This document shows positions 1-64,000 of a stretch of 64,000 bases of DNA, piece by piece (position 1 is the stretch's first letter; every line of letters begins with the position of its first letter). Source of the DNA: Pseudorhodoplanes sinuspersici (GTDB lineage: Bacteria > Pseudomonadota > Alphaproteobacteria > Rhizobiales > Xanthobacteraceae); the NCBI RefSeq assembly GCF_002119765.1, contig NZ_CP021112.1, positions 1,420,501-1,484,500 on the forward strand, given 5' to 3'. The notes under the pieces were generated by a model. It was not told the DNA's origin. It worked only from the letters and a program-made list of their open reading frames with translations, and searched no databases. The translations under genes were made by a program, and so were the position numbers.

Positions 1-516
1 GATTTTTCATGGCCGCTACCGGCAGCGGAGATCGTGGCGCTCGGACGCTATCCGCATGCCGATCCGTTCTCGCCGGTGTCGCAAGGCGATCGCGATGCCG
101 TCATGCATGCGCTGGAGATCACCGGCACGAAAGCCTTTGCCAATCGCATCGTCACCACGCTGTCTGGCGGCGAACGCGCCCGCGTGGCCTTGGCGCGCGT
201 GCTGGCCACGCAGGCGCCGATTGTCCTTGCCGACGAGCCAACCATGTCGCTCGATCCGCGACACCAGTTCGTGGTGATGGATTTGCTGCGGCACGCAGCT
301 CATGAAAGCGGCGCCGTGCTGGCCGTGGTGCACGACCTTGCGCTCGCGGCACGTTATGCGGATCGCGTGATTGTGCTGGAGCAAGGCCGCGTCGTTGCCG
401 ATGGCAAGCCCGACATTGCGCTGAGCACCGAGCGCATTGCCCATGTGTTCGGTGTCGAAGCGGATATGATCGAGATCGGCGGCGCGAAACTGCCGCTGGT
501 GCGAAGACCGTTATAG
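1..516 (+). CDS. ABC transporter ATP-binding protein, iron/haem type (5' truncated)
   Basis: C-terminal part of an ABC ATPase that would power import of an iron-siderophore, haem or cobalamin-like substrate at the inner membrane (FecE/HmuV/BtuD family). The open frame runs in from the window edge in frame 1, so the Walker A half is outside. Visible are the signature LSGGERARVALARVL, the Walker B and D-loop IVLADEPTMSLDP, the H-loop histidine in LAVVHDLALAARYAD, and the typical end VLEQGRVVADGKP. An in-frame GTG at 34 is internal and not a credible start. The permease and binding protein presumably lie upstream. Substrate assignment is by family resemblance only. Confidence 0.85.
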   Translation, partial: DFSWPLPAAEIVALGRYPHADPFSPVSQGDRDAVMHALEITGTKAFANRIVTTLSGGERARVALARVLATQAPIVLADEPTMSLDPRHQFVVMDLLRHAAHESGAVLAVVHDLALAARYADRVIVLEQGRVVADGKPDIALSTERIAHVFGVEADMIEIGGAKLPLVRRPL

Positions 517-555
517 AAACACGTTGTAGAAACAAAAAACACGAGTCAGACTTCT

Positions 556-587
556 CTCCGTTCGTCCCCGCGAAACCGGGGACCCAG
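556..587. repeat. REP-like palindrome, left inverted copy flanking GIY-YIG gene
   Basis: A palindromic element built around GTCCCCGCGAAA and CGGGGAC. It is the inverted partner of the copy at 886-916, and the pair encloses the GIY-YIG gene. The same core recurs at 59879-59910. Confidence 0.75.
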
Positions 588-589
588 AA

Positions 590-876
590 TCATAAAACAA
601 TCTCATCATAGAGATCACGCCAAGCAGGATTTGTGGTCTCGATCATCTGAAGCTTCCAGCGTCGATTCCACTTTTTGATCTGGCGCTCCCTCACGATGGC
701 TGCTTCGCGCGATTCATGTATCTCGTACCACACGAGTATCTTGATGCCGTATTGCTTCGTGAAGCCTGGAACAACGCCCTCAAGATGCTGCCATACCCGC
801 ACAATAGATTGTCCGTCATCCCGACGTAAAGCGTCCCATTTCGGCGGTTTGCGAGAAGATAAACATAGAAAGCCAT
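590..876 (-). pseudogene. GIY-YIG nuclease family protein, frameshifted
   Basis: A single-domain GIY-YIG endonuclease of the short YhbQ/UPF0213-like kind, about 95 residues when intact. The start codon at 874-876 opens MAFYVYLLANRRNGTLYVG, which carries the two tyrosine motifs. The frame is lost near position 800, and the rest of the domain continues in another frame (RVWQHLEGVVPGFTKQYG ... WYEIHESREAAIVRERQIK ... ending DLYDEIVL at 590). The sequence around CTATTGTGCGG looks one base short. Either the gene is broken or this is a sequencing error. The gene sits precisely between two inverted REP-like palindromes, leaving almost no spare DNA. Its biological substrate is unknown. Confidence 0.8.
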
Positions 877-885
877 CGCATCACC

Positions 886-916
886 CTGGGTCCCCGCTTT
901 CGCGGAGACGAACGGA
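886..916. repeat. REP-like palindrome, right inverted copy
   Basis: Reverse-complement partner of the element at 556-587, matching over about 30 bases with a few differences (TCCGTTCGTCTCCGCG versus TCCGTTCGTCCCCGCG). It also overlaps the region just upstream of the GIY-YIG start codon. Confidence 0.75.
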
Positions 917-1133
917 AAATGACAGGTTGGTTTGACGGAATAGCTCACCCCAATATCTTCCGTAGCCATGCGCGCACGTCACCGCCCGCAAGGCATCGAA
1001 CGCACGGCGGCTCTCCCCACGCTCATACCTATAACCAAACACATATAACTGACATCCACCCCGTTATTAGACTTGTCCTCGCCGGTCACTAACCTTGACC
1101 GCAACAAAGAAATAAGCTCGCGGAGGAAAACCA

Positions 1134-2564
1134 ATGTCGCGTCCGAATGCCCTCACCCGCCGTCAGGTTCTCAAGACCACTTTGGCCGGTTCGGTTGCCA
1201 TCGGCAGCGCGGGACTGAACGGCGTGGCGCGAGCGCAGTCGGGGCCGCCGAACATTGTTTTCATCATGGCCGACGATCTCGGTTACGCCGATGTGAGCTG
1301 CTACGGCCAGCGTGATTTCGAAACTCCCAATATCGATCGGATCGCGCTCGAAGGCCTGAAGCTCACGCAAGGCTATGCAAATTCATCGGTCTGCTCGGCG
1401 ACCCGCATCGGCCTGATCACCGGCCGATACCAATACCGGCTTCGCGCCGGCCTTGAAGAGCCGATCAGCGGATCAGCGCGCGGCAATCCGGACATTGGCT
1501 TGCCGCCACAGCATCCCAATCTCGCATCCATTCTGAAAAAGGCGGGATATCACACGGCGCTTGTCGGCAAATGGCATATGGGCTTTCTGCCCCATTTCAG
1601 CCCGATCAAAAGCGGCTATGACGAGTTCTACGGCATTATGTCCGGCGGCGTGGATTATTTCAGCCACAAATCCAACCCTGCCGACGAGAAAGGCGAACTC
1701 TACGAACAGGAGACGTCGATCGAGAACCACGGCTATCTCACCAATCTTCTCGGCGACCGCGCCGTCAAGGTGATCAATGAGAGGGCGCGCAACGGCAAGC
1801 CGTTTTTATTGAGCCTGCATTTCACCGCGCCGCACTGGCCGTGGGAAGGGCCGCATGACGAAGCGGAATCGCGCCGCATCCGCCGTCTCATGCATTATGA
1901 CGGCGGCACCCAGAAAACCTATCGCGAGATGGTCAAAAGCCTGGACTTGAATATCGGACGCGCCCTTCAGGCCCTCGATGCCAATGGTCTTGCGGATAAC
2001 ACCATCGTCATCTTCACCAGCGACAACGGCGGCGAACGCTTCTCCGATGTTTGGCCGTTTACCGGAACAAAGGCTGAATTGCTGGAAGGCGGGTTGCGTG
2101 TCCCCATGCTGGTCCGCTGGCCACGTCGGATCGCAGCCAATTCAACCAGCGATCAAGCGATGATATCCATGGACTGGATGCCGACGCTGCTCGCGGCGGC
2201 CGGCGCCGCGCCCGATCCGGCCCATCCACCCGATGGCGAGAACCTTCTCGCGGTGCTCACCGCTCAAGCACAGCCGCATCCGCGTAAGCTTTACTGGCGC
2301 TACAAGGCATTCGGTCAACGCGCTCTGCGCGACGGCGACATGAAATATCTCCGGATCAACGGCAACGAGTTCCTGTTCAACGTTGCCGACGATCCGCGCG
2401 AAAGAGCCAATCTCAAGGCGCGTGATAAGGACACGTTCGAGCGGCTCAAAGCCGATTATGAAGCCTGGAACCGCACCATGCTTCCGGAAATTCCGGAATC
2501 CAACACCCATGCCATACCAGGTCGGGTCCGGGCCGATCGTTATGGCAATCCGAGCAAGGATTAA
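1134..2564 (+). CDS. Tat-exported sulfatase (arylsulfatase family)
   Basis: Hydrolyses a sulfate ester, probably in the periplasm. The 476-residue protein begins with a twin-arginine signal (TRRQVLKTTLAGS, cleavage near VARAQ, residue 35). Type I sulfatase features are the metal-binding MADDLG at 46-50, the formylglycine site CSATR with Cys87, GRYQYR just after it, and TSDNGG further on. The active-site core is C-x-A-x-R rather than the usual C-x-P-x-R. A purine-rich GGAGG lies upstream of the ATG. No sulfatase-modifying enzyme is encoded in the window, so formylglycine maturation must rely on a gene elsewhere. The substrate cannot be told from sequence. Confidence 0.9.
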   Translation: MSRPNALTRRQVLKTTLAGSVAIGSAGLNGVARAQSGPPNIVFIMADDLGYADVSCYGQRDFETPNIDRIALEGLKLTQGYANSSVCSATRIGLITGRYQYRLRAGLEEPISGSARGNPDIGLPPQHPNLASILKKAGYHTALVGKWHMGFLPHFSPIKSGYDEFYGIMSGGVDYFSHKSNPADEKGELYEQETSIENHGYLTNLLGDRAVKVINERARNGKPFLLSLHFTAPHWPWEGPHDEAESRRIRRLMHYDGGTQKTYREMVKSLDLNIGRALQALDANGLADNTIVIFTSDNGGERFSDVWPFTGTKAELLEGGLRVPMLVRWPRRIAANSTSDQAMISMDWMPTLLAAAGAAPDPAHPPDGENLLAVLTAQAQPHPRKLYWRYKAFGQRALRDGDMKYLRINGNEFLFNVADDPRERANLKARDKDTFERLKADYEAWNRTMLPEIPESNTHAIPGRVRADRYGNPSKD

Positions 2565-2606
2565 GCGACAGCATTTGAAACAAGCACAGAGTTGAACCGC
2601 AGGGTC

Positions 2607-4376
2607 TTATCCCGTCACCTGCTTGCGTAGCCACACCACCGCACGATCCCACCAGGGTTTTGACTCTTCCTCCGCGAGCTGCAGCCCGACAGTGACAACA
2701 CGATCGTCGCGGACGCGATGCGCCACCAGCGCGACATCGCCGACCCGTACGCTGTCACCCGGATGCGGTGCGCGGCCGAGCCGCTTGGCAAAGAGGTCGG
2801 ACACTGTGATCGCCTGCTGATCGGGCGTCACCGTCAGACCATAGATTTCCGCGAGCGCCCCGAGCGTCGCATCGCCGCCGACGAAGAAATCGCCGAGCAA
2901 TTGCGGATCGGGTGACGACGGCGGCGGCAGATCGGCGAAGAAACGGTCGAGCGCCGACGCCTTGTCCTGCGGCGCCAGGAGATAGACGTGATCGCCTTCA
3001 TGCACGCCGCGCGCCTCTTCCGGCGTCATCACCTTTTCGTCGCGCACCACCAGCGCGATCTTGGCCCAAGGCGGAATGATGCCGCCGCGCAGATAGGGAC
3101 TGCCCGGCGTCACGGCATAGCCGACCAGCTCCTGCGCCCGTTGTCCCGGAAGATCGAGTTCGATGCGCGGCTGAAACACTTCCGGCCGCTTCTTGGCGAT
3201 GCGCAGCCAGCGCGCGGCCGGCGCGATGGTCCAGGCTTGCACCAAGAGCGAGACCAGCACCACGATGAAGCCGACATCGAAATAGATCAGCGCATTAGGC
3301 AAACCGACAAGGAGCGGCATCGACGCCAGGAAGAAGCCGACGGCACCGCGCAAGCCAACCCACGAGATGAACAATTTCTCCCGCACCGAAAAACGGTACG
3401 GCCACAACGACAGGAACACAGCGGCCGGTCGCGCGACCAGCATCAACACCAGCGCCACGCCCAAAGCCGGCAGAAGCAGCTCCGGCAGCCGTTGCGGCCA
3501 GGCCAACAGGCCGAACAGCACGAACATCGCGATCTGCGCGAGCCAGGTCGCAGCATCGAGAAACGCGACGATGGCCGTCCGTGCGCGCTGCGAGCGATTG
3601 CCAACGATCAGTCCGGCCAGATAGACGGCCAGAAATCCGGATGCGTGAAGCGACTGGCACAGGCCGAAGGTCACGATGGCGCCCGTTGCGACAAACGGTG
3701 CATGCAGGCCTTGCGGCAATTCCACGCGATTGAGCACGAACACGATCGCCGTCCCGCCAACGAGCCCGATGACCGCGCCCAAACTCGCTTCGCGGAGCAG
3801 CACCAGCACCATCTCGACGAACGGCTTCTGCCCCTGCAGCAGAATCTCGACCAGTACCAGCGTCAGGAAGACCGCAAAGGGATCGTTGGTGCCGGACTCC
3901 ACCTCGATCGTTGACGCCACACGCGGCCGCAGGCGCAGGCCACGGGCATGCATAAGGAAGAACACGGCGGCAGCGTCGGTCGAGGCGACCGCCGCGCCGA
4001 GCAGCAAACCTTCGACCCAGTTCAGATTGAACAGATAGACCGCCGCTGGGGCGACCAGCACCGAGGTGACCAGGACACCGAGGGTGGCCAGCGTGGCGGC
4101 GGGCGCCAGCACACTGCGAAAGGTGGCGAACCGCGTCCGCAGACCGCCATCGAACAGGATCAAGGCCAGCGCGAGTGACCCGACAATGAATACGAGCCGC
4201 ACATCATTGAACGGGATGCCGCCCGGCCCGGATTCGCCGGCCAGCATGCCGACCAGGATGAAGATCAGCAGCAAAGGTGCGCCGAAGCGGAGCGCGATGA
4301 GGCTGGACAGGATGCCGGCCATCGCCAGCAGGGCCCCAAGCAGAATCAGAATATTGATGTTGTCGAGCGCGCTCAT
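2607..4376 (-). CDS. nhaP2: K+/H+ antiporter, CPA1 family with C-terminal TrkA-C domain
   Basis: Inner-membrane monovalent cation/proton exchanger, 589 residues, resembling NhaP2/CvrA, which exports potassium in exchange for protons. The first ~390 residues are highly hydrophobic with about a dozen membrane segments, including SGTNDPFAVFL, where the Asp sits in the ion-binding helix, and the late segment FISWVGLRGAVGFFLASMP. The C-terminal ~190 residues are soluble: a TrkA-C-like regulatory domain (LVGYAVTPGSPYLRGGIIPPW) followed by a CorC-HlyC-like tail. It lies 107 bases downstream of the ybaL-type antiporter on the same strand, so the two may be co-transcribed. Whether K+ or Na+ is the main ion cannot be decided here. 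Confidence 0.88.
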   Translation of the reverse strand: MSALDNINILILLGALLAMAGILSSLIALRFGAPLLLIFILVGMLAGESGPGGIPFNDVRLVFIVGSLALALILFDGGLRTRFATFRSVLAPAATLATLGVLVTSVLVAPAAVYLFNLNWVEGLLLGAAVASTDAAAVFFLMHARGLRLRPRVASTIEVESGTNDPFAVFLTLVLVEILLQGQKPFVEMVLVLLREASLGAVIGLVGGTAIVFVLNRVELPQGLHAPFVATGAIVTFGLCQSLHASGFLAVYLAGLIVGNRSQRARTAIVAFLDAATWLAQIAMFVLFGLLAWPQRLPELLLPALGVALVLMLVARPAAVFLSLWPYRFSVREKLFISWVGLRGAVGFFLASMPLLVGLPNALIYFDVGFIVVLVSLLVQAWTIAPAARWLRIAKKRPEVFQPRIELDLPGQRAQELVGYAVTPGSPYLRGGIIPPWAKIALVVRDEKVMTPEEARGVHEGDHVYLLAPQDKASALDRFFADLPPPSSPDPQLLGDFFVGGDATLGALAEIYGLTVTPDQQAITVSDLFAKRLGRAPHPGDSVRVGDVALVAHRVRDDRVVTVGLQLAEEESKPWWDRAVVWLRKQVTG

Positions 4377-4483
4377 GATGTTCGTTCAATGTCCCATAGA
4401 AAGGACAGAACGGTGATCCGGCAACGGAAATCGTCCGTGCGAACGCGACTATTTTCGTCGAATCCGATTCAATCGAATCTGAC

Positions 4484-6283
4484 TCATGGCATCCAGCCGG
4501 TCGGCCCCGCGGACTCGGCGGGCGAAACATCGACGCGCTTTGCGGGCTGTTCTGCCGAAGCGACCACCGGCACGTCGGCGGGCTGGTGGGCCGCAGGCGC
4601 GTCCGCCGGGGTGGCCAGGGGAGGCAGACCGGCGATCATCGCCTTGGCGATCTCATGCTCGCCCATCACCACCTCCGTGGCGCCGTGCTTCAAAAGATGC
4701 GCGGTCTCTTCCTCCGAATGCGAGCGGGCGATGATTTTCAGCGACGGGTTGGCCTTGCGGCCAAGTTCGACCGCATAGCCGCCCTCAAAGGCGTCGGGCA
4801 CGGCGACAAGCAGGCAGCGCGCGGCGCCGAGATTGGCGGCGGCGAGCACGTCCTTGTCGGTGACATTGCCGGTGATGGTTTCGATGCCCCGCTGCTTCAG
4901 CGGCGCCAGCACGTCAGAGTCAGTATCGATCACCAGCAAGGGCGTCTTCGCGTCCAGCAGCGCGCGGCCGACGAAGCCGCCGACGCGGCCATAACCGATC
5001 AGGACCACGTGATCGATGAGCGTCGTCACCGGGATCGGTTCGCGCGCGGCGCGCGTCTTGTCCTCCGCCTGGTCCGGCTCCGCCGCCGAACTGTCTTTCG
5101 CCAGATAGCGGTCGAGCAGCGCGAAGAAAATCGGGTTGAGCAGGATCGACAGGATCGCACCCGCCAGCACGAGATCGCGGCCGCGCTCCGGCAGCAGCGC
5201 CAGACTGACGCCGAGACCGATCAGGATGAAGGAGAATTCGCCGATCTGCGCGAGGCTGGCCGAAATCGTCAGCGCCGTCGGTGCCGGATAGCGGAACAGG
5301 CGGACAATGACATAAGCCGCAACCGATTTTCCGACGAGGATGATCAGCAGCGTCGCCAGCACCGGCAGCGGATCGCGCCACAGGATCGCCGGATCGAACA
5401 GCATGCCAACCGAAACGAAGAACAACACCGCGAAGGCGTCGCGCAGCGGCAGCGTCTCCTGCGCCGCGCGCTGTGAGAGTTCGGATTCGGCGAGGATCAT
5501 GCCGGCGAAGAACGCGCCGAGCGCGAAGGACACATCGAACACCGTCGCCGCACCGAAGGCGAAGCCGAGCGCGATCGACAGCACCGCTAGCCGGAAGAGT
5601 TCGCGCGAGCCGGTATGGGCGACGTAATGCAGGATCCACGGAATGATGCGCTTGCCGAGCACCAGCATCACCAGGACGAAGCCGGCAACCTTGGCCAAGG
5701 TGATGCCAAGCGGCCAAAGATAGGTCTCGTAATTGTAAAGGTCAGCGTTGCCGCTCTTGATCGCGTCGGCCATCACCGGCAGCATCACCAGTGCGAGAAC
5801 CATGGCGATGTCTTCGACGATCAGCCAGCCGACCGCGATGCGCCCGCGATCGGTCTCGATCAGCCGCCGCTCCTGCAGAGCGCGCAGCAGGACCACCGTC
5901 GAAGCAACCGACAAGGCCAGACCAAACACGACACCCGCGCCGATCGACCAGCCGAGCAGATGCGCGAGGCCCATACCGAGCAGGGTCGCCGCCGCGATCT
6001 GCGCAATCGCACCGGGGATGGCGATGCCTTTGACTTTCAGCAGATCATTGAGCGAGAAATGCAGCCCGACACCGAACATCAGCAAAATGACGCCGATCTC
6101 GGCGAGCTGGTTGGCGATATTCTGGTCGGCGACATAGCCCGGCGTGAACGGCCCCATCAGGATGCCGGCGACCAGATAGCCGAGCAGCGGCGATACGCGC
6201 AGACGCTGGGCGATGACGCCCAGACCGAATGCGAGCACGAGACCGATAACGATCGTAGAAATCAGCGGCGCGTCATGATGCAT
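4484..6283 (-). CDS. ybaL: Kef/YbaL-type cation:proton antiporter, CPA2 family with TrkA-N domain
   Basis: Predicted inner-membrane potassium/proton antiporter, 599 residues. Residues 1-390 form the Na_H_exchanger fold; the motifs LLGYLVAGILMGPFTPG near the N terminus and GVILLMFGVGLHFSL are typical of YbaL/KefB. A Rossmann TrkA-N domain follows (VVLIGYGRVGGFVGRALLD, then LVIDTD), expected to bind NAD(H) or another nucleotide and gate the channel. The last ~40 residues are Ala/Pro-rich and variable. Upstream is a short divergent gap; downstream is the CPA1 antiporter. No glutathione-regulated ancillary protein (KefF/KefG) is nearby, which fits YbaL better than KefB/KefC. Confidence 0.88.
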   Translation of the reverse strand: MHHDAPLISTIVIGLVLAFGLGVIAQRLRVSPLLGYLVAGILMGPFTPGYVADQNIANQLAEIGVILLMFGVGLHFSLNDLLKVKGIAIPGAIAQIAAATLLGMGLAHLLGWSIGAGVVFGLALSVASTVVLLRALQERRLIETDRGRIAVGWLIVEDIAMVLALVMLPVMADAIKSGNADLYNYETYLWPLGITLAKVAGFVLVMLVLGKRIIPWILHYVAHTGSRELFRLAVLSIALGFAFGAATVFDVSFALGAFFAGMILAESELSQRAAQETLPLRDAFAVLFFVSVGMLFDPAILWRDPLPVLATLLIILVGKSVAAYVIVRLFRYPAPTALTISASLAQIGEFSFILIGLGVSLALLPERGRDLVLAGAILSILLNPIFFALLDRYLAKDSSAAEPDQAEDKTRAAREPIPVTTLIDHVVLIGYGRVGGFVGRALLDAKTPLLVIDTDSDVLAPLKQRGIETITGNVTDKDVLAAANLGAARCLLVAVPDAFEGGYAVELGRKANPSLKIIARSHSEEETAHLLKHGATEVVMGEHEIAKAMIAGLPPLATPADAPAAHQPADVPVVASAEQPAKRVDVSPAESAGPTGWMP

Positions 6284-6368
6284 GGATCATGTCTTAGCCG
6301 CTGATTTTAACGATGGCGAGCCTGCGCGACGATGCGTAGCAATGCTCGTCAGGTCGCCACAATGCGGA

Positions 6369-7304
6369 CTAAAACGCGACCTTGTCGCCGCCCTTGAGCG
6401 AGAGGATTTCACGCGCCTCGTCGGGGCCTGCGATCTCAAGACCGAGCCCTTCGAGAATCTTGCGCACCTGCGTCACCTGTTCGGCATTGGTCTTGGCCAG
6501 TTGGCCAGGTCCGATCCAGAGCGAGTCTTCAAGACCGACGCGGACATTGGCGCCCATGGCGGCGGCCATGGCCGCAACCTTCATCTGGTTGGAACCAGCG
6601 CCGAGCACGGACCAGTGGTAATTGTCACCCAGAAGTCTATCCGCCGTGCGTTTCATCTGCATGACGTCTTCCGGATGCCCGCCGATGCCACCGAGAATGC
6701 CGAACACCGACTGCACGAACAGCGGCGGCTTCACCAGCCCGCGATCGAGGAAATGCTTCAGCGTATAGAGGTGGCCGATGTCGTAGCACTCGATCTCGAA
6801 ACGTGTGTCATTGCCGGCGCAGGTGGTGAGAATGTATTCGATGTCGGCGAAGGTGTTCTTGAACATCCCCTTCTTCGATCCTTCGAGATACGGCTCCTCC
6901 CAGTCGTGCTTGAACTTGCCCTTGTAGCGCGGGATCATCGGGTAGAGCCCGAAATTCATCGTCCCCATGTTGAGCGATGCTACTTCCGGCTTGAACGTTG
7001 CGGCCGGACGCACGCGCTCTTCCGCCGTCATCGTCGGCGCACCGCCAGTGGTAATATTCACCACGACATTCGAGCGCTGCTTGATCACCTTGAGGAACGG
7101 CGCAAACGCTTCCGGCGTCTGATCGGGCCGTCCGTCTTTTGGATCGCGCGCATGCAGATGCACGATGGCGGCGCCCGCTTCCGCCGCGCCGATGGCAGCA
7201 TCGGCGATCTCCTCCGCCGTGACCGGAAGATGCGGTGACATCGATGGCGTATGAATCGAGCCGGTGACGGCGCAGGTGATGATGACTTTGCGGGCTTTCG
7301 CCAT
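6369..7304 (-). CDS. beta-keto acid cleavage enzyme (BKACE, DUF849)
   Basis: Member of the 3-keto-5-aminohexanoate cleavage (Kce/BKACE) family, which condenses a beta-keto acid with acetyl-CoA and splits it into acetoacetate and a new CoA ester. The 311-residue protein begins MAKARKVIITCAVTGSIHTP; the zinc-binding HLHARDP lies in strand 2, and NITTGG plus SLNMGTMNFG are standard family blocks. An in-frame ATG six codons upstream (7322) is possible, but 7304 matches the family start. It is 136 bases downstream of the kynureninase-like gene on the same strand. The true keto acid varies widely in this family and cannot be named. Confidence 0.88.
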   Translation of the reverse strand: MAKARKVIITCAVTGSIHTPSMSPHLPVTAEEIADAAIGAAEAGAAIVHLHARDPKDGRPDQTPEAFAPFLKVIKQRSNVVVNITTGGAPTMTAEERVRPAATFKPEVASLNMGTMNFGLYPMIPRYKGKFKHDWEEPYLEGSKKGMFKNTFADIEYILTTCAGNDTRFEIECYDIGHLYTLKHFLDRGLVKPPLFVQSVFGILGGIGGHPEDVMQMKRTADRLLGDNYHWSVLGAGSNQMKVAAMAAAMGANVRVGLEDSLWIGPGQLAKTNAEQVTQVRKILEGLGLEIAGPDEAREILSLKGGDKVAF

Positions 7305-7440
7305 GTTTCGACCCCAGGGCATTTTTCTTGGCTATGAAGGGCCGGGATTGAGCACGCTGGCAGGCATGTTCGTCAAGCCATGATCGCGCTGACATCCTAT
7401 GTCATTCGTCACGATCTGACTTGACTTGGCAGTCCATCGT

Positions 7441-8640
7441 TCAAATCGAGCGCAAACGGCGCAACAATCGCGTCACGTCATCCGCATTGTGATACAGACC
7501 GAAGCCGACGCGCAGCCGCGTGTCGCGAACATCGACCACAATGTTGCTGCGCTTGAGCCGAGCCTGCCACTGCGCGGCGTCGGGATGATCGAAGGTGAGA
7601 AAATTGCCGCGCGATACTTCGTTCGCCGGCACGACAAGACTGGCCGTATCGAACAGGCCGAATGGCGCCTTGATCAGATCGGCGAGAAACATGTCCTGCA
7701 AGGCGATGACATGCGCGTGGATTTTCGCCGCATCGAGGTCATGCGCCGCGAACCATTGCAGCATCGCCCGCATGCGATACAGACCGCTCGGATCGAAGGT
7801 CGATCCCATGAAGCGCTGACCATCGGTGGAATAGCGGACGCGATCCTGCGGACCGGTCAGTGTTGCAAAGCTGGCATACCAGCCGGTGTTGCGCGGACGC
7901 GGCGCAAAGCCCGGCGGACAATGCATGAAGCAGGCGCCCTCGCCGGCCATCGCATATTTGTAACCGCCCGCAAGATAAAATGCGCGATCGGCGATGCGCG
8001 ACAGATCGACTGGCCGCGCCAGAAAGGCATGATAGCCATCAATCACCACGAGGCGCCCAGGCGCCGCAACAGCATCGACCAAAGTATCGAGATCCGGCAG
8101 CGCGTAGCCCGAATTGAAAAAGACCTGGCTGACGAACACCATGTCCGGCGATTTTGCACGCACCATCTCGATCAGCCGCGCCGGCAATGTCGCGAAGGGC
8201 TCGGTCGGCACGACAACGAGGTCGATCAGCTTGTCTTCGGCAAGCCGCTCCGTCTGCCGCTTGAAGCTGTGAAACTCGCCATCCGTGGTGACGATCACCG
8301 GCCTGCGGTCGAACGGCAGCGCCGAGAGCAGCCGGTTGACGAATTCATGGGTGTTCGGCGCCGGCACCAGCGTTGACGGATCGGGCAGGCGCAGATGATG
8401 CGCGAGGCCGTTTGCGACCGCCGGCCATACCTCGCCCAGCACATGCGACCATTTCTCGTCCACGAGCCGCGCCGCATCGTCCCAGACCTTAAGTTGCGCA
8501 TCGCGCGTGACATCGGGCCAATAGGCATGGCTGTGCGCGGCGAAATGCAGCCGGTCGGGATCGGCATTGCGGAAACGGGAAAACTCTGCCGTCAGATCGA
8601 GCGGAAAGCCGGACGAATTGGCTGAATGAGAGGCAGACAT
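7441..8640 (-). CDS. kynureninase-like class V PLP-dependent enzyme
   Basis: A 399-residue fold-type I PLP enzyme of aminotransferase class V, most like kynureninases, which cut kynurenine to anthranilate and alanine. The pyridoxal lysine is in AGGYKYAMAGEG; VVIDGYHAF holds the Asp that pairs with the cofactor ring, and GSTFDPSGLYRMRA is a later family block. I place the start at 8640 (MSASHSANS) because TGGAGCC lies at good spacing; a start at 8694 would extend into the promoter. It is transcribed away from tryptophan 2,3-dioxygenase, which supports a kynurenine-pathway role, but the sequence is divergent from classical KynU and no kynurenine formamidase is present here. Confidence 0.75.
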   Translation of the reverse strand: MSASHSANSSGFPLDLTAEFSRFRNADPDRLHFAAHSHAYWPDVTRDAQLKVWDDAARLVDEKWSHVLGEVWPAVANGLAHHLRLPDPSTLVPAPNTHEFVNRLLSALPFDRRPVIVTTDGEFHSFKRQTERLAEDKLIDLVVVPTEPFATLPARLIEMVRAKSPDMVFVSQVFFNSGYALPDLDTLVDAVAAPGRLVVIDGYHAFLARPVDLSRIADRAFYLAGGYKYAMAGEGACFMHCPPGFAPRPRNTGWYASFATLTGPQDRVRYSTDGQRFMGSTFDPSGLYRMRAMLQWFAAHDLDAAKIHAHVIALQDMFLADLIKAPFGLFDTASLVVPANEVSRGNFLTFDHPDAAQWQARLKRSNIVVDVRDTRLRVGFGLYHNADDVTRLLRRLRSI

Positions 8641-8718
8641 ATTGGCTCCAAACGCATCATTTGCACCACCGGCATGGCATATTAGACTGAACATTCAAAC
8701 CACTTAGAAAGCAGCCCT

Positions 8719-9567
8719 GTGTCCGCAAAAGACCCGTTACCCGAAAGCCGTATTGGCGATGACATCCATGTCGATCTCGCCGGGCGCATGACCTATGGCG
8801 ATTACCTTCAGCTCAAGACGCTGCTGGCCGCCCAGAAGCCGCTGACCAAAAAACACGACGAGCATCTGTTCATCATCATCCATCACGTTCAGGAATTATG
8901 GCTGAACCTGATGGCGCATGAGCTGAACGCCGCCATCGATTTCATCGAACGCGATCAGTTGCCGCCGGCCTTCAAATCGATGGCGCGGATGACCCGCATT
9001 CTCGAACAGATGATCTCGGCCTGGAACGTGCTGTCGACCATGACGCCGTCCGACTATCTGGAATTCCGCAACGAACTCGGCCAGTCGTCCGGCTTCCAGT
9101 CCTTCCAATACCGGATGGTGGAATTCCGGCTCGGCGCCAAAGATCCGAAAATGCTGCTGCCGCACCGGCACGACACCGAAAATTATGAACGTCTGAAAGC
9201 GGCGCTGGAGGCGCCAAGCCTCTACGATGTCGCCCTGATGCTGCTGAAGCGCCGTGGCTTTGCAATCCCCGACGATATCGTGAACCGCGATTTCTCCGTG
9301 CGGCACGTCTTCAGCGATGCGGTGCGTGACGCCTGGCTCAAGGTCTATCGCAACTCAAAGGAGAATTTCGAGGTCTATGAACTCGCCGAAGAGCTGGTCG
9401 ATCTCGAGGACTGGTTCCAGCAGTGGCGCTTCCGCCACATGAAGACGGTCGAGCGAATCATTGGCTTCAAGCGGGGCACCGGCGGCTCGAGCGGCGTCGC
9501 CTTCCTGAAATCGGCGCTGGACCATTCCTTTTTCCCTGAATTGTGGGCGGTCCGGACCGAATTGTAG
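8719..9567 (+). CDS. kynA: tryptophan 2,3-dioxygenase
   Basis: Haem enzyme that opens the indole ring of L-tryptophan to N-formylkynurenine, the first kynurenine-pathway step, in the cytoplasm. The 282 residues match the bacterial enzyme closely: His55 in FIIIHHVQELW, Arg117 in EFRNELG (substrate carboxylate), proximal haem ligand His240 in FRHMKTVERIIG, and Thr254 in GTGGSSG all fall at the numbering of the Xanthomonas enzyme. Translation starts at GTG (8719) behind AGAAAG. The gene is divergent from the kynureninase-like gene with only 78 bases between starts, so both probably share one control region. Confidence 0.96.
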   Translation: MSAKDPLPESRIGDDIHVDLAGRMTYGDYLQLKTLLAAQKPLTKKHDEHLFIIIHHVQELWLNLMAHELNAAIDFIERDQLPPAFKSMARMTRILEQMISAWNVLSTMTPSDYLEFRNELGQSSGFQSFQYRMVEFRLGAKDPKMLLPHRHDTENYERLKAALEAPSLYDVALMLLKRRGFAIPDDIVNRDFSVRHVFSDAVRDAWLKVYRNSKENFEVYELAEELVDLEDWFQQWRFRHMKTVERIIGFKRGTGGSSGVAFLKSALDHSFFPELWAVRTEL

Positions 9568-9705
9568 GCGGCTGTGGCCTCCCGGTACTGGTTAACCCGC
9601 CATTTAGGATGGCAAGTAAAGGATTGCGGTCCTTAAGCCGCCGCAAATCGATCATGGTTTTCATGCCAGTCTTGGGGCTGGGGCTGGTTGGGGGAAATAC
9701 GGCGT

Positions 9706-10914
9706 ATGCGTTTGCGTACACAAGGTTACGCGCGCCTGCTGTGGGTCCGGCAGGCGGTGGCGCTCGTGCTGTGCGCCGTACTGGTATCCGCCTGTGCCGG
9801 CATCGAGCGCATTCCCTATACGCAGCAGGAACAGCAAGTCGCCGTGATCCCGGGCATCCCGGAGGCCCGGATGTGGGCCGACGATCCGGCATTGGCCCGC
9901 AACAATCCGCTGCTCGATGCGCCCGGGCGTGATCGCCCGGTCGTTCTCGCGCTGTCCGGTGGCGGCGCCGATGGCGCTTTCGGCGCCGGCCTGCTGACGG
10001 GATGGACGCAGCGTGGCGACCGCCCGCAATTCACCATCGTCACCGGCGCCAGCGCCGGCGCGCTGATCGCGCCCTTCGCATTCCTCGGCTCCGGCTACGA
10101 TCCGGTGCTGACCTCGGTCTTTTCCAGCGGCGAGATGGAAGGCTTTCTGAAATTCCAGGGCTTGCGCGGATTGTTCGGCACCAGCCTGTTCGAGGCCGCG
10201 CCGCTGCGGCAGCTCATTGCCAAATACATCACGCCGGATGTCCTCGCCGCGATCGCCGAGCAATATCGCCGCGGCCGCCGGCTCTATATCGTCACCACCA
10301 ATCTCGATGCGCAGCGCACCGCGATCTGGGACATGGGCCGCATTGCGTCCAGCAGAGACCCACGCGCACCTGAACTCTTCCGCCAGGTGATCGCGGCCTC
10401 CGCCAGCGTCCCCGGAATTTTCTCGCCGGTGCTGATCGATGTCGAAGCGCAGGGCAAACGCTTTGCCGAAATGCATGTCGATGGCGGCATCACCTCGAAC
10501 GTGCTGGTGGTGCCGGAGGCGATGCTGGCGTCGAACCAGCCCTTGCCCGCGAAGCTGCAGCCGCGCATCTACGTCATCCTCAACAGCAAGCTCGGTCCTT
10601 ATTTCGAGGTCGTGCCGGCCAATACCATCCGGATTGCCGTGCGTGCCTTCGAAACGTCGGTGCGCGCCAACACGCGCAACACGCTGCTGGCATCTTATGA
10701 ATTCATCCGGCGGCGCGGCTGGGACATGTCGCTGGCGGCGATCGACGACAGTTTTCCTTCACAGGAGAAGCCCGGCTTCGACACGACCTATATGCGCGGC
10801 CTGTTCGAATTCGGCATGGCGCAGGGCCACAGCGGCACCGTCTGGCGCAGCGGTGCGGGAGGCGATGCACCGCTGCCGGTCAACCGCCGCGGCCCGCGCG
10901 TCGCGGCACAGTAA
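9706..10914 (+). CDS. patatin-like phospholipase, predicted lipoprotein
   Basis: A 402-residue patatin-family hydrolase, expected to deacylate phospholipid or another acyl ester using a Ser-Asp dyad. The N terminus is a lipoprotein signal ending VSAC (Cys30), so it should be anchored in the membrane facing the periplasm. The oxyanion loop SGGGADGAFGAG, nucleophile elbow GASAG and the DGG motif in MHVDGGITSN are all present. I choose ATG 9706 because GGGGGAAA lies eight bases upstream; TTG 9688 in the same frame is less likely. It converges with the IlvD-type gene, the two stops being almost adjacent. Substrate unknown. Confidence 0.87.
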   Translation: MRLRTQGYARLLWVRQAVALVLCAVLVSACAGIERIPYTQQEQQVAVIPGIPEARMWADDPALARNNPLLDAPGRDRPVVLALSGGGADGAFGAGLLTGWTQRGDRPQFTIVTGASAGALIAPFAFLGSGYDPVLTSVFSSGEMEGFLKFQGLRGLFGTSLFEAAPLRQLIAKYITPDVLAAIAEQYRRGRRLYIVTTNLDAQRTAIWDMGRIASSRDPRAPELFRQVIAASASVPGIFSPVLIDVEAQGKRFAEMHVDGGITSNVLVVPEAMLASNQPLPAKLQPRIYVILNSKLGPYFEVVPANTIRIAVRAFETSVRANTRNTLLASYEFIRRRGWDMSLAAIDDSFPSQEKPGFDTTYMRGLFEFGMAQGHSGTVWRSGAGGDAPLPVNRRGPRVAAQ

Positions 10915-10915
10915 G

Positions 10916-12616
10916 CTATTTTCTCACCGCCGCCAGAAAATCAAAATCGCAGCCTTCGTCCGCCTGCTGCACATGCTCGCGATAAAGCTTCGCATAACCG
11001 CGCTGCGCATCGTCCGGCACCGGAGGCGCTTTCCAGTCGCGTTTGCGCTTTTCCAGCTCCGCATCGTCCACCAGCAATTCGACACTACGGTTCGCGACAT
11101 CGAGCCGGATGCGATCCCCGTTGCGCACCAACGCCAGCGGCCCGCCGACCGCCGATTCCGGCGAGATATGCAGCACGATGGTGCCGAACGCGGTCCCGCT
11201 CATCCGCGCATCGGACATCCGCACCATGTCCTTGATGCCCTTCTGCGCGATCTTCTTCGGGATCGGAATGTAACCGGCTTCCGGCATGCCCGGCGCGCCG
11301 ATCGGTCCGGCATTGCGCATGACGATCACATCGTCCTCGGTCACATCGAGCGCCGGATCGTCGATGCGCTTGGTCATGTCCTCGACCGATTCGAACACCA
11401 CCGCGCGGCCTTCATGCTGCATCAGCTTGGGTGACGCCGCCGCCTGCTTGATGACGGCGCCGCGGGGCGCGAGATTGCCGCGCAGGATGGCCATGCCGCC
11501 TTCCTTCTTCAGCGGCGCATTGCGCGGCTTGATCACCGTCTGACCCGGCACATCCTCGAACACCTTGATCGCATCGCCGAGCGTGCCGCCCATGACATGT
11601 TTCGCATCGAGCTTCAGCAGGTCCTTCAATTCCTGCATCAGCCGCGGCACTCCGCCGGCATAATGGAAATGCTCCATGTAATGATCGCCGGAGGGTTTCA
11701 GATCGACCAGCACCGGTGTCTTTCTGCCGATCTCGTCGAATTCCTCGAGCGTCAGCTGTGTCTGCGTGCGGCCGGCAATGGCGGACAGATGCACGACGCC
11801 ATTGGTCGAGCCGCCGATCGCCTGCAGCATGACAATGGCATTGTGGAACGCGTCCTTGGTCAAAATCTCCGACGGCTTGATCCCGCCCTTGGTCAATTCC
11901 GCCGCGCGTTTGCCGGTCGCTTCGGCGATCCGCACACGATCGGCATGCGGTGCCGGTATCGTCGCCGCGCCCGGCAATGTCATGCCCATCGCTTCCATCA
12001 TGCAGGCGATGGTGCTCGCGGTCCCCATGACGCCGCAGGTGCCGACCGACGGCACCAGCCGCTCATTGGCAACTTCGATGTCTTCGCCGCTCATGCGGCC
12101 CCCGCGATACTCGCCCCAAAGCCTGCGGCAATCGGTGCAGGCGCCCAGCACTTCACCCTTGAAGTGACCGACCAGCATCGGCCCGACCGGCAGCACGATG
12201 GTCGGGCGATCCGCACTCACCGCGCCCATCACCTGCGCCGGCGTGGTCTTGTCGCAACCACCGATCACCACCACCGAATCCACCGGCAGCGCGCGCATCA
12301 TCTCTTCGGTGTCCATCGCCATCAGATTGCGCAGGAACATCGAGGTCGGATAGGCGAAGCTTTCGTGAATCGAAATAGTGGGGAACACCATCGGCATGGC
12401 GCCGGCCAGCATCACGCCGCGCTTCACCGCTTCGATCAGTTGCGGAACGTTGCCGTGACAGGGATTGAAATCAGAATAGGTGTTGGTGATGCCGACGATC
12501 GGACGATCCAGCGCATCGTCGGAATAGCCCATGCCCTTGATGAAGGCTTTCCGCAAAAACAGCGAAAAGTCCTTGTCGCCGTAGCTGGTCAGCCCTTTGC
12601 GCATGCCGCTGGTCAC
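10916..12616 (-). CDS. IlvD/Edd family dehydratase
   Basis: Iron-sulfur dehydratase of the dihydroxy-acid/sugar-acid family, 566 residues, removing water from a 2,3-dihydroxy acid or aldonate in the cytoplasm. Cysteine-containing blocks GGCDKTTPAQ, GACTDCRRLWGEY and GTCGVMGTASTIACMMEA supply the cluster and active site; SDARMSGTAFGT lies near the end. The frame stays open to 12847, but that extension translates a REP palindrome. I put the start at GTG 12616, where GGGGAG sits seven bases upstream; ATG 12604 is the alternative. The TctC receptor gene lies just upstream on the same strand, hinting at carboxylate uptake. Real substrate (branched-chain precursor versus sugar acid) is open. Confidence 0.85.
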   Translation of the reverse strand: MTSGMRKGLTSYGDKDFSLFLRKAFIKGMGYSDDALDRPIVGITNTYSDFNPCHGNVPQLIEAVKRGVMLAGAMPMVFPTISIHESFAYPTSMFLRNLMAMDTEEMMRALPVDSVVVIGGCDKTTPAQVMGAVSADRPTIVLPVGPMLVGHFKGEVLGACTDCRRLWGEYRGGRMSGEDIEVANERLVPSVGTCGVMGTASTIACMMEAMGMTLPGAATIPAPHADRVRIAEATGKRAAELTKGGIKPSEILTKDAFHNAIVMLQAIGGSTNGVVHLSAIAGRTQTQLTLEEFDEIGRKTPVLVDLKPSGDHYMEHFHYAGGVPRLMQELKDLLKLDAKHVMGGTLGDAIKVFEDVPGQTVIKPRNAPLKKEGGMAILRGNLAPRGAVIKQAAASPKLMQHEGRAVVFESVEDMTKRIDDPALDVTEDDVIVMRNAGPIGAPGMPEAGYIPIPKKIAQKGIKDMVRMSDARMSGTAFGTIVLHISPESAVGGPLALVRNGDRIRLDVANRSVELLVDDAELEKRKRDWKAPPVPDDAQRGYAKLYREHVQQADEGCDFDFLAAVRK

Positions 12617-12634
12617 ATCGCAACTCCCCTCACC

Positions 12635-12744
12635 GTCATTCCGGGGCGCGGACGAAGTCCGCGAACCCGGAATCCAGAGCCCAAATGCCGAACTTGCAGC
12701 CCTGGATTCCGGGCCCGCGCGTTTCACGCGCGTCCCGGAATGAC
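12635..12744. repeat. paired REP-like inverted repeat
   Basis: Two ~43-base arms, GTCATTCCGGGG... (12635-12677) and its near reverse complement ending ...CCCGGAATGAC (12702-12744), separated by 24 bases. They would form a long hairpin in the transcript between the TctC gene and the IlvD-type gene. Confidence 0.85.
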
Positions 12745-12833
12745 ATTTCATCAAATCCCGCTTCGCGTAAACGAACGGGTTTGGAGTCTCTGTAAGAAGG
12801 AAGCGGCGGCCGCGCAATGGGCTTAGCGTGCGC

Positions 12834-13808
12834 TTATTCGAGCGCAATATTTCCTTTTTTCACAGTGTCGGACCAAAGCGCGGCTTCGGCCTTCAAACCG
12901 GCGGCAAACTGCTCCGGCGTCTCCTTCGGAATGGCGAGACCCAGCGCCTTGTAGCGCTCGATGACATTGGGCTCGCGCAAGGCGTCCTGCACAGCCTCTC
13001 GTAGTTTCTTGATGATGGCATCCGGCGTTCCGGCCGGCGCCGCCAGCCCCCACCAGTTGGCGCCGGTAAATCCGGGAAGCCCGCTTTCGATCAACGTCGG
13101 CACATCCGGAATTTCCGGCAGGCGCTCCTGCGTCGCGACCGCCAGCGCATTGAACTTGCCCTCTTTCAGGTGGCCGATGCCGGCTGCGAGTCCGACGGTG
13201 AACAATTGAATGTCATTCTGCAGCAAAGCCATCACGCCCTGCGGCGAACCGCGATAGGGAATGTGCTGCATGTCGAGCCCGCGCGCCTGCTTCACGCGTT
13301 CGAGCAGCAGATGATTGACCGTTCCGGGCGCGGGCGAACCGAAATTGACCTTGCCCGGATTGGCTTTCACATACTCCATGAATGCGCTGAAAGTCTTCGC
13401 CGGGATCGTCGTATTGGAGAACAGCACCAGCGGCACGTCGGCCAGTTTTGCAATCGGCGCCAGCGCCGTCAGCGGATCGATCGGCATCTTCATCGTGAAC
13501 TGGTTGATGACGAAATTGTTCGTCGCCGTGATCACCAGCGTATAGCCGTCGGGTGCGGATTTCGCGACTTCGACGACGCCGATATTGCCCGCCGCGCCGG
13601 GCTTGGCCTCGATGATCAGTTTCTGCCCGAGCTTCTCTTCCATCTTCGGCGCGAGAAGCCGGATGACGGCTTCGGAGACGCCACCCGCGGTGTAGGTCAT
13701 CACCACGCGGATCGGACGATCGGGATAGTCCTGCGCCATGCCGGGCAAGGCGGACAGGAACAACAGGCCGGCAGCGATCGCTGCGCGGAAGACGCCGTGA
13801 CAACGCAT
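12834..13808 (-). CDS. tripartite tricarboxylate transporter receptor (TctC/Bug family)
   Basis: Periplasmic solute-binding protein, 324 residues, with a signal peptide cleaved near LPGMAQDYP. The Bug-fold blocks DYPDRPIRVVMTYTAGG, KPGAAGNIG, KSAPDGYTL and PDVPTLIESG are clear. Family members capture di- and tricarboxylates, aromatic acids or nicotinate and pass them to TctAB or act as sensors. No TctA or TctB membrane component is encoded nearby, so it is an orphan receptor. It precedes the IlvD/Edd dehydratase on the same strand, 217 bases apart with a REP pair between; they may still form one unit for uptake and dehydration of a hydroxy acid. Confidence 0.9.
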   Translation of the reverse strand: MRCHGVFRAAIAAGLLFLSALPGMAQDYPDRPIRVVMTYTAGGVSEAVIRLLAPKMEEKLGQKLIIEAKPGAAGNIGVVEVAKSAPDGYTLVITATNNFVINQFTMKMPIDPLTALAPIAKLADVPLVLFSNTTIPAKTFSAFMEYVKANPGKVNFGSPAPGTVNHLLLERVKQARGLDMQHIPYRGSPQGVMALLQNDIQLFTVGLAAGIGHLKEGKFNALAVATQERLPEIPDVPTLIESGLPGFTGANWWGLAAPAGTPDAIIKKLREAVQDALREPNVIERYKALGLAIPKETPEQFAAGLKAEAALWSDTVKKGNIALE

Positions 13809-13895
13809 AACCCCTCTCCTGATTTTTTATCAGTTCATCTGCAACGGCACTCCAAAGCAGCGATCCCTCTGAGTTTTCTTCATGCCCGGCGGCGA

Positions 13896-14951
13896 TCAGA
13901 ATTTCGGAAACAATTGCTGGTCGGCGAGCCAGCGCGACATCTGCAGCCGCTGCTTGCGCGAGCCGGACAGGAACGACGAATGCTCCTTTTTGTTCGGCCA
14001 GACATGGTCGGGCGTCACCGCCATGCGCACCAGGATTTCGTCCTTCGTCACATTGAACACCATGAGATCCTGCGCGAGCGACAGCGGCCCCTGCCAGCCT
14101 TGGCGCACGTCGCGTTCCATCTCGCCCGCGGTGTCGAAATCGTTGAAGAAGTGATAGATCACGGCATGCCGCGGCTGCGTCCGCGCAAACACATGGCCGA
14201 CTTCCGAAGGCGCGGTATGCGCGATGGTGCCGATGCCTTTGGCCATGCGCTCGTCGTATCCCGATCGCTCCATCAGTTGCGACACAGTGTTGAAGGCTTC
14301 ATGCACCATCAGGTCGGCGCCCTTGGCATTGTCGACGAAGAACTGGCTCGGCGTGGTATCGCCCGAGAAGACAAAACAGAGCCCATTCCACTCAAGACGA
14401 AAACTCACCGGCCCGTCATAGATGTGAATCGCCGGAAAGCTTTTGATGACGACGCCGTTCCTGTCGTAGATCACCTGGGTCCTGGCGAAATCGAATTCAT
14501 GCACCTCGACCTCGGCGCCGGCATCGGGAAGTAGACCAAGCCGCGTATCGGTATCCCACGCGAACGATTCCACCTGCTTCTGCACGAAATGCTTCATGCC
14601 GTATTTCGGCTCCGGACCTGACGGCCCGTACATGACGAGCGGCTTCGAGCGACCGCCGGCCCAACTTCCGATCCACACCTGCGCGAAGTCGCCGACATGG
14701 TCAGCATGCAGATGCGTCGCAAAATACGCGGTGACATCCTGGTGCGGGATTTCAAGCGCGGTGAAATTCACCTGCGAGCCTGAGCCGAAATCCCAGACGA
14801 ACTTGTCGCCATTGCCGAGCTCGATCAGCCACGAGCAATTGGCCTGCGCACGCCGCACGAATGGCCGTCCGGTGCCGAGCGCAGTAATACGCATCTCGTC
14901 CGGCGCCAGCTCCTCGGTGTTCGGAAAGTAATAGTCGCGCTTCGTGCTCAT
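13896..14951 (-). CDS. MBL-fold metallo-hydrolase (GntH-like)
   Basis: A 351-residue metallo-beta-lactamase-fold hydrolase. Metal ligands are in HLHADHVGD, HIYDGP, SGDTTP and the final His of VIYHFFND. The start MSTKRDYYFPNTEEL at 14951 matches a family whose characterised namesake is GntH of guanitoxin biosynthesis; most members are in bacteria without that pathway, so the name says little about function here. An ATG eight codons upstream is also in frame. There is no recognisable signal peptide, so a cytoplasmic location is inferred. It is followed by the TctC receptor 87 bases downstream but upstream partners are unclear. Confidence 0.82.
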   Translation of the reverse strand: MSTKRDYYFPNTEELAPDEMRITALGTGRPFVRRAQANCSWLIELGNGDKFVWDFGSGSQVNFTALEIPHQDVTAYFATHLHADHVGDFAQVWIGSWAGGRSKPLVMYGPSGPEPKYGMKHFVQKQVESFAWDTDTRLGLLPDAGAEVEVHEFDFARTQVIYDRNGVVIKSFPAIHIYDGPVSFRLEWNGLCFVFSGDTTPSQFFVDNAKGADLMVHEAFNTVSQLMERSGYDERMAKGIGTIAHTAPSEVGHVFARTQPRHAVIYHFFNDFDTAGEMERDVRQGWQGPLSLAQDLMVFNVTKDEILVRMAVTPDHVWPNKKEHSSFLSGSRKQRLQMSRWLADQQLFPKF

Positions 14952-15148
14952 GGATACGCCTTCACGCCTCAACATTGTTCGTCTGGCCGACCGTGTCCCG
15001 CGCCTGCGATTTCGGCCCCGGCCCGCGCATGTAATGGCGCTCGGGGCGATACGTGTCCCGCGCGCGGGCGCGTTGAAGGATCTTTCGCAGCAACGTTCTC
15101 AGCATCTCGACCAGCATCGCTCATCCATCGTTGCCGGTTCGGCCGGCA

Positions 15149-15694
15149 CTATTCCGTTTCGAGATCGGTGATATCGGACATCATGCGCGTATTCGCCTTG
15201 ATGCGGCGGAGCACGCGCATGAGCGTTTCAAACTCTTCGGGCGAGACGCCCTTCAGCACATTGCGGTAATGGCGCTGCACCAGCGGCAGGCTGGCTTCGA
15301 ATGTCTTGCGGCCTTTCGCCGACAGCTTGATCGAAAGCGCCCGCCGGTCGTCCGGCAAGGGTTCACGCTCGACAAGGCCATCCTTGGCCATCTCATCGAG
15401 CAGACGGCCAAGACTTGAGCGGTCGAGCACGGAAAGCTGGGCGATTTCGCCGATGGTCTGCCCGTCCTTCTGATGCAAGGCCGCCAGCGCGCGCCACATC
15501 GGCACCGACAGGCCGAATTCGCGCAAGGACCGCGCCAGATTGAGCTGGTTCTGCCGCTGGATCGCGGCGAAGTAATGCATCGGATAGTCGGTGATGCGAT
15601 AGGGCGGCGTGCCCGCATCGGCGGACGCAGCGCGAGGCCCTTCCGACCCTCCGCTGCCACGACGCTCTTTCTTCCGCTCGGTCGCCTTCGTCAT
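15149..15694 (-). CDS. MarR family transcriptional regulator
   Basis: A 181-residue winged-helix repressor or activator. The first ~35 residues are a charged, low-complexity tail; the MarR domain follows, with the recognition helix region LSVLDRSSLGRLLDEMAKDGLV and the wing DDRRALSIKLSAKG. I start it at ATG 15694 (MTKATERKK) rather than 15736 because the longer version would translate the A/T-rich palindrome at 15698-15721 that looks like its own operator. The nearest genes are an MBL hydrolase (same strand, downstream) and an ArsR gene (divergent, upstream). The ligand is unknown. Confidence 0.88.
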   Translation of the reverse strand: MTKATERKKERRGSGGSEGPRAASADAGTPPYRITDYPMHYFAAIQRQNQLNLARSLREFGLSVPMWRALAALHQKDGQTIGEIAQLSVLDRSSLGRLLDEMAKDGLVEREPLPDDRRALSIKLSAKGRKTFEASLPLVQRHYRNVLKGVSPEEFETLMRVLRRIKANTRMMSDITDLETE

Positions 15695-15697
15695 GCA

Positions 15698-15721
15698 ATA
15701 TATAATATAAGTATTATATAT
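15698..15721. promoter_or_regulatory. palindromic operator candidate for the MarR gene
   Basis: A perfect inverted repeat ATATATAATA-TAAG-TATTATATAT lying immediately upstream of the MarR start codon, in otherwise G+C-rich DNA. Size and position suit autoregulation by a MarR dimer; that is inference. Confidence 0.6.
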
Positions 15722-15824
15722 CGCATGCAACGCCAATCTGTTGATCTAACCTTGCCTCTTCGCACTTGAATTCGGGGGGCTGGGCTTGCGCGGATTCGGC
15801 GTTGCCGCAGCGATCTGCGGCTTC

Positions 15825-15853
15825 TTGACATGCAATGATTTCATTGCATATTG
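15825..15853 (+). promoter_or_regulatory. ArsR promoter with operator between -35 and -10
   Basis: TTGACA (15825-15830) and ATATTG (15848-15853) are 17 bases apart. The spacer is almost exactly the palindrome TGCAATGA-TT-TCATTGCA (15831-15848). A dimeric repressor bound there would block RNA polymerase. The ArsR start codon follows at 15867. Confidence 0.7.
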
Positions 15854-15866
15854 GGCGTCACTAACA

Positions 15867-16157
15867 ATGAACGACGATGACCTCGATCGCATCTTCAAGG
15901 CGCTCGGCGACCCGACCCGTCGCAATATTATCGATCGCCTGAAGACGCGTCCGAAGCAGTCGCTGTTCGAAATCTGCGCCCTTTCGGTTGCGGAGGGCGG
16001 GACGGCACTCTCACGTCAGGCGATCACTCAGCACCTCGACCTGCTGGAGAAAGCCGGGCTTGTCCGTGTCGAATGGTCGGGCCGGACCAAGCTTCATTCT
16101 TTCGATCCCGGTCCGCTGCGGAAGGCCGTGAGTCTTTGGCTCCGCAAGCATCTTTGA
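15867..16157 (+). CDS. ArsR/SmtB family transcriptional regulator
   Basis: A 96-residue winged-helix repressor: FKALGDPTRRNIIDRL opens the fold, GGTALSRQAITQHLDLLEKA is the recognition helix region, and VEWSGRTKLHSF is the wing. The cysteine in FEICALSV is not the CVC metal-site pattern of arsenic sensors, so it is probably a non-metal member of the family that pairs with small enzymes. Start chosen at ATG 15867, right after the promoter-operator; the longer frame from 15786 would include it. It is followed after 12 bases by a VOC protein, which it should control along with itself. Confidence 0.88.
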   Translation: MNDDDLDRIFKALGDPTRRNIIDRLKTRPKQSLFEICALSVAEGGTALSRQAITQHLDLLEKAGLVRVEWSGRTKLHSFDPGPLRKAVSLWLRKHL

Positions 16158-16169
16158 AGGGAGATAACG

Positions 16170-16565
16170 ATGAGGATCTGGGTGACCAGCGTCCTGGTGG
16201 ACGACCAGTCGAAAGCCCTGGACTTCTACACGCGTGTGCTGGGCTTCAAGGTAAAGAACGATGTGCCGATGGGAGACCATCGCTGGCTGACCGTTGTGTC
16301 GCCGGGCAATCCCGAAGGGACCGAGTTGCTTCTCGAACCGAGCGAACATCCCGCTGCAAAGCCGTTCAAAACCGCGCTCGTCGAGGACGGAATCCCGATC
16401 ACGTCATTTCAAGTCGATGACATCGACGCCGAATATCAGAGGCTTCTGTCACTCGGGGTCTCCTTCACCCGGGAGCCCATCGATGCCGGCCCCGTCAGAA
16501 TGGCCGTGCTTGACGATACCTGCGGAAACCTGATCCAGCTCGTCCAGATGAAGGCAGCCGCCTAG
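16170..16565 (+). CDS. VOC superfamily protein (glyoxalase/bleomycin-resistance fold)
   Basis: A 131-residue single-module pair of beta-alpha-beta-beta-beta units. WVTSVLVDDQSKALDFYTRVLGF begins the first repeat, and the second ends in DDTCGNLIQLVQ. Glu and His metal-ligand positions of classical glyoxalases are only partly evident (TELLLEPSE, DHRWLTV). AAGGGAGA precedes the ATG. It is the second gene of an ArsR-VOC operon, a common arrangement in which the VOC protein is thought to detoxify or bind a small molecule whose identity is unknown. Nothing in the sequence fixes the substrate. Confidence 0.85.
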   Translation: MRIWVTSVLVDDQSKALDFYTRVLGFKVKNDVPMGDHRWLTVVSPGNPEGTELLLEPSEHPAAKPFKTALVEDGIPITSFQVDDIDAEYQRLLSLGVSFTREPIDAGPVRMAVLDDTCGNLIQLVQMKAAA

Positions 16566-16589
16566 CGGGCGCAGCACGCCACGGCCCGC

Positions 16590-16930
16590 CTTGACAAATT
16601 CCTATAGGACTATATACCTTCCATGTCTCGCTCAGGTGAGGGGCGCCGTCCGGAGGCGTTCTGAATGGCGGAGCGGGATGCAGCGCCTGCGGGCGGGCTT
16701 CGCAAGCCAGCACTCGGGCGGCACCGGGGCTCCGCCCGAGGCCACTAAGAGCCTCTGCCAGGAGCTGGCTGACACGGATGGAGTGTGCGCGGGAGACGGT
16801 TTGAGCCCGCGACAAAACATCCGGCGTAAAGCGCGGCCCGGTGGCCGCATAATCGCTGCCGACGATGCGCCGGGAGGCGGCTGCACGGTGAAAGCCGCGC
16901 AGCATCACAAGGACTGACCTGCGCTTGCCG
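16590..16930 (+). other. promoter-like start plus hairpin-rich stretch; candidate structured RNA
   Basis: TTGACA at 16590 followed at proper spacing by a TATATA-type -10 near 16610 is the best promoter match in this gap. The next ~320 bases hold several perfect short stems, for example GGCTT-CGC-AAGCC, TCGGGCGG...CCGCCCGA (16714-16739) and CGCGGG...CCCGCG. Open frames on both strands read as Arg/Pro/Ala-rich shadows with no recognisable domain. A short 13-codon frame at 16623 runs straight into another at 16665. I could not match RNase P, tmRNA, 6S or SRP RNA. I treat it as unassigned, possibly a non-coding RNA. Confidence 0.35.
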
Positions 16931-17039
16931 GCGCATCGTCGTCCCTCACTTTCATAAAGCCGCGCGCATTCGCGCCGCGGCGACGATGACGCGTGGCTGT
17001 TTGAAAGTTGAATCGGAGAGTGACGACGTCGCTCCCTCT

Positions 17040-17184
17040 TTACCCTCCCCTGGAGGGAGAGGGTCGGCGAGTGTCGAACGTCAGTGAGATACGAGCCGGG
17101 GTGGGGTGAATTTCGAAAGCAAGTCACCCCACCCCGCTGCTCGCTTCGCTCACAGCGACCCTCCCCCTCCAGGGGAGGGTGAAA
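17040..17184. repeat. nested long inverted repeat (intergenic palindrome family)
   Basis: Outer arms TACCCTCCCCTGGAGGG... (17041 on) and ...CCTCCAGGGGAGGGTGAAA (to 17184) pair over ~28 bases. Inner arms GGGGTGGGGTGA and TCACCCCACCCC pair inside. The element lies upstream of the histidine kinase gene and argues against a kinase start as early as 17179. Confidence 0.8.
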
Positions 17185-17271
17185 GACCACCACTCCGGCG
17201 CATCATCGCACCGAGCATTGTACTCTCCGCAAGGATTTGAAAGAAAAGGGACAAACAGGACATCGCTTTCC

Positions 17272-18963
17272 ATGACCGAGCCGGGCCGATCCCTGAGCGA
17301 AAGCGTGACAGCGGTCACGCAATCTCCGTCCTGGCTCGTTCGGGGGGCACTTGGCGTTGCGTTGGTCGTCCTGTTCGTTGCGCTGGAATGGCTGAGCTCG
17401 CTGCATGAATTCATGAGCGTGCCGATCACGCCCTGGAATCCCGGCCTTGGCGTTGTCTTCGCCTTCATGCTGCTGTCGGGACCGGTTTACTGCCTGGCCC
17501 TGTTCATCGGCGTCATCATCGCTGAAACGCTGGTTGTCGGCACGACACTGCAATGGCCGCTCATCATCGCCATCGCCGCGATCATTGCGCTGGTCTACGG
17601 CGTTGCCGCCGCGGTGACGCGCCTTGTCCTGCAACTGGATGCCGGCCTGTATCACCTGCGCGATCTGTTCGTTCTTCTCGCTGTGGCGGTTACGGCCGCA
17701 CTTCTCACATCGGCGCTGGTGGCCTTGCTGCTTCTGATCGATGACCGGATCGCACTCGACAATATCCTTACGGCGTCCACACCGCTGCTGGTCGGCGATA
17801 TCATCGGCATCGCGGTGATCACGCCACTCATCTTGCGCCTCGTCATGCTGTCACAGGGGCGCGCGTCGCTATCCGGCTATTCACGTCCATTCGCGGTGGA
17901 GGTCATTCTGTTCGTCGGCTTCGTCTGCGGTGCGCTCTGGGTCATTCTCGGCGGCGAGGGCGGCAGCGGTCTCAAATACTTCTATCTGCTGTTCGTGCCC
18001 GTTGTGCTGGCCGCGGTGCGCGACGGATTCGACGGCGCCTGTGTCGCGCTGGCGGTGACGCAATTCGCGCTGGTCGGGCTGATGCATTATTTCGGCTATG
18101 ACGCACAGACCTTCACGGAGATGCAGACCCTGATGCTGGTGCTGACCGGCACTGGCCTTGTCGTTGGCGCGGTCGTCAGCGAACGGCAGAACGCGGCGCA
18201 TCGGATGCAGATTGCGGAGCAGCGACTGCGCGAGAAGGAGGCTGAAGCCGATCAGGCGGCCAGGTTCAGTCTGGTCAGCGGCATGGCGGCCGCGCTCGCA
18301 CATGAACTCAATCAGCCGATGACGGCGGCCCGCGCTCTGGCCCGCTCGGTGCAACATCTGCTTGAAGGAAATGCGCCCGATCTGCCGCGCGCCAACAGCA
18401 ACATTACCAACGTGATTGCGCAGATCGATCACGCCAGCGGCGTCATGCGGCGGATGCGCGACTTTCTGCGACGCGGCCGACCGCATGTCTCGACATTCGA
18501 CGTATCGGAAATGCTGCACGACACAGTGGCGCTGGCACGGCCGGATGCAAATGCCCGCGGCATCGATCTCATCATTCTGCCGGGCGAAAAACTGCCGTTG
18601 GCGCATGGCGATCGCATCCAGCTGCAGCAGGTCGTGCTGAACCTAGTCAAGAACGCGATGGAGGCGCTGACCGAAGCCAAGCGCAAGGACGGGCAGATCC
18701 AGCTCGCTGCCAGCGAGGCGTCAGCACCCAGCCGGATCGAGATATCCGTCAGCGACAACGGTCCAGGCGTCACGCCGGAGCTCGCCAAGAGCTTGTTCGA
18801 ACCGTTGACAACCTCCAAGCACGAGGGACTTGGACTTGGCCTCTCCATCAGCCAGACCATCGTGGAATCGCATGGCGGCCGGATCTGGCTGCAGTCGGGC
18901 GAGCCAGGGCAGACCGAATTCCGATTTTCGTTACCGCTTGAAGTTGCGCACGACCCTCAATAA
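17272..18963 (+). CDS. MASE1-domain sensor histidine kinase
   Basis: A 563-residue inner-membrane kinase. About eight membrane helices from residue ~20 to ~300 form a MASE1-type sensor (VRGALGVALVVLFVALEWLSS, WPLIIAIAAIIALVYG). A short coiled linker leads to the phosphoacceptor helix with His344 in AHELNQPMTAARALARS, then the ATP-binding N box NLVKNAMEAL, G1 box SDNGPG and G2 box GLGLGLSIS. There is no PAS domain. ATG 17272 is chosen because the frame upstream runs into a repeat. The FixJ-like regulator follows after 24 bases, so they form a two-component pair. The signal is unknown. Confidence 0.9.
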   Translation: MTEPGRSLSESVTAVTQSPSWLVRGALGVALVVLFVALEWLSSLHEFMSVPITPWNPGLGVVFAFMLLSGPVYCLALFIGVIIAETLVVGTTLQWPLIIAIAAIIALVYGVAAAVTRLVLQLDAGLYHLRDLFVLLAVAVTAALLTSALVALLLLIDDRIALDNILTASTPLLVGDIIGIAVITPLILRLVMLSQGRASLSGYSRPFAVEVILFVGFVCGALWVILGGEGGSGLKYFYLLFVPVVLAAVRDGFDGACVALAVTQFALVGLMHYFGYDAQTFTEMQTLMLVLTGTGLVVGAVVSERQNAAHRMQIAEQRLREKEAEADQAARFSLVSGMAAALAHELNQPMTAARALARSVQHLLEGNAPDLPRANSNITNVIAQIDHASGVMRRMRDFLRRGRPHVSTFDVSEMLHDTVALARPDANARGIDLIILPGEKLPLAHGDRIQLQQVVLNLVKNAMEALTEAKRKDGQIQLAASEASAPSRIEISVSDNGPGVTPELAKSLFEPLTTSKHEGLGLGLSISQTIVESHGGRIWLQSGEPGQTEFRFSLPLEVAHDPQ

Positions 18964-18987
18964 CGGGCATTAGGCACGAGAGAAAAA

Positions 18988-19608
18988 ATGGCGACGAACG
19001 CCCCAACCATATTCGTGATCGACGACCAAGCCTCCGTCCGGCATGCGATCGGCGAGATGCTGAATGTCTTCGGCTTTGTGGTCGAGACTTTCGATTCAGC
19101 CGAGACCTTTCTGAAAGACATCACCGCCGGACGTCCGGGTTGCGTCGTCGCCGACGTTCGCATGCCCGGAATGGACGGCATCGCGCTGGTCAGCGAACTG
19201 GCCCGCCGCAACCTCAGCCTGCCCGTCGTTTTGATCTCCGGCCATGCCGACGTCCCCATGGCGGTCGCCGGCATCAAGGCCGGGGCCGAGGATTTCATCG
19301 AAAAACCTCTGGATGACGCCAAGCTGGTCGCGGCCATCAACCGGGCCCTGTCCCGCGTTTTTGCCGAGCAAGACGCGCGCCTCACCCACGACGATCTGGC
19401 CGAACGCTTCGCCCGGCTGACCCCACGGCAGGCCGAAATCTTCGATCTCGTCGCCGGCGGTTTCACCAGCCAGGCCATTGCCGGAAAGCTGGATCTCAGC
19501 ACCCGTACGGTCGAAAGCTATCGGGCACAGATCATGGAAAAGATGCAGGCGGAGAGCGTCGCCGTGCTCGTCCGCCAAGCGATCCGCCTGAAGCGGATTT
19601 CCGTCTGA
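18988..19608 (+). CDS. FixJ/NarL-type response regulator
   Basis: Partner regulator of the upstream MASE1 kinase, 206 residues. The receiver domain has the acidic pair in IDDQ, phospho-acceptor Asp56 in VVADVRMPGMDG, Ser84 and Lys106 in FIEKPLDD. A LuxR-type helix-turn-helix follows (LTPRQAEIFDLVAGGFTSQAIAGKLDLSTRTVESYRA). The spacing and the LTPRQ start resemble FixJ more than NarL. Targets are unknown; the next gene downstream is a small membrane protein on the same strand, which may or may not be controlled. Confidence 0.92.
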   Translation: MATNAPTIFVIDDQASVRHAIGEMLNVFGFVVETFDSAETFLKDITAGRPGCVVADVRMPGMDGIALVSELARRNLSLPVVLISGHADVPMAVAGIKAGAEDFIEKPLDDAKLVAAINRALSRVFAEQDARLTHDDLAERFARLTPRQAEIFDLVAGGFTSQAIAGKLDLSTRTVESYRAQIMEKMQAESVAVLVRQAIRLKRISV

Positions 19609-19713
19609 ACCAGCGATCTTCCCGCCTACCACTGTATTTCTACGCCCCAAGAGATGCGAATGCCCGAGCGCGTAGTCACCGCTTAGGGTCCGCGTCATCG
19701 GAAGCCGCTGCGC

Positions 19714-20079
19714 ATGTCGCGCAGGCACTTGCCGATGGAGCGGCCGATGTCCCGCGGGATGTCAAATCGGAATGCGGAGCTGGGAACACGGTCGTCGATC
19801 GACGTGCCGCTGGTTGCCGCGCTTGCCGCCATGCCGCTGGTTCTGGTCGTCGCCCATGTTCCTTCGGATCTCTTGCTGCCGGCCATTGCCGCTTTGGCTT
19901 TCGCCATCGCCGCGCTGACGGCTGCAATCGGCTGGACCATGCGCACCGATCGCAACACCGGCAATGTCACGGTTTGGGATTTCGCCGGCGCCTGCACATT
20001 CATCGGCGTTGCCGCCGGGATGTTCAGTGAGCCGCTTCAAGTTGCACAGTTTTTCGGAGCCGTCACCGCGGTCCCGTAA
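19714..20079 (+). CDS. small hypothetical membrane protein
   Basis: A 121-residue protein with three predicted membrane segments (VPLVAALAAMPLVLVVAHV, then [22 protein letters not shown], then FAGACTFIGVAAGMF). The topology resembles small conserved membrane proteins of Bradyrhizobiaceae, but I do not recognise a named family. GGAAG lies nine bases ahead of the ATG at 19714; later ATGs at 19735, 19747 and 19759 are possible starts. It follows the response regulator by 105 bases on the same strand. Confidence 0.6.
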   Translation: MSRRHLPMERPMSRGMSNRNAELGTRSSIDVPLVAALAAMPLVLVVAHVPSDLLLPAIAALAFAIAALTAAIGWTMRTDRNTGNVTVWDFAGACTFIGVAAGMFSEPLQVAQFFGAVTAVP

Positions 20080-20280
20080 CACAGGAGCAAATCAGCCAGG
20101 CCGGGCCCCTCTGGCAATCCAATTGGATTGCGATGTCGGACTGGAATTCCGCAAGGAATGGGCTTGTTTGGCTGCCCCATATCGAAAGTGCCTTTGCTGG
20201 ATTTTTAAATCCGCAGCGGTGCTTCCGGTTATCAGCAAGTCATCGGGACCCATTCCTCAACATCAGAGAGGAGTCCGGTC
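20080..20280. other. intergenic region before the TerC-family gene
   Basis: Holds the leader of the TerC-type gene, ending in a strong ribosome-binding site (GAGAGGAG, seven bases before TTG 20281). I looked for a yybP-ykoY manganese riboswitch, often linked to TerC genes, and did not see its conserved core. Confidence 0.5.
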
Positions 20281-20946
20281 TTGTTTGACATGATCACACC
20301 ACAAGTGCTCGCCGCGTTCTTCCAGGTCATCATGATCGACCTGGTGCTGGCCGGCGACAACGCCATCGTTATCGGCCTCGCCGCCGCCGGCCTTCCGGCC
20401 AGTCAGCGCACCAAAGCCATTCTCATCGGCATCGCCGCTGCGACCGTCCTGCGCATCATTTTCGCAGTGATGACCACCCAGCTTCTGCAAATCGTCGGTC
20501 TGTTGCTTGCGGGCGGCATCCTGCTTCTTTGGGTCTGCTGGAAGATGTGGCGTGAATTGCGCACTACGCATGAAGAGGAGGTCGAGGCTGCCGAAGCATT
20601 GTCGGAAGAAGACATCAATGCAGACGGCACGATCGGGTCGAAAGCGCCGCGCAAGACCTTCGCACAGGCCGCCTGGCAGATCGTCATCGCCGACGTATCG
20701 ATGTCGCTCGACAACGTGCTCGCGGTTGCCGGCGCCGCCCGCGATCATCCTTATGTGTTGATCTTCGGTCTCGTGCTGTCGATTGCATTGATGGGCTTGG
20801 CCGCGAGCTTCATCGCCAACCTGCTGCAGAAGCATCGCTGGATCGCATATGTCGGACTTGCGGTCATCCTCTACGTCGCAGGCGACATGATCTATCGTGG
20901 CTTCATCGAAGTGCTGCCGGTCGCGACAGCGTACATGAACGGCTAG
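20281..20946 (+). CDS. TerC family integral membrane protein (YjbE-type)
   Basis: A 221-residue membrane protein of the TerC family, members of which export Mn2+ or support metal loading of exoenzymes. Seven hydrophobic segments are visible. The two acidic signature helices LVLAGDNAIVIGLA and DVSMSLDNVLAVAGAA carry the conserved Asp/Asn residues of the metal path. The mid loop (THEEEVEAAEALSEED) is acidic. Translation probably begins at TTG 20281, directly behind GAGAGGAG. A strong terminator-like hairpin follows the stop. Manganese as substrate is family inference. Confidence 0.88.
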   Translation: MFDMITPQVLAAFFQVIMIDLVLAGDNAIVIGLAAAGLPASQRTKAILIGIAAATVLRIIFAVMTTQLLQIVGLLLAGGILLLWVCWKMWRELRTTHEEEVEAAEALSEEDINADGTIGSKAPRKTFAQAAWQIVIADVSMSLDNVLAVAGAARDHPYVLIFGLVLSIALMGLAASFIANLLQKHRWIAYVGLAVILYVAGDMIYRGFIEVLPVATAYMNG

Positions 20947-20963
20947 CGGACGTTCACAAGACG

Positions 20964-20989
20964 GACGACAGGGCATCAGCCCTGTCGTC
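20964..20989 (+). terminator. terminator-like hairpin after the TerC-family gene
   Basis: GACGACAGGGC-ATCA-GCCCTGTCGTC, an 11-bp perfect stem, followed by a short T-rich tail. It lies 18 bases past the stop codon. Confidence 0.7.
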
Positions 20990-21125
20990 TGGTTTCATAA
21001 GTGAAGTTTTGTCGTGCGATTGAGGTGGCATACGAGCTATGCTGCCCACCAGCGCAGTTGCGCGCATGGCATGCGAAATGCCAATAACCCTGCCTTCGGT
21101 ATTCTGAAATTCGGACCTGAGGGTA

Positions 21126-22310
21126 ATGGCGGACAAGAAAGTTCTTATCGTTGGTGCGGGCCTTGGCGGGCTTGCGGCTGCATCCTGCCTGATGAAGGCT
21201 GGCTATGACGTCGAGGTGTATGAGCAAGCCCCCGCTTTGGCGGAAGTGGGCGCCGGCATCCAGATGAGCGCCAATCCCATGCACGTCCTCCGTTATCTCG
21301 GTCTGGAGGAAGAAGCGCTGAAATTGGGTGTCAAACCCGGCGGTTATGTCTTCCGGCTGCACGATACGGGCGAGATCATCCAGCAATTTTCGCTGTCGGA
21401 CGAGCACGAACGGCAGCACGGCGCACCATATTTGCAACTCCATCGCGCCGATCTGCACGACATGCTGGCGAGGGCCGCGCGTCAGCTCAAGCCAGACGTC
21501 ATTCATCTGAACCGTCGCGTGACCAAATTCACCGAGGACGACGGTGGCGTCACCTTGCATTTCACAGACGGATCGACGGCCCGCGGCGACATTCTTGTCG
21601 GCGCCGACGGATTGAAATCGGTCGTCGCCCGGCAGATCGTTGGCGAAATTCCCGCGACTTATACCGGTGACGCCGCCTGGCGCGTCACCATTCCGGTCGA
21701 GCGGTTGCCAAAGCCGTTTCTCGATCAAGTGATGTCGGTCTTCATGGGACCGGGCGGCCACGTCGTCTGTTATTATCTGCGTGGCGGCGCCATCCTGAAC
21801 TTCGTCGGCATCATCGAGACCGACGATGTCTCGGAAGAATCCTGGACCGTGAAATTTCCCTGGGAGCAGCTCAAGGCAGATTATGCCGGATGGCATCCGG
21901 ACATCCAGACGATCATTGACGCGGCCGACCACGACCAATGCTATCGCTGGTCGTTGCATAACCGTCCGCCCGTCCGCAACTGGAGCACGAAACGCGCAAC
22001 GCTGCTGGGCGATTCTGCACACGCCACATTGCCCTATCTGGCGCAAGGCGCAGCGATGGCGATCGAAGACGGCGCTGTGCTGGCGCGCGCACTCAAACAG
22101 GCGCCCAGCATTGCAGAAGCGCTCGACCTCTATCAGCGCAACCGCGTCGATCGCACCGCACGGATTGTCGAAATCTCGACACAGAACCGGCGGCTCTTTC
22201 ACCTGCCCTCGCAAGAGGCGATCCGCGCCGAGTTCTCGAAGCGTAATGAAGGCGAGAGCCGCAATGCGTGGCTTTACTCTTACAACCCGCTGACCGTCGA
22301 ATTGAAATAG
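21126..22310 (+). CDS. FAD-dependent monooxygenase (salicylate/3-hydroxybenzoate hydroxylase type)
   Basis: A 394-residue class A flavoprotein aromatic hydroxylase. The N-terminal FAD fold starts VLIVGAGLGGLAAASCLMK with GAGLGG. The DG motif is VGADGLKSVVA, and the second FAD motif is LLGDSAHATLPYLAQGAAMAIEDG. Such enzymes use NAD(P)H and O2 to hydroxylate an aromatic acid in the cytoplasm; hits of this type include salicylate 1-hydroxylase and 3-hydroxybenzoate 6-hydroxylase. It stands alone on its strand, with a bidirectional terminator after it, so no pathway context narrows the substrate. Confidence 0.87.
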   Translation: MADKKVLIVGAGLGGLAAASCLMKAGYDVEVYEQAPALAEVGAGIQMSANPMHVLRYLGLEEEALKLGVKPGGYVFRLHDTGEIIQQFSLSDEHERQHGAPYLQLHRADLHDMLARAARQLKPDVIHLNRRVTKFTEDDGGVTLHFTDGSTARGDILVGADGLKSVVARQIVGEIPATYTGDAAWRVTIPVERLPKPFLDQVMSVFMGPGGHVVCYYLRGGAILNFVGIIETDDVSEESWTVKFPWEQLKADYAGWHPDIQTIIDAADHDQCYRWSLHNRPPVRNWSTKRATLLGDSAHATLPYLAQGAAMAIEDGAVLARALKQAPSIAEALDLYQRNRVDRTARIVEISTQNRRLFHLPSQEAIRAEFSKRNEGESRNAWLYSYNPLTVELK

Positions 22311-22360
22311 CCGGCAGCGCCGGCATCCCGCGATACGCTTCACGGCTTTGAATGGCAAAA

Positions 22361-22386
22361 ACCCGGCCTCTTGCGAGACCGGGCTT
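22361..22386. terminator. bidirectional terminator hairpin
   Basis: CCCGGCCTC-TTGC-GAGACCGGG flanked by AAAA on the left and CTTTG on the right. It lies between the convergent monooxygenase and Tyr-rich genes and can serve both. Confidence 0.7.
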
Positions 22387-22416
22387 TGCAACACCGGGAA
22401 ACGGGAGACCGAGGTC

Positions 22417-22626
22417 TTAGTATCCGTAACCGTAGTATTTGTAGGACTTGTAGTAGCCGTACGGCTTGTATGAGTAGTAGTAGGGCTTGTAGTACGAGCG
22501 GTAGCCGTAGTTATAGCCATAGCTGTTGCCGTAACCGTAATAGTGGGCCGACGCAGCGGTCGGAGCCATTGCAGCGGTTACGAGGGCGGCACCGGCAGCC
22601 AGTCCAAGAATGGTCTTGCGGAACAT
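22417..22626 (-). CDS. tyrosine-rich small secreted protein
   Basis: A 69-residue protein: a clean signal peptide (MFRKTILGLAAGAALVTAA ... ASA, residues 1-27), then a mature part of 42 residues of which 21 are tyrosine. The rest is mostly Gly, Lys and Ser in YGY, YYK and KPY repeats. There are no cysteines. GAGAGAAC lies ahead of the ATG. I do not recognise a family with known function. Low-complexity Tyr/Gly tails can stick, cross-link or phase separate, but that is speculation. It may be translated from a short single-gene transcript ending at the hairpin at 22361. Confidence 0.8.
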   Translation of the reverse strand: MFRKTILGLAAGAALVTAAMAPTAASAHYYGYGNSYGYNYGYRSYYKPYYYSYKPYGYYKSYKYYGYGY

Positions 22627-22790
22627 CGTTCTCTCCTGTGTTTCCAGATGTGACCCTCACATCTTGAACATCAGTCGTGTCCCGCGCGGACCTGGTTCAA
22701 AGCCGGTTCACCCGCCCTGCGATCACAGGGCCGTGAAAGCCACCGCCCAAGGCGGCGTGTCCACCTCCGGCCGGCCAGGCCACCGATCGT

Positions 22791-22859
22791 TAGAGCGTTT
22801 TCAAGCGAAGTGGGTATCGGTTCGCATGAAGAAAACGCGTCAAAACAAAAAGCTAGAAT
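22791..22859. repeat. intergenic repeat of the Bradyrhizobiaceae AAGTGGGTACCGG type
   Basis: TAGAGCGTTTTCAAGCGAAG then TGGGTATCGGTTCGCATGAA, with stem arms GCGTTTTC (22795-22802) and GAAAACGC (22831-22838). A related element, AAGTGGGCACCG, is at 61884-61930. I have seen this type widely in the group; the family name is not certain. Confidence 0.65.
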
Positions 22860-22886
22860 CCCGGCTTTGATTTCATCAAAGCCGGG
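22860..22886 (-). terminator. terminator hairpin for the GlsB/YeaQ gene
   Basis: CCCGGCTTTGAT-TTC-ATCAAAGCCGGG, a 12-bp perfect stem. It sits just past the stop of the minus-strand gene at 22893. Confidence 0.75.
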
Positions 22887-22892
22887 AAAACT

Positions 22893-23150
22893 CTAGACTG
22901 TGCGTCGCCCGGTCAGGGCGTGGTACAGCCAGAGCACCACGACCGAGCCGATGACGGCGACGATCAGGCTATAGATATTGAAGCCGGTGACGCCGGAGGC
23001 GCCAAACAGGCTGAAGAGAAAACCACCGGCGATCGCGCCGACGATGCCGAGAACGATATCGAGCAACATACCCTGGCCGCTGCTGTTCACGATCTTACTG
23101 CCAAGGAAGCCGGCGACCAGACCAAGCAGGATCCATCCTAAAATCGACAT
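22893..23150 (-). CDS. GlsB/YeaQ/YmgE family membrane protein
   Basis: An 85-residue, three-helix inner-membrane protein of the transglycosylase-associated (GlsB/YeaQ/YmgE) family, linked to general stress responses. Gly-rich helices GWILLGLVAGFLGSKIV, LDIVLGIVGAIAGGFLFSLFG and YSLIVAVIGSVVVLWLYHAL are typical, as is the short basic end TGRRTV. It lies next to the YidB-like gene on the same strand (34 bases apart), so the two may be co-expressed. Biochemical function of the family is not established. Confidence 0.9.
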   Translation of the reverse strand: MSILGWILLGLVAGFLGSKIVNSSGQGMLLDIVLGIVGAIAGGFLFSLFGASGVTGFNIYSLIVAVIGSVVVLWLYHALTGRRTV

Positions 23151-23183
23151 GACGCGTACTCCTTACAATGTGTACCGGGGGGC

Positions 23184-23654
23184 TTATCGCTGCGGCTGGG
23201 TCAGAGCAGCGGCGACTTCCTGAAGCGTCGGAAGGCGGCCATTCGCCGTCAGCTTGTCGACGAGACCCGGCAGGTTTTGCGCCAGTTGCGACAGCAATTC
23301 CTGTTCGCTGACACCTGCCTGTTGCGCCGCATTGCTAACCGTTTTCTGACCGAGCGCTGAACCAAGCTGGCCGGGATCGATCGGCTTGTTCTGGCCGGAG
23401 CCGACCCACGAATCGACTTTGTCGCCATGCCCTGACGCTTGAAGTTGATTCAGGAGGCCACCCAGACCACCCAGCAATCCACCATCCGGCGTACCGGCAG
23501 CGCTGTTCGCTTCCGGTGTCGCCGACGGCTGTAAGGGCGCAGCATTGCTGCCGCTGAACATCTTATGCACCAGCAGTGTTCCAAGCGCGATCATCAACGG
23601 TTTGGCGATATTGCCACCCGGCGTCGAATTATTCACCGCATCAAGCAGTCCCAT
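23184..23654 (-). CDS. YidB family protein (DUF937)
   Basis: A 156-residue protein of the YidB/DUF937 family. It starts MGLLDAVNNSTPGG and has the Gly/Leu-rich linker GGLLGGLGGLLNQLQASGHG followed by the helical domain VDSWVGSGQNKPIDPGQLGSALG and SEQELLSQLAQNLPGLVDKLTANG. The homeodomain-like helices WVGxGxNxP are diagnostic. ATG 23654 is preferred over the adjacent 23657. Function of the family is unknown. A second, much longer DUF937-type protein is encoded at 28015-29148, so this neighbourhood holds two relatives. Confidence 0.88.
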   Translation of the reverse strand: MGLLDAVNNSTPGGNIAKPLMIALGTLLVHKMFSGSNAAPLQPSATPEANSAAGTPDGGLLGGLGGLLNQLQASGHGDKVDSWVGSGQNKPIDPGQLGSALGQKTVSNAAQQAGVSEQELLSQLAQNLPGLVDKLTANGRLPTLQEVAAALTQPQR

Positions 23655-23756
23655 CATAACTCTCCGATTGCACTTACAGATGAAAACAGGCGGGCTCCTG
23701 TCGGCGTCCGCCTGGTATCGAGCAATTGCGCCAATGCTTTCGGCTCAATCACGATC

Positions 23757-24311
23757 TCACCGACCGCCCAGCCGCTTGTTGCATTCGCTGTAATAGCCGC
23801 CGCCCTTCTGAATCCATTTAAGACCAGCGTTGCCGCCACTCGCCTTGTTGGCCCTGTACTGATCGAGGCAGGTATGCATGCGGGCTTTGCCGACGGATTC
23901 GCTGGCGTATTTCGGAGAAACGCCCATTGGGAATTGCGCATCGCCGGCCCGAGCAAACGAGTTGGGGGCGTAGTCACGGGGTGCTGGCCTGGCGGCCCAT
24001 GGTGATGGTGATGGTTGCGCCGAAGGTTGCGCCGCCCACGGTGATGGTTGCGCCGCCGGAGGTTGTGCCGCCCACAGTGACGGCGTTGGCGCTGCTGCGG
24101 GAGCCGGGGCGGTCATAGCGGCGGATGCACCGTCGCCGCATTGCGCCCTGCGAAAATCATTCCACTTCATGCCGCCGAGCGTACCCGCCGACCGGGCTGC
24201 CTTATATTTCAGGCTGCATTCGTGCATGGTCAGGGCATCAGCCGGCAGCGTAAACGTCAGCACCGCAAACGTGGTCGCGGCGGTGAGAATTCCAGACAAC
24301 CGAATTGACAT
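23757..24311 (-). CDS. secreted protein with two PsiF-like motifs
   Basis: A 184-residue exported protein with a signal peptide ending near PADALT. Two copies of a Cys-Trp-Cys motif flank a Pro/Ala/Gln-rich linker: MHECSLKYKAARSAG ... GMKWNDFRRAQCG near the N terminus and MHTCLDQYRANKASG ... GLKWIQKGG..YSECNKRLGG at the C terminus. The spacing of C, Y/K, A, W and C is alike in the two. This resembles the PsiF and related small repeats of phosphate-starvation proteins, but the match is from memory. GGAGGAGA precedes the start. Role unknown. Confidence 0.7.
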   Translation of the reverse strand: MSIRLSGILTAATTFAVLTFTLPADALTMHECSLKYKAARSAGTLGGMKWNDFRRAQCGDGASAAMTAPAPAAAPTPSLWAAQPPAAQPSPWAAQPSAQPSPSPWAARPAPRDYAPNSFARAGDAQFPMGVSPKYASESVGKARMHTCLDQYRANKASGGNAGLKWIQKGGGYYSECNKRLGGR

Positions 24312-24628
24312 CGTCTCCTCCTAATCGCAGAACGCCGTGAGCCAGCGATCGATCACTAATCAATACAGTGATCGTATTCATCTGCCTCGCGCGAAATTAC
24401 GCTCGCCCGAAACAAACCGTCGAAACGGTTCACACCGCATAAAAAAAGCATTGCTCATTTGACGATTGGTCGAGGCTTCGTCGCGCACGCGTTCCTTGCT
24501 CATTCGAACGCGAAGGATTTGCAGAAACCACTTGGAGCAGAACAGACAAAGACCACCGTTTCCGGTGGCCTTTGCCCTGCCGCGGATTGCAGCCAGCATC
24601 CGCAATGCTTCCACGCCTGGCTTTGCTC
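24312..24628. other. intergenic region with no convincing gene
   Basis: Holds the promoter side of the minus-strand gene ending at 24311 and the terminator of the minus-strand gene starting at 24629. No open frame here shows a domain or a good ribosome-binding site. Confidence 0.6.
24551..24570 (-). terminator. terminator-like hairpin after the repeat-rich secreted protein
   Basis: GACCACCG-TTTC-CGGTGGCC with CAAAGAC on one side; read on the minus strand the stem is followed by TTTGTCTG. About 60 bases beyond the stop of the gene at 24629. Confidence 0.5.
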
Positions 24629-25342
24629 TTAGTAAGCAGAGGCCGAGCGACGATAGCGGTTGCCGTAGCTACGGCCTTCGTTGATGTAGACGGTCTTTCC
24701 CGTGTTGATCGTGCGCGCGGGAAGCATCTGGGTTTCACGCAGATTCACGGTCTTGGAGGTCACAACCGGACGATCGTGAATGCGCGTGACAACGTTGGTG
24801 TGGATCACCGGCTGGACGCGGGTAACATTCACGATGCGATGGATGTTCTTCACGTAACGAGTACGGGTGAGATCCCGGTAGCGGGTCACGTTATTCACGC
24901 GCTGCACGGTGTTGTAGCGATAGCTCGTGGTCACCCTCGGAGCCGGGATATGACCACCCATGTTGACGGTCTTTCCCGTCATCGTGGATTTGGCCGGAAG
25001 CATCGCAGTCCGATTCGCACGCTGTGTTTCATTCAAAACAGCGGTACGGTTATGGATGCGTGTCACCGTGTTCACCCGATTGATCGGCTGAATACGGGTG
25101 ACATTCACGACGCGATGAACGTTCGTCACATGACGCGGGCGACTGACATCACGATAGCGCGTGACGTTCTGGACTCTCCGCACCGTATTGTAGTTGTACG
25201 ATGTGCTGACCTTCGTGCTGCTGATCGGCCGCTTACAATTGTCGCCAACGCAGCGCGCCTGAGCGGGGGCCGACGCCGTGAGCACTGCTGCGCCAATCAC
25301 AGCAGCAGCCGTAAAGGCGCAAAGCCCTTTCAGATTCGCCAT
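24629..25342 (-). CDS. secreted protein with two long internal repeats
   Basis: A 237-residue exported protein (start MANLKGLCAF, signal to ~residue 30, then the only two cysteines in CVGDNC). It contains two ~55-residue repeats in tandem, each reading S-Y-x-YNTVxRVxNVTRYRD and then NxHRxVNVTRxQP followed by VxTRIH. A spacer with MLPAKSTMTGKTVNMGG sits between, and a related MLPARTINTGKTVYIN is near the end. High Arg, Thr, Val and Asn suggest a beta-rich or filamentous surface protein. I do not recognise the family. The start at 25342 uses GGAG six bases ahead; 25354 and 25384 are alternatives. Confidence 0.7.
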   Translation of the reverse strand: MANLKGLCAFTAAAVIGAAVLTASAPAQARCVGDNCKRPISSTKVSTSYNYNTVRRVQNVTRYRDVSRPRHVTNVHRVVNVTRIQPINRVNTVTRIHNRTAVLNETQRANRTAMLPAKSTMTGKTVNMGGHIPAPRVTTSYRYNTVQRVNNVTRYRDLTRTRYVKNIHRIVNVTRVQPVIHTNVVTRIHDRPVVTSKTVNLRETQMLPARTINTGKTVYINEGRSYGNRYRRSASAY

Positions 25343-25384
25343 ATCCATCTCCATCTTTCTTTCTGCGAAAGCCCTTTCGGGCAT

Positions 25385-25654
25385 TTTTGAGATCCGTCCA
25401 GATCCCGGGTGGAAGTACTCGCGAGTGCAGAAATCGAACTGCGAGGAGACGCATTTAAGAGGGCAGGTGTAACCGCCCGATTTGCGAAAAAGCGAGATTT
25501 AAAGGCCCAATTTCGCTATTCTCTGGTCGAATTAACCGAAAGAATCGAAAGACCATTGCGCCCCATTAGCGCCTTTGTTTCGTAGCATTGTAATCAAATT
25601 AGCCATCCATTTTTGTGGCTCACCCAAAACTTCAATAATCATAAGGTTCATGTG
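25385..25654. other. divergent promoter region
   Basis: About 270 bases between two divergent starts. It is A/T-richer than the neighbours. No RNA gene or clear operator is seen; AAGG lies ahead of the plus-strand start at 25655. Confidence 0.5.
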
Positions 25655-26488
25655 ATGCGTAAGCCGTTTCAGGCCGCTGCGATGCTTCTTATTGCTATCG
25701 GCATGTCCCAGCCGACTTTCGCAGCCCCACAAGCCAAACAATCCGGATGTCAGAACCAGGCGCTGGGCAATCTCGAACGTCTGTCGCCGGAGGGTTACGC
25801 GATCTACAAGGCGATGAGCGACAAGAAACAGTTTCTCGTGTGGCTCACCTGCGACGACATTCAGCTTGGCCTGGCAACCAGCGTACACGAATCCGTCCAC
25901 GTCCTGACGCAAGAGCAGGACAGCTTCCCGCTGATCAACGGCGAGAAAATCCGCCGGCCGCATCAAGTCTCGAAGTTCTTTGCGCCGAAGCAGGTGGCGA
26001 AGAATTTTGGCGCGCGCGATTCATACGTGCAGACTTATCTGCGGCCGGGCAGCGCAACGTCGGCAGAGGACTTCCTCTATATGCTTGATGAGCTGAATGC
26101 CTACAGCCACGACCTGAACTCGGCGGCGAAGCTTGTCTCACTGCAGCGGCGCGACCGCCAGATCGATCATCGCGATGGGCTGACAGCGATCATGGCCTTT
26201 GTCGTGAGCTACACCGACACCGCAAAGAAAAGTCAGCCGGCCACGTGGCAGGGCTTGCAGGCGGCCGAGCCGAAGCAGGTGATCCAGACATTGTGGGCCC
26301 AGGCGGAAACGGCTCTCAATTCGTCCTGCGATATTCCGGCATTCGGTCGGAAGGACAAGGATTACATCGCCTTCATCAGCAATTCGAAAAACAACACGGC
26401 GATTTCGGAGCTGATCGGCCGTTCGCCGAAGATATCGGACGAATGCCTGTCGCCGAGCGTGACATCATCGACGAAAAAGTCGTCCTGA
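25655..26488 (+). CDS. secreted protein with HExxH motif, possible zinc metallopeptidase
   Basis: A 277-residue exported protein. The signal peptide ends near PTFAAP (residue 24). HESVH at residues 78-82 is a zincin motif, and a later acidic helix DELNAYSHDL (Glu146, His152) could supply a third ligand. Four cysteines (32, 66 and two near the C terminus) may form disulfides. The C-terminal half is helical and Lys/Ser-rich. No named peptidase family matches well from memory. ATG 25655 sits behind AAGG; the earlier ATG at 25613 lacks one. A strong terminator follows. Peptidase activity is inferred from the motif only. Confidence 0.7.
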   Translation: MRKPFQAAAMLLIAIGMSQPTFAAPQAKQSGCQNQALGNLERLSPEGYAIYKAMSDKKQFLVWLTCDDIQLGLATSVHESVHVLTQEQDSFPLINGEKIRRPHQVSKFFAPKQVAKNFGARDSYVQTYLRPGSATSAEDFLYMLDELNAYSHDLNSAAKLVSLQRRDRQIDHRDGLTAIMAFVVSYTDTAKKSQPATWQGLQAAEPKQVIQTLWAQAETALNSSCDIPAFGRKDKDYIAFISNSKNNTAISELIGRSPKISDECLSPSVTSSTKKSS

Positions 26489-26495
26489 CAAACGC

Positions 26496-26522
26496 GAAGC
26501 CGGCGGTTAACCCGCCGGCTTC
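26496..26522 (+). terminator. terminator hairpin after the HExxH gene
   Basis: GAAGCCGGCGG-TTAAC-CCGCCGGCTTC, an 11-bp perfect stem eight bases after the stop codon. Confidence 0.75.
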
Positions 26523-26607
26523 CTGGATCACGGTGTGATCGATTCTAATAGTTGAGCATGATGTCGACCGAAACCCGCTTCGCACTTTTCGGCATCATGC
26601 TTTTGCG

Positions 26608-27954
26608 TTAGCGGGCCTGAACAAACCAGCCGAACGGAAAGAAGAATTGCGGTGCCTGCGGCACCTGCGCTTGACGGACGACCCTTTGGCGAACCCTGCG
26701 GCCGGCATCAGCCATGTAAGGCTGCCGCTTTCTCGTAACCGTGGCAGCTCGGGTAGTGGTACGCCTGACATTGGTCGTACGCCGTGGCGCTACAGCCGGC
26801 TTCGCCTCTGTCTCTTCCGAAAGACGGAATGTCCGAAGCGACTGGCGCCTCTGTGATGAACGCACGGATCTGGATGATGGCGATGCGTACTGGGGGGCAA
26901 CGGGTTGTGCCGGCATCGTTGATGTTTGGGTCTCGACAAGCTTTGACGGCGCAACGTCGGGGGGCGGCGCCGGCGTAGCATTCGGGACCTGCTCAGACTC
27001 CATATCCTCATCAACATCCGCGTCGCGCGCGGCAACACCATCCGTCGCGTTGACCTTTGGTGCGGCGCGAACGATAGCGGTCGTACTGCCGATGGGGCCG
27101 CTCGTTTCGGGAGCCGGGGGCCGGGGTGTGGATCCGATCATGCGCGGACCAATTTTGTTCTCGGCCCTCGCCTCGCTCCTGGCCTCGTCTTTCACGAGGC
27201 AGCGCTGGTCGATATAGGGCCATGTGCCCTCACTGCATGACATCTTCTTGTCCCACGACGGATCGACGATCCGGACGCCGGCAAGCGCATCGCTCTCTTC
27301 CGCTATGCCGGCCGGCGCGCCTTGCGCTGGCGGAACGGCGGGAGCTGCAGCAAGCGTTGCAGGCTTCTCTGCCTTCTGCGCCGTTGCGTCTGATTCTGGC
27401 GCATCTGCAAGGATGACGATGGTGGTCAGGGATATGCCGAGCAAAATGGCCGTCATGACCAATCCTGCGGACTGCCGATGACGGCGAAGCACACCCGCAG
27501 TCCGCGATGCCGCTCGCCCAACGCTTGAAAGGGAAACCCGCCAACGCCTCCGCGCAGCCGGGATTCTGCGATTGTATTCCACCGGGACCGGCAGCGAGGC
27601 GCGAAGCGCCACGATCTGCGGCGTGAGAGCTGCAGGCCTGACGGGCTTTGGCGGCGTGGCTGGGAAAGGCGAACCAACGGGAACAGCAAGCTTGATCGGC
27701 GTGGTCTGACCGGAGACGATCGGATCGGTGGGGACGATCATGTTGGCAGAAGCCTCAACTTTCGTTTTTCGCTTTCGCGGCCGTCTTGATCTTTTTTTGT
27801 TTTCGAATGGGAGGGCGAGCTGATCCGTCCAGTCGTCGCCACTCGTTTGCGCAAGGATTGAAGGAGCGGAAGGACCATCTGTTGCCGGACAGTCTTTCCG
27901 GGATTTGCGAACACGCCTTTTCTTCGGCGGCACAGGCGGTGGGGAATCATTCAT
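26608..27954 (-). CDS. hypothetical single-pass membrane protein, Arg-rich, with WPYxDQRC motif
   Basis: A 448-residue protein. The N-terminal ~160 residues are basic, Pro/Arg/Lys-rich and likely cytoplasmic, including KKRRVRKSRK and RRPRKRK. One membrane helix follows (SAGLVMTAILLGISLTTIVIL). After an Ala/Pro-rich linker comes a short Cys motif (KKMSCSEGTWPYIDQRCL), then a long disordered tail rich in Pro, Arg and Thr ending QFFFPFGWFVQAR. CSEGTWPYIDQRC-like boxes occur in several rhizobial exported proteins of unknown role. No other domain is recognised. The gene lies next to a DUF937 gene 60 bases upstream on the same strand. Confidence 0.7.
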   Translation of the reverse strand: MNDSPPPVPPKKRRVRKSRKDCPATDGPSAPSILAQTSGDDWTDQLALPFENKKRSRRPRKRKTKVEASANMIVPTDPIVSGQTTPIKLAVPVGSPFPATPPKPVRPAALTPQIVALRASLPVPVEYNRRIPAARRRWRVSLSSVGRAASRTAGVLRRHRQSAGLVMTAILLGISLTTIVILADAPESDATAQKAEKPATLAAAPAVPPAQGAPAGIAEESDALAGVRIVDPSWDKKMSCSEGTWPYIDQRCLVKDEARSEARAENKIGPRMIGSTPRPPAPETSGPIGSTTAIVRAAPKVNATDGVAARDADVDEDMESEQVPNATPAPPPDVAPSKLVETQTSTMPAQPVAPQYASPSSRSVRSSQRRQSLRTFRLSEETEAKPAVAPRRTTNVRRTTTRAATVTRKRQPYMADAGRRVRQRVVRQAQVPQAPQFFFPFGWFVQAR

Positions 27955-28014
27955 GGTTCGCTCATTGCGCAGGAGCTATTCAGGTACGGCGCTATTGAAG
28001 CGACACGGCAGCCT

Positions 28015-29148
28015 TTATGATTTTGCCAGCGTGTCGAGTTTGGCTCGCAAGGCATCGATCGTCGGCTTCGTCAATTCGGCGGTCTGCGGTGAAGCCAGCA
28101 CGCGATCGAACAACTGATTGAGCATCGGCATCGAACGCGTCACCACCGACGCCACACCCCTGCGGGCATTCGGCGGCAGCGACGAAATCGCATTGCTGAT
28201 GTTGTCGAATTGCGTCGAGACCTGCTGGAGCTTCGGCAGCGCCGCCCGCGCCGAGAGCGGATCGGATATTCCCTGCAGGGCGGATCTGGTGGCGCTGACC
28301 GACGATGTCAGCTCCGCCGCAAGATCGGTCAGTTTCTGGTCGGAAACACCGACACCTGTCGTTTCGCTTAAGCGCGACGTCGGTGACAATGGCCGTTCGG
28401 CAACGCTGAAGCTCTCATCGTGGTTGAAAAGATACCAGCCGAGACCCGCCAGCACCGCCAGCGCCGCAATGACCCAGGGCCAATGGCTCGCCGATACGCT
28501 TTTCGCGCTGGCCTGCGCCAGTTGACCCGCACTCGCGGCGGCTTGTCCCGGCATGTCGGATATCCGATTGGCCGCGGCAGCGCTGCTGCGCCAGCTATCG
28601 CCCAAACCATTGAGCAGGCCGGTGCTGCCAAGCAGACTGGCAAAGCCCGCCGGCATCGCCGACATGATCTGGCTCGAATGCGAGGTCAGAAGATTGGCGA
28701 GACCGCTGGCGTTGAGGCCCTGACTGCGCTGCTGCTGCCCGACGACACCAGCCGTCAGCGGCGCCAGCATGCCGAGCAGCGACTTGGTCGTGCTGGGATC
28801 GATCCCGGCAAAACGACCGACAGCGCCGGCCAGCATGTTCACCGTTTCGCCGCCGAGCAGAGACGACAACAGGTTGTTGCCGGTCTCAGCGACAGCGCCC
28901 GGACGGCCTTCGTTGATGGCGCTTTTGGCCTGATCGAGCGTCGTCGATTGCTGTACCATCATGTCCGACAATTTCTGCTGGTTCTGCGGCTTCGCTGCAG
29001 CGCTTGCAAGTCCCGCAAGAATGGCAGGAACACCCACTCCAACGGCTTTCTGGGTTTGGTCGCGATCAAGACCGAGCGCGCCGCCCATCTTCGATACCAA
29101 GCTTGGAGTGATGAACTGCATGATGAGCGAAACGAGATTCACAGCCAT
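28015..29148 (-). CDS. DUF937-family membrane-anchored protein
   Basis: A 377-residue protein beginning MAVNLVSLIMQFITPSLV. The first ~220 residues are the helical DUF937 domain (MGGALGLDRDQTQKAVGVG, VPAILAGLASAA, ending ...MLAPLTAGVVGQQQ). A membrane helix (WPWVIAALAVLAGLGWYLF) is then followed by a helical, Ser/Ala-rich C-terminal region of ~110 residues, predicted periplasmic. AGGAAG lies four bases before ATG 29148. It is related to the YidB protein at 23184. The gene is 60 bases upstream of the 26608 gene on the same strand and could be co-transcribed. Function unknown. Confidence 0.85.
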   Translation of the reverse strand: MAVNLVSLIMQFITPSLVSKMGGALGLDRDQTQKAVGVGVPAILAGLASAAAKPQNQQKLSDMMVQQSTTLDQAKSAINEGRPGAVAETGNNLLSSLLGGETVNMLAGAVGRFAGIDPSTTKSLLGMLAPLTAGVVGQQQRSQGLNASGLANLLTSHSSQIMSAMPAGFASLLGSTGLLNGLGDSWRSSAAAANRISDMPGQAAASAGQLAQASAKSVSASHWPWVIAALAVLAGLGWYLFNHDESFSVAERPLSPTSRLSETTGVGVSDQKLTDLAAELTSSVSATRSALQGISDPLSARAALPKLQQVSTQFDNISNAISSLPPNARRGVASVVTRSMPMLNQLFDRVLASPQTAELTKPTIDALRAKLDTLAKS

Positions 29149-29724
29149 GGTCTTCCTGATCTCCCTTGGCGCATCGCGAATGAGACGCTTTGAGGCATCA
29201 CAGTATTCCGACGCCGCGCGGAGCGGATATGACCAATCCCGTCTTTCGACCACGTGAATCGAATTGAGCAGCTAAGTCAGAGATTTGAATCAGATAAAAA
29301 TCAACGATAGCGATTAAACGCGCGAGATATCATGACAACACGAGCTATCGCTCGAGGCTCACCGCCGCCTGCCCGGCGCGAGGGCCGCCATCACGACAAT
29401 GAGCAGATCCTCGAAAAACCAGGAATGATGGGCTTGGATCGCGCTGGACCCTTTATCCACTCTTCGGCGGCTCTGGCGTTTGCGCGACCGCGGCCTCCGC
29501 TGCGTTATCCAATGTGCGTCGCTGCAGCAGCACGTGCGACGGACGCCGGTTCCCGCTGCCAGCAGCTGCACCGGTCACGGTCATTTGTAGAATTTTGTAA
29601 ATGCCGCTCTCCGATATCCTATATCGGAGCGATGACGAGATCGTCGGCCGCTGCGATCACAACAGGCCAAAGACATTCGTTCCATGGGCGAGGATCGGAG
29701 CACAAACCGACAAGACAAACTCGC
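29149..29724. other. intergenic region; one palindrome
   Basis: No open frame here has a domain or convincing ribosome-binding site. The only clear element is a perfect 9-bp inverted repeat CTCCGATAT-CCT-ATATCGGAG at 29609-29629, possibly an operator or a terminator for the operon ending at 29725. Confidence 0.5.
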
Positions 29725-30870
29725 TCAGGCACGCATCGCTTCGAAGGCGGTGAAATCCGGATCCTCGTTGTGCTCGCCGAGCGTCGGTGGCGGTCGCATG
29801 TCCACACACCGGGAACCGTCGAAGTAAAGCGGGCTGTTGATTCCGTTGACAGCCCCTTCGACCGGATGAGACAATTCGTAGAATGTCTGAAGGTGCTTCA
29901 CCTGTGAGTCCTGCATCACCTCCGATATTGTTTGAACCGGTGCGAATGGCACATCCGCGCGCTGCAGCCTCTCCTCCCAGCATACGCGATCTTTGCGGAC
30001 AAAAGCGGCCGCAAGCTCGTGCTGCAGATCCAGATAGTTTCGAACACGTGCGTCGCGCTTGCTGAACCGTTCGTCCTCGGCAAGCTCCGGCCGCTCGATC
30101 ACCTCCGTCAGTTTTTTCCAGAACTTGTCGGGCGACGACAGATGAATGGCCAGCAAGGCGCCATCCTTGCAACGAAAGGCATAGGACTGCGAGCTGGCAA
30201 CACGCGTCAGCGGCCCGCTTTCGATACCGAGACGGGTAAAATTGCTGAAGGTGTCCGGTATGAAGGATATCGCCGCCTCCAGCATATTGACTTCAACGCG
30301 ACGGCCTTTGCCGGTCCGCTCACGTTCGTAGAGCGCGCCGAGAATGCCGTAGGCTGCATACATTCCGGTCACGTTATCCGATATCGTCGGCCCGCTCGCC
30401 TGTGGCGCTCCGGGATCGACCATGATGCTGGCGAGACCCGATAAGGCACCGGCGACGGCATCGTAAGCGGGCCGGTCGGCGTAGGGTCCGTCCGCGCCAA
30501 AGCCTGTGATCGAGCACCAGACCAGCCTTGGAAAACTTCGCCGCATCTCGGCGGCATCGAAACCGAGCCGGTCCATGACGCCTTGCCGAAAGTTTTCAAG
30601 CAGCACATCGGCGCCGGACAAAAGCCGGCGCAACGTGGCCTTGCCGTCATCTGTCCGAAGGTCGAGCGTGATACTGCGCTTGTTGCGATTGAACGCGACG
30701 AAGTGCGGACTGTAGAGCCCGCCCCGGAAACTGCGAAACGGGTCGCCGCCATCAGGACGCTCGACCTTGACGACGTCAGCGCCGAGATCGGCGAGCATCA
30801 TGCCGGCGAGCGGCGCAGTGATCATCGTGCCAAGCTCGATGACACGAATGCCTTGCAATATCTTGGTCAC
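29725..30870 (-). CDS. CoA-transferase family III (CaiB/BaiF)
   Basis: A 381-residue family III CoA-transferase, moving CoA between carboxylic acids. LQGIRVIELGTMITAPLAGMMLADLGADVVKVERPDGGD is the typical start (shown here only as IELGTMITAPLAG and LGADVVKVE). The catalytic Asp is expected in the segment NVTGMYAAYGILGALYER, with the preceding SISDNV-type loop. The C-terminal hinge PFAPVQTISEVMQDSQV is also typical. It is the last gene of the operon that starts with the HCHL-like gene at 34711, following the TctC receptor by 15 bases. In this setting it could activate the imported acid to its CoA ester without ATP. Confidence 0.9.
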   Translation of the reverse strand: MTKILQGIRVIELGTMITAPLAGMMLADLGADVVKVERPDGGDPFRSFRGGLYSPHFVAFNRNKRSITLDLRTDDGKATLRRLLSGADVLLENFRQGVMDRLGFDAAEMRRSFPRLVWCSITGFGADGPYADRPAYDAVAGALSGLASIMVDPGAPQASGPTISDNVTGMYAAYGILGALYERERTGKGRRVEVNMLEAAISFIPDTFSNFTRLGIESGPLTRVASSQSYAFRCKDGALLAIHLSSPDKFWKKLTEVIERPELAEDERFSKRDARVRNYLDLQHELAAAFVRKDRVCWEERLQRADVPFAPVQTISEVMQDSQVKHLQTFYELSHPVEGAVNGINSPLYFDGSRCVDMRPPPTLGEHNEDPDFTAFEAMRA

Positions 30871-30885
30871 AGCGCCCTCCGGGAC

Positions 30886-31854
30886 TTATTTGGCGGATCC
30901 GTTCGTCAGCGAAACGATCTTTCTGAACTTCGAAAGATTGTTCTCGAGGAAATCGGCGAATTGCTTTTGTGTGCCCCCGGTGATCTCTGCGCCTGTCGGA
31001 TCGATCTTGGACCGCACGTCCGGTAATTGCAGCGCCTTGTTGACCTCCTGGTTCAGTTTCGAAACGATGGCCGGCGGCGTGCCCTTGGGAGCCGCAAGAC
31101 CATAGAACGTTGTGAAATCGTATTCCGGATAGCCCTGCTCGGCTATGGTCGGAATATCAGGCGCGCTTTTCAAGCGTGTCGTTGACGTGACGGCGATCGC
31201 GCGAAGCTTGCCGGACTTTATGAATTCGTCGGCAACGGCAACGCCAAGGAACATGCCCTTGATCTGCCCTGCGATGACATCCTGCAACGCTGGATTCACA
31301 CCGCGATAGGGCACGACCAGCGCATCCATTTTGCTGATCGCCTTGAGCCACAGAAACCCGATCTCATGAGGACTGCCCGGTCCAAGCGAGCCGAACGTGA
31401 ACCAGCCCGGATGCGCTTTGGCATAGGCGACGAGCTCCGGCAGTGTTTTCATCGGCACCTGCTCGGCATTGACGATCAGAACAAGCGGGACATTGGCCAG
31501 ATGAATGACCGGCACCAGATCCGTCTCCGCCTTGTAGGGCAGCGCCATACCGGACGCGGCGTTGATCGCGAGCGAGTCGAACACCATGCCGACGGTGTAT
31601 CCGTCAGGCTGCGCCTGTGCCAGCGCCGCCGTTCCCGTCACCGTCGATGCGCCGGGCTTGTTTTCCACCACGATCGGCTGACCGAGCGACTTCTCGAGAT
31701 AAACCCCGAGCGTTCGCGCCATCAGGTCTGTTCCGCCGCCCGCCGGATAAGGCACGATCCAGCGAATGGGTTGTGATGGCCATGACTGTGCGACCGCCAG
31801 CGCGGTTGAACTGAGCACAAGCAAAATGGCTAAAGCCGCCGAACGTATTCGCAT
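30886..31854 (-). CDS. tripartite tricarboxylate transporter receptor (TctC/Bug family)
   Basis: A 322-residue periplasmic solute-binding protein. The signal peptide ends near ALAVAQSWP; family blocks are SWPSQPIRWIVPYPAGGG, NKPGASTVTG, AQPDGYTVG and PDIPTIAEQGYPE. It lies between the CoA-transferase and the citrate-synthase-fold gene on the same strand, within the regulated operon, so the ligand is likely the pathway's substrate acid. As with the two other TctC-type receptors here, no TctA/TctB partner is visible. The interval to the gene upstream contains a perfect 22-bp tandem duplication (31878-31921). Confidence 0.9.
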   Translation of the reverse strand: MRIRSAALAILLVLSSTALAVAQSWPSQPIRWIVPYPAGGGTDLMARTLGVYLEKSLGQPIVVENKPGASTVTGTAALAQAQPDGYTVGMVFDSLAINAASGMALPYKAETDLVPVIHLANVPLVLIVNAEQVPMKTLPELVAYAKAHPGWFTFGSLGPGSPHEIGFLWLKAISKMDALVVPYRGVNPALQDVIAGQIKGMFLGVAVADEFIKSGKLRAIAVTSTTRLKSAPDIPTIAEQGYPEYDFTTFYGLAAPKGTPPAIVSKLNQEVNKALQLPDVRSKIDPTGAEITGGTQKQFADFLENNLSKFRKIVSLTNGSAK

Positions 31855-31877
31855 GACTTCCTCCCGATGTTATCTTT

Positions 31878-31921
31878 TCTCTCCGCCTCATTGCGGGCGT
31901 CTCTCCGCCTCATTGCGGGCG
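31878..31921. repeat. perfect 22-bp tandem duplication
   Basis: Two back-to-back copies of a 22-base unit (TCTCTCCGCCTCATTGCGGG plus CG). The second copy contains the stop codon and last residues of the citrate-synthase-fold gene; the first is the extra copy downstream. It looks like a recent slip-strand event. Confidence 0.85.
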
Positions 31922-32686
31922 GTTATCGAAAACTTCTTTCTCCGCGCGTTCCCAGATTTCCCGCGCCAGCGGATTGCGCATTTCCTCGGCAAGGTGGCCG
32001 ACCAGTCCGACCGCGCGGGAAATGACGGCGATGCCGCGACAGATGCGCCACGGAAATCCCAGTTCGCACAGGATGGCGCCGATGGCTCCTGTCGCATTGA
32101 TGGGGAGCGGGCGGTTGAGTCGCGTTTCCGCTTCCGCGCAGATCGCTTCAAGGAGCGCGATGTAGCGGCCGCGGAAGCCGTTCTGCTCGGCGATGGAAAA
32201 CAGCACTGGCGTGCGCGGATCGATCGGTTTGTGAAGCGGGTGGCCGATGCCTGGAATCGGTTGCTTGCGTCCGACATGCTCGTCGACGATACGCCGTGCG
32301 ATGGCCGGAAGATCCGCGTCCGGCGCCGCATCGCGCAGCCCATCCTGCAGCACCTTGGCGATCTGCTCCGAGCCGCCGGCAAACACACTTCCGACGCCAC
32401 ACAATCCGGCGGCGACGGCCGCCTGCAACGCTTCGGGCGACGCGAGGTAAACCAGCCGCGAGGTCATCGCCTGCGGCGTCATGCCGTGTTCGACCAGTGT
32501 GACCAGCAGCGCGTTGAACACACGCGCCTCCTTGTCCGACGGCATGCGCCCCTGGATCTCCAGAAAGGCCATCGCGCCGAGATCGATCTTACCGAGAAGA
32601 TCGTTGGTGAAATCGCGCTCCTGCACTGTGATGGTGTCGGCGGTGCTCCATCCCATGCGCGATTGCAGCGCTTTGCCTTTCTTCAC
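31910..32686 (-). CDS. citrate-synthase-fold protein (citryl-CoA lyase-like), catalytic residues replaced
   Basis: A 258-residue, short member of the citrate synthase superfamily, annotated in many genomes as citryl-CoA lyase. GIGHPLHKPIDPRTP keeps the His of E. coli GltA His305 (here His149), and ISRAVGLVGHLAEE is conserved. By ungapped hand alignment, however, the GltA His264 position (LHGG) reads Ala103 in FAGGSE, and the catalytic Asp362 (NVDFYSG) reads Thr199 in INATGAIG. It probably catalyses something else or binds a CoA ester. GTG start 32686 overlaps the acyl-CoA dehydrogenase stop, so translation is coupled. It sits inside the CoA-ester operon. Confidence 0.8.
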   Translation of the reverse strand: MKKGKALQSRMGWSTADTITVQERDFTNDLLGKIDLGAMAFLEIQGRMPSDKEARVFNALLVTLVEHGMTPQAMTSRLVYLASPEALQAAVAAGLCGVGSVFAGGSEQIAKVLQDGLRDAAPDADLPAIARRIVDEHVGRKQPIPGIGHPLHKPIDPRTPVLFSIAEQNGFRGRYIALLEAICAEAETRLNRPLPINATGAIGAILCELGFPWRICRGIAVISRAVGLVGHLAEEMRNPLAREIWERAEKEVFDNRPQ

Positions 32687-33855
32687 GATGCCATTCCTCT
32701 CAGCAAGAGTTTTGCGAGCGCCGTTCGGAGGACTTCCGTCGGCCCCTCCGTGATCATGAAGCTGCGCTGATCGCGCCAGAATTTTTCGATCGGTAATTCC
32801 GTGGTCAGGCCGATGCCGCCGTGCAGTTGCAGACAGCGATCGGCGACGCGAAACCCCATCTCGTCTCCGTAGGTCTTGACCATGAAGGTCTCAGCGCGCG
32901 CATCCAGGCCGGCATCGAGCTTCTCGGCCGCATCCCGGACCATCAGTTTCGTGGCATGCAACTCCGTGAAACAGTCGGCCAGAATCCACTGAACGCCCTG
33001 GCGCTCGGCGAGCGGTTCGCCAAACGTACGGCGCTGCTTGGCATAGTCGATGGTCAATTCAAGACAGCGCTCGGCGACACCGCAGGCGCGCGCGCCATGG
33101 CGGATACGGCCTTCGTTGAGCCATTTCTGCGCGAAGGCGAAGCCCTCACCTTCGGCGCCGACCCGGTTCTCTTCCGCAACCTCCACCTCTTCGAAGGAAA
33201 TCTCGCAGGGACGATCGCCCATCATCGTCTGGTGCTGCGCCGATATCTTCAGCCCCGGAGTCTCCATGTCGACGAGGAAACAGGAGATACCGCTCCTTGC
33301 ACCCTTGCCGGGATCGGTGACCGCAAGCACCTGCGCAAAATCCGCCTTCTCCGCATGGGTGATGAAGCGCTTGACGCCATTGAGCACATAATGCGCGCCT
33401 TTGCGCACGGCGCGCGTCCGCATCGATGCAGGATCGGAACCCGCATCCGGTTCGGTCTGCGCGAAGCAGGCGATTTTTTCGCCGGCCAGCACCGGGTCGA
33501 GATAGCGTCGCCTCTGCTCGCCCTGCAGCGACAACAGGATCGGACCAACGAACGGACCGAACAGCGAGTGATCGCGTGCGGGCACAGCAATCGTGCGCGA
33601 TATCTCGTGCCAGAACACGACCATGCCGGACAACCGCAAGCCCTGGCCGCCGAATTCCTCCGGCACATCGAGAAGCCAGAAGCCGGCATCTTGCGCCTTC
33701 TTCTGGATCGCGCGGCGATCCGCCTCCTCCATCGTTTTTCGTTCGAATGGAAGCAGCTCCCGTTCGACGAAACGGCGCAGGTTGCGCCGAAACTCGTCGA
33801 GTTCGGATTGTGATGGAACGGCAACGCTCTCAGCGTTCAATGCAGACGTCAGCAA
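32683..33855 (-). CDS. acyl-CoA dehydrogenase
   Basis: A 390-residue FAD flavoenzyme that desaturates the alpha-beta bond of an acyl-CoA, passing electrons to ETF. The N-terminal helical domain leads to the mid-domain block CFAQTEPDAGSDPASM and the FITHAEKAD strand. The C-terminal QRRTFGEPLAERQ and QLHGGIGLTTELPIEKFWRD are family hallmarks. I take TTG 33855 as the start, since GGGGGAGG is six bases upstream; an ATG at 33912 would overlap the preceding gene. It is the second gene of the operon, between the HCHL-like gene and the citrate-synthase-fold gene. The substrate is probably a branched or aryl acyl-CoA, but that is inference. Confidence 0.92.
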   Translation of the reverse strand: MLTSALNAESVAVPSQSELDEFRRNLRRFVERELLPFERKTMEEADRRAIQKKAQDAGFWLLDVPEEFGGQGLRLSGMVVFWHEISRTIAVPARDHSLFGPFVGPILLSLQGEQRRRYLDPVLAGEKIACFAQTEPDAGSDPASMRTRAVRKGAHYVLNGVKRFITHAEKADFAQVLAVTDPGKGARSGISCFLVDMETPGLKISAQHQTMMGDRPCEISFEEVEVAEENRVGAEGEGFAFAQKWLNEGRIRHGARACGVAERCLELTIDYAKQRRTFGEPLAERQGVQWILADCFTELHATKLMVRDAAEKLDAGLDARAETFMVKTYGDEMGFRVADRCLQLHGGIGLTTELPIEKFWRDQRSFMITEGPTEVLRTALAKLLLRGMAS

Positions 33856-33892
33856 GCCAAACCTCCCCCAGCGGGAACGTTGCGAAGCGGCG

Positions 33893-34711
33893 TTACCGCT
33901 TCTTGCTGCCATGCGCTTCCAGTCCCGGACGATATTCGCCTTTCAGGAAGTCGCCAATGCCTTCGGTCCGCCAGGCATCGCCTTGACGCAGCACAAGCTC
34001 CATCTCCTTGGCCGATGAATAGCTCATCGCCGCTTCCCACGACATTTCGAGCGAGAAGCGATATCCTTCCTTGGTCGCCTTCAGCGCCCATGGATCTTTC
34101 TGTGCGAGCTCTCGCGCAACCGTCATCGTCTCGTTGAGCAGCTCCGCCGCGGGCACCGACTTGTTGATGAAGCCGATCTCGGCTGCGATCTGCCCGCCAA
34201 ACGGGCGGCCCAGCATGCCGTACCAAAGCGCGTCGCGCGGCCGCAGCAGATTGGCCAATGACTTGCTGACGCTGCCGCCGGGAAACAGTTTGAAATTGAT
34301 TTCCGACAGGCCGAATGTCGCCTCATCGGCGGCGATCGCAAGATCGCAACCTTCGACCAGCGAGAACGCTCCACCGAAACAGAAGCCGTTGATCATGGCG
34401 ATCGTCGGCTTGGGATAATAGCGCAAGGTCCGCGTGCGCCACTCCGTCGCGATGCGCCAGATCCGATCATATTCCTGCGGATGCGGCTTGAGGTCGGTGA
34501 AGAACTCCTTGAGATCCATTCCGGCGCAGAAGGCCGAGCCGGCGCCGGTAATGACCAGCACGCGCGCTGCATCGTCGTAGCGCAGATCGTCGAGAAGACG
34601 CACCATCTCCTCGTGCAATTGCGGGCTCATCGCGTTTTTCTTTTCCGGACGGTTGAGCGTAATGGTCGCGATGCCGTCCTTCTTGTCCAGGAGCAGCGTC
34701 TTATAAGTCAT
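33893..34711 (-). CDS. hydroxycinnamoyl-CoA hydratase/lyase-like crotonase
   Basis: A 272-residue crotonase closest in my reading to HCHL (Ech/CouA), which hydrates feruloyl- or p-coumaroyl-CoA and cleaves it to aldehyde plus acetyl-CoA. It shares AGMDLKEFF, PTIAMINGFCFGGAFS, ATFGLSEINF, SVSKSLAN and FGGQIAAEIGF. The catalytic Glu143 of HCHL corresponds to Glu137 here, and Met70/Ser123 equivalents are present, but Tyr75 is Phe70. It could be a hydratase for a related aryl-propenoyl-CoA. First gene of a five-gene operon, divergent from the MarR regulator, with a palindromic site between them. Confidence 0.82.
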   Translation of the reverse strand: MTYKTLLLDKKDGIATITLNRPEKKNAMSPQLHEEMVRLLDDLRYDDAARVLVITGAGSAFCAGMDLKEFFTDLKPHPQEYDRIWRIATEWRTRTLRYYPKPTIAMINGFCFGGAFSLVEGCDLAIAADEATFGLSEINFKLFPGGSVSKSLANLLRPRDALWYGMLGRPFGGQIAAEIGFINKSVPAAELLNETMTVARELAQKDPWALKATKEGYRFSLEMSWEAAMSYSSAKEMELVLRQGDAWRTEGIGDFLKGEYRPGLEAHGSKKR

Positions 34712-34763
34712 CCTTTTCCTCCGCTGAGCGGCGCCGGCTCGGTTTCAAACTGCCGCGCATTTT

Positions 34764-34783
34764 TACTTAGGTTCCTAACTATT
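34764..34783. promoter_or_regulatory. operator candidate A, shared with 38295-38314
   Basis: TACTTAGGTTCCTAACTATT, containing the inverted repeat TTAGG-TT-CCTAA. It lies in the divergent gap between the HCHL-like gene and the MarR gene. Seventeen of 20 bases match the site at 38295. The neighbouring MarR protein is the obvious candidate binder. Confidence 0.65.
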
Positions 34784-34894
34784 ATTAGACCTCCCCGCCG
34801 CCATTGTCGAGAGCAAAGACGAAGCTCGCGCGCGGCGAATTTTTTGCGATCGGCCCGATTGGTGATAATCCTGCGCCGCCTCAGGATTTCATTG

Positions 34895-35464
34895 ATGAAA
34901 AAAACCAAGCCGCTTGCGCCGACCGCCGACGATTCGCCTGTCGACCCCGATTCCGTTTTTGCCTCGAGCACCGGCTACCAGATCCGCAAGACACAACGTA
35001 TGCAGGAGCGCTTCCTGCAGGAGCTGATCGCACCGCACGATATTCAGGTCGGCATGTGGTACTTCCTGCGCGTTCTCTGGTTCGAGGACGAGATCACCCA
35101 ACGCGAATTGAGCCGCCGGGTCGGCGCGTCGGAACCGACGACGCTCGAACAGCTCAAGAAAATGCAGCAACGCGGCCTAATCAACCGTCTGAAAAGCAAG
35201 ACCGATCGGCGGGAACTGCGTGTCGTTCTGACTCCGGAAGGACGCGCTTTGAAAAACGTGCTTTTGAAATACGTCGTCACAGAATCCAATCGCGTTCCGC
35301 TGCGCGGCTTCTCGAAAGCGGAGATCGATCGCTTTCATGACTATCTGCATCGCTTTCGGGAGAATATCCGCGCGGCCCGGTTGGCTTCGGCGCCCAATAC
35401 ATCCAAGACGACTTCGCCCAAGGCGCCTCCAACGAAGGCGCCTCGGAAGGTCAAAACGACCTGA
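34895..35464 (+). CDS. MarR family regulator of the CoA-ester island
   Basis: A 189-residue MarR-type winged-helix protein. After a ~35-residue polar N terminus, the domain runs from TGYQIRKTQRMQERFLQELI; the recognition region is ITQRELSRRVGASEPTTLEQLKK, and the wing is KSKTDRRELRVVLTPEG. A Lys/Pro/Thr-rich tail ends the protein. In this context it resembles CouR/FerC-type repressors that respond to a cinnamoyl-CoA ester. ATG 34895 has AGGA upstream. It is divergent from the HCHL-like operon and 7 bases short of the AMP-ligase gene, which is on the opposite strand and convergent. Confidence 0.88.
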   Translation: MKKTKPLAPTADDSPVDPDSVFASSTGYQIRKTQRMQERFLQELIAPHDIQVGMWYFLRVLWFEDEITQRELSRRVGASEPTTLEQLKKMQQRGLINRLKSKTDRRELRVVLTPEGRALKNVLLKYVVTESNRVPLRGFSKAEIDRFHDYLHRFRENIRAARLASAPNTSKTTSPKAPPTKAPRKVKTT

Positions 35465-35471
35465 CACCGCC

Positions 35472-37025
35472 TCAAGCAACCTGTCTGTTTTGCGCGGACC
35501 AATAGGGCGCTCGCAATGCTTTCTTGTCGATCTTACCATTGAACAGACGCGGCAGCACCTCGACGAATTCCACCGTGCGCGGTTTCTTGTAGCTGGCAAT
35601 GCGCGAGCGGCAATGGGCGATCAATGCTTCCGCGAGCGGTTTCGCGCCCGGCCGCACCACGACGAATGCCTTGACCGATTCTCCCCACTCGTCATCCGGA
35701 ACGCCGATCACCGCGGCCTCCGCGACATCGGGATGCGATCGCAGCGCCTCTTCCACCTCCCAGGAATAGATGTTCTCTCCTCCTGAAATGATCATGTCCT
35801 TCTTGCGATCGACAATGAAGATGAAACGATCCTCGTCGGCATAACCGAGATCGCCCGTATGCATCCATCCGCCGCGCAGGGTCGGAACGGTGGCGGTGTG
35901 GTTATTCCAGTAGCCCGTCATCAAGCCGGGGCTGCGCACCAGAATTTCACCGATCTCGCCCGACTGAGCGTCGTTTCCGTCGGCCGTAACGATGCGCACG
36001 GTGCAGCCAAGAAACGGCTGGCCGGCTGAACTCAGGCGCCGGACCACCCTCTCGTCGCCATCCAGGATATGCTGCGCCGGCGTCAGCAGGCTGACCACAA
36101 TGCACTCGGTCAGGCCGTAGATCTGCGTCAGAATAGGGCCGAACGCAGCGATCGCTCGCCGCAGGACAGGCGCCGGCATCGGTGCCGAAGCATAATGAAT
36201 GCAGCGCAGCCGGTCGCGCCGATAGTTTTGCAAGTCGGGCGATTCCAGCAGCCGTTGCACCATGATCGGCGCAAGATGTGCCGCTGTGACGTTATGCATC
36301 TCGAAGGATCGCAAGATCTCGCTCGCATCGAATGCGGAATGCAGCACCGTCGTCGCGCCGAGAATATTAAAGCCCAGCATTTCGATGCGGCCGCCTATAT
36401 GAAACAGCGGCATGACGATCAGCATGACATCGCTGGTCATCGCTCCGCCATCGTGCGAGATCGATCGCGCCGATTCCGCGATCGCGCGATGGCTCAGCAT
36501 CACCCCTTTGGGCCGCCCGGTCGTCCCGCTGGTGTAAATCAGATAGGCAATGTCCTCGTCATCGATCGCGACGGGAGGCGGCTCGCTTGATGAACCAGCC
36601 AGAACCTCCTCATAAGCCCGCGCGCCGTGCATCGTCGTTTGAATGCCGATGACGGTTTCTATTCCGGCCGCGGCTTTCAGCAACTCTCCGGCAAGCTCGG
36701 CATATTGCTGATGGAAGATCAACGCCTTCGGCTCGCAATCCCGGCAAATCTCGATCAGTTCCTTCGCCGAGAGCCGATAATTGATATTCACAACAATCAG
36801 TCCGGCGCTCTCGCACGCCGCAAAGGCTTCAAGATATTCGGGGCAATTCGGCGCCAAAATCGCGACGCGGTCCTGATGCTTGAGCCCGCTTGCAAGCAGC
36901 GCGTTCCCCAGCCGGCATGCGCGGCTCGTGTAATCACGAAATGTCAGCCCGCGCCCTGCAAAGACAATGGCGTCCTTATCGGGATAGAGCTGCGCATTCC
37001 TGAAGATGATATCGCGGAGATTCAT
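35472..37025 (-). CDS. AMP-forming acyl-CoA synthetase/ligase
   Basis: A 517-residue ANL-superfamily ligase that activates a carboxylic acid with ATP and CoA. It has the P-loop motif YTSGTTGRPKGVML, the A5 motif QIYGLTE, the hinge-adjacent GWMHTGDLGY, and IVDRKKDMIISGG. The final catalytic Lys is in LFNGKIDKKAL. MNLRDIIF at 37025 is the likely start. It follows the ABC substrate-binding protein gene on the same strand with 18 bases between, so the two share the promoter with operator B. Uptake followed by CoA activation fits a phenylpropanoid or other aromatic acid, but medium-chain acids cannot be excluded. Confidence 0.9.
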   Translation of the reverse strand: MNLRDIIFRNAQLYPDKDAIVFAGRGLTFRDYTSRACRLGNALLASGLKHQDRVAILAPNCPEYLEAFAACESAGLIVVNINYRLSAKELIEICRDCEPKALIFHQQYAELAGELLKAAAGIETVIGIQTTMHGARAYEEVLAGSSSEPPPVAIDDEDIAYLIYTSGTTGRPKGVMLSHRAIAESARSISHDGGAMTSDVMLIVMPLFHIGGRIEMLGFNILGATTVLHSAFDASEILRSFEMHNVTAAHLAPIMVQRLLESPDLQNYRRDRLRCIHYASAPMPAPVLRRAIAAFGPILTQIYGLTECIVVSLLTPAQHILDGDERVVRRLSSAGQPFLGCTVRIVTADGNDAQSGEIGEILVRSPGLMTGYWNNHTATVPTLRGGWMHTGDLGYADEDRFIFIVDRKKDMIISGGENIYSWEVEEALRSHPDVAEAAVIGVPDDEWGESVKAFVVVRPGAKPLAEALIAHCRSRIASYKKPRTVEFVEVLPRLFNGKIDKKALRAPYWSAQNRQVA

Positions 37026-37043
37026 TCTGTCGGCTCTCAAATC

Positions 37044-38252
37044 CTAGTGCACCAGCGCGCAACCGCTGTCCTTCAAGGGCAGGAACGACTCTTCGCCGGA
37101 GGTCTTGGAGACGAGTTCATAGTAATCCCACGGCGATTTGGATTTGTCGGGCGATTTGACCCGGAACACGTATTGATCGTGAATCTTGCGGCCATTGGGT
37201 CGGATGTAGCCTTGACCGAACAAAGGATCGTCGGTCTTGAGCTCTTTCATTTTGGCGACGACCTGCCGGCCGTCATCGGGCTTGCCGAGCGCCTTCACCG
37301 CCTTGAGATAATGCAGCACGCCGGCATAGACGCCCGCCTGCATCATCGTCGGCTTGCGCTGATTGTTGCGATCGCCCCATTTCTTCGACCACGCACGCGT
37401 GCCGTCGTTCAGATCCCAATAAAACGTCTCGGTGACGAACAAGCCCTGCGTCGTTTCGAGGCCCAGCGCGTGGATATCGGTGATCATCGTCGACAGGCCG
37501 ACAATGCCCAGCCCCGCTTTATGCAACTGGAATTCTCGTGCCTGCTTGATGGCGTTGGCCGTGTCGGCGCCGCCATTGGCGAGCGCGACCATCTTTGCGC
37601 CGGAGGACTGGGCCTGCAGAAGGAACGAGGAAAAATCGGAGGAGTTGATGGGATGGCGCACGGAGCCGAGCACCTTGCCGCCCTGCTTCAACACCACGGC
37701 CGTCGTTTCGTCGCGCAGATTATAGCCAAAGGTGTAATCAGCGGTGATGAAGAACCATGTCGGATAACCCGCCTTCACCAGCGCTGAGCCGATCGCATAG
37801 GACTGCGACCATGTGTCGTAGGTCCAGTGAATCGTATTGGGTGAACAGGCTTTGCCCGTCAGCGCCGTTGAGCCGCCCGCCGATACGACGATTGCCTTGT
37901 TCTTCTCACGCGCAATCTCGTTGACCGCCAGCGCGACAGCGGAATTGCCGAGATCGACGATCACGTCGACCTTCTCCAGGTCGAACCATCGTCGCGCAAT
38001 ATTGGAGCCGACATCCGGCTTGTTCTGGTGATCCGCCGAGATCACTTCGATCGGCATATCGCCGATCTTGTTGCCGAACTCTTCCGCCGCCATGCGCGCC
38101 GCCAGCACAGAACCGGCGCCGGTGCTATCGGCGAACACGCTGGACTGGTCATTCAACACACCGATCCTGATGACGCCATCGCTGCCAAAAGCCGCGATCG
38201 GAAAAAGCGACAGGTACACGGCGAAAAAGGCCAGCAGCCCTTTCTTCTCCAT
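37044..38252 (-). CDS. ABC transporter substrate-binding protein, branched-chain amino acid/aromatic type
   Basis: A 402-residue periplasmic type I binding protein of the LivJ-like family. The signal peptide is MEKKGLLAFFAVYLSLFPIAAFG, then IRIGVLNDQSS, GAGSVLAARMAAEEFG and the hinge NTIHWTYDTWSQSYAIGSALVK. Such proteins, beyond amino acids, bind aromatic acids including lignin monomers in Rhodopseudomonas-like bacteria. There is no permease or ATPase nearby, so it must dock on a transporter encoded elsewhere. It heads a two-gene operon with the acyl-CoA ligase. The start codon is preceded by GGGAGAG at normal spacing. Confidence 0.9.
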   Translation of the reverse strand: MEKKGLLAFFAVYLSLFPIAAFGSDGVIRIGVLNDQSSVFADSTGAGSVLAARMAAEEFGNKIGDMPIEVISADHQNKPDVGSNIARRWFDLEKVDVIVDLGNSAVALAVNEIAREKNKAIVVSAGGSTALTGKACSPNTIHWTYDTWSQSYAIGSALVKAGYPTWFFITADYTFGYNLRDETTAVVLKQGGKVLGSVRHPINSSDFSSFLLQAQSSGAKMVALANGGADTANAIKQAREFQLHKAGLGIVGLSTMITDIHALGLETTQGLFVTETFYWDLNDGTRAWSKKWGDRNNQRKPTMMQAGVYAGVLHYLKAVKALGKPDDGRQVVAKMKELKTDDPLFGQGYIRPNGRKIHDQYVFRVKSPDKSKSPWDYYELVSKTSGEESFLPLKDSGCALVH

Positions 38253-38294
38253 GGCAACTCTCCCTGGGCATGGCTTTCGTAGCCACTTGTTATA

Positions 38295-38314
38295 TACTTA
38301 GCTCCCTAACCATT
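38295..38314. promoter_or_regulatory. operator candidate B, shared with 34764-34783
   Basis: TACTTAGCTCCCTAACCATT, in the divergent gap between the ABC substrate-binding gene and the enoyl-CoA hydratase gene. It matches operator candidate A at 17 of 20 positions, including both TTAG and CCTAA ends. Confidence 0.65.
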
Positions 38315-38383
38315 GTACGCTTCGCCGGCTGTTTGTCCATAGCCGGGCATCGGCGGAGAACGATCGGATAACGGGATCTGCGG

Positions 38384-39145
38384 ATGGCAGGCACAACCCT
38401 TACGACACAGACGGATGATCGGGGCGTCGCAACCCTCATCTTGAATCGCCCTGAAAAGGCGAACGCGATCGATCGCACGCTGCTGGTCCTGCTACGCGAC
38501 ACATTGCAGGACGTCGCGGCATCCAGTTCGGTGCGCATTGTCGTGTTGCGCGGTGCGGGAAAGCATTTTTGTGCCGGAGCGGATCTCGGCGATCTTCGCA
38601 GCGGCGACACCAAGGCGACCGTGCCGGAATTGTGCGAGGCCCTGGATCGATTGCCCAAGCCGACAATCTGCGTCGTTCACGGCGCCTGTGTTGGCGCCGG
38701 GCTCGCGCTGGCCGCCTGTTGCGATACAGTGATCGCGACGCGGGACGCGCATTTCTCCATTCCGGAAGTCCGTCTCGGCATCGCGCCGGCGCCGCTGATG
38801 CCAGTGATGGTTCGCGCCTGTGGCGAACGCTTCCTGCGCCGTCATCTCTTGAGCGGCGGCCGTTTCGACAGCCTTGAAGCGCATCGCGCGGGGCTCGTTC
38901 ACGAGATCTGCGATTCCTCCGATCTTGAAGGCATGGTCGCGCAATCGATTGACGATTATCTACGGGCGGCTCCCGGCGCGGTGCGGGCCGCGAAGGTGTT
39001 GCTGCAGCCATCATCCCGTATGGATCGAGCTCATTCGAGTCGCGAGCTCGAAGAGATTTTCGAAAAAATGTCGACCTCCCCTGAAGCAAAGGAGGGACTT
39101 GCAAGCTTCAGGGAGCGCCGCTCACCCGCCTGGTACCCCGGTTAG
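38384..39145 (+). CDS. enoyl-CoA hydratase/isomerase family protein
   Basis: A 253-residue crotonase-fold enzyme. LILNRPEKANAIDRTLL, HFCAGADLGDL (oxyanion hole) and VVHGACVGAGLALAACCD are the family motifs. Catalytic Glu appears in FSIPEVRLG. It likely hydrates an enoyl-CoA or isomerises its double bond in the cytoplasm. It is first in a plus-strand operon with the TctC receptor (57 bases on) and the enolase-superfamily gene, and divergent from the ABC binding protein across operator B. It is distinct from the HCHL-like crotonase at 33893, so the pathway may involve two hydration steps. Confidence 0.88.
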   Translation: MAGTTLTTQTDDRGVATLILNRPEKANAIDRTLLVLLRDTLQDVAASSSVRIVVLRGAGKHFCAGADLGDLRSGDTKATVPELCEALDRLPKPTICVVHGACVGAGLALAACCDTVIATRDAHFSIPEVRLGIAPAPLMPVMVRACGERFLRRHLLSGGRFDSLEAHRAGLVHEICDSSDLEGMVAQSIDDYLRAAPGAVRAAKVLLQPSSRMDRAHSSRELEEIFEKMSTSPEAKEGLASFRERRSPAWYPG

Positions 39146-39202
39146 GACAACAAGAAATCGCCAAACAAGGCGTCAGAAATTCGAGAGAGGAAACACAAGG
39201 TC

Positions 39203-40219
39203 ATGACACATCACCATATCTTCGCACGTCAACATGTTGTCCTGAAGCGTCTCATTGTGGGAGCCACATTGTCGTTGCTGACGCTCATTGCAGCGTCAGC
39301 GCTGCCGGCCGCCGCGCAGGACTGGCCGACCCGGCCGATCCAGATTGTCGTTTCATCCGGCGCGGGCGGCACCGCTGATATCCTCGCTCGCCTCATCGCC
39401 GAACAATTGTCGCCGGCGCTCGGACAACCGGTCGTCGTCGAAAACCGTCCCGGCGCCGGCGGGCATGTGGGCGCAGCCGCCGTCGCGCGCGCCAAGCCCG
39501 ACGGCTATACGCTGTTGATGAGCGGCAGCCCGACGCATTCGGTCGGACCGCACATGTTCAAAAATCTGAGCTACGATCCGATGCGCGATGTGCCGCCGGT
39601 GGCGATGATTGCGATCGCACCGAACCTCTTGGTGGTCAATGCATCGCTGCCGGTCAAATCGGTGAAGGAACTGGTTCAATATGCCCGCGAGAAGCCGGGC
39701 CGTCTGACCTATTCATCGGCCGGGCCCGGCACATCCGGCTTTCTCGCCGCCGAACTCCTGAAAAAGAGCGCGGATCTCGATATGGCGCATGTTCCCTACA
39801 AGAGCGGACCGGAAGCCGTCACCGGCGTTCTGTCGGGCGATGTCGGGTTCATCTTCTTCACGCTGCCCTCGCTGCTGCCGCAGGTGGAAGCCGGAAAATT
39901 ACGCGCTCTCGCCATCACCGGCGCAGAGCGCAGCGCGCTGGTGCCGAACGTGCCGACTGTCGCCGAGGCGGGATTCTCTGATTTCGAGGTGCTGGCATGG
40001 TTTGCCCTGTTCGCGCCGCGCGACACGCCGAAGGCGATTGTCGACAAGCTCAGCGCCGAGATCGGGACAATCGTTAACCGGCCGGAGATGCGCGCGAAAA
40101 TGGCGCAACTGGGCGCCGAACCTCGCTACATGAATCCCGAGCAACTCACCAAATTCGTCGCCGCCGAGTCTCCCAAGTGGAAGGATCTGCTGAAAGACTC
40201 CAGCGCGGCCGCAAAGTAA
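39203..40219 (+). CDS. tripartite tricarboxylate transporter receptor (TctC/Bug family)
   Basis: A 338-residue periplasmic receptor. After a His-rich start (MTHHHIFARQHV) comes the signal peptide, ending near LPAAAQDWP. Then DWPTRPIQIVVSSGAGG, NRPGAGGHVG, AKPDGYTLLM and PNVPTVAEAGFSD identify the Bug fold. GAGAGGAAAC precedes the ATG. It is the middle gene between the enoyl-CoA hydratase and the enolase-superfamily gene, so its ligand is likely the pathway substrate. It is the third TctC receptor in the window, again without a TctA or TctB gene. Confidence 0.92.
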   Translation: MTHHHIFARQHVVLKRLIVGATLSLLTLIAASALPAAAQDWPTRPIQIVVSSGAGGTADILARLIAEQLSPALGQPVVVENRPGAGGHVGAAAVARAKPDGYTLLMSGSPTHSVGPHMFKNLSYDPMRDVPPVAMIAIAPNLLVVNASLPVKSVKELVQYAREKPGRLTYSSAGPGTSGFLAAELLKKSADLDMAHVPYKSGPEAVTGVLSGDVGFIFFTLPSLLPQVEAGKLRALAITGAERSALVPNVPTVAEAGFSDFEVLAWFALFAPRDTPKAIVDKLSAEIGTIVNRPEMRAKMAQLGAEPRYMNPEQLTKFVAAESPKWKDLLKDSSAAAK

Positions 40220-40232
40220 ATCCGTCAGCATC

Positions 40233-41324
40233 ATGCGTCTCGCCGATTATTCGCTGCATCCTTACCGGCTGCGATACGCAAGGCCCGTGCAGTGGAGCGA
40301 TGTCGTCGAAGACAGCGCGCCGATGATGCTGCTGCGCCTGATAGCCGACACCGGCGCGGTCGGTGTCGGCGAAATCACGGTGAAGCCGACCTGGTGCGGC
40401 GCGACAGCGCGAAGCCTTGCGGCTTGCATCGAAGAGATGTTCATCCCGCTGCTGCGGACACTCGACCTTGACGACCCGACGCTTGTTCGCGCCGCGCTCG
40501 ACCGCATTCCGGAAAATCTCGCGGCGAAAGCCATCATCGACAATGCCTGCTGGGATCTTGTCGCAGCCCAGCGGGATCAAGCGTTGTGGCGCCTGTGGGG
40601 CGGCGCGCAGGAGATTGAGCTGTCTTGGGCCGTCACCCGGCAACAACCGGCCGTCATGGCGAAGGAAGCCGCGGCAATGGTGTCGCGCTATGGCTTTAAA
40701 ACCTTGAAGGTCAAAGGCGGCCAGGGATTCAGCACGGACCTGCAGGGCATTTCCGAGATTCGCGCAGCGGTCGGTGACGATATCCAGCTCTATGTCGATG
40801 CGAATGGCGCTTACGCGATGGATGAAGCCTTCGATTACGCAAAGGCGCTCGCAGATGCCGGAATAACGTATCTCGAAGATCCCTGCGCTCTCGTTCCGGA
40901 TGCCGCCTTCAAGCAACTCCAGCAAGAAAGCCCGATTCCGCTGCTGGTCGATTTCGGCTGCTGGTCGCCGCGCGATGCCGCGCTGTTCACGGCACAGGGC
41001 GCACAGACGCTGAGTATCAAGCCGGGCCGGTTCGGGCTGTCCTCTTGCCGGCAGATGCAAACCATCGCGCAATCGTCGAACTGCGGTGTGGTCGCCGGCC
41101 TGATGGGGGAAAGCGCACTCGGCACGCTTGCCGCGCTGCAGTTTGCGGCAACAATCCCGAGCCCGGCATTGCCCGCCGAACTAACCTGGTTCCTCGCTAT
41201 GGAAGAGCAGGTGCTGTCAGTGCCGCTTGCGGTGTCTGACGGGAAAATAACGCTGCCTGATTTTGCCGGCCTCGCGTCGCTTGTCGATTGGGCCGCACTG
41301 AAATCCTGCGGCCGCCATGGGTAA
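40233..41324 (+). CDS. enolase superfamily enzyme (mandelate racemase/muconate lactonizing)
   Basis: A 363-residue enolase-superfamily protein that abstracts an alpha-proton from a carboxylate. The N-terminal capping domain is followed by the barrel: Lys159 and Lys161 in TLKVKGG, metal ligands Asp189 in VDANGAY, Glu215 in YLEDPC and Asp240 in LLVDFG, and Lys263 in SIKPGRFG opposite. The KxK plus second Lys arrangement is that of the MLE subgroup (cycloisomerases, dipeptide epimerases, OSBS-like enzymes). It starts 13 bases after the TctC stop, last in the operon. A lactonising or racemising role in aromatic-acid breakdown is plausible but unproven. Confidence 0.88.
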   Translation: MRLADYSLHPYRLRYARPVQWSDVVEDSAPMMLLRLIADTGAVGVGEITVKPTWCGATARSLAACIEEMFIPLLRTLDLDDPTLVRAALDRIPENLAAKAIIDNACWDLVAAQRDQALWRLWGGAQEIELSWAVTRQQPAVMAKEAAAMVSRYGFKTLKVKGGQGFSTDLQGISEIRAAVGDDIQLYVDANGAYAMDEAFDYAKALADAGITYLEDPCALVPDAAFKQLQQESPIPLLVDFGCWSPRDAALFTAQGAQTLSIKPGRFGLSSCRQMQTIAQSSNCGVVAGLMGESALGTLAALQFAATIPSPALPAELTWFLAMEEQVLSVPLAVSDGKITLPDFAGLASLVDWAALKSCGRHG

Positions 41325-41405
41325 TCCTTGTGTATCAAAGTCGCTCCGTAGCGCACCGCCGAATGCTCATACTATCGTGGAGACCTTGCGCTGGAGGTTT
41401 TCAAC

Positions 41406-41936
41406 ATGGCGAAGATCGTCTTCGGAATGAATCAGTCGCTGGACGGCTATGTCGACCACGAGAAATTTGCGCCGGATCCCGTACTGTTTCGTCACTGGAT
41501 CGAGCACGTGCGCGATCTGGCCGGCAGTGTGTACGGTCGCCGCATGTACGAGACTATGCGCTATTGGGACGAAGACCGTCCTGAGTGGACCCCGGAGCAC
41601 CGCGAATTCGCGACCGCGTGGCGGCGCCAGCCGAAGTGGGTCGTGTCGCGCTCGTTGACGTCGGTCGGCCCCAACGCCACGCTTGTCGCGGGTGACCTTG
41701 AGACGGTGATCCATGACCTGAAGGCTCGGCTCGCCGGAGAGATCGCCGTTTCCGGGCCGGACCTGGCAGGAAGCCTGACCGACCTTGGTCTTATCGATGA
41801 GTATCGACTCTACTTTCATCCCGTCGTGCTGGGTCGCGGCACGCCATTCTTCGCCGGACCACGGCCGCCGCTCCGCCTTGTGGCCAGTGATTTGATCGGC
41901 AAGGACACGATCAGATTGACATACGTTCCCGCCTGA
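41406..41936 (+). CDS. dihydrofolate reductase family protein (RibD C-terminal type)
   Basis: A 176-residue protein of the DHFR/RibD_C family, generic NADPH-dependent reductases. FGMNQSLDGYVDHEKFAPDP, YGRRMYETMRYWDE and IAVSGPDLAGSLTDLGLIDEYRLYFHPVVLGRGTPFF are typical blocks (shown here only as LIDEYRLYFHPVVLG). It is not a true FolA, as the substrate-binding motifs differ. GGAGG lies a few bases before the ATG. It follows the enolase-superfamily gene by 81 bases but there is no operator or tight spacing, so an independent unit is likely. Function of the family is mostly uncharacterised. Confidence 0.85.
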   Translation: MAKIVFGMNQSLDGYVDHEKFAPDPVLFRHWIEHVRDLAGSVYGRRMYETMRYWDEDRPEWTPEHREFATAWRRQPKWVVSRSLTSVGPNATLVAGDLETVIHDLKARLAGEIAVSGPDLAGSLTDLGLIDEYRLYFHPVVLGRGTPFFAGPRPPLRLVASDLIGKDTIRLTYVPA

Positions 41937-42022
41937 TCACGCAACTCGCACCGTTGCGGCAGGTCCGCTTGGACCGTAAGCCGCGCGGCAATGACTAGTT
42001 ATAGAGAGCAATCGGCGATTAT

Positions 42023-42112
42023 TGGCGGAGAGGGAGGGATTCGAACCCCCGATACCCTTGCGAGTATGCCGCATTTCGAGTGCGGTGCTTTCAACCACTC
42101 AGCCACCTCTCC
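42023..42112 (-). tRNA. tRNA-Ser (anticodon CGA)
   Basis: Read on the minus strand, the sequence folds as a class II tRNA. The acceptor stem pairs GGAGAGG with CCTCTCC, followed by discriminator G and encoded CCA. The anticodon arm CCGCA-CTCGAAA-TGCGG gives CGA, reading UCG serine codons. A long variable arm TACTCGCAAGGGTA and T-arm GGGGGTTCGAATCCC are present. It is a complete gene in the gap between the DHFR-family gene and the chemotaxis receptor. Confidence 0.95.
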
Positions 42113-42414
42113 ACTGGGGGCCGAACAGGGCGATGCCGCCCTCGGACGGGGCGTTGTTTAGCCAAGCCGCCCCGCCGAAACAAGGGCGGTCTGCAATGAA
42201 ACGCCGCTATTTGCCCGCCGATATGATCCGCTCGCTGAAAATCGGAACATTCAGGCCGCAAAGCTCGAATCTTGCGAGATATCTGATCAGGAAATCGTTC
42301 AGCTCCATACGCGCCAGATGAATGCACCAGGACGAATGTGATCGCCGGCCTGAATCATAAAGCCTTTACAAATCTCGCCTATCAGACCGCCTCAATTTAC
42401 CCTTCGAGATTCGT
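42113..42414. other. intergenic region before the chemotaxis receptor
   Basis: About 300 bases between the tRNA 5' end and the receptor start. Short open frames show no domain. I see no repeat or clear operator. Confidence 0.5.
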
Positions 42415-44418
42415 GTGATTCTGAAACGCATTTCCCTTGCGGCCAGGCTGAATCTGGCCGTTGCCATCCCCGTCGCACTGGCCTTTGCAATTGCCGCCGC
42501 TGCCTTTCTGGGTATTTCCCAGGTTTCACGAGATGCAAGGCTGGCCATCGGCTCCGGCCGAACGCTGCAGGACGCCGCCGAATTGTCGATGATGGCCGAA
42601 CGCATCGGCCGGCTGATCCGGGAGCCCGGCTCACAGCAGGACGTGGCCAAGCGCATCACGCCGGATATCGACCGCCTGCGTCTCCTGGCATCGATGATGG
42701 CGGAAACTGTCAGCCAGCAGGACGCCGCGGCCGCCCGGAAGGTCGCCGCCGATGTCGCAGAACTCGATCAGTTCGTCCTCGGCACCATGCTCGCGCGTGG
42801 CAACATCACCGAAGCCCAGCAGCTCATGCCATCGGCTCTCGCCGCCTTCGCGCAAGCATCGACCCAATTTGCGATCCGGTTGCGAAGCATGCCGGCCGGC
42901 GATGCCGAGGAGCAGACCAACCGGTTCATCCGCAGGGCCGGCGCTGTGATCGAGCAAACGGGGATGTATGCCGGCGCAGCCGATCCGGCGTTATTCGAAG
43001 AAACGCGAAATCACGTCTCAGCCTTCAGCGACCTGATCGATCAGAACATCACAACGCTCAAGGCTGCGGGAACGGATGCGCGCACACTCTCCCGCGACAT
43101 GGAGCGGGCACGGTCGAAACTCTATGGTCTTGTGACCCAGCTCGGCGGCGCTTCGGAACGCTTCGAAAGCCTGCGGCACAAATCCGATGAGACCCTGGCC
43201 CATGCCAGTCAGGCCGCCGCCCTGCTCAAGAGCAACAACAATGCACAATCGAAGCAACGGCTCGACCGTATCGCCGACTGGGCCGAGTTCATCGTCTTCG
43301 GTGCGATCATAGCGCTTGTCGTGGGTCTTGGCCTCGCCATCCTGCTGCCTGTCCTGGTGCGGCGTTCGATCATCCAGCCCTTGTCGCGCCTTGAGGAGGC
43401 GATGAAGCGCCTGGTCCATGGCCATACCGATGTCGTCATTGGCGAAACGGGGCGATCGGATGCGATTGGCGCGATGGCGCGTTCCGTTGTGGTTTTCCGC
43501 GACAGCATTCTCGAACGCGAAAAGCTGCGCAGTGACAAGAAACAGCTCGAGAAAAAATCGGCGCAGCAACGGCGGGACGACATTCAGAAGATTGCCGGCG
43601 AATTCCAGCACGCCGTCGGCAGCATGATCGATACGGTCTCTTCCGCCTCCAACGAACTGGAAGCCGCGGCCGCCTCGCTCACTGCGATCGCCGAACAAAC
43701 GCAAACGCTGTCGGTTTCCGCGTCGAGCAACTTTCAGCAGGCCTCGGCCAATGTGCAGTCGGTCGCCTCCACCACCGACGATCTCGGTCTGTCGATCACG
43801 CAGATCGCGCGCCGGGCGCAGGAATCGAGTGCCATCGCATCGGAAGCGGTACAGCAGGCGCAGATCACCGATTCCTGCATCAATCGGCTGTCGCACTCGG
43901 CCGACCGCATCGGCGATGTCGTGAAGATGATCTCCTCGATCGCCAAGCAGACGAACATGCTGGCGCTGAATGCGACAATCGAAGCGGCGCGGGCCGGACA
44001 AGCGGGACGGGGCTTCGCCGTCGTCGCGCAGGAGGTCAAAACGCTGGCGGCGAATACCGCTACGGCGACCGACGAAATCGGCCGCCAGATTGCCGATATG
44101 CAGACGGCAACACAGGAATCCGTTCACGCCATCAGGGCGATCAATACGACCATTGCCCGCATCGCCGACATCTCGCGTGCCATTTTCGCTTCGGTCGAAC
44201 AGCAGCAAGTGGCAACGGAGGAAATCGCCCGCAACCTGCAGCAGGCGACACACGGCACCAATGCGGTCGCCGGCAGCATTGCCGATGTCAGCCGCGGCGC
44301 GACCGCAACCGATTCCGCGTCGGCCGCCGTCCTTGCGTCGGCGCGGTCGTTGTCCGGCGAAAGCGCAAAGCTGAAGATGGAAGTGGAGCGATTTCTGGCG
44401 ACCGTGCGGGCTGCGTAG
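42415..44418 (+). CDS. methyl-accepting chemotaxis protein
   Basis: A 667-residue chemoreceptor. The first membrane helix is around residues 10-32 ([22 protein letters not shown]), the periplasmic ligand domain is mainly helical to ~residue 285, then the second helix ([23 protein letters not shown]). A HAMP segment ([15 protein letters not shown]) leads into the coiled-coil signalling domain with the hairpin tip [33 protein letters not shown] (core [16 protein letters not shown]). The ligand domain is not a familiar Cache or four-helix type by eye. GTG start 42415 is used; the ribosome-binding site is weak. The gene is alone, no che operon is nearby. Confidence 0.92.
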
Positions 44419-44460
44419 CTGAGTTGCCTTTTGCGGCTTAATACTGAGTGTTGCTTTGAT

Positions 44461-44503
44461 GGTCATTCCGGGGCCCGCCTTTTGGCGCGTCCCGGAAATG
44501 ACG
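44461..44503. repeat. REP-like palindrome
   Basis: GTCATTCCGGGGCCCGCC followed by its inverted partner GGCGCGTCCCGGAAATGAC. Same family as 12635-12744. Lies between the chemotaxis receptor and the glycosyltransferase gene. Confidence 0.75.
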
Positions 44504-44585
44504 TGCGGGTTTGTGTATCCTTGTCAAAGCCGCGGAGCGGAGGTTGTCTGCATCAAAACGGTCCTTGTGAACCTGAGGTATCGGC

Positions 44586-45836
44586 ATGCGCGTGGCGATC
44601 CACACACTCGGAACGAGAGGCGACATCCAACCCTATCTCGCGCTGGCGCTCGGGCTGATCGCGCGTGGTCACGATGTGCAGTTGACCGCCCCGGTTCAGT
44701 TCGAGGCGATGATTCGCGAGCGTGGCGTTGCCTTTTCACCGCTGCCTGGCGAATTTCTGGCGTTGCTCGACAAGCCCGAAGGCAAGGCCGCGATTGCGGG
44801 CGGCAAAGGCTTCAGCGGCGGCTTCAAACTCTTGAAGCATATCCGTCCGCTGATGCGTCACCTGCTCGATGCGGAATGGTCAGCGACAAAAGAGTTCGCC
44901 CCCGACATCATCGTCTACCATCCGAAGGCGCTTGGCGTCCCGCATATCGCCGAGAAGCTTGGCTGTCGGTTCATTCTCGCCTCGCCGCTGCCAGGCTTCA
45001 CGCCGACATCGGCTTTCCCAACTCCGCTGCTTCCATTCGCTTCGCTGGGTCCGTTGAACCGCATCAGCCATGGCCTTGCCATCAAGGGAATGAATGTCCT
45101 GTTTGGCGGATTGCTTCGTGATTGGCGAAAGACAACGCTCGGGTTGCCGCCGCGCAGCACAGGCAAGACTACTCCCTCGGGAACGCTCTACGCCTACAGT
45201 CCGCATGTCGTCCCGGTCCCACCCGACTGGGGCCGCGATGTCCTGGTGAGCGGGTACTGGTTTCTCGATCACGACGATTGGCATCCGCCGGAAGATCTTG
45301 CCGCCTTTCTCAAGGCGGGCGAACCACCGGTCTATATCGGCTTCGGCAGCATGCCGGGATTGGACCCGGTCAGCACCGCAGCAACGGTGATCGAAGCGCT
45401 GACGAAAACCGGCAAGCGCGGCGTGCTGGCGACAGGCGGCGGTGCGTTGGCGCCACAAACTATTCCGCCCAACATCCATGTCATCCGCGAAGCGCCGCAT
45501 GACAAACTGTTCCCGCATGTCGGCGCAACGGTGCATCACGGCGGCGCCGGCACGACAGCGGCATCACTTCGCGCCGGCAAACCGATGACGATATGCCCGT
45601 TTCTGGGCGATCAGCCCTTTTGGGCCCGCCGCATGTGGGACCTCGGCGTTGCGCCACCCCCGCTCGACCGGAAACATCTTTCGGTCGAGACCCTCGCGGC
45701 GGCGATTGCGGATATGGAGAACCCGCAGATGCGCGAACGCGCCGCTACGCGCGGCGCAGCCATTCGCCAGGAGCACGGTGTCACGGCTGCCATCGACTTC
45801 ATTGAGGCGCACGCCGCGAGAAAGCAAAGCGCGTGA
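44586..45836 (+). CDS. UGT-like glycosyltransferase (GT1/GT28 type)
   Basis: A 416-residue two-domain GT-B transferase. The N-terminal start MRVAIHTLGTRGDIQPYLALALGL is the acceptor-domain signature (cited portion LGTRGDIQPYLALA), and the C-terminal donor-binding motif is HHGGAGTTAASLRAGKPM with the following PFLGDQPFWARR. This pattern is shared by sterol 3-beta-glucosyltransferases, rhamnosyltransferases and macrolide glycosyltransferases. A sugar nucleotide would be the donor. GAGGTATCGGC lies upstream of the ATG. There is a REP palindrome in the leader and no biosynthetic neighbours. The acceptor is unknown; a lipid or sterol-like triterpenoid is possible. Confidence 0.88.
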   Translation: MRVAIHTLGTRGDIQPYLALALGLIARGHDVQLTAPVQFEAMIRERGVAFSPLPGEFLALLDKPEGKAAIAGGKGFSGGFKLLKHIRPLMRHLLDAEWSATKEFAPDIIVYHPKALGVPHIAEKLGCRFILASPLPGFTPTSAFPTPLLPFASLGPLNRISHGLAIKGMNVLFGGLLRDWRKTTLGLPPRSTGKTTPSGTLYAYSPHVVPVPPDWGRDVLVSGYWFLDHDDWHPPEDLAAFLKAGEPPVYIGFGSMPGLDPVSTAATVIEALTKTGKRGVLATGGGALAPQTIPPNIHVIREAPHDKLFPHVGATVHHGGAGTTAASLRAGKPMTICPFLGDQPFWARRMWDLGVAPPPLDRKHLSVETLAAAIADMENPQMRERAATRGAAIRQEHGVTAAIDFIEAHAARKQSA

Positions 45837-45894
45837 GCCGCGCTTCCTTCCGGGTAATTCCCGAAGGTTAAACTCCACGCCGGGAGCGGCCCGA

Positions 45895-46473
45895 TCACGC
45901 GTCGTCCGCGCTTTCGATCGCGTGCGTCATGGCGGCAACGGCGGCTGCCTGCTTCAGCCCGGCATCCCGCACCAGCGTCCGCCATGTGTGGAAACTGAGG
46001 GCGAGATGCAGCATCGCGCGCTGCTTCACGCCGAGTTTCACACCAAGCGCCTCCTGCCAGGCTGCGACGTAAGGACTAAACTGCTGCATGCTGATTTCAT
46101 GCGTCAACGCATGGTGCTCGGCGTCACGCAACACACAGGCCATCAAAGAGGCATTGCGCTCGTACCAGTCATAGATCGCGCGGAGACCGGTCGCGAGCCG
46201 CTCGCCGCGATCCGCAATATTACGCCACGGCGCGGCTTTGGGCAGCGGATCGCGCTCTTCCACCAGCCCCGAACAGGCCGCGAGGAGGCTCCGCTCGTCA
46301 GGGAAATGGGCATAGAGCGTATGACGCTGCACGCCCGCCCGTTCCGCCAGCATGCTGAAGGTCGTTGCCGCGGGTCCCACACTGCTGTGCAGTTCCACGG
46401 CCGCTTCGACGATGCGCTGTCGTGTCTCCGCCTGCTGCTCGGCCCGCTTTTTGAGGGTGTAGGTGCGTGCCAT
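45895..46473 (-). CDS. TetR family transcriptional regulator
   Basis: A 192-residue repressor. The N-terminal helix-turn-helix runs from AETRQRIVEAAVELHSSVG through TTFSMLAERAGVQRHTLYAHFPDERSL. The C-terminal ligand domain is helical and rich in Ala. It begins MARTYTLKKRAEQQ. It is divergent from the MBL gene, 127 bases between starts, so it likely controls that gene and itself. Two copies of GTGCAATGAA (46510 and 46555) lie in the gap and could be operator half-sites. Effector unknown. Confidence 0.9.
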   Translation of the reverse strand: MARTYTLKKRAEQQAETRQRIVEAAVELHSSVGPAATTFSMLAERAGVQRHTLYAHFPDERSLLAACSGLVEERDPLPKAAPWRNIADRGERLATGLRAIYDWYERNASLMACVLRDAEHHALTHEISMQQFSPYVAAWQEALGVKLGVKQRAMLHLALSFHTWRTLVRDAGLKQAAAVAAMTHAIESADDA

Positions 46474-46600
46474 GGCATTTTCGATCTGACAATTTCGTTA
46501 CACTAACATGTGCAATGAATATTGACAAGGGGGATTATTTAGGTACACATAACCGTGCAATGAAATTCAACGTGGTCCGCTTTCCTGGAGGAGACACGCC

Positions 46601-47338
46601 ATGGACACGAAGATTTCTGAAATTGCAGACGGCATTTACCGGCTCTCGACCTTCGTCCCCGATATCGCCCCGCCGGCCGGCTTCACTTTCAACCAGTTCC
46701 TTGTTCTCGGTGACGAGCCGCTGATGTTCCACACCGGTCTGCGGAAGATGTTTCCGCTGAACCGGGATGCGCTCAGCCGTCTGATCGCGCCGGAACGCCT
46801 GCGCTGGATTGCCTTCGGCCATTACGAGGCCGACGAGTGCGGCGCGATGAACGAATGGCTCGCGATCGCTCCCGATGCAGAGGTCGCACATGGGCAGACA
46901 GGCTGCCTCGTCTCGCTCAACGATATGGCGAACCGCACGCCCCGCGTCCTGCAGGATGGCGAAGTGATCGATATCGGCGGCAAGCGCGTCCGCTACATCG
47001 ATACGCCGCACACGCCGCACGGCTGGGATGCCGGCGTGATGTATGAGGAATCGACCAGCACGCTGATGTGCGGTGACCTCTTCACGCAACTCGGCAATGG
47101 CCCGGCATTGACCGGTAACGATATCGTCGGACCGGCGATCGCCGCCGAAGACCTCTTCAAATATTCTTCTCTCAATCCGGAGATGGGAACGACCATCCGC
47201 GCGTTATCCAAATTCTCACCGCGCACATTGGCCCTGATGCACGGACCGTCATTCTTCGGCGATGGCGCGGCAGCCTTGCACGCGCTTGCGGATGATTACG
47301 ATCGGCGGATCAGTGGCCAGCACGTGAAAGCCGCCTAG
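46601..47338 (+). CDS. MBL-fold protein with flavodiiron-type metal motif
   Basis: A 245-residue metallo-beta-lactamase-fold protein. The motif is HYEADECGAMN (His74, Glu76, Asp78, Glu79) instead of HxHxDH, which matches the HxExD diiron site of flavodiiron proteins, with Glu in place of their last His. Other ligand candidates are His137/His140 (DTPHTPHGWDAG), Asp159 (MCGDLF) and His214 (MHGPSF). No flavodoxin domain is attached. ODP-like proteins of this class bind oxygen or nitric oxide, so a sensing or reducing role is possible. GGAGGAGAC precedes ATG 46601. Control by the divergent TetR regulator is likely. Confidence 0.85.
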   Translation: MDTKISEIADGIYRLSTFVPDIAPPAGFTFNQFLVLGDEPLMFHTGLRKMFPLNRDALSRLIAPERLRWIAFGHYEADECGAMNEWLAIAPDAEVAHGQTGCLVSLNDMANRTPRVLQDGEVIDIGGKRVRYIDTPHTPHGWDAGVMYEESTSTLMCGDLFTQLGNGPALTGNDIVGPAIAAEDLFKYSSLNPEMGTTIRALSKFSPRTLALMHGPSFFGDGAAALHALADDYDRRISGQHVKAA

Positions 47339-47432
47339 CCGCGCCATTTTGCAAGGCTGGCCGCGCGCCAGACCACCGCCAATCCATTGCAATGCGCATC
47401 CCGTGAGGCATGCGCCACGGAGAAACTTTGCC

Positions 47433-47699
47433 ATGAGCAACACCAACATGACCGGCTTGACCGCCACCCAGCATGCCACGCTTTTTTCGAGCGCAGCGAT
47501 GCGTTGCAAGAAATTCGCCGCGAACCTGCATTGCCTGTTTCACCGTGCCGTCATGGCGCACGAAACACGCAGCACCCTGAACGCCTTGCCTGACGTGATC
47601 CTGAAGGATGTCGGCATCGCGCGCAGCGAAATCGATTTCGTGGCCAACGCCATCGCGTCCGGCACTTACCACGAAAGGCACGGTCCGCATGGCCAGTAA
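47433..47699 (+). CDS. DUF1127-domain small protein
   Basis: An 88-residue protein. The C-terminal ~45 residues form the DUF1127 helix pair (RSTLNALPDVILKDVGIARSEIDFVANAIASG; core SEIDFVANAIASG). In alpha-proteobacteria such small basic proteins affect phosphate and carbon metabolism and RNA turnover. The N-terminal half is Thr/Ala/Cys-rich. The start ATG 47433 is used because GGAGA lies ahead; the frame upstream to 47349 is not convincing. It precedes the AraC regulator by 63 bases and may be co-transcribed. Confidence 0.8.
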   Translation: MSNTNMTGLTATQHATLFSSAAMRCKKFAANLHCLFHRAVMAHETRSTLNALPDVILKDVGIARSEIDFVANAIASGTYHERHGPHGQ

Positions 47700-47762
47700 A
47701 CGCCGCCGCGTGCTCGCACCACATCATCACTGGCCAGCAAAGAATCCGATCTGGAGGATGTC

Positions 47763-48677
47763 ATGACTGCGTTTACGCATTCGGACAGATGCGATCCTGT
47801 CGAGGCCATCGGCAGACTTGTGGGGCCGCCGCCTTTGCTCGCACCGGACTCCATGCCGGATGGCGTGCGTCTGACGCGGCGATGGCGGCATGAGGCGATG
47901 AAAGGCGCGCTGCCAGCGCTGTCGGATCATGTGCTGGCGACCTACTATTCAGCACCGCGCGACCTGCATTGGCGGTCGGGCGAGAACCGCATCGTCGCGC
48001 GCGCGCAAATCGACTCGATCAGCATTATCCCTCAAGACCATGACGGCCGGTGGGATATCGCCGGCCCCATCGAAGTCTCTCACATCTTTCTGACCGACGC
48101 GCGGCTTCAGTCCTGTGCCGATGGCATCGCGAACGGAAAAGAGGTCAGACTGATCGACCGGGCCGGCTTTGCCGATCCGGTCGCGGCCGGCCTCATGCGC
48201 ATGCTGAGCCGCGAATCCTCTCCGGATATTCAAAGCTCGCGATTGTTCCTGGATCACGCGATCGATCTCCTCTGCGTGCAGCTCATCAGATCGCATTCTT
48301 CCGTCAGCGCACTCGCGACGACGACGAAACGCCGTGGCCTCGCCGACTGGCAGGTGAAGCGCGTGACAGACTTCATGCGCGAGCGGCTCGATCAGGACAT
48401 CAGTCTTGGCGAACTCGCAGGACTCGTGAATCTGAGCCGCCACCATTTCTGCACGTCATTCAGGCTGGCCACCGGGCAGACGCCACATGAACGCTTCATG
48501 CATCTTCGCATTGACAGGGCGCGCGAGATGCTGGCGGCATCGTCGGCCAGCATCACCGAGATTGCATTGGATGTCGGCTACGAAACGCCATCGGCTTTCA
48601 CGGCGAGCTTTCGCAAGATCACGGCAATGACACCGTCCGACTATCGCCGTGAATTCAGCCGGTCATTGGCCGCTTGA
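47763..48677 (+). CDS. AraC family transcriptional regulator
   Basis: A 304-residue AraC/XylS-type protein. The first ~190 residues are a cupin-like effector domain without a recognised family name. Two helix-turn-helix motifs occupy residues ~200-300: ISLGELAGLVNLSRHHFCTSFR and the second ITEIALDVGYETPSAFTASFRKITAMTPSDYRR (core ITEIALDVGYETPSAF). GGAGGAT lies before ATG 47763. Its neighbours are the DUF1127 protein (upstream) and a small secreted peptide gene (downstream), either of which could be its target. Effector unknown. Confidence 0.9.
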   Translation: MTAFTHSDRCDPVEAIGRLVGPPPLLAPDSMPDGVRLTRRWRHEAMKGALPALSDHVLATYYSAPRDLHWRSGENRIVARAQIDSISIIPQDHDGRWDIAGPIEVSHIFLTDARLQSCADGIANGKEVRLIDRAGFADPVAAGLMRMLSRESSPDIQSSRLFLDHAIDLLCVQLIRSHSSVSALATTTKRRGLADWQVKRVTDFMRERLDQDISLGELAGLVNLSRHHFCTSFRLATGQTPHERFMHLRIDRAREMLAASSASITEIALDVGYETPSAFTASFRKITAMTPSDYRREFSRSLAA

Positions 48678-48820
48678 GCACGAAGATGAAGCGAGCATCT
48701 TCATCGCCGCAATATCGCGACAGACGTCAAAACATCCGGACGGCGGCGAAGACCAGAGACGAATAGCTTCGCGGACATCGATGACATCCCGTCATCGACC
48801 AACCAGAGATGGAGACTATC

Positions 48821-48955
48821 ATGATCACCAAGTTCAAGGCCGTGTTTGCTGCTTTCGTCGTTGTCGCTCTCGCCGCCAGCGTTGTCACCAACGCCAATGC
48901 ATCCACCTCGCGCTACGAGCTGGAAACGCAGATCCACGGCAACAGCATCCGCTAA
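48821..48955 (+). CDS. 44-residue secreted peptide
   Basis: A very short gene: GGAG seven bases ahead of ATG 48821, 44 codons, TAA at 48953-48955. MITKFKAVFAAFVVVALAAS is a signal peptide core cleaved near NANA (residue 27), leaving a mature segment STSRYELETQIHGNSIR of 17 residues. Its own strong terminator follows at 48967. The arrangement (ribosome-binding site, signal, stop, terminator) supports a real gene, but the product matches nothing I recognise. It could be regulated by the AraC protein upstream. Confidence 0.7.
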   Translation: MITKFKAVFAAFVVVALAASVVTNANASTSRYELETQIHGNSIR

Positions 48956-48966
48956 TGCTTGTCGCA

Positions 48967-49003
48967 TGCCGGCCGTTCAGAGCAGCGGCCGGCATAATTT
49001 TTT
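48967..49003 (+). terminator. terminator after the 44-residue peptide gene
   Basis: TGCCGGCCG-...-CGGCCGGCA, a 9-bp perfect stem, followed by TAATTTTTT. Twelve bases past the stop codon. Confidence 0.8.
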
Positions 49004-49124
49004 GACAATGCCAGCTCTTGGCATGATGCCGACGCGGCCTGCTGGCGACGAAACCTCACGCCGACCATCACGTTGCAAAGCTTACAGAATTACACCCGCT
49101 CGTCCCCGCACCCGACAACCGCTC

Positions 49125-50111
49125 TCACAACCCAAACAACCTCTCCGCGTTCTTCCCCGCAATCCGCTTTGCCTGATCGGCGGGTAGCGCGTTCACGCGC
49201 GCGAGGCAGCCGATCATGTCGCCGATATTGTGCGGATAGTCGGAGCCGTAAAGAACGCGATCGGGTGAACCGGCCACCGAGATGCAAAGCTCGAGCGCGC
49301 GCGGATCGTAGACCACCGTGTCGTACCAGATGCGCTGCAGATAATCGCTCGGCTTGTCCTTGATCACTTCGGCGCAGCCCGGAATCATCTCCCAGCAGCG
49401 ATCGAGACGGCCGGCGAGATAAGGCAGGCTCGCGCCGCCATGCGAAGCGATCAGCTTGATGTTCGGATATTTGTCGAGAAAGCCCGAATAGATCATGCGC
49501 GTGAAGGCGAGCGTCGTGTCGGCCATGAAGCCGACCGGCGGAATGAGATTGAACTCATCCATGTGCTGATCCTTCACGCCCTGCGGCGCGCCGGGATGCA
49601 CCAGCACCGGCCAGCCGAGCTTGTCGATCTCGGCCCAGACCGGTGCGAACTTTGGATTGGTCAGATCCTCGCCGTCGATATTGGCGATCACCATCACGCC
49701 GACCGCGCCGAGCTTGGCGCAGCGTGCAAGTTCGGCCTTGGCTTCGTCAGCATACTGGAATGGCAGCGAGGCGAACCAACGAATGCGATCGGGCTTTAAG
49801 CGCTGCTGCTCGGCCATCGAATCATTGACGAGTTGCGCCGCCTTCAGCGCCACCTCACGTCCGCCCCAATAGGCATTCGGGCAGGTCAGCGACACCACCG
49901 CGACATCGACCTTGGCTTCATCCATCTTCTTGATGCGCAAGTCATAGTCCCACATTCCGGGGAACAGCGTCATGAACGGCGCGTCGTAGAGATGCACCGC
50001 GTCCTGTCCGGCCTTGGTTTTCTTCAACGTGTATTTGCCGGTGCCGTTGGCGCGCAGCAGCTCGAGATAGTCAAGCGTGAGCATATGGGTATGGACGTCG
50101 ATGACAGTCAT
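49125..50111 (-). CDS. amidohydrolase-family decarboxylase/hydrolase (ACMSD-like)
   Basis: A 328-residue amidohydrolase-2 barrel protein. MTVIDVHTHMLT carries the two metal-binding His (HTH), with VLVHPGAP, LIASHGGASLPYLAGR and the final metal Asp in LYGSDYPHNIG. Family members include aminocarboxymuconate-semialdehyde decarboxylase and several aromatic-acid decarboxylases. Its tie to tryptophan breakdown at 8.7 kb is not supported by distance. GAGGAAAC lies upstream of ATG 50111. It is divergent from the methyltransferase-type gene. A carboxylic-acid substrate is likely; a specific one cannot be named. Confidence 0.85.
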   Translation of the reverse strand: MTVIDVHTHMLTLDYLELLRANGTGKYTLKKTKAGQDAVHLYDAPFMTLFPGMWDYDLRIKKMDEAKVDVAVVSLTCPNAYWGGREVALKAAQLVNDSMAEQQRLKPDRIRWFASLPFQYADEAKAELARCAKLGAVGVMVIANIDGEDLTNPKFAPVWAEIDKLGWPVLVHPGAPQGVKDQHMDEFNLIPPVGFMADTTLAFTRMIYSGFLDKYPNIKLIASHGGASLPYLAGRLDRCWEMIPGCAEVIKDKPSDYLQRIWYDTVVYDPRALELCISVAGSPDRVLYGSDYPHNIGDMIGCLARVNALPADQAKRIAGKNAERLFGL

Positions 50112-50230
50112 GGATGTTTCCTCGGGACTTTTCTTGAATTTCTCTCAAAACGACGCATCGTTGGCGTATACGCCCACGAATTGCCGTTTTGTTTGCCTGA
50201 TTGGGTCGCTTGGACCTTGGGGTGGCGTGA

Positions 50231-50851
50231 ATGCCTATCGTATTCGATCTGGTCGGCCAACAGTGGCAGCGCAAATTGATCGTGCTGGCTGTGGTCGCTG
50301 TCGGCGTTTTCCTGACTATGGCGAGCGAGCCGGTATTTCCCGAAGACAGCCTCTGGCACGAAACGATCGAGCGAAGCGGCGTTCTGTGCATCATGATTGG
50401 AATCGTAGGCCGCACATGGTGCTCGATGTATATCGGCGGCAACAAGCTGAGCACGCTGGTGACCGACGGGCCTTATTCGATGACGCGTAATCCGCTTTAC
50501 GTGTTTTCGGCCATCGCAGCTTTTGGCGTCGGCGCGCAGCTCGGCAGCATCGTGTTTGCGCTGGTCTGCGCGGCGGCCACGGTGGCGATATTCGCGATCG
50601 TGGTGACCCATGAAGAGCGTGCGCTGGCGCACCGCTTCCCGGACGAATTTGCCCTGTATCGGGCGAGGGTGCCGCGTTTCCTGCCGAATATCTGTCAGTA
50701 CCACGACGCCGAGGCCATTCTGGTTCGGCCGTCGCTGGTACACCGGACGTTTCGAGACGCCCTGCTGTTCCTTGTGGCGGCGCCTGCGCTCAAGGGCCTG
50801 GAGGTCCTGCGGGACACCTGGCTGATCGCCCCGCTTTTTCGGCTGTATTGA
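50231..50851 (+). CDS. isoprenylcysteine methyltransferase-like membrane protein
   Basis: A 206-residue membrane protein of the ICMT/phospholipid methyltransferase superfamily. Four to five hydrophobic segments are visible; the SAM-binding elements are DGPYSMTRNPLYVFSAIAAFGVG and HEERALAHRFPDEFALYRARVPRFLP, with conserved RNPLY and FxxYxxxVPRFLP-like ends. Bacterial relatives methylate lipids or are uncharacterised. Divergent from the amidohydrolase gene. A hairpin with TTTT at 50904 could end this transcript before rplU. Confidence 0.8.
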   Translation: MPIVFDLVGQQWQRKLIVLAVVAVGVFLTMASEPVFPEDSLWHETIERSGVLCIMIGIVGRTWCSMYIGGNKLSTLVTDGPYSMTRNPLYVFSAIAAFGVGAQLGSIVFALVCAAATVAIFAIVVTHEERALAHRFPDEFALYRARVPRFLPNICQYHDAEAILVRPSLVHRTFRDALLFLVAAPALKGLEVLRDTWLIAPLFRLY

Positions 50852-50891
50852 GGCCCATTTCCTTGACTCCGGGCCGCTAAGCCCCCATAAA

Positions 50892-50947
50892 CCGGCCAAC
50901 GGCGGGCCCTTCGGGGCCCTTTTCGTGCTTTCTGGCACGTTGGCCGG
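50892..50947 (+). terminator. hairpin terminator within a larger three-way fold ahead of rplU
   Basis: GGGCCC-TTCG-GGGCCC followed by TTTT (50904-50923) looks like a terminator for the methyltransferase gene. It is enclosed by a 10-bp outer stem CCGGCCAACG (50892-50901) and CGTTGGCCGG (50938-50947). The whole may be a leader element of rplU. Confidence 0.6.
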
Positions 50948-51065
50948 ACATCCTTTGCCAAGCCGAAAAATCGCAAAGCAAAGACCTAAGACTGGAAAAA
51001 GCCGGTCCGGCTCGTTGAAAGACGAGTTTGCGAGCACCGGGATCACGAACACGAGGGAAAAAACG

Positions 51066-51470
51066 ATGTTCGCAGTCATCAAGACCGGCGGCCTGCAATA
51101 TTCGGTTGCCGAAGACCAGACCATCCGGGTCGGCCGTATCGAGGGCGAACCGGGCCAGATCATCCAGATCGGCGATGTGCTGATGCTGGGCGGCGACAAG
51201 CCGGAACTGGGCGCCCCGCTCGTCTCGGGCGCCTCCGTAGCGGTCGAAATCGTCGAGCAGAGCCGTGGACCGAAGGTCATCGCCTTCAAGAAGCGCCGCC
51301 GCAAGAATTCACGCCGCAAGCGCGGCCATCGGCAGGACTATACCGTCGTCCGGATCAGCGAGATCCTGACCGGCGGTGCGGCCCCGACCAAGGCCGCCAA
51401 GGCCGCCAAGGGCAAGCCCGAGCGCAAGGCGAAAGCCAAGCCGGCGGAAAGCGAAGCTGCCGCGTCCTGA
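51066..51470 (+). CDS. rplU: 50S ribosomal protein L21
   Basis: A 134-residue ribosomal protein. MFAVIKTGGLQYSVAEDQTIRV opens it (core FAVIKTGGLQYSV), and KVIAFKKRRRKNSRRKRGHRQDYT (core KKRRRKNSRRKRGHRQ) is the L21 RNA-binding block. A ~30-residue Ala/Lys-rich tail beyond ILTGG is an alphaproteobacterial-style extension. It begins the rplU-rpmA pair that is conserved next to obgE in these genomes. The leader at 50892-50947 folds strongly. Confidence 0.97.
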   Translation: MFAVIKTGGLQYSVAEDQTIRVGRIEGEPGQIIQIGDVLMLGGDKPELGAPLVSGASVAVEIVEQSRGPKVIAFKKRRRKNSRRKRGHRQDYTVVRISEILTGGAAPTKAAKAAKGKPERKAKAKPAESEAAAS

Positions 51471-51555
51471 GCAAGACAGGGCTGCAGAGCGAAAAGTTGA
51501 GATGATTCCCGCGCGGAATCGGGTTATACGTCTTTCGAACGAAGGATTTTGAGCC

Positions 51556-51825
51556 ATGGCTCACAAAAAAGCAGGCGGTTCATCCCGTAACGGTCGCGAC
51601 TCGATGGGTCGCCGCCTCGGCATCAAGCTGTTTGGCGGCCAGGTCGCCATTCCGGGCAATATCATCGCGCGCCAGCGCGGCACCGTTTGGCATCCGGGCG
51701 CCAATGTCGGCCTCGGTAAGGATCACACCCTGTTCGCGCTAACCGCCGGACGCGTCGAGTTCAAAACCAAAGGAAAAGGCCGCACCTACGTCTCGGTCGT
51801 ACCGATGGCTACGGCGGCAGAATAG
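51556..51825 (+). CDS. rpmA: 50S ribosomal protein L27
   Basis: An 89-residue ribosomal protein whose N terminus reaches the peptidyl transferase centre. [22 protein letters not shown] and [21 protein letters not shown] are L27 hallmarks, followed by the YVSVVP end. It has no processed N-terminal extension (starts MAHKKAGGS), unlike Firmicutes. Located 85 bases after rplU, with a strong terminator after it. Confidence 0.98.
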
Positions 51826-51894
51826 ACGGCGAATCTCAAATGAGGTCCGCCGGTTCACAAGTCGAACCCGGCGGCCCCATAAGGGCTCTAAACG

Positions 51895-51936
51895 CGAGGG
51901 GGAGACGGGTGAACCGGCTCCCCCTCGAAGTTTTTT
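51895..51936 (+). terminator. terminator of the rplU-rpmA transcript
   Basis: CGAGGGGGAG-...-CTCCCCCTCG, a 10-bp perfect stem, then AAGTTTTTT. It is 70 bases after rpmA and 15 bases before the GNAT gene, so that gene may need its own promoter or read-through. Confidence 0.8.
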
Positions 51937-51951
51937 CAAAGGAGCCTGACC

Positions 51952-52551
51952 ATGACCTGCCTGGAATTGCGGACCCAAAGCTATCGGGAGGACAGTATCC
52001 CCGTCCTCGAGACCGAGCGGCTGATCCTGCGCGCGCCGAAACTCGAGGACGCTAAGCATGTAGCCGCGCTCGCCAACGACAAACGCATCGCGGAAAACAC
52101 GCGACGCATCCCGCACCCTTATTCGCATGTCGATGCCGAGGACTTCATTGCCACGGCCAATGTGCCGAAGGGTGAGATCAATTTCCTCATCACCATGCGC
52201 GATGGCACGCCGGTCGGAGCATGCGGCATTGCAACGCATGACGATACGATGCCGGAGATCGGCTACTGGCTCGGCACCAAGTTCTGGAGTCAGGGCTACG
52301 GCACCGAGGCCGCACGCGCATTGATCGATTTCGCCTTCACCGAACTTGAGCACGAAGCGCTTCAGGCTGGTGCGCGTGTGACCAATCCGGCGTCGCGCCG
52401 CATTCTGGAAAAATGCGGCTTCCAATGGACCGGTGTCGGTCTGTCACGCATTCGCGCGCTCAACTCATCCGCACCCATCGATCGCTTCCGGCTCGATCGC
52501 GGCTTGTGGACATCCTTGCGCCGCTGGAGCGACGTCCGGCGCGTCTCTTAA
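51952..52551 (+). CDS. GNAT family N-acetyltransferase (RimJ/RimL-like)
   Basis: A 199-residue acetyl-CoA-dependent acetyltransferase. VLETERLILRAPKLEDA starts the domain; EIGYWLGTKFWSQGYGTEAARALIDFAF carries the pyrophosphate-binding loop (core FWSQGYGTEA), and VTNPASRRILEKCGFQWTG the end motif. RimJ/L types acetylate protein N termini or small amines. AAAGGAG is eight bases ahead of ATG 51952. In this group a GNAT gene commonly lies between rpmA and obgE, so it is likely part of that conserved block, but its substrate is unknown. Confidence 0.88.
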   Translation: MTCLELRTQSYREDSIPVLETERLILRAPKLEDAKHVAALANDKRIAENTRRIPHPYSHVDAEDFIATANVPKGEINFLITMRDGTPVGACGIATHDDTMPEIGYWLGTKFWSQGYGTEAARALIDFAFTELEHEALQAGARVTNPASRRILEKCGFQWTGVGLSRIRALNSSAPIDRFRLDRGLWTSLRRWSDVRRVS

Positions 52552-52701
52552 GACGCCTCGAAGGATAGCGGGACGGATGTGCCGTCCCGCCGCTCCATGA
52601 AGGGGTGGAAATTTTCCCAATTTCGAGGTATGGACGCGTTTGCCTACGAGATGTCTGCTGGACGCTCGGTCGGCGGATGTCTCGTTAGAAGGGGAATGTA
52701 A

Positions 52702-52905
52702 GTGGCTACAGGTACGGTTAAGTGGTTCAACGCCACCAAGGGGTATGGCTTCATCCAACCCGGCGGTGGCGGCAAGGATGTGTTCGTGCACATTTCTGCG
52801 GTGCAGCGCGCAGGCCTGACGGGCCTGAATGAAGGCCAACAGATCGAATACGAAGTCGTGTCCAATCGTGGACGCGAGTCGGCTGAAAATCTGAAGGTGC
52901 GGTAA
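52702..52905 (+). CDS. CspA-family cold-shock protein
   Basis: A 67-residue single-stranded nucleic-acid-binding beta barrel. RNP1 is KGYGFI and RNP2 is VFVHIS; the start [18 protein letters not shown] (GTG start at 52702 after AAGGGGA) is typical. It can act as an RNA chaperone. The ~140-base leader between the GNAT stop and the start codon is longer than needed, as often seen in cold-shock genes, although I see no clear cold-box. A strong terminator follows the gene. Confidence 0.93.
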
Positions 52906-52950
52906 CAACCTGACGCGGCCTGCCGGTCGCTTTAGAAAACCGCAGGATCA

Positions 52951-52977
52951 AGCCCGGCTTTCCAGCCGGGCTTTTTG
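52951..52977 (+). terminator. terminator after the cold-shock gene
   Basis: AGCCCGGCT-TTCC-AGCCGGGCT followed by TTTTG, a 9-bp perfect stem 45 bases after the stop codon. It also borders the convergent methyltransferase gene. Confidence 0.85.
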
Positions 52978-53022
52978 TTTGTCACGCGACTTGTTTGTCC
53001 CACGCGGTCAGGCGAAAGCGGT

Positions 53023-53982
53023 TCAAGCCACCGCACGCCGCGGCAGGCAAGCTTCGGCGATCGCAGCGACATGCCGGTGATCGGTGCCGCAGCATCCCCC
53101 CATGATGTTGAAGCGCGTACCGAGCGCGCCCCGCAGTCGCGCATAGCGGCGGCCAAGATCGACGGGATCGCCAGTGTCGAGGTCCGGCGAATTGTCGAGT
53201 TCGGCATGGCTGCGCATCGACGAATTGGCTCTGATGCCGCGCAAGCGCTTCACCCAGGCTTCACCGTTTGCAAGCGCATCGGCAAAATGCGCCGGGTGAG
53301 CGCAATTGATCATGTAATAAGCCGGCGCGCCGTCAGTCTGTTCGTCGGTCTTGTCGATCGCCTCGCGCATCGTTTCGCCGCTCGGCAACCGTCCATCGGT
53401 TTCCGTGGTGAACGAAATCACCACCGGCATGCCGACCGATGCCGCCGCCCGCGCGATGCCGATGGCTTCGCCCGAATGCGTCATCGTGAACGCGCTGATG
53501 AGATCGGCTTCGGTATCGGCGAAGATCTCGGCCTGGAAGGCGTGATAGCGCTGCGCCTCATCGCCGCTCATTTGCTGTTCGGGGAAATAGCCATCGCCGC
53601 GCGGACCGATATTGCCGCTGATCGGCATCGGGCTTCGCGGCGTTTCGAACTCATCGCGCAGCGATGTCATCAATGCGATGCCTTTGCGATTGAAGCTGGT
53701 GAGTTCGCTGTAAGAATAACCGAGCTTCGTGCCCCAATCGGTGCTTGCGCGCCATGTCGCGCTTTCCAGCACGAAACCGGCATTCTGGGCTCGCGCGATC
53801 TCGACGTGACGGATGTAATAGTCGCGCAGCGTTCTTTCGCCGGCGTCGGTCGCGTGCAGCGTGAACGCGGCATTCAACGGCAAATCCATGCCCTCCTGGA
53901 AGATCAGCGTGGTTTCAAGGCCGCTATCGGTGAGAAACGGATAATCGTCGAGCTGCGGCAAATGCGAACGATATTTCGCCAT
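53023..53982 (-). CDS. homocysteine S-methyltransferase family protein
   Basis: A 319-residue (beta-alpha)8 zinc methyltransferase (MmuM/BHMT-like) that transfers a methyl group to homocysteine or a related thiol. LTDSGLETTLIFQEGMDLP opens the barrel (core TDSGLETTLI). Zinc ligands are in MINCAHP and the pair in MGGCCGTDHRH. The donor could be S-methylmethionine, betaine or another methyl compound; no cobalamin domain is present. The gene is convergent with the cold-shock gene. AAGGAG precedes the start. Confidence 0.9.
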   Translation of the reverse strand: MAKYRSHLPQLDDYPFLTDSGLETTLIFQEGMDLPLNAAFTLHATDAGERTLRDYYIRHVEIARAQNAGFVLESATWRASTDWGTKLGYSYSELTSFNRKGIALMTSLRDEFETPRSPMPISGNIGPRGDGYFPEQQMSGDEAQRYHAFQAEIFADTEADLISAFTMTHSGEAIGIARAAASVGMPVVISFTTETDGRLPSGETMREAIDKTDEQTDGAPAYYMINCAHPAHFADALANGEAWVKRLRGIRANSSMRSHAELDNSPDLDTGDPVDLGRRYARLRGALGTRFNIMGGCCGTDHRHVAAIAEACLPRRAVA

Positions 53983-54200
53983 CGTCTAACTCCTTCACAT
54001 GAAATGCAAAAATGGGCGCGAACGCCGGGGGTGGACCCCATTGGTCGGCGCGGACACTAATGAAGTTCACGCTGCGGCCTAGCAGGATCGTGGTACAGCG
54101 CCGACAATGTCGCTAAACCGCATTCAGATCAGCGGCTTAGCGGGAATTCCAGTGCCGCGCCGCGGCCTTCCGGGAACGGGCGCGCGGGTGAACTGGACTC

Positions 54201-54845
54201 GTGGTACACTTGGCGATGCTCGAAAAAGCCCCGATCCGCAGTGGCAAGGACACGCGCGAGAAGCTGCTCGCGCTGGCGGAAGAGGCTGTTCTCGCCAAAG
54301 GCTTTGCCGGCACCTCGATCGACGAACTGATCACCGCGGCCGGCATCACCAAAAGCGGCTTCTTCTACCACTTCAAGGACAAAGGCGACCTCGCCAAAGC
54401 ATTGCTGCTGCGCTACCTCGAACACGATCAGCAAGTGCTGGATGAACTATTCCGGCGCGGCGACGAACTGAATGAAGATCCGCTGCACGGCTTTCTGGTC
54501 GGCCTCAAGCTGTTCGCCGAGATGATGGCGAACATGACCGAAGCGCATCCCGGCTGCCTCGCTGCATCCTTCGTCTATCAGGACCAGCTCTTCAATCGCG
54601 ACGTGCGCGACCTCAATGCCGAAGGCGTCCTGCGCTGGCGCCGCCGATTCCGCGAACGTTTCGAGCTGATCGCACAGAAATATCCGCCGCGCGATGACGT
54701 CGATCTCGATGCGCTGGCCGACATGGCCGCGACACTGATCGAAGGCGCGCTGATCCTGTCGCGCGCCCTGCGCGATCCGATGATCCCGCCAAAGCAAGTG
54801 CTGCTCTATCGCGACTTCGTCAGGTGCGTGTTTTTGAGGGATTGA
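54201..54845 (+). CDS. TetR/AcrR family transcriptional regulator
   Basis: A 214-residue repressor. The HTH is in KLLALAEEAVLAKGFAGTSIDELITAAGITKSGFFYHFKDKGDLAKALL (core TSIDELITAAGITKSGFFYHF). The ligand domain resembles the AcuR/TetR_C family that starts ...AHPGCLAASF. The start could be GTG 54201 or ATG 54216; neither has a strong ribosome-binding site. It stands alone, with the copper operon convergent 107 bases downstream. Its target is not evident. Confidence 0.87.
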   Translation: MVHLAMLEKAPIRSGKDTREKLLALAEEAVLAKGFAGTSIDELITAAGITKSGFFYHFKDKGDLAKALLLRYLEHDQQVLDELFRRGDELNEDPLHGFLVGLKLFAEMMANMTEAHPGCLAASFVYQDQLFNRDVRDLNAEGVLRWRRRFRERFELIAQKYPPRDDVDLDALADMAATLIEGALILSRALRDPMIPPKQVLLYRDFVRCVFLRD

Positions 54846-54883
54846 GCTTTGGTGACTCCCTCCCTCTCAAACACATACTGCAT

Positions 54884-54946
54884 TGGTGACCCCCACCCGA
54901 CGCGCTTCACGCGTCGACCTCCCCCCTTTCAGGGGGAGGTGCAGTC
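54884..54946. repeat. palindromic intergenic repeat
   Basis: Two adjacent hairpins: GACGCG-CTTCA-CGCGTC and ACCTCCCCC-CTTTC-GGGGGAGGT. Between the convergent TetR gene and the copper operon; may double as a terminator. Related to 17040-17184. Confidence 0.7.
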
Positions 54947-54952
54947 AATACT

Positions 54953-55951
54953 TTAGTGATGCGAATGCCCGCCGCCCGCTGCGCCGCCTGACGGGGCACC
55001 ACCGCCGATCGGCCCGACGCGATATTCGACATCGACCTTGCCGGCCTTCTCGAACACCAGCGTGCCTTTCACGGTCTGCCCTTGCTTGAGGCCGGATTTC
55101 AGCTCCTGGAACATGATGTGATAACCGCCAGGCGTCAGCTCCACGGTTTGACCCGGCTTGATCTCGAGACCCTTCGGTAATTCGCGCATCGTCATCACGC
55201 CGCCTTCCGTCGCCATTTCGTGGATCTCGAAACGGCCCGCGACCGGCACCGAACCGCCGATCAGGCGATCCGGCTCCTTGCCGTTATTGGTGATCTTCAT
55301 GTAGCCGCCGGCGACCTTCGCGCCGCCTGGCGTCGCCCGCGACCATGGCGCTTCAATCGTGATCGAACCGACCTTGTAGACATTTGCTGCTGCCGGCGCG
55401 GCTCCTGCACCGTGCCCTTTATGCTGTGCCAGAATGACAACCGCAGGCGCCGGGAATTTCAACGCATGCGCATCCTGACCCTGCGCAGGAATATCAGTCC
55501 AGCGTGCTTCGCCGGTCTCGCATTCCTGCGTCACCGGAAAATACAAGCGACCTTCCGGCAAGTCGCCCGCAAGGAAACTCGCGAACACGAATTCATCGTA
55601 AAAATCGTCCGGCAACTTGCCGCCGCTCCAGACGATTTCCTTCACGCCTTCGGTGAGTTGCACGCCATGGTAATAAGGATACGATTTGCCATAGGCACCC
55701 TTCACGGTTTCGATCTGCCAACCCGGCTTCATCATCGGCTTCACCGCGATCACGCCTTCCGGAATCTGCGCGCGCACTTTCAGCGTCGCCGAGCCATCGC
55801 AGCCATGCGGCACTTTCAGAACCGCCTTGTAGCCCGTCCCTGCTTTCGCCTCGCGCGTTTCCAGCGTCACATGCGCGAAGGCGACGCCGCCTGCGAGCAT
55901 CATCCAAGCGAAGGTCGTGGCCGTCCCTGCAAGTCTGGTCATCATGATCAT
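54953..55951 (-). CDS. copper-binding fusion: YcnI (DUF1775) + PCu(A)C domains
   Basis: A 332-residue exported protein. The signal peptide ends at AFA, so His27 becomes the mature N terminus (HVTLETREA), the copper ligand in YcnI. The YcnI domain (27 to ~180) has the conserved Trp in WSGGKLPDDFYDEF. A His-rich linker leads to the PCu(A)C domain from ~191, with the copper set HxM (His244, Met246), Met253/Met255 and HIM (His278, Met280). A Gly/His-rich tail ends the protein. Fusion of the two chaperones fits delivery of periplasmic Cu(I/II). Last gene of a copper operon with the TonB receptor. Confidence 0.92.
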   Translation of the reverse strand: MIMMTRLAGTATTFAWMMLAGGVAFAHVTLETREAKAGTGYKAVLKVPHGCDGSATLKVRAQIPEGVIAVKPMMKPGWQIETVKGAYGKSYPYYHGVQLTEGVKEIVWSGGKLPDDFYDEFVFASFLAGDLPEGRLYFPVTQECETGEARWTDIPAQGQDAHALKFPAPAVVILAQHKGHGAGAAPAAANVYKVGSITIEAPWSRATPGGAKVAGGYMKITNNGKEPDRLIGGSVPVAGRFEIHEMATEGGVMTMRELPKGLEIKPGQTVELTPGGYHIMFQELKSGLKQGQTVKGTLVFEKAGKVDVEYRVGPIGGGAPSGGAAGGGHSHH

Positions 55952-55968
55952 CCTGTTGGTCTCCTACA

Positions 55969-58074
55969 TTACCATTTGAATTTCAGGCCGGCATAGACGG
56001 CGCGGCCGGTGCCGGGTTCGAACAGCGCACTGCTGAGGTTTGCCACGCGTGCCGTGCTTGCGCTCGCGATGTAGGCCTTATTTGAGAGGTTGCGGCCTTC
56101 GACATAGAACGAGAGCCGCTCACCTTTGTCGTACCCTGCCCGCAACCCCCAAAGCGCATAGGGGTCTGTCGTCAGCGTATTGGCCGCATCAACGTAATAA
56201 CCTTGCGGCACCCATTCGATATTTGGGCCAAAGAAAATTCCGGACGGGTGTTTGTAGACAAGCTCCGCGCGCAGATAATGAGGCGGTGCGCCAGGCAGCG
56301 CGTTGTCGCCCCAAGTTGGATCGTTGTCGTAGAAAAAATCGTTCCACGTATAGGCGACGTGCGCCCACAGCGTGTCGGGATTGTCACCCATGACAAACAT
56401 CGACTTGACGAGCGCGGCCCCAAATCCGACTTCCAGCCCCTGATGCACAGTGCGACCGGCATTGAGGACATCGCATGAGCCGGTTGCTGCCTGATTGCTG
56501 AAACATAGAAGCTCGTTTTGGATTTCCGCGCGATAAAGCGCGATATCCCACGTGACATAAGGCCGGCGTCCGCGTGTCCCGATCTCATAGGTGGTTGCCC
56601 GCTGAGCCTGGATTTGCGTGAACGGGATCGCCAAGGCGCTTGATCCCTCACCAAAACTCGGCACCTCGGCGCTGCGCGAAATATTGGCGAAGACCTGCGC
56701 GGTTGGATCGATATCCCACAGCAACCCGAATTTCGGGCTCCACAGATTGAAATCGGTTTTGCCCGACTGATCGCCATTCGACAAAAAGCGGTCGATTCGC
56801 TGGCGCGACGCGTTCAAAAATTGCGTGCCGGCAACGGCCGCAACATTCGGCAGGAAGTAAAACGAATTCTCGACATAGGCGGAGGTGTTCTTCGACTTGT
56901 CCAGAGACGATGAGAGCAGCGCGCCTTTCGTCGCCATGACACCGTTCTGATATTGCTTGTTGTCGATCTCGCCATTGAGAATATTGACGCCGGCAACGAG
57001 CCTGTTCCTGAACCCATGGATCAGGCGGTCGTCGACCATGCGGCCAAACCCGCCATAGTCCTCATAATCGTAATCCAGCCACTGGAAGATCGGATGCATC
57101 AGGTGGCGACTGGTGCTGAAGGCGCCAACCTCGAAGGTTGTGTTGTCGAGCTGGATCGTCGTCTTGTTGGCCACGCGGTTTGAATTGATGTTGCGCTGCC
57201 AGTCGTTGAGGACATTGTTCAGGGCTGCGGTCCGCGGCGCGTTCAATGCGCTGGCTTTCGTCACCGAGCCGGGAATACGCTGCTCGATATTGTTGCCATT
57301 GAAATAGAAACGCGTCTCGACGTTCGGCGAAATCCGGTAACCGAAATTGGCCGAACCGCGCAGCAGGTCGCCGTTGCTGTGATCGCGGTAGCCATCCTGC
57401 ATCTGGTACGAGCCGGTGACGAAATAGTCGAACGGTCCGTAAGCCGCGCCCGAACTCGCCTGAATCCGGCGATAGCCGAAAGCGCCAATATCCTGGCTCG
57501 CGGCAAGCGGACTGGCATCGCGCCCGCTTGGCACCACGAAATTGATCGCACCACCCAGCGCATTGGCGCCGAAGCGCAATGCATTGGCGCCGCGAAAAAC
57601 CTCGGTGTAGCGGTACGCTGTGGGGTCGATCTCCTGCAGATCGAAATAACCGTCTGCGGTGTTGATGGGGATTCCATCCATGTAGAGCTGGATGCCGCGG
57701 CCATGGAAGTTGCGCGACAGGCCCGAGCCGCGGATCGACAGCCGCGCGTCCTCGCCCCATTTCGGCTGCGCCCAGACACCCGGGACATAATCGAACATGT
57801 CCTTCACGGTGGCTGTGCGCTGATCGCGCAATTCTTCCGACGTGACGATGGCGACGGCGCCCGGCGTCTGCTGGATCTCCTTGCGCGCTTCCGCAACGGT
57901 CGGAATGGTCAGGCTTCCTTCAGACGGCGCAACCGGCCCGTTACTTGGGTTCGCCGGCGATGTGACGGTGATGGTTGGCAGTGCTGTTTGTGCGGCCGCA
58001 ATGGATGGCAGGATTGCCGCCAAGATGGCTGTCTTGGCCGACAGCGCGCAGGACGCGCGCAAAAAACGAGACAT
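55969..58074 (-). CDS. TonB-dependent receptor, probable copper uptake
   Basis: A 701-residue outer-membrane receptor. After the signal peptide (AAAQT), the plug domain runs from EIQQTPGAVAIVTSEELRDQRTATVKDMFDYVPGVW (core TPGAVAIVTSEEL); the TonB box is probably LPTITVTSP. The 22-strand barrel ends in an aromatic residue (GLKFKW). Substrate is inferred from neighbours: the gene lies between a DUF2946 protein and a YcnI::PCu(A)C chaperone, all on the minus strand with 17 bases to the latter. OprC-like copper receptors have this setting. It shows no iron-specific feature. Confidence 0.87.
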   Translation of the reverse strand: MSRFLRASCALSAKTAILAAILPSIAAAQTALPTITVTSPANPSNGPVAPSEGSLTIPTVAEARKEIQQTPGAVAIVTSEELRDQRTATVKDMFDYVPGVWAQPKWGEDARLSIRGSGLSRNFHGRGIQLYMDGIPINTADGYFDLQEIDPTAYRYTEVFRGANALRFGANALGGAINFVVPSGRDASPLAASQDIGAFGYRRIQASSGAAYGPFDYFVTGSYQMQDGYRDHSNGDLLRGSANFGYRISPNVETRFYFNGNNIEQRIPGSVTKASALNAPRTAALNNVLNDWQRNINSNRVANKTTIQLDNTTFEVGAFSTSRHLMHPIFQWLDYDYEDYGGFGRMVDDRLIHGFRNRLVAGVNILNGEIDNKQYQNGVMATKGALLSSSLDKSKNTSAYVENSFYFLPNVAAVAGTQFLNASRQRIDRFLSNGDQSGKTDFNLWSPKFGLLWDIDPTAQVFANISRSAEVPSFGEGSSALAIPFTQIQAQRATTYEIGTRGRRPYVTWDIALYRAEIQNELLCFSNQAATGSCDVLNAGRTVHQGLEVGFGAALVKSMFVMGDNPDTLWAHVAYTWNDFFYDNDPTWGDNALPGAPPHYLRAELVYKHPSGIFFGPNIEWVPQGYYVDAANTLTTDPYALWGLRAGYDKGERLSFYVEGRNLSNKAYIASASTARVANLSSALFEPGTGRAVYAGLKFKW

Positions 58075-58126
58075 TTCAAACTCCGATTGACGATGTGAGA
58101 TCGCGGCCGCAAACGGCCGCGGCGGA

Positions 58127-58516
58127 TCACACAGTCAGCGGAGGTGCGCGCGCTGGCCCGGCCCGGGCCGGCGCTGTGTTGCGAAGTGTCTCGTCGGGGG
58201 TGGGAGCGTAGGTGCTGGCAATCGCCGGGCGCCGCAGCGGAATGGCGACCGGATCCGGCGTCAGCGCCGCCCCGGCCAGCAGCGAGCCGCACAGAACGCA
58301 GTGGTATTTGGCCGAATGCTGCGGGGCGCCGCCATCGTCCGACGGGGTGGTGCTGCCGCTGCCAAAGCAGATGACCGATAACTGGCCGAAATCAGCGCCG
58401 CTGGCGTTGGCCGGCAGCGGTGAGAAGGCCGCCAGCAGGGTCTGCAACGCAATGGCATAGGCCGCGATCAAACCGACCGCCGCCCGCACCCGCCCGCGTG
58501 TGAACAGACCCTTCAT
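58127..58516 (-). CDS. DUF2946 family protein
   Basis: A 129-residue exported or membrane-anchored protein. MKGLFTRGRVRAAVGLIAAYAIALQTLLAAFSP is a signal or anchor segment (core AAVGLIAAYAIALQTLLAA). The DUF2946 mark is the short HxxCxxC-like box YHCVLCGSLL after a Gly/Ser loop with QLSVICFGSG. Such proteins commonly precede TonB-dependent copper receptors, suggesting a copper-related periplasmic role. The stop is 52 bases before the receptor start on the same strand. Start chosen at ATG 58516; the frame extends upstream without support. Confidence 0.82.
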   Translation of the reverse strand: MKGLFTRGRVRAAVGLIAAYAIALQTLLAAFSPLPANASGADFGQLSVICFGSGSTTPSDDGGAPQHSAKYHCVLCGSLLAGAALTPDPVAIPLRRPAIASTYAPTPDETLRNTAPARAGPARAPPLTV

Positions 58517-59872
<1,356 letters not shown>

Positions 59873-59878
59873 AGTTAT

Positions 59879-59910
59879 TTGTCGTCCCCGCGAAAGCGGG
59901 GACGACCGAA
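59879..59910. repeat. REP-like palindrome
   Basis: GTCGTCCCCGCGAAAGCGGGGACGAC, a near-perfect hairpin. Same core as the pair bounding the GIY-YIG gene at 556-587 and 886-916. It could also serve as a terminator after obgE. Confidence 0.8.
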
Positions 59911-59920
59911 TTCTGAATCG

Positions 59921-60649
59921 CTATAACTTCAACATATCCCTCAGCTTCGCCGCATCGGCCGGCGCTGCGCTCTTCTGATCGTTGTCGAAATAGACATACA
60001 CATCGCGGCGCTGGCGTTTCCATTTGCGGATATCGTCCGCCCACGCTTTCAGCGTCTTGTCGGAATAATGACCCTTGTAGCGGCCGCCCGGCCCGTGTCC
60101 GCGCACATAGACATGACGGGCTGTCACCACCCATGGCGCGGGCGCATCGGCATGATCCGAAAGACAGAGCGAAACATCATGCTCGCGAAGAAGACCGAAG
60201 ATACGTTCATCGTACCAGCTCTCATGACGAAACTCGAAAACGTAAGCGTGCTTGCGCTTCAGGAGCTTCAGGAATGAGGCAAGCCGCTCGTAATTGACGT
60301 GAAATCCCGGCGGCAGCTGAAACAGTACAGGGCCAGCCTTGTCGCCGAGCCGCTTGAGGCGTGTTTCCATCAGCGTGAGCGAGTTGCGGGACTTGTCGGT
60401 CAGCCGCTTCCAGTGGGTGATGAATTTCGACGCCTTCCAGGCGAAGATGAAATCGGGCGGGGTCTGATCGCGCCAGCCTTTCACAGCCTCGACCGTCGGC
60501 GTGCGATAGAACACGCCATTGAGCTCGGTGGTATCGAACTGCGTCGCGTAATAGGCCAACTGATGCTTGACCATCAGTTCCTTGGGAAAGAACGGCCCGC
60601 GCCAGGACTGATAGTGCCAGCCCGAGGTGCCGATATGGATACGGGCCAT
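59921..60649 (-). CDS. DUF72 domain-containing protein
   Basis: A 242-residue TIM-barrel protein of the DUF72 (YecE) family. IHIGTSGWHYQSWRGPFFP opens it (core GTSGWHYQSW), with FDTTELNGVFYRTP, PVLFQLPP and FEFRHESWYDE as the conserved set, then YVYFDNDQKSAAPADA near the end. Function is unknown; structural similarity to xylose isomerase-like sugar enzymes has been noted. The gene is opposite to obgE and proB, 49 bases past obgE, and is a frequent passenger in this region. Confidence 0.93.
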   Translation of the reverse strand: MARIHIGTSGWHYQSWRGPFFPKELMVKHQLAYYATQFDTTELNGVFYRTPTVEAVKGWRDQTPPDFIFAWKASKFITHWKRLTDKSRNSLTLMETRLKRLGDKAGPVLFQLPPGFHVNYERLASFLKLLKRKHAYVFEFRHESWYDERIFGLLREHDVSLCLSDHADAPAPWVVTARHVYVRGHGPGGRYKGHYSDKTLKAWADDIRKWKRQRRDVYVYFDNDQKSAAPADAAKLRDMLKL

Positions 60650-60752
60650 CTGCCTCTCTTCAATATGCTTTCAGTTCATGACGGGCGGGAAATTCGCTGC
60701 TAGATAACGCCCCGCCGGCCCCAAGAGTTCGGCTTCCTGAAGATCGCTTGTG

Positions 60753-61883
60753 ATGTCCACCCGTACACCCGCCCTCACCGATTTCCGGCGCATCGTCGTC
60801 AAGGTCGGCTCGTCGCTTCTGGTCGATGCCGCCGCCGGCAAGCTGCGCGAGCCATGGCTGCGCGCCTTGTGCGAAGACATCGCCTCGCTGCACGAGGGTG
60901 GCCGCGACATCCTCGTAGTATCTTCTGGCTCGATCGCGCTCGGACGCTCGGTGCTGAAGCTGCCGAAGGGCCCGCTGGAACTTGAGGACTCACAGGCCGC
61001 TGCCGCGGTGGGACAAATCGCGCTCGCCCGCATCTGGGCTGAGATGCTGTCCGGCCACGGCATCACCGCAGGGCAGATCCTCGTCACCCTCGGCGACACC
61101 GAGGAGCGGCGCCGCTATCTCAATGCGCGTTCGACCATCGACCGCCTGCTCAAGTGGAAGAGCGTACCGGTGATCAACGAGAACGACACCGTCGCCACCA
61201 CCGAAATCCGCTACGGCGACAATGACCGCCTCGCCGCGCGGGTCGCAACCATGGTGAGCGCCGACCTGTTGGTGCTGCTGTCGGACATCGACGGCCTTTA
61301 CGACGCGCCGCCAAGCGTGAAGGCCGATGCGAAATTGATCCCGGTCGTCGAGCGCATTACGCACGAGATTGAATCCATGGCCGGCGCATCGGGCTCGGAA
61401 TTGTCGCGCGGCGGCATGGTCACCAAGATCGAAGCCGGCAAGATCGTCACCAATGCCGGAACGCACATGGTGATCGCCTCGGGCAAGACGATGCATCCGT
61501 TGCGCGCCATCATCGATGGCGGGCCTTGCACCTGGTTTCTCACGCCGGCCAATCCGGTTACCGCCCGCAAGAAGTGGATTGCAGGTGCGCTCGAATCCAA
61601 AGGCATATTGCATATCGATGCTGGCGCCGTGGCGGCGCTGCGGCGTGGTGCGAGCTTGCTGCCAGCGGGCGTGAAGCGTTGCGACGGCGCGTTCCAGCGC
61701 GGCGACGCCGTGATCATCCGCGATCTCGACGGCGCGGAGATCGCGCGCGGGCTTGTCGCTTATGATGCCGAAGATGCCGGCAAGATCATCGGCCAGTCGT
61801 CAGCCGATATCGTCAGCATTCTCGGCATATCGGGCCGCACCGCGATCGTGCATCGCGACGATCTGGTGCTGTCGGGACGCTAG
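60753..61883 (+). CDS. proB: glutamate 5-kinase
   Basis: A 376-residue kinase catalysing the first step of proline synthesis, glutamate to gamma-glutamyl phosphate. [37 protein letters not shown] and [17 protein letters not shown] are ProB motifs. A PUA domain forms the last ~100 residues ([19 protein letters not shown]). ATG 60753 is used; GTG 60750 is also in frame. With proA further on, it makes up the proline pair, although a VanX-like gene on the other strand lies between. Confidence 0.96.
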
Positions 61884-61930
61884 CGCATGATCCGGAAAAG
61901 TGGGCACCGATTTTCCGACAAGTTTATGCA
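61884..61930. repeat. intergenic repeat with GGAAAAGTGGGCACCG
   Basis: CGCATGATCCGGAAAAGTGG then GCACCGATTTTCCGA, with GGAAAA and TTTTCC pairing. Related to the element at 22791-22859. Located between proB and the VanX-like gene. Confidence 0.7.
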
Positions 61931-61942
61931 CAAACAAATGAC

Positions 61943-62632
61943 TCAACGCACCGGAAAATCGAAATAGTCGCCGGGGAACGGCTCGTTCCGCAGCGTGAAG
62001 TGCCACCATTCCTTTGCATAGGGAATGAACCCATGCGCACGCATCGCGTCGGACAGTAATTTGCGATTGGCGCGCTGCTGCGCACTGACATCGCCGCGCG
62101 ATCCCGCGCGCGGCGACAGGAAATCGAAATGCGTGCCCATGTCGAGTTCTTCGTTGCCCGGCAACGACACCAAGGTGAGATCGACGGTCGAACCGCGCGA
62201 ATGTCCCGAACGCTGCGAGAGATAGCCTTCGCGAAACAGATGGCGCTTGTCGATGTCGGGATAGAATTCGGCCTTGGTCCCGTTCTCAGGCCCGCGCGCC
62301 CAGCGGGCGAAATGCGCCACCGCCCGCACCGGCCGATAGCAATCGAACACCTTCAGCCCCAGCTTCCGCGGGGCAAGGTCCCGTTGCACCGCCCCCAATG
62401 CCGCAGCCGCCTGCCGGGTCAGGATGCAGACCGGCGCCTCATAGCCATCAACCCGCGTGCCGACAAAATTGTGCGGACTGAAATAGCGCAGATCGACCAC
62501 AAGGCCCGGCACCACAGAGGCGACATCGACAAAAGCTGATGGCCGGGTCTGCGCGTCCACGCTTTGTCCCATGCACGAGAGAATGGCGGCAACGGCGAGT
62601 CCTCTCGGCAATGAACGAATCGCGCGCTGCAT
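61943..62632 (-). CDS. VanX-like D-alanyl-D-alanine dipeptidase
   Basis: A 229-residue peptidase M15D protein, splitting D-Ala-D-Ala in peptidoglycan turnover. A signal peptide (MQRAIRSLPRGLAVAAILSC ... DAQ) puts it in the periplasm. Zinc motifs are SGHSRGSTVDLTL (His and Asp ligands) and EWWHFTL (catalytic Glu and third His). The start at 62632 fits the signal; longer frames to 62776 have no ribosome-binding site. Here it probably recycles wall peptides, not glycopeptide resistance, because no vanH or vanA is near. Confidence 0.87.
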   Translation of the reverse strand: MQRAIRSLPRGLAVAAILSCMGQSVDAQTRPSAFVDVASVVPGLVVDLRYFSPHNFVGTRVDGYEAPVCILTRQAAAALGAVQRDLAPRKLGLKVFDCYRPVRAVAHFARWARGPENGTKAEFYPDIDKRHLFREGYLSQRSGHSRGSTVDLTLVSLPGNEELDMGTHFDFLSPRAGSRGDVSAQQRANRKLLSDAMRAHGFIPYAKEWWHFTLRNEPFPGDYFDFPVR

Positions 62633-62796
62633 GCGGAAAGGATGGCGTAACGCCACCAAATCATCAACGTTTCCAATACCATCCATGAAGAACACGCATG
62701 CCAAACTGGTCTGGCAGGCCCCCTGCCGCCTCGCCCGTGCGGCGCTTACATGGTACACGATGTCGCCCGTGTTCACTGTAGTTGACGCCTGAACTC

Positions 62797-64000
62797 ATGA
62801 CTGCGCCTCTAAAATCCGTCGATTCCGCCGCCTCTGTGACCGACCTCATGCGGGACATCGGTCAGAAAGCCCGTAAAGCTGCGCGCGTTCTGGCCTTGGC
62901 GCCGGCACAGCAGAAGGAACAGGCGCTGCTGGCGATGGCGCAGGCAATCCGCGCAACGACAAAGGACATCATCGCCGCCAACGAAGCCGATGTCGCCGAT
63001 GCCAAGGCCGCGGGCATCACCGGCTCGTTCCTCGATCGTCTGATCCTCAACGAGAAGCGCATCGAAGGCATGGCCGAGGGACTCGAAGTTGTCGCCAAGC
63101 TGAAAGATCCGGTCGGCGACGTGATATCGAAATGGAAGCGGCCGAACGGCATGACCATCGAGCGCGTGCGCACGCCCATCGGTGTCATCGGTGTGATCTA
63201 CGAAAGCCGCCCCAATGTCACCGCCGATGCCGGCGCGCTGTGCCTGAAGGCCGGCAATGCCGCGATCCTGCGCGGCGGCTCGGATTCGCACAGATCCTCG
63301 CGCGCCATTCATGCCGCGATGCTGGACGGCTTGCGAAGCGCCGGTCTGCCGGAAGATGCGATCCAGCTCGTGCCGGTGCGTGATCGCGCTGCCGTCGGCG
63401 AAATGCTGAAAGGCCTCAACGGCAACATCGATGTGATCGTGCCGCGCGGCGGTAAAAGCCTTGTCGCGCGCGTGCAGGACGAAGCGCGCGTTCCGGTCTT
63501 CGCGCATCTTGAGGGTATCAACCACGTCTATGTCGACAAGAAAGCCAAGCTCGATATGGCCAGGGAGATCATCCTCAATGCAAAACTGCGGCGCACCGGG
63601 GTCTGCGGCGCAGCCGAAACATTGCTGATCGATCAGAATGCACCGAAGAAGGTTGCCAAGGCCCTTGTGACAGCGTTGCTCGATGCTGGCAGCGAAGTGC
63701 GCGGCGATGCGGCGATTCAGAAAATCGATGCACGCGTGAAGCCGGCCAGCGACGATGATTTCGGCAAGGAATTTCTCGACGCCATCATCGCTGCCAAATT
63801 TGTCGATGGGATCGACGATGCCATGGCGCATATCGAACACTATGGCTCGCAGCATACCGACGCGATCGTGACGCAGGATAAGGCCGCAGCGGCGAAATTC
63901 CTCAACGAAGTGGATTCCGCCATCGTGCTGCATAACGCCTCGACGCAATTTGCCGACGGCGGCGAGTTCGGGTTCGGCGCTGAAATCGGCATCGCCACGG
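62797..64000 (+). CDS. proA: gamma-glutamyl phosphate reductase (3' truncated)
   Basis: Second enzyme of proline synthesis, reducing gamma-glutamyl phosphate to the semialdehyde with NADPH. From ATG 62797 about 401 codons are visible, so nearly all of the ~430-residue protein is here; the frame runs off the window. ALDH-fold motifs are [37 protein letters not shown] and the catalytic Cys in [13 protein letters not shown]. The end reads [22 protein letters not shown], typical of ProA just before its C terminus. It lies downstream of proB with the VanX-like gene between them on the other strand. Confidence 0.97.

What the first reader, a model, noticed from the sequence alone, without database searches (positions are those of the whole stretch)
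34712..38383. One shared operator defines an island-wide regulon for a CoA-ester pathway
Two divergent promoter regions 3.5 kb apart carry almost the same 20-bp site: TACTTAGGTTCCTAACTATT at 34764 and TACTTAGCTCCCTAACCATT at 38295 (17 of 20 identical, both with TTAG...CTAA ends). The first lies between the HCHL-like operon and a MarR gene; the second between the ABC binding protein/acyl-CoA ligase operon and the enoyl-CoA hydratase/TctC/enolase-family operon. So a single MarR protein probably controls about ten genes. The set of enzymes (ligase, CoA-transferase, acyl-CoA dehydrogenase, two crotonases, HCHL-like lyase, MLE-type enzyme) suggests breakdown of an aryl-propanoid or related acid by a route I do not recognise as described.
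Basis: partly seen in the sequence, partly recalled or inferred. Interest (0 to 1): 0.7.

Follow-up and report, generated by a model that had tools for sequence, protein, structure and literature searches.

The report
MarR-controlled regulon for a CoA-ester pathway
Two matching DNA switches probably let one repressor protein control about eleven genes for taking up and breaking down an organic acid; the switch is a known type that related repressors elsewhere in the same genome also seem to use, and the substrate of the pathway is unknown.

Summary
In detail: two 20-bp sites, 17/20 identical, lie in two divergent gaps 3.5 kb apart and hold the window's only two exact TTAG-N4-CTAA palindromes (0.03 expected). 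Both overlap the last three bases of a -10-like hexamer, as a repressor site might. One MarR controlling eleven genes is the best reading, but inferred.

Two corrections. First, the operator core is not private to this island: TTAG-N4-CTAA is the published SlyA type. In this genome 11 of 15 exact copies lie within 10 kb of four related MarR genes, here and in two Rieske-oxygenase regions. Around 37 relatives of this MarR, 20 regions carry the core, against at most 9 for 11 scrambled half-sites.

Relatives keep the enzyme set without this MarR; in 5 of 6 scanned loci a LysR gene is divergent to the HCHL-like gene, and none holds the core. Verdict: new member of a known kind.

The parts
34764..34783 (.). 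operator site 1, TTAG-N4-CTAA core, between HCHL-like operon and marR
   Evidence: overlaps the last 3 bases of a -10-like hexamer ending at 34781
38295..38314 (.). operator site 2, TTAG-N4-CTAA core, between livK-like/ligase and ech2 operons
   Evidence: overlaps the last 3 bases of a -10-like hexamer ending at 38312
34781..34810 (-). sigma70-like promoter for the HCHL-like operon (TCGACA-18-AATAAT)
   Evidence: consensus match only
38312..38339 (-). sigma70-like promoter for the livK-like/ligase operon (TGGACA-16-TACAAT)
   Evidence: consensus match only
34895..35464 (+). MarR-family regulator, 189 aa
   Evidence: Pfam MarR 1.8e-10; best-scoring relatives are L035, the own paralogue at 459.8 kb and L036, 46-50% identical
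33893..34711 (-). HCHL-like crotonase
   Evidence: NF006588 321 bits, cut-off 276; pocket residues replaced
32683..33912 (-). acyl-CoA dehydrogenase
31910..32686 (-). citryl-CoA-lyase-like protein (citrate-synthase C-terminal domain), Asp replaced by Thr
30886..31854 (-). TctC-type binding protein
29725..30870 (-). family III CoA-transferase (CaiB-like)
37044..38252 (-). ABC-type (LivK-like) substrate-binding protein
   Evidence: Peripla_BP_6 6e-101
35472..37040 (-). acyl-CoA ligase (AMP-binding)
38384..39145 (+). enoyl-CoA hydratase-type crotonase (ech2)
39203..40219 (+). TctC-type binding protein
40233..41324 (+). mandelate racemase/muconate lactonizing (MLE-type) enzyme
   Evidence: nearest solved chain 3dg3, 1.4e-36

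Best explanation
The MarR protein at 34895-35464 is a dimeric repressor that binds the TTAG-N4-CTAA palindrome at both sites. Bound there it sits on the end of the -10 and the presumed start region of the promoters for the HCHL-like operon (5 genes) and the livK-like/ligase operon (2 genes), and probably also shuts the opposite marR gene and the ech2-tctC-MLE operon (3 genes): 11 genes in all. A pathway compound, most likely the imported acid or its CoA ester, releases it. The enzymes import an organic acid, load it with CoA, desaturate it, hydrate it and cleave it; the substrate is unknown. Shown: the sites, their identity, geometry, gene layout, and linkage of the core to related MarR genes. 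Inferred: binding, repression, ligand, pathway order.
For: Two exact palindromes in 64 kb, 0.03 expected. Promoter-like hexamers with the same placement against both 20-mers, same strand. Related MarR genes carry the core: exact within 450 bp upstream for 10 of 38 homologue rows (one gene counted twice), one mismatch for 4 more; within about 6 kb for 20 of 37, against 0 to 9 of 37 for 11 scrambled half-sites and 0 to 3 of 37 for eight other spacers. In the genome 11 of 15 exact copies lie within 10 kb of four MarR paralogues; 0 of 20000 random placements of sites, or of MarR genes, reach it. Without the window: 9 of 13, again 0 and 0.
Against: No binding or expression data. No relative in hand has both this MarR and the livK/ech2 gap, so site 2 has no comparative support. 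Three paralogues seem to use the same core and might bind here. The four paralogues were picked after the search, by score. Other distances are weaker: without the window, random MarR places reach the observed count 36 times of 20000 at 4 kb and 5 of 20000 at 13 kb; with the 447-467 kb cluster counted once, random sites reach it 247 times of 200000. Promoter hits are near background (3 found, 1.4 expected). 17 of 37 MarR homologues have no exact core within 6 kb. The motif-recognition stretch is EPTT in the window and two own paralogues but EPAA in the third (that it is the recognition helix is recalled).
Confidence: 0.72

Rival explanations
1. The sites are part of a wider network: several MarR paralogues with the same core operator bind each other's sites, so the window genes answer to more than one repressor and ligand.
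For: Eight exact cores at 447-467 kb with two MarR genes, one at 1186 kb with a third. One of these, ACTTAGTGTTCTAACCAT at 447653, is 3 mismatches from the window pattern.
Against: The four central bases and flanks differ between regions, and each region carries its own MarR. Nothing tests overlap in binding.
Confidence: 0.3
2. Only site 1 is a MarR operator (autoregulation plus HCHL-like operon); site 2 is a diverged or vestigial copy.
For: The same gap lacks the site in the three distinct loci that have it; the arms of site 2 match over 4 bases, those of site 1 over 5.
Against: 17/20 identity and same position relative to a -10; TTAG/CTAA arms intact.
Confidence: 0.15
3. The pair is a chance or promoter-sequence similarity without a regulator.
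For: Three bases of each 20-mer belong to the -10-like hexamer.
Against: 0 of 100 shuffles reach two sites; link of the core to MarR genes.
Confidence: 0.04
4. Substrate reading: a true hydroxycinnamate pathway, with the HCHL-like enzyme making a hydroxybenzaldehyde.
For: NF006588 above its cut-off; catalytic Glu143 kept in 51 of 51 close rows; 23 of 48 more distant rows also lack the full Tyr75/Trp146/Tyr239 set, so the set is not universal in the wider family.
Against: Tyr239 in 0 of 51, Trp146 in 0 of 51, Tyr75 in 0 of 51 close rows; no aldehyde dehydrogenase among the 20 ORFs scanned around it.
Confidence: 0.15

Closest known systems
SlyA-type MarR operator (TTAGCAAGCTAA; TTA-N6-TAA)
   Same: Same 12-bp palindrome, TTAG-N4-CTAA. 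L085's site, in a marR/HCHL-like gap, is the SlyA consensus letter for letter.
   Different: Here the linked genes are catabolic CoA-ester and Rieske-oxygenase genes; E. coli SlyA was reported to antagonise H-NS at fimB and hlyE (start of abstract of PMC5797941).
CouR/FerC/HcaR MarR repressors of hydroxycinnamate genes
   Same: MarR regulator of a CoA-ester catabolic gene set, one repressor on several promoters (CouR of Rhodococcus, PMC4737184 passages).
   Different: The Rhodococcus CouR box is cATTGA-N5-TCAATg, not TTAG-N4-CTAA; the window MarR matches the chain named CouR, 6c28, only at 8.6e-6; HCHL pocket residues differ. R. palustris CouR and Acinetobacter HcaR papers are not held and FerC's operator was not seen, so these three were not compared.
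DesR and Saro_0803 (MarR repressors of aromatic genes)
   Same: DesR: one MarR with similar inverted repeats at several aromatic promoters (PMC6888825 passages).
   Different: Other operator sequences: GTTTGTGTCACATAC and GCAATA...TATTGC (PMC10046596 passages).
Itaconate/methylsuccinate degradation cluster
   Same: CoA-transferase, acyl-CoA dehydrogenase, hydratase and a C-C lyase in one cluster (PMC12290011 passages).
   Different: The window's lyase candidate is a citrate-synthase-fold protein lacking the usual Asp; the window has extra HCHL-like, MLE-type and ligase genes.

Membership tests
MarR family regulator | MarR winged-helix domain above Pfam cut-off | tested here: met
   PF01047 41 bits, cut-off 24.6
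SlyA-type operator | TTAG-N4-CTAA palindrome in the target promoter region | tested here: met
SlyA-type operator | protein binds it | not testable with these tools
   needs EMSA
SlyA orthologue | NCBIfam SlyA equivalog cut-off | tested here: not met
   42.9 bits against 120
CouR/FerC-type repressor | released by hydroxycinnamoyl-CoA | not testable with these tools
   needs ligand assay
p-hydroxycinnamoyl-CoA hydratase/lyase | NCBIfam equivalog cut-off | tested here: met
   NF006588 321 bits, cut-off 276
p-hydroxycinnamoyl-CoA hydratase/lyase | Tyr that contacts the phenolic OH (Tyr239 by P. fluorescens numbering) | tested here: not met
   Ser in window, Tyr in 0 of 51 close rows. The role comes from docking of the Streptomyces enzyme, Y248, which I equate with 239 from the shared offset of 9 to the catalytic Glu
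p-hydroxycinnamoyl-CoA hydratase/lyase | catalytic Glu143 | tested here: met
citryl-CoA lyase (citrate-synthase fold) | sequence family | tested here: met
   NF004868 335 bits, cut-off 193; 6hxp 9.6e-36
citryl-CoA lyase (citrate-synthase fold) | catalytic Asp at the NVDG position (role recalled) | tested here: not met
   Thr in window; Thr/Ser in 12 of 12 locus rows (two loci counted twice); Thr, Ser or Pro in 30 of 30 rows, the rows for which loci were kept (one is the window, some repeat)

The most novel reading that the evidence does not exclude
A MarR subfamily in this bacterial family has kept one operator core while being copied to several catabolic gene regions, and here regulates, where relatives have a LysR gene, an undescribed catabolic module whose HCHL-like and citryl-CoA-lyase-like enzymes have both changed their active sites and so carry out new C-C bond chemistry.
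Probability: 0.2. Interest if true: 0.65.

Novelty: new member of a known kind. Interest (0 to 1): 0.4.

Why it matters
If true, it gives a clear case to test how paralogous repressors with the same operator core stay insulated in one genome, and how a conserved pathway changes regulator class. It also points to a catabolic module, present in several genera, whose substrate is unknown and whose automatic labels (hydroxycinnamoyl-CoA lyase, citryl-CoA lyase) may mislead.

Tried and rejected
Searching genome contigs with the MarR protein found no relative; the HCHL-like protein was used instead. I looked for the core in the hchl and livK/ech2 gaps of relatives that keep the enzyme set but not this MarR: none has it, nor does any of the nine such loci hold it anywhere. 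I do not count this as refutation, because a LysR gene is there in 5 of 6 scanned; in the sixth, L087, the two genes upstream are transporter genes. L054 does have a MarR homologue (34%), 6 kb from its HCHL-like gene, and no core in the locus. I considered that the window MarR is the orthologue of the MarR beside HCHL-like genes in Defluviicoccus, L084 and L085; rejected, since those lie in a supported clade of 13 rows (99/99) without it. That tree has long branches; its label test set exact-core rows only against one-mismatch rows and found no clustering (155 of 500 shuffles as low). I considered tricarballylate- or methylsuccinate-type substrates for the dehydrogenase/hydratase/lyase set; no test available. 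No structure prediction was run.

Papers: passages only of PMC4737184, PMC7593625, PMC9594313, PMC10046596, PMC10458429, PMC6401476, PMC6888825, PMC5797941, PMC10487757, PMC12290011; others seen only as search listings. PMC3318492 and PMC4933237 are not held.
Full report
Observation. Both 20-bp sites are present at the stated places. They contain the only two exact TTAG-N4-CTAA palindromes of the window, where shuffles give 0.03; after site 2, the next best match to site 1 in the window is 14 of 20. A promoter scan, with no knowledge of the sites, put a sigma70-like promoter on the minus strand at each, with the -10 hexamer overlapping the last three bases of the 20-mer in both cases (hexamer ends 34781 and 38312). 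The scan's total (3) is near its background (1.4), so this is support, not proof.

Genes. Minus strand from site 1: HCHL-like crotonase, acyl-CoA dehydrogenase, citryl-CoA-lyase-like protein, TctC, family III CoA-transferase. Plus strand: marR. Minus strand from site 2: LivK-like binding protein, acyl-CoA ligase. Plus strand from site 2: crotonase, TctC, MLE-type enzyme. That is 11 genes in four units facing the two gaps.

The core goes with a MarR subfamily. In the whole genome exact TTAG-N4-CTAA occurs at 15 places; the pattern read backwards occurs at 64, so the core is not common by composition. Eight of the 15 lie at 447-467 kb, with two MarR paralogues; one at 1186 kb, 2.6 kb from a third; two in the window; one at 3551 kb between a FadB-like gene and a class II aldolase/NMT1 gene row; three elsewhere. 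Neighbours in the 447-467 kb and 1186 kb regions include LigXa-type Rieske oxygenases, reductases, GFO/IDH oxidoreductases and binding proteins, and at 447-467 kb also aldehyde dehydrogenases. Eleven of 15 are within 10 kb of the four best-scoring MarR homologues; none of 20000 random placements, of sites or of MarR genes, reaches this. Leaving out the window it is 9 of 13, again never reached at 10 kb; at 4 kb and 13 kb random MarR places reach the observed count 36 and 5 times of 20000. The four were chosen by score after the search, and the clustered sites are not independent: with that cluster counted once, 247 of 200000 random placements reach the observed value.

Control across genomes. 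Around 37 homologues of the MarR (31-100% identical; loci; two pairs of homologues share a locus, and some loci are shorter than the 12 kb examined), the core occurs within about 6 kb in 20, 26 times in all. Eleven other orders of the same half-site letters give 0 to 9 of 37, and eight other spacers 0 to 3 of 37. 17 of 37 have none. In the seven loci where a MarR gene lies within 300 bp of, and divergent to, a close HCHL-like gene (L068, L070, L072, L073, L075, L084, L085) the gap holds an exact core (7 of 7); five of them are Defluviicoccus.

Known type. TTAGCAAGCTAA is the published SlyA consensus (passages of PMC5797941). Three other MarR repressors of aromatic genes whose operators I could read use different repeats. 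So the operator type is known. I saw no report of its reuse by several catabolic MarR paralogues in the listings, a limited search of open papers.

Module and regulator. The enzyme set is found together, whole in L165 and L166 (same locus as L056), in part in L063, L087 (same as L176), L086, L054, L055 and L059 (same as L167). None has this MarR beside the set, and none holds an exact core. In five of the six whose upstream gene I scanned (L165, L166, L063, L059, L054) a LysR-type gene is divergent to the HCHL-like gene; in L087 the upstream genes are transporter parts. This suggests a change of regulator; its direction is not shown.

Enzymes. I examined the HCHL-like protein in 99 rows (80, 19; several loci fetched twice). 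All 51 rows of at least 59% identity keep Glu143; none has Tyr75 (49 Phe, 2 Val), none has Trp146 (51 Phe) and none has Tyr239. Of the 48 more distant rows 25 have Tyr75, Trp146 and Tyr239 together, 24 of them Acinetobacter, and 23 do not, so the set marks one part of the family, not all of it. In a docking study of a Streptomyces homologue Y248 contacts the phenolic hydroxyl and E152 is the key acid; the offset of 9 fits positions 239 and 143. The roles of Tyr75 and Trp146 are recalled. The citryl-CoA-lyase-like protein has Thr where 6hxp has the Asp of NVDG; 12 of 12 locus rows have Thr or Ser, and 30 of 30 rows of a wider search Thr, Ser or Pro (the matches for which loci were kept; the weaker matches, which may be true lyases, were not examined). 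The role of that Asp is recalled from citrate synthase. Both labels are therefore weak guides to substrate. A search for papers on such a gene set gave one genome paper that is not about it by its title; one search listed related but different clusters.

Verdict. A MarR regulon of about eleven genes with a SlyA-type operator is the likely reading (0.72). It is a new member of a known kind. The more unusual points are the shared operator core among paralogues, the regulator difference between relatives and the module without a described substrate.

Noticed in passing
own genome 447-467 kb (L202, L203): A lower-GC stretch (51-55% in the first 10 kb of L203) with two MarR genes, eight exact TTAG-N4-CTAA sites, a LigXa-type Rieske oxygenase, TPP enzyme, aldehyde dehydrogenases and amidohydrolase: a likely aromatic catabolic region.
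   Followed up: partly
own genome 1186004 (L204): Exact core between a divergent Rieske oxygenase and reductase pair, 2.6 kb from a MarR gene; four relatives (L041, L043, L047, L048) show a core 1.5-2.4 kb upstream of the homologous MarR gene; their gene context was not checked.
   Followed up: partly
own genome 3551151 (L207): An exact core between a FadB-like gene and a class II aldolase/NMT1 gene row; no MarR among the six neighbours scanned: possible distant target.
   Followed up: no
31910-32686: Citrate-synthase-fold protein family with the usual Asp replaced in all 30 rows examined; 51 of 296 genomes of the bacterial family have some match at 1e-20.
   Followed up: partly
42415-44418: Methyl-accepting chemotaxis protein next to the module, perhaps a sensor for its substrate.
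   Followed up: no
L062, L074: MAG records titled Klebsiella pneumoniae and Bordetella parapertussis carry close HCHL-like genes (69% and 66%); the titles may be wrong (bin mislabelling).
   Followed up: no
L087, L054, L164: A MaoC-type hydratase gene sits in these sister modules but was not seen in the window set.
   Followed up: no
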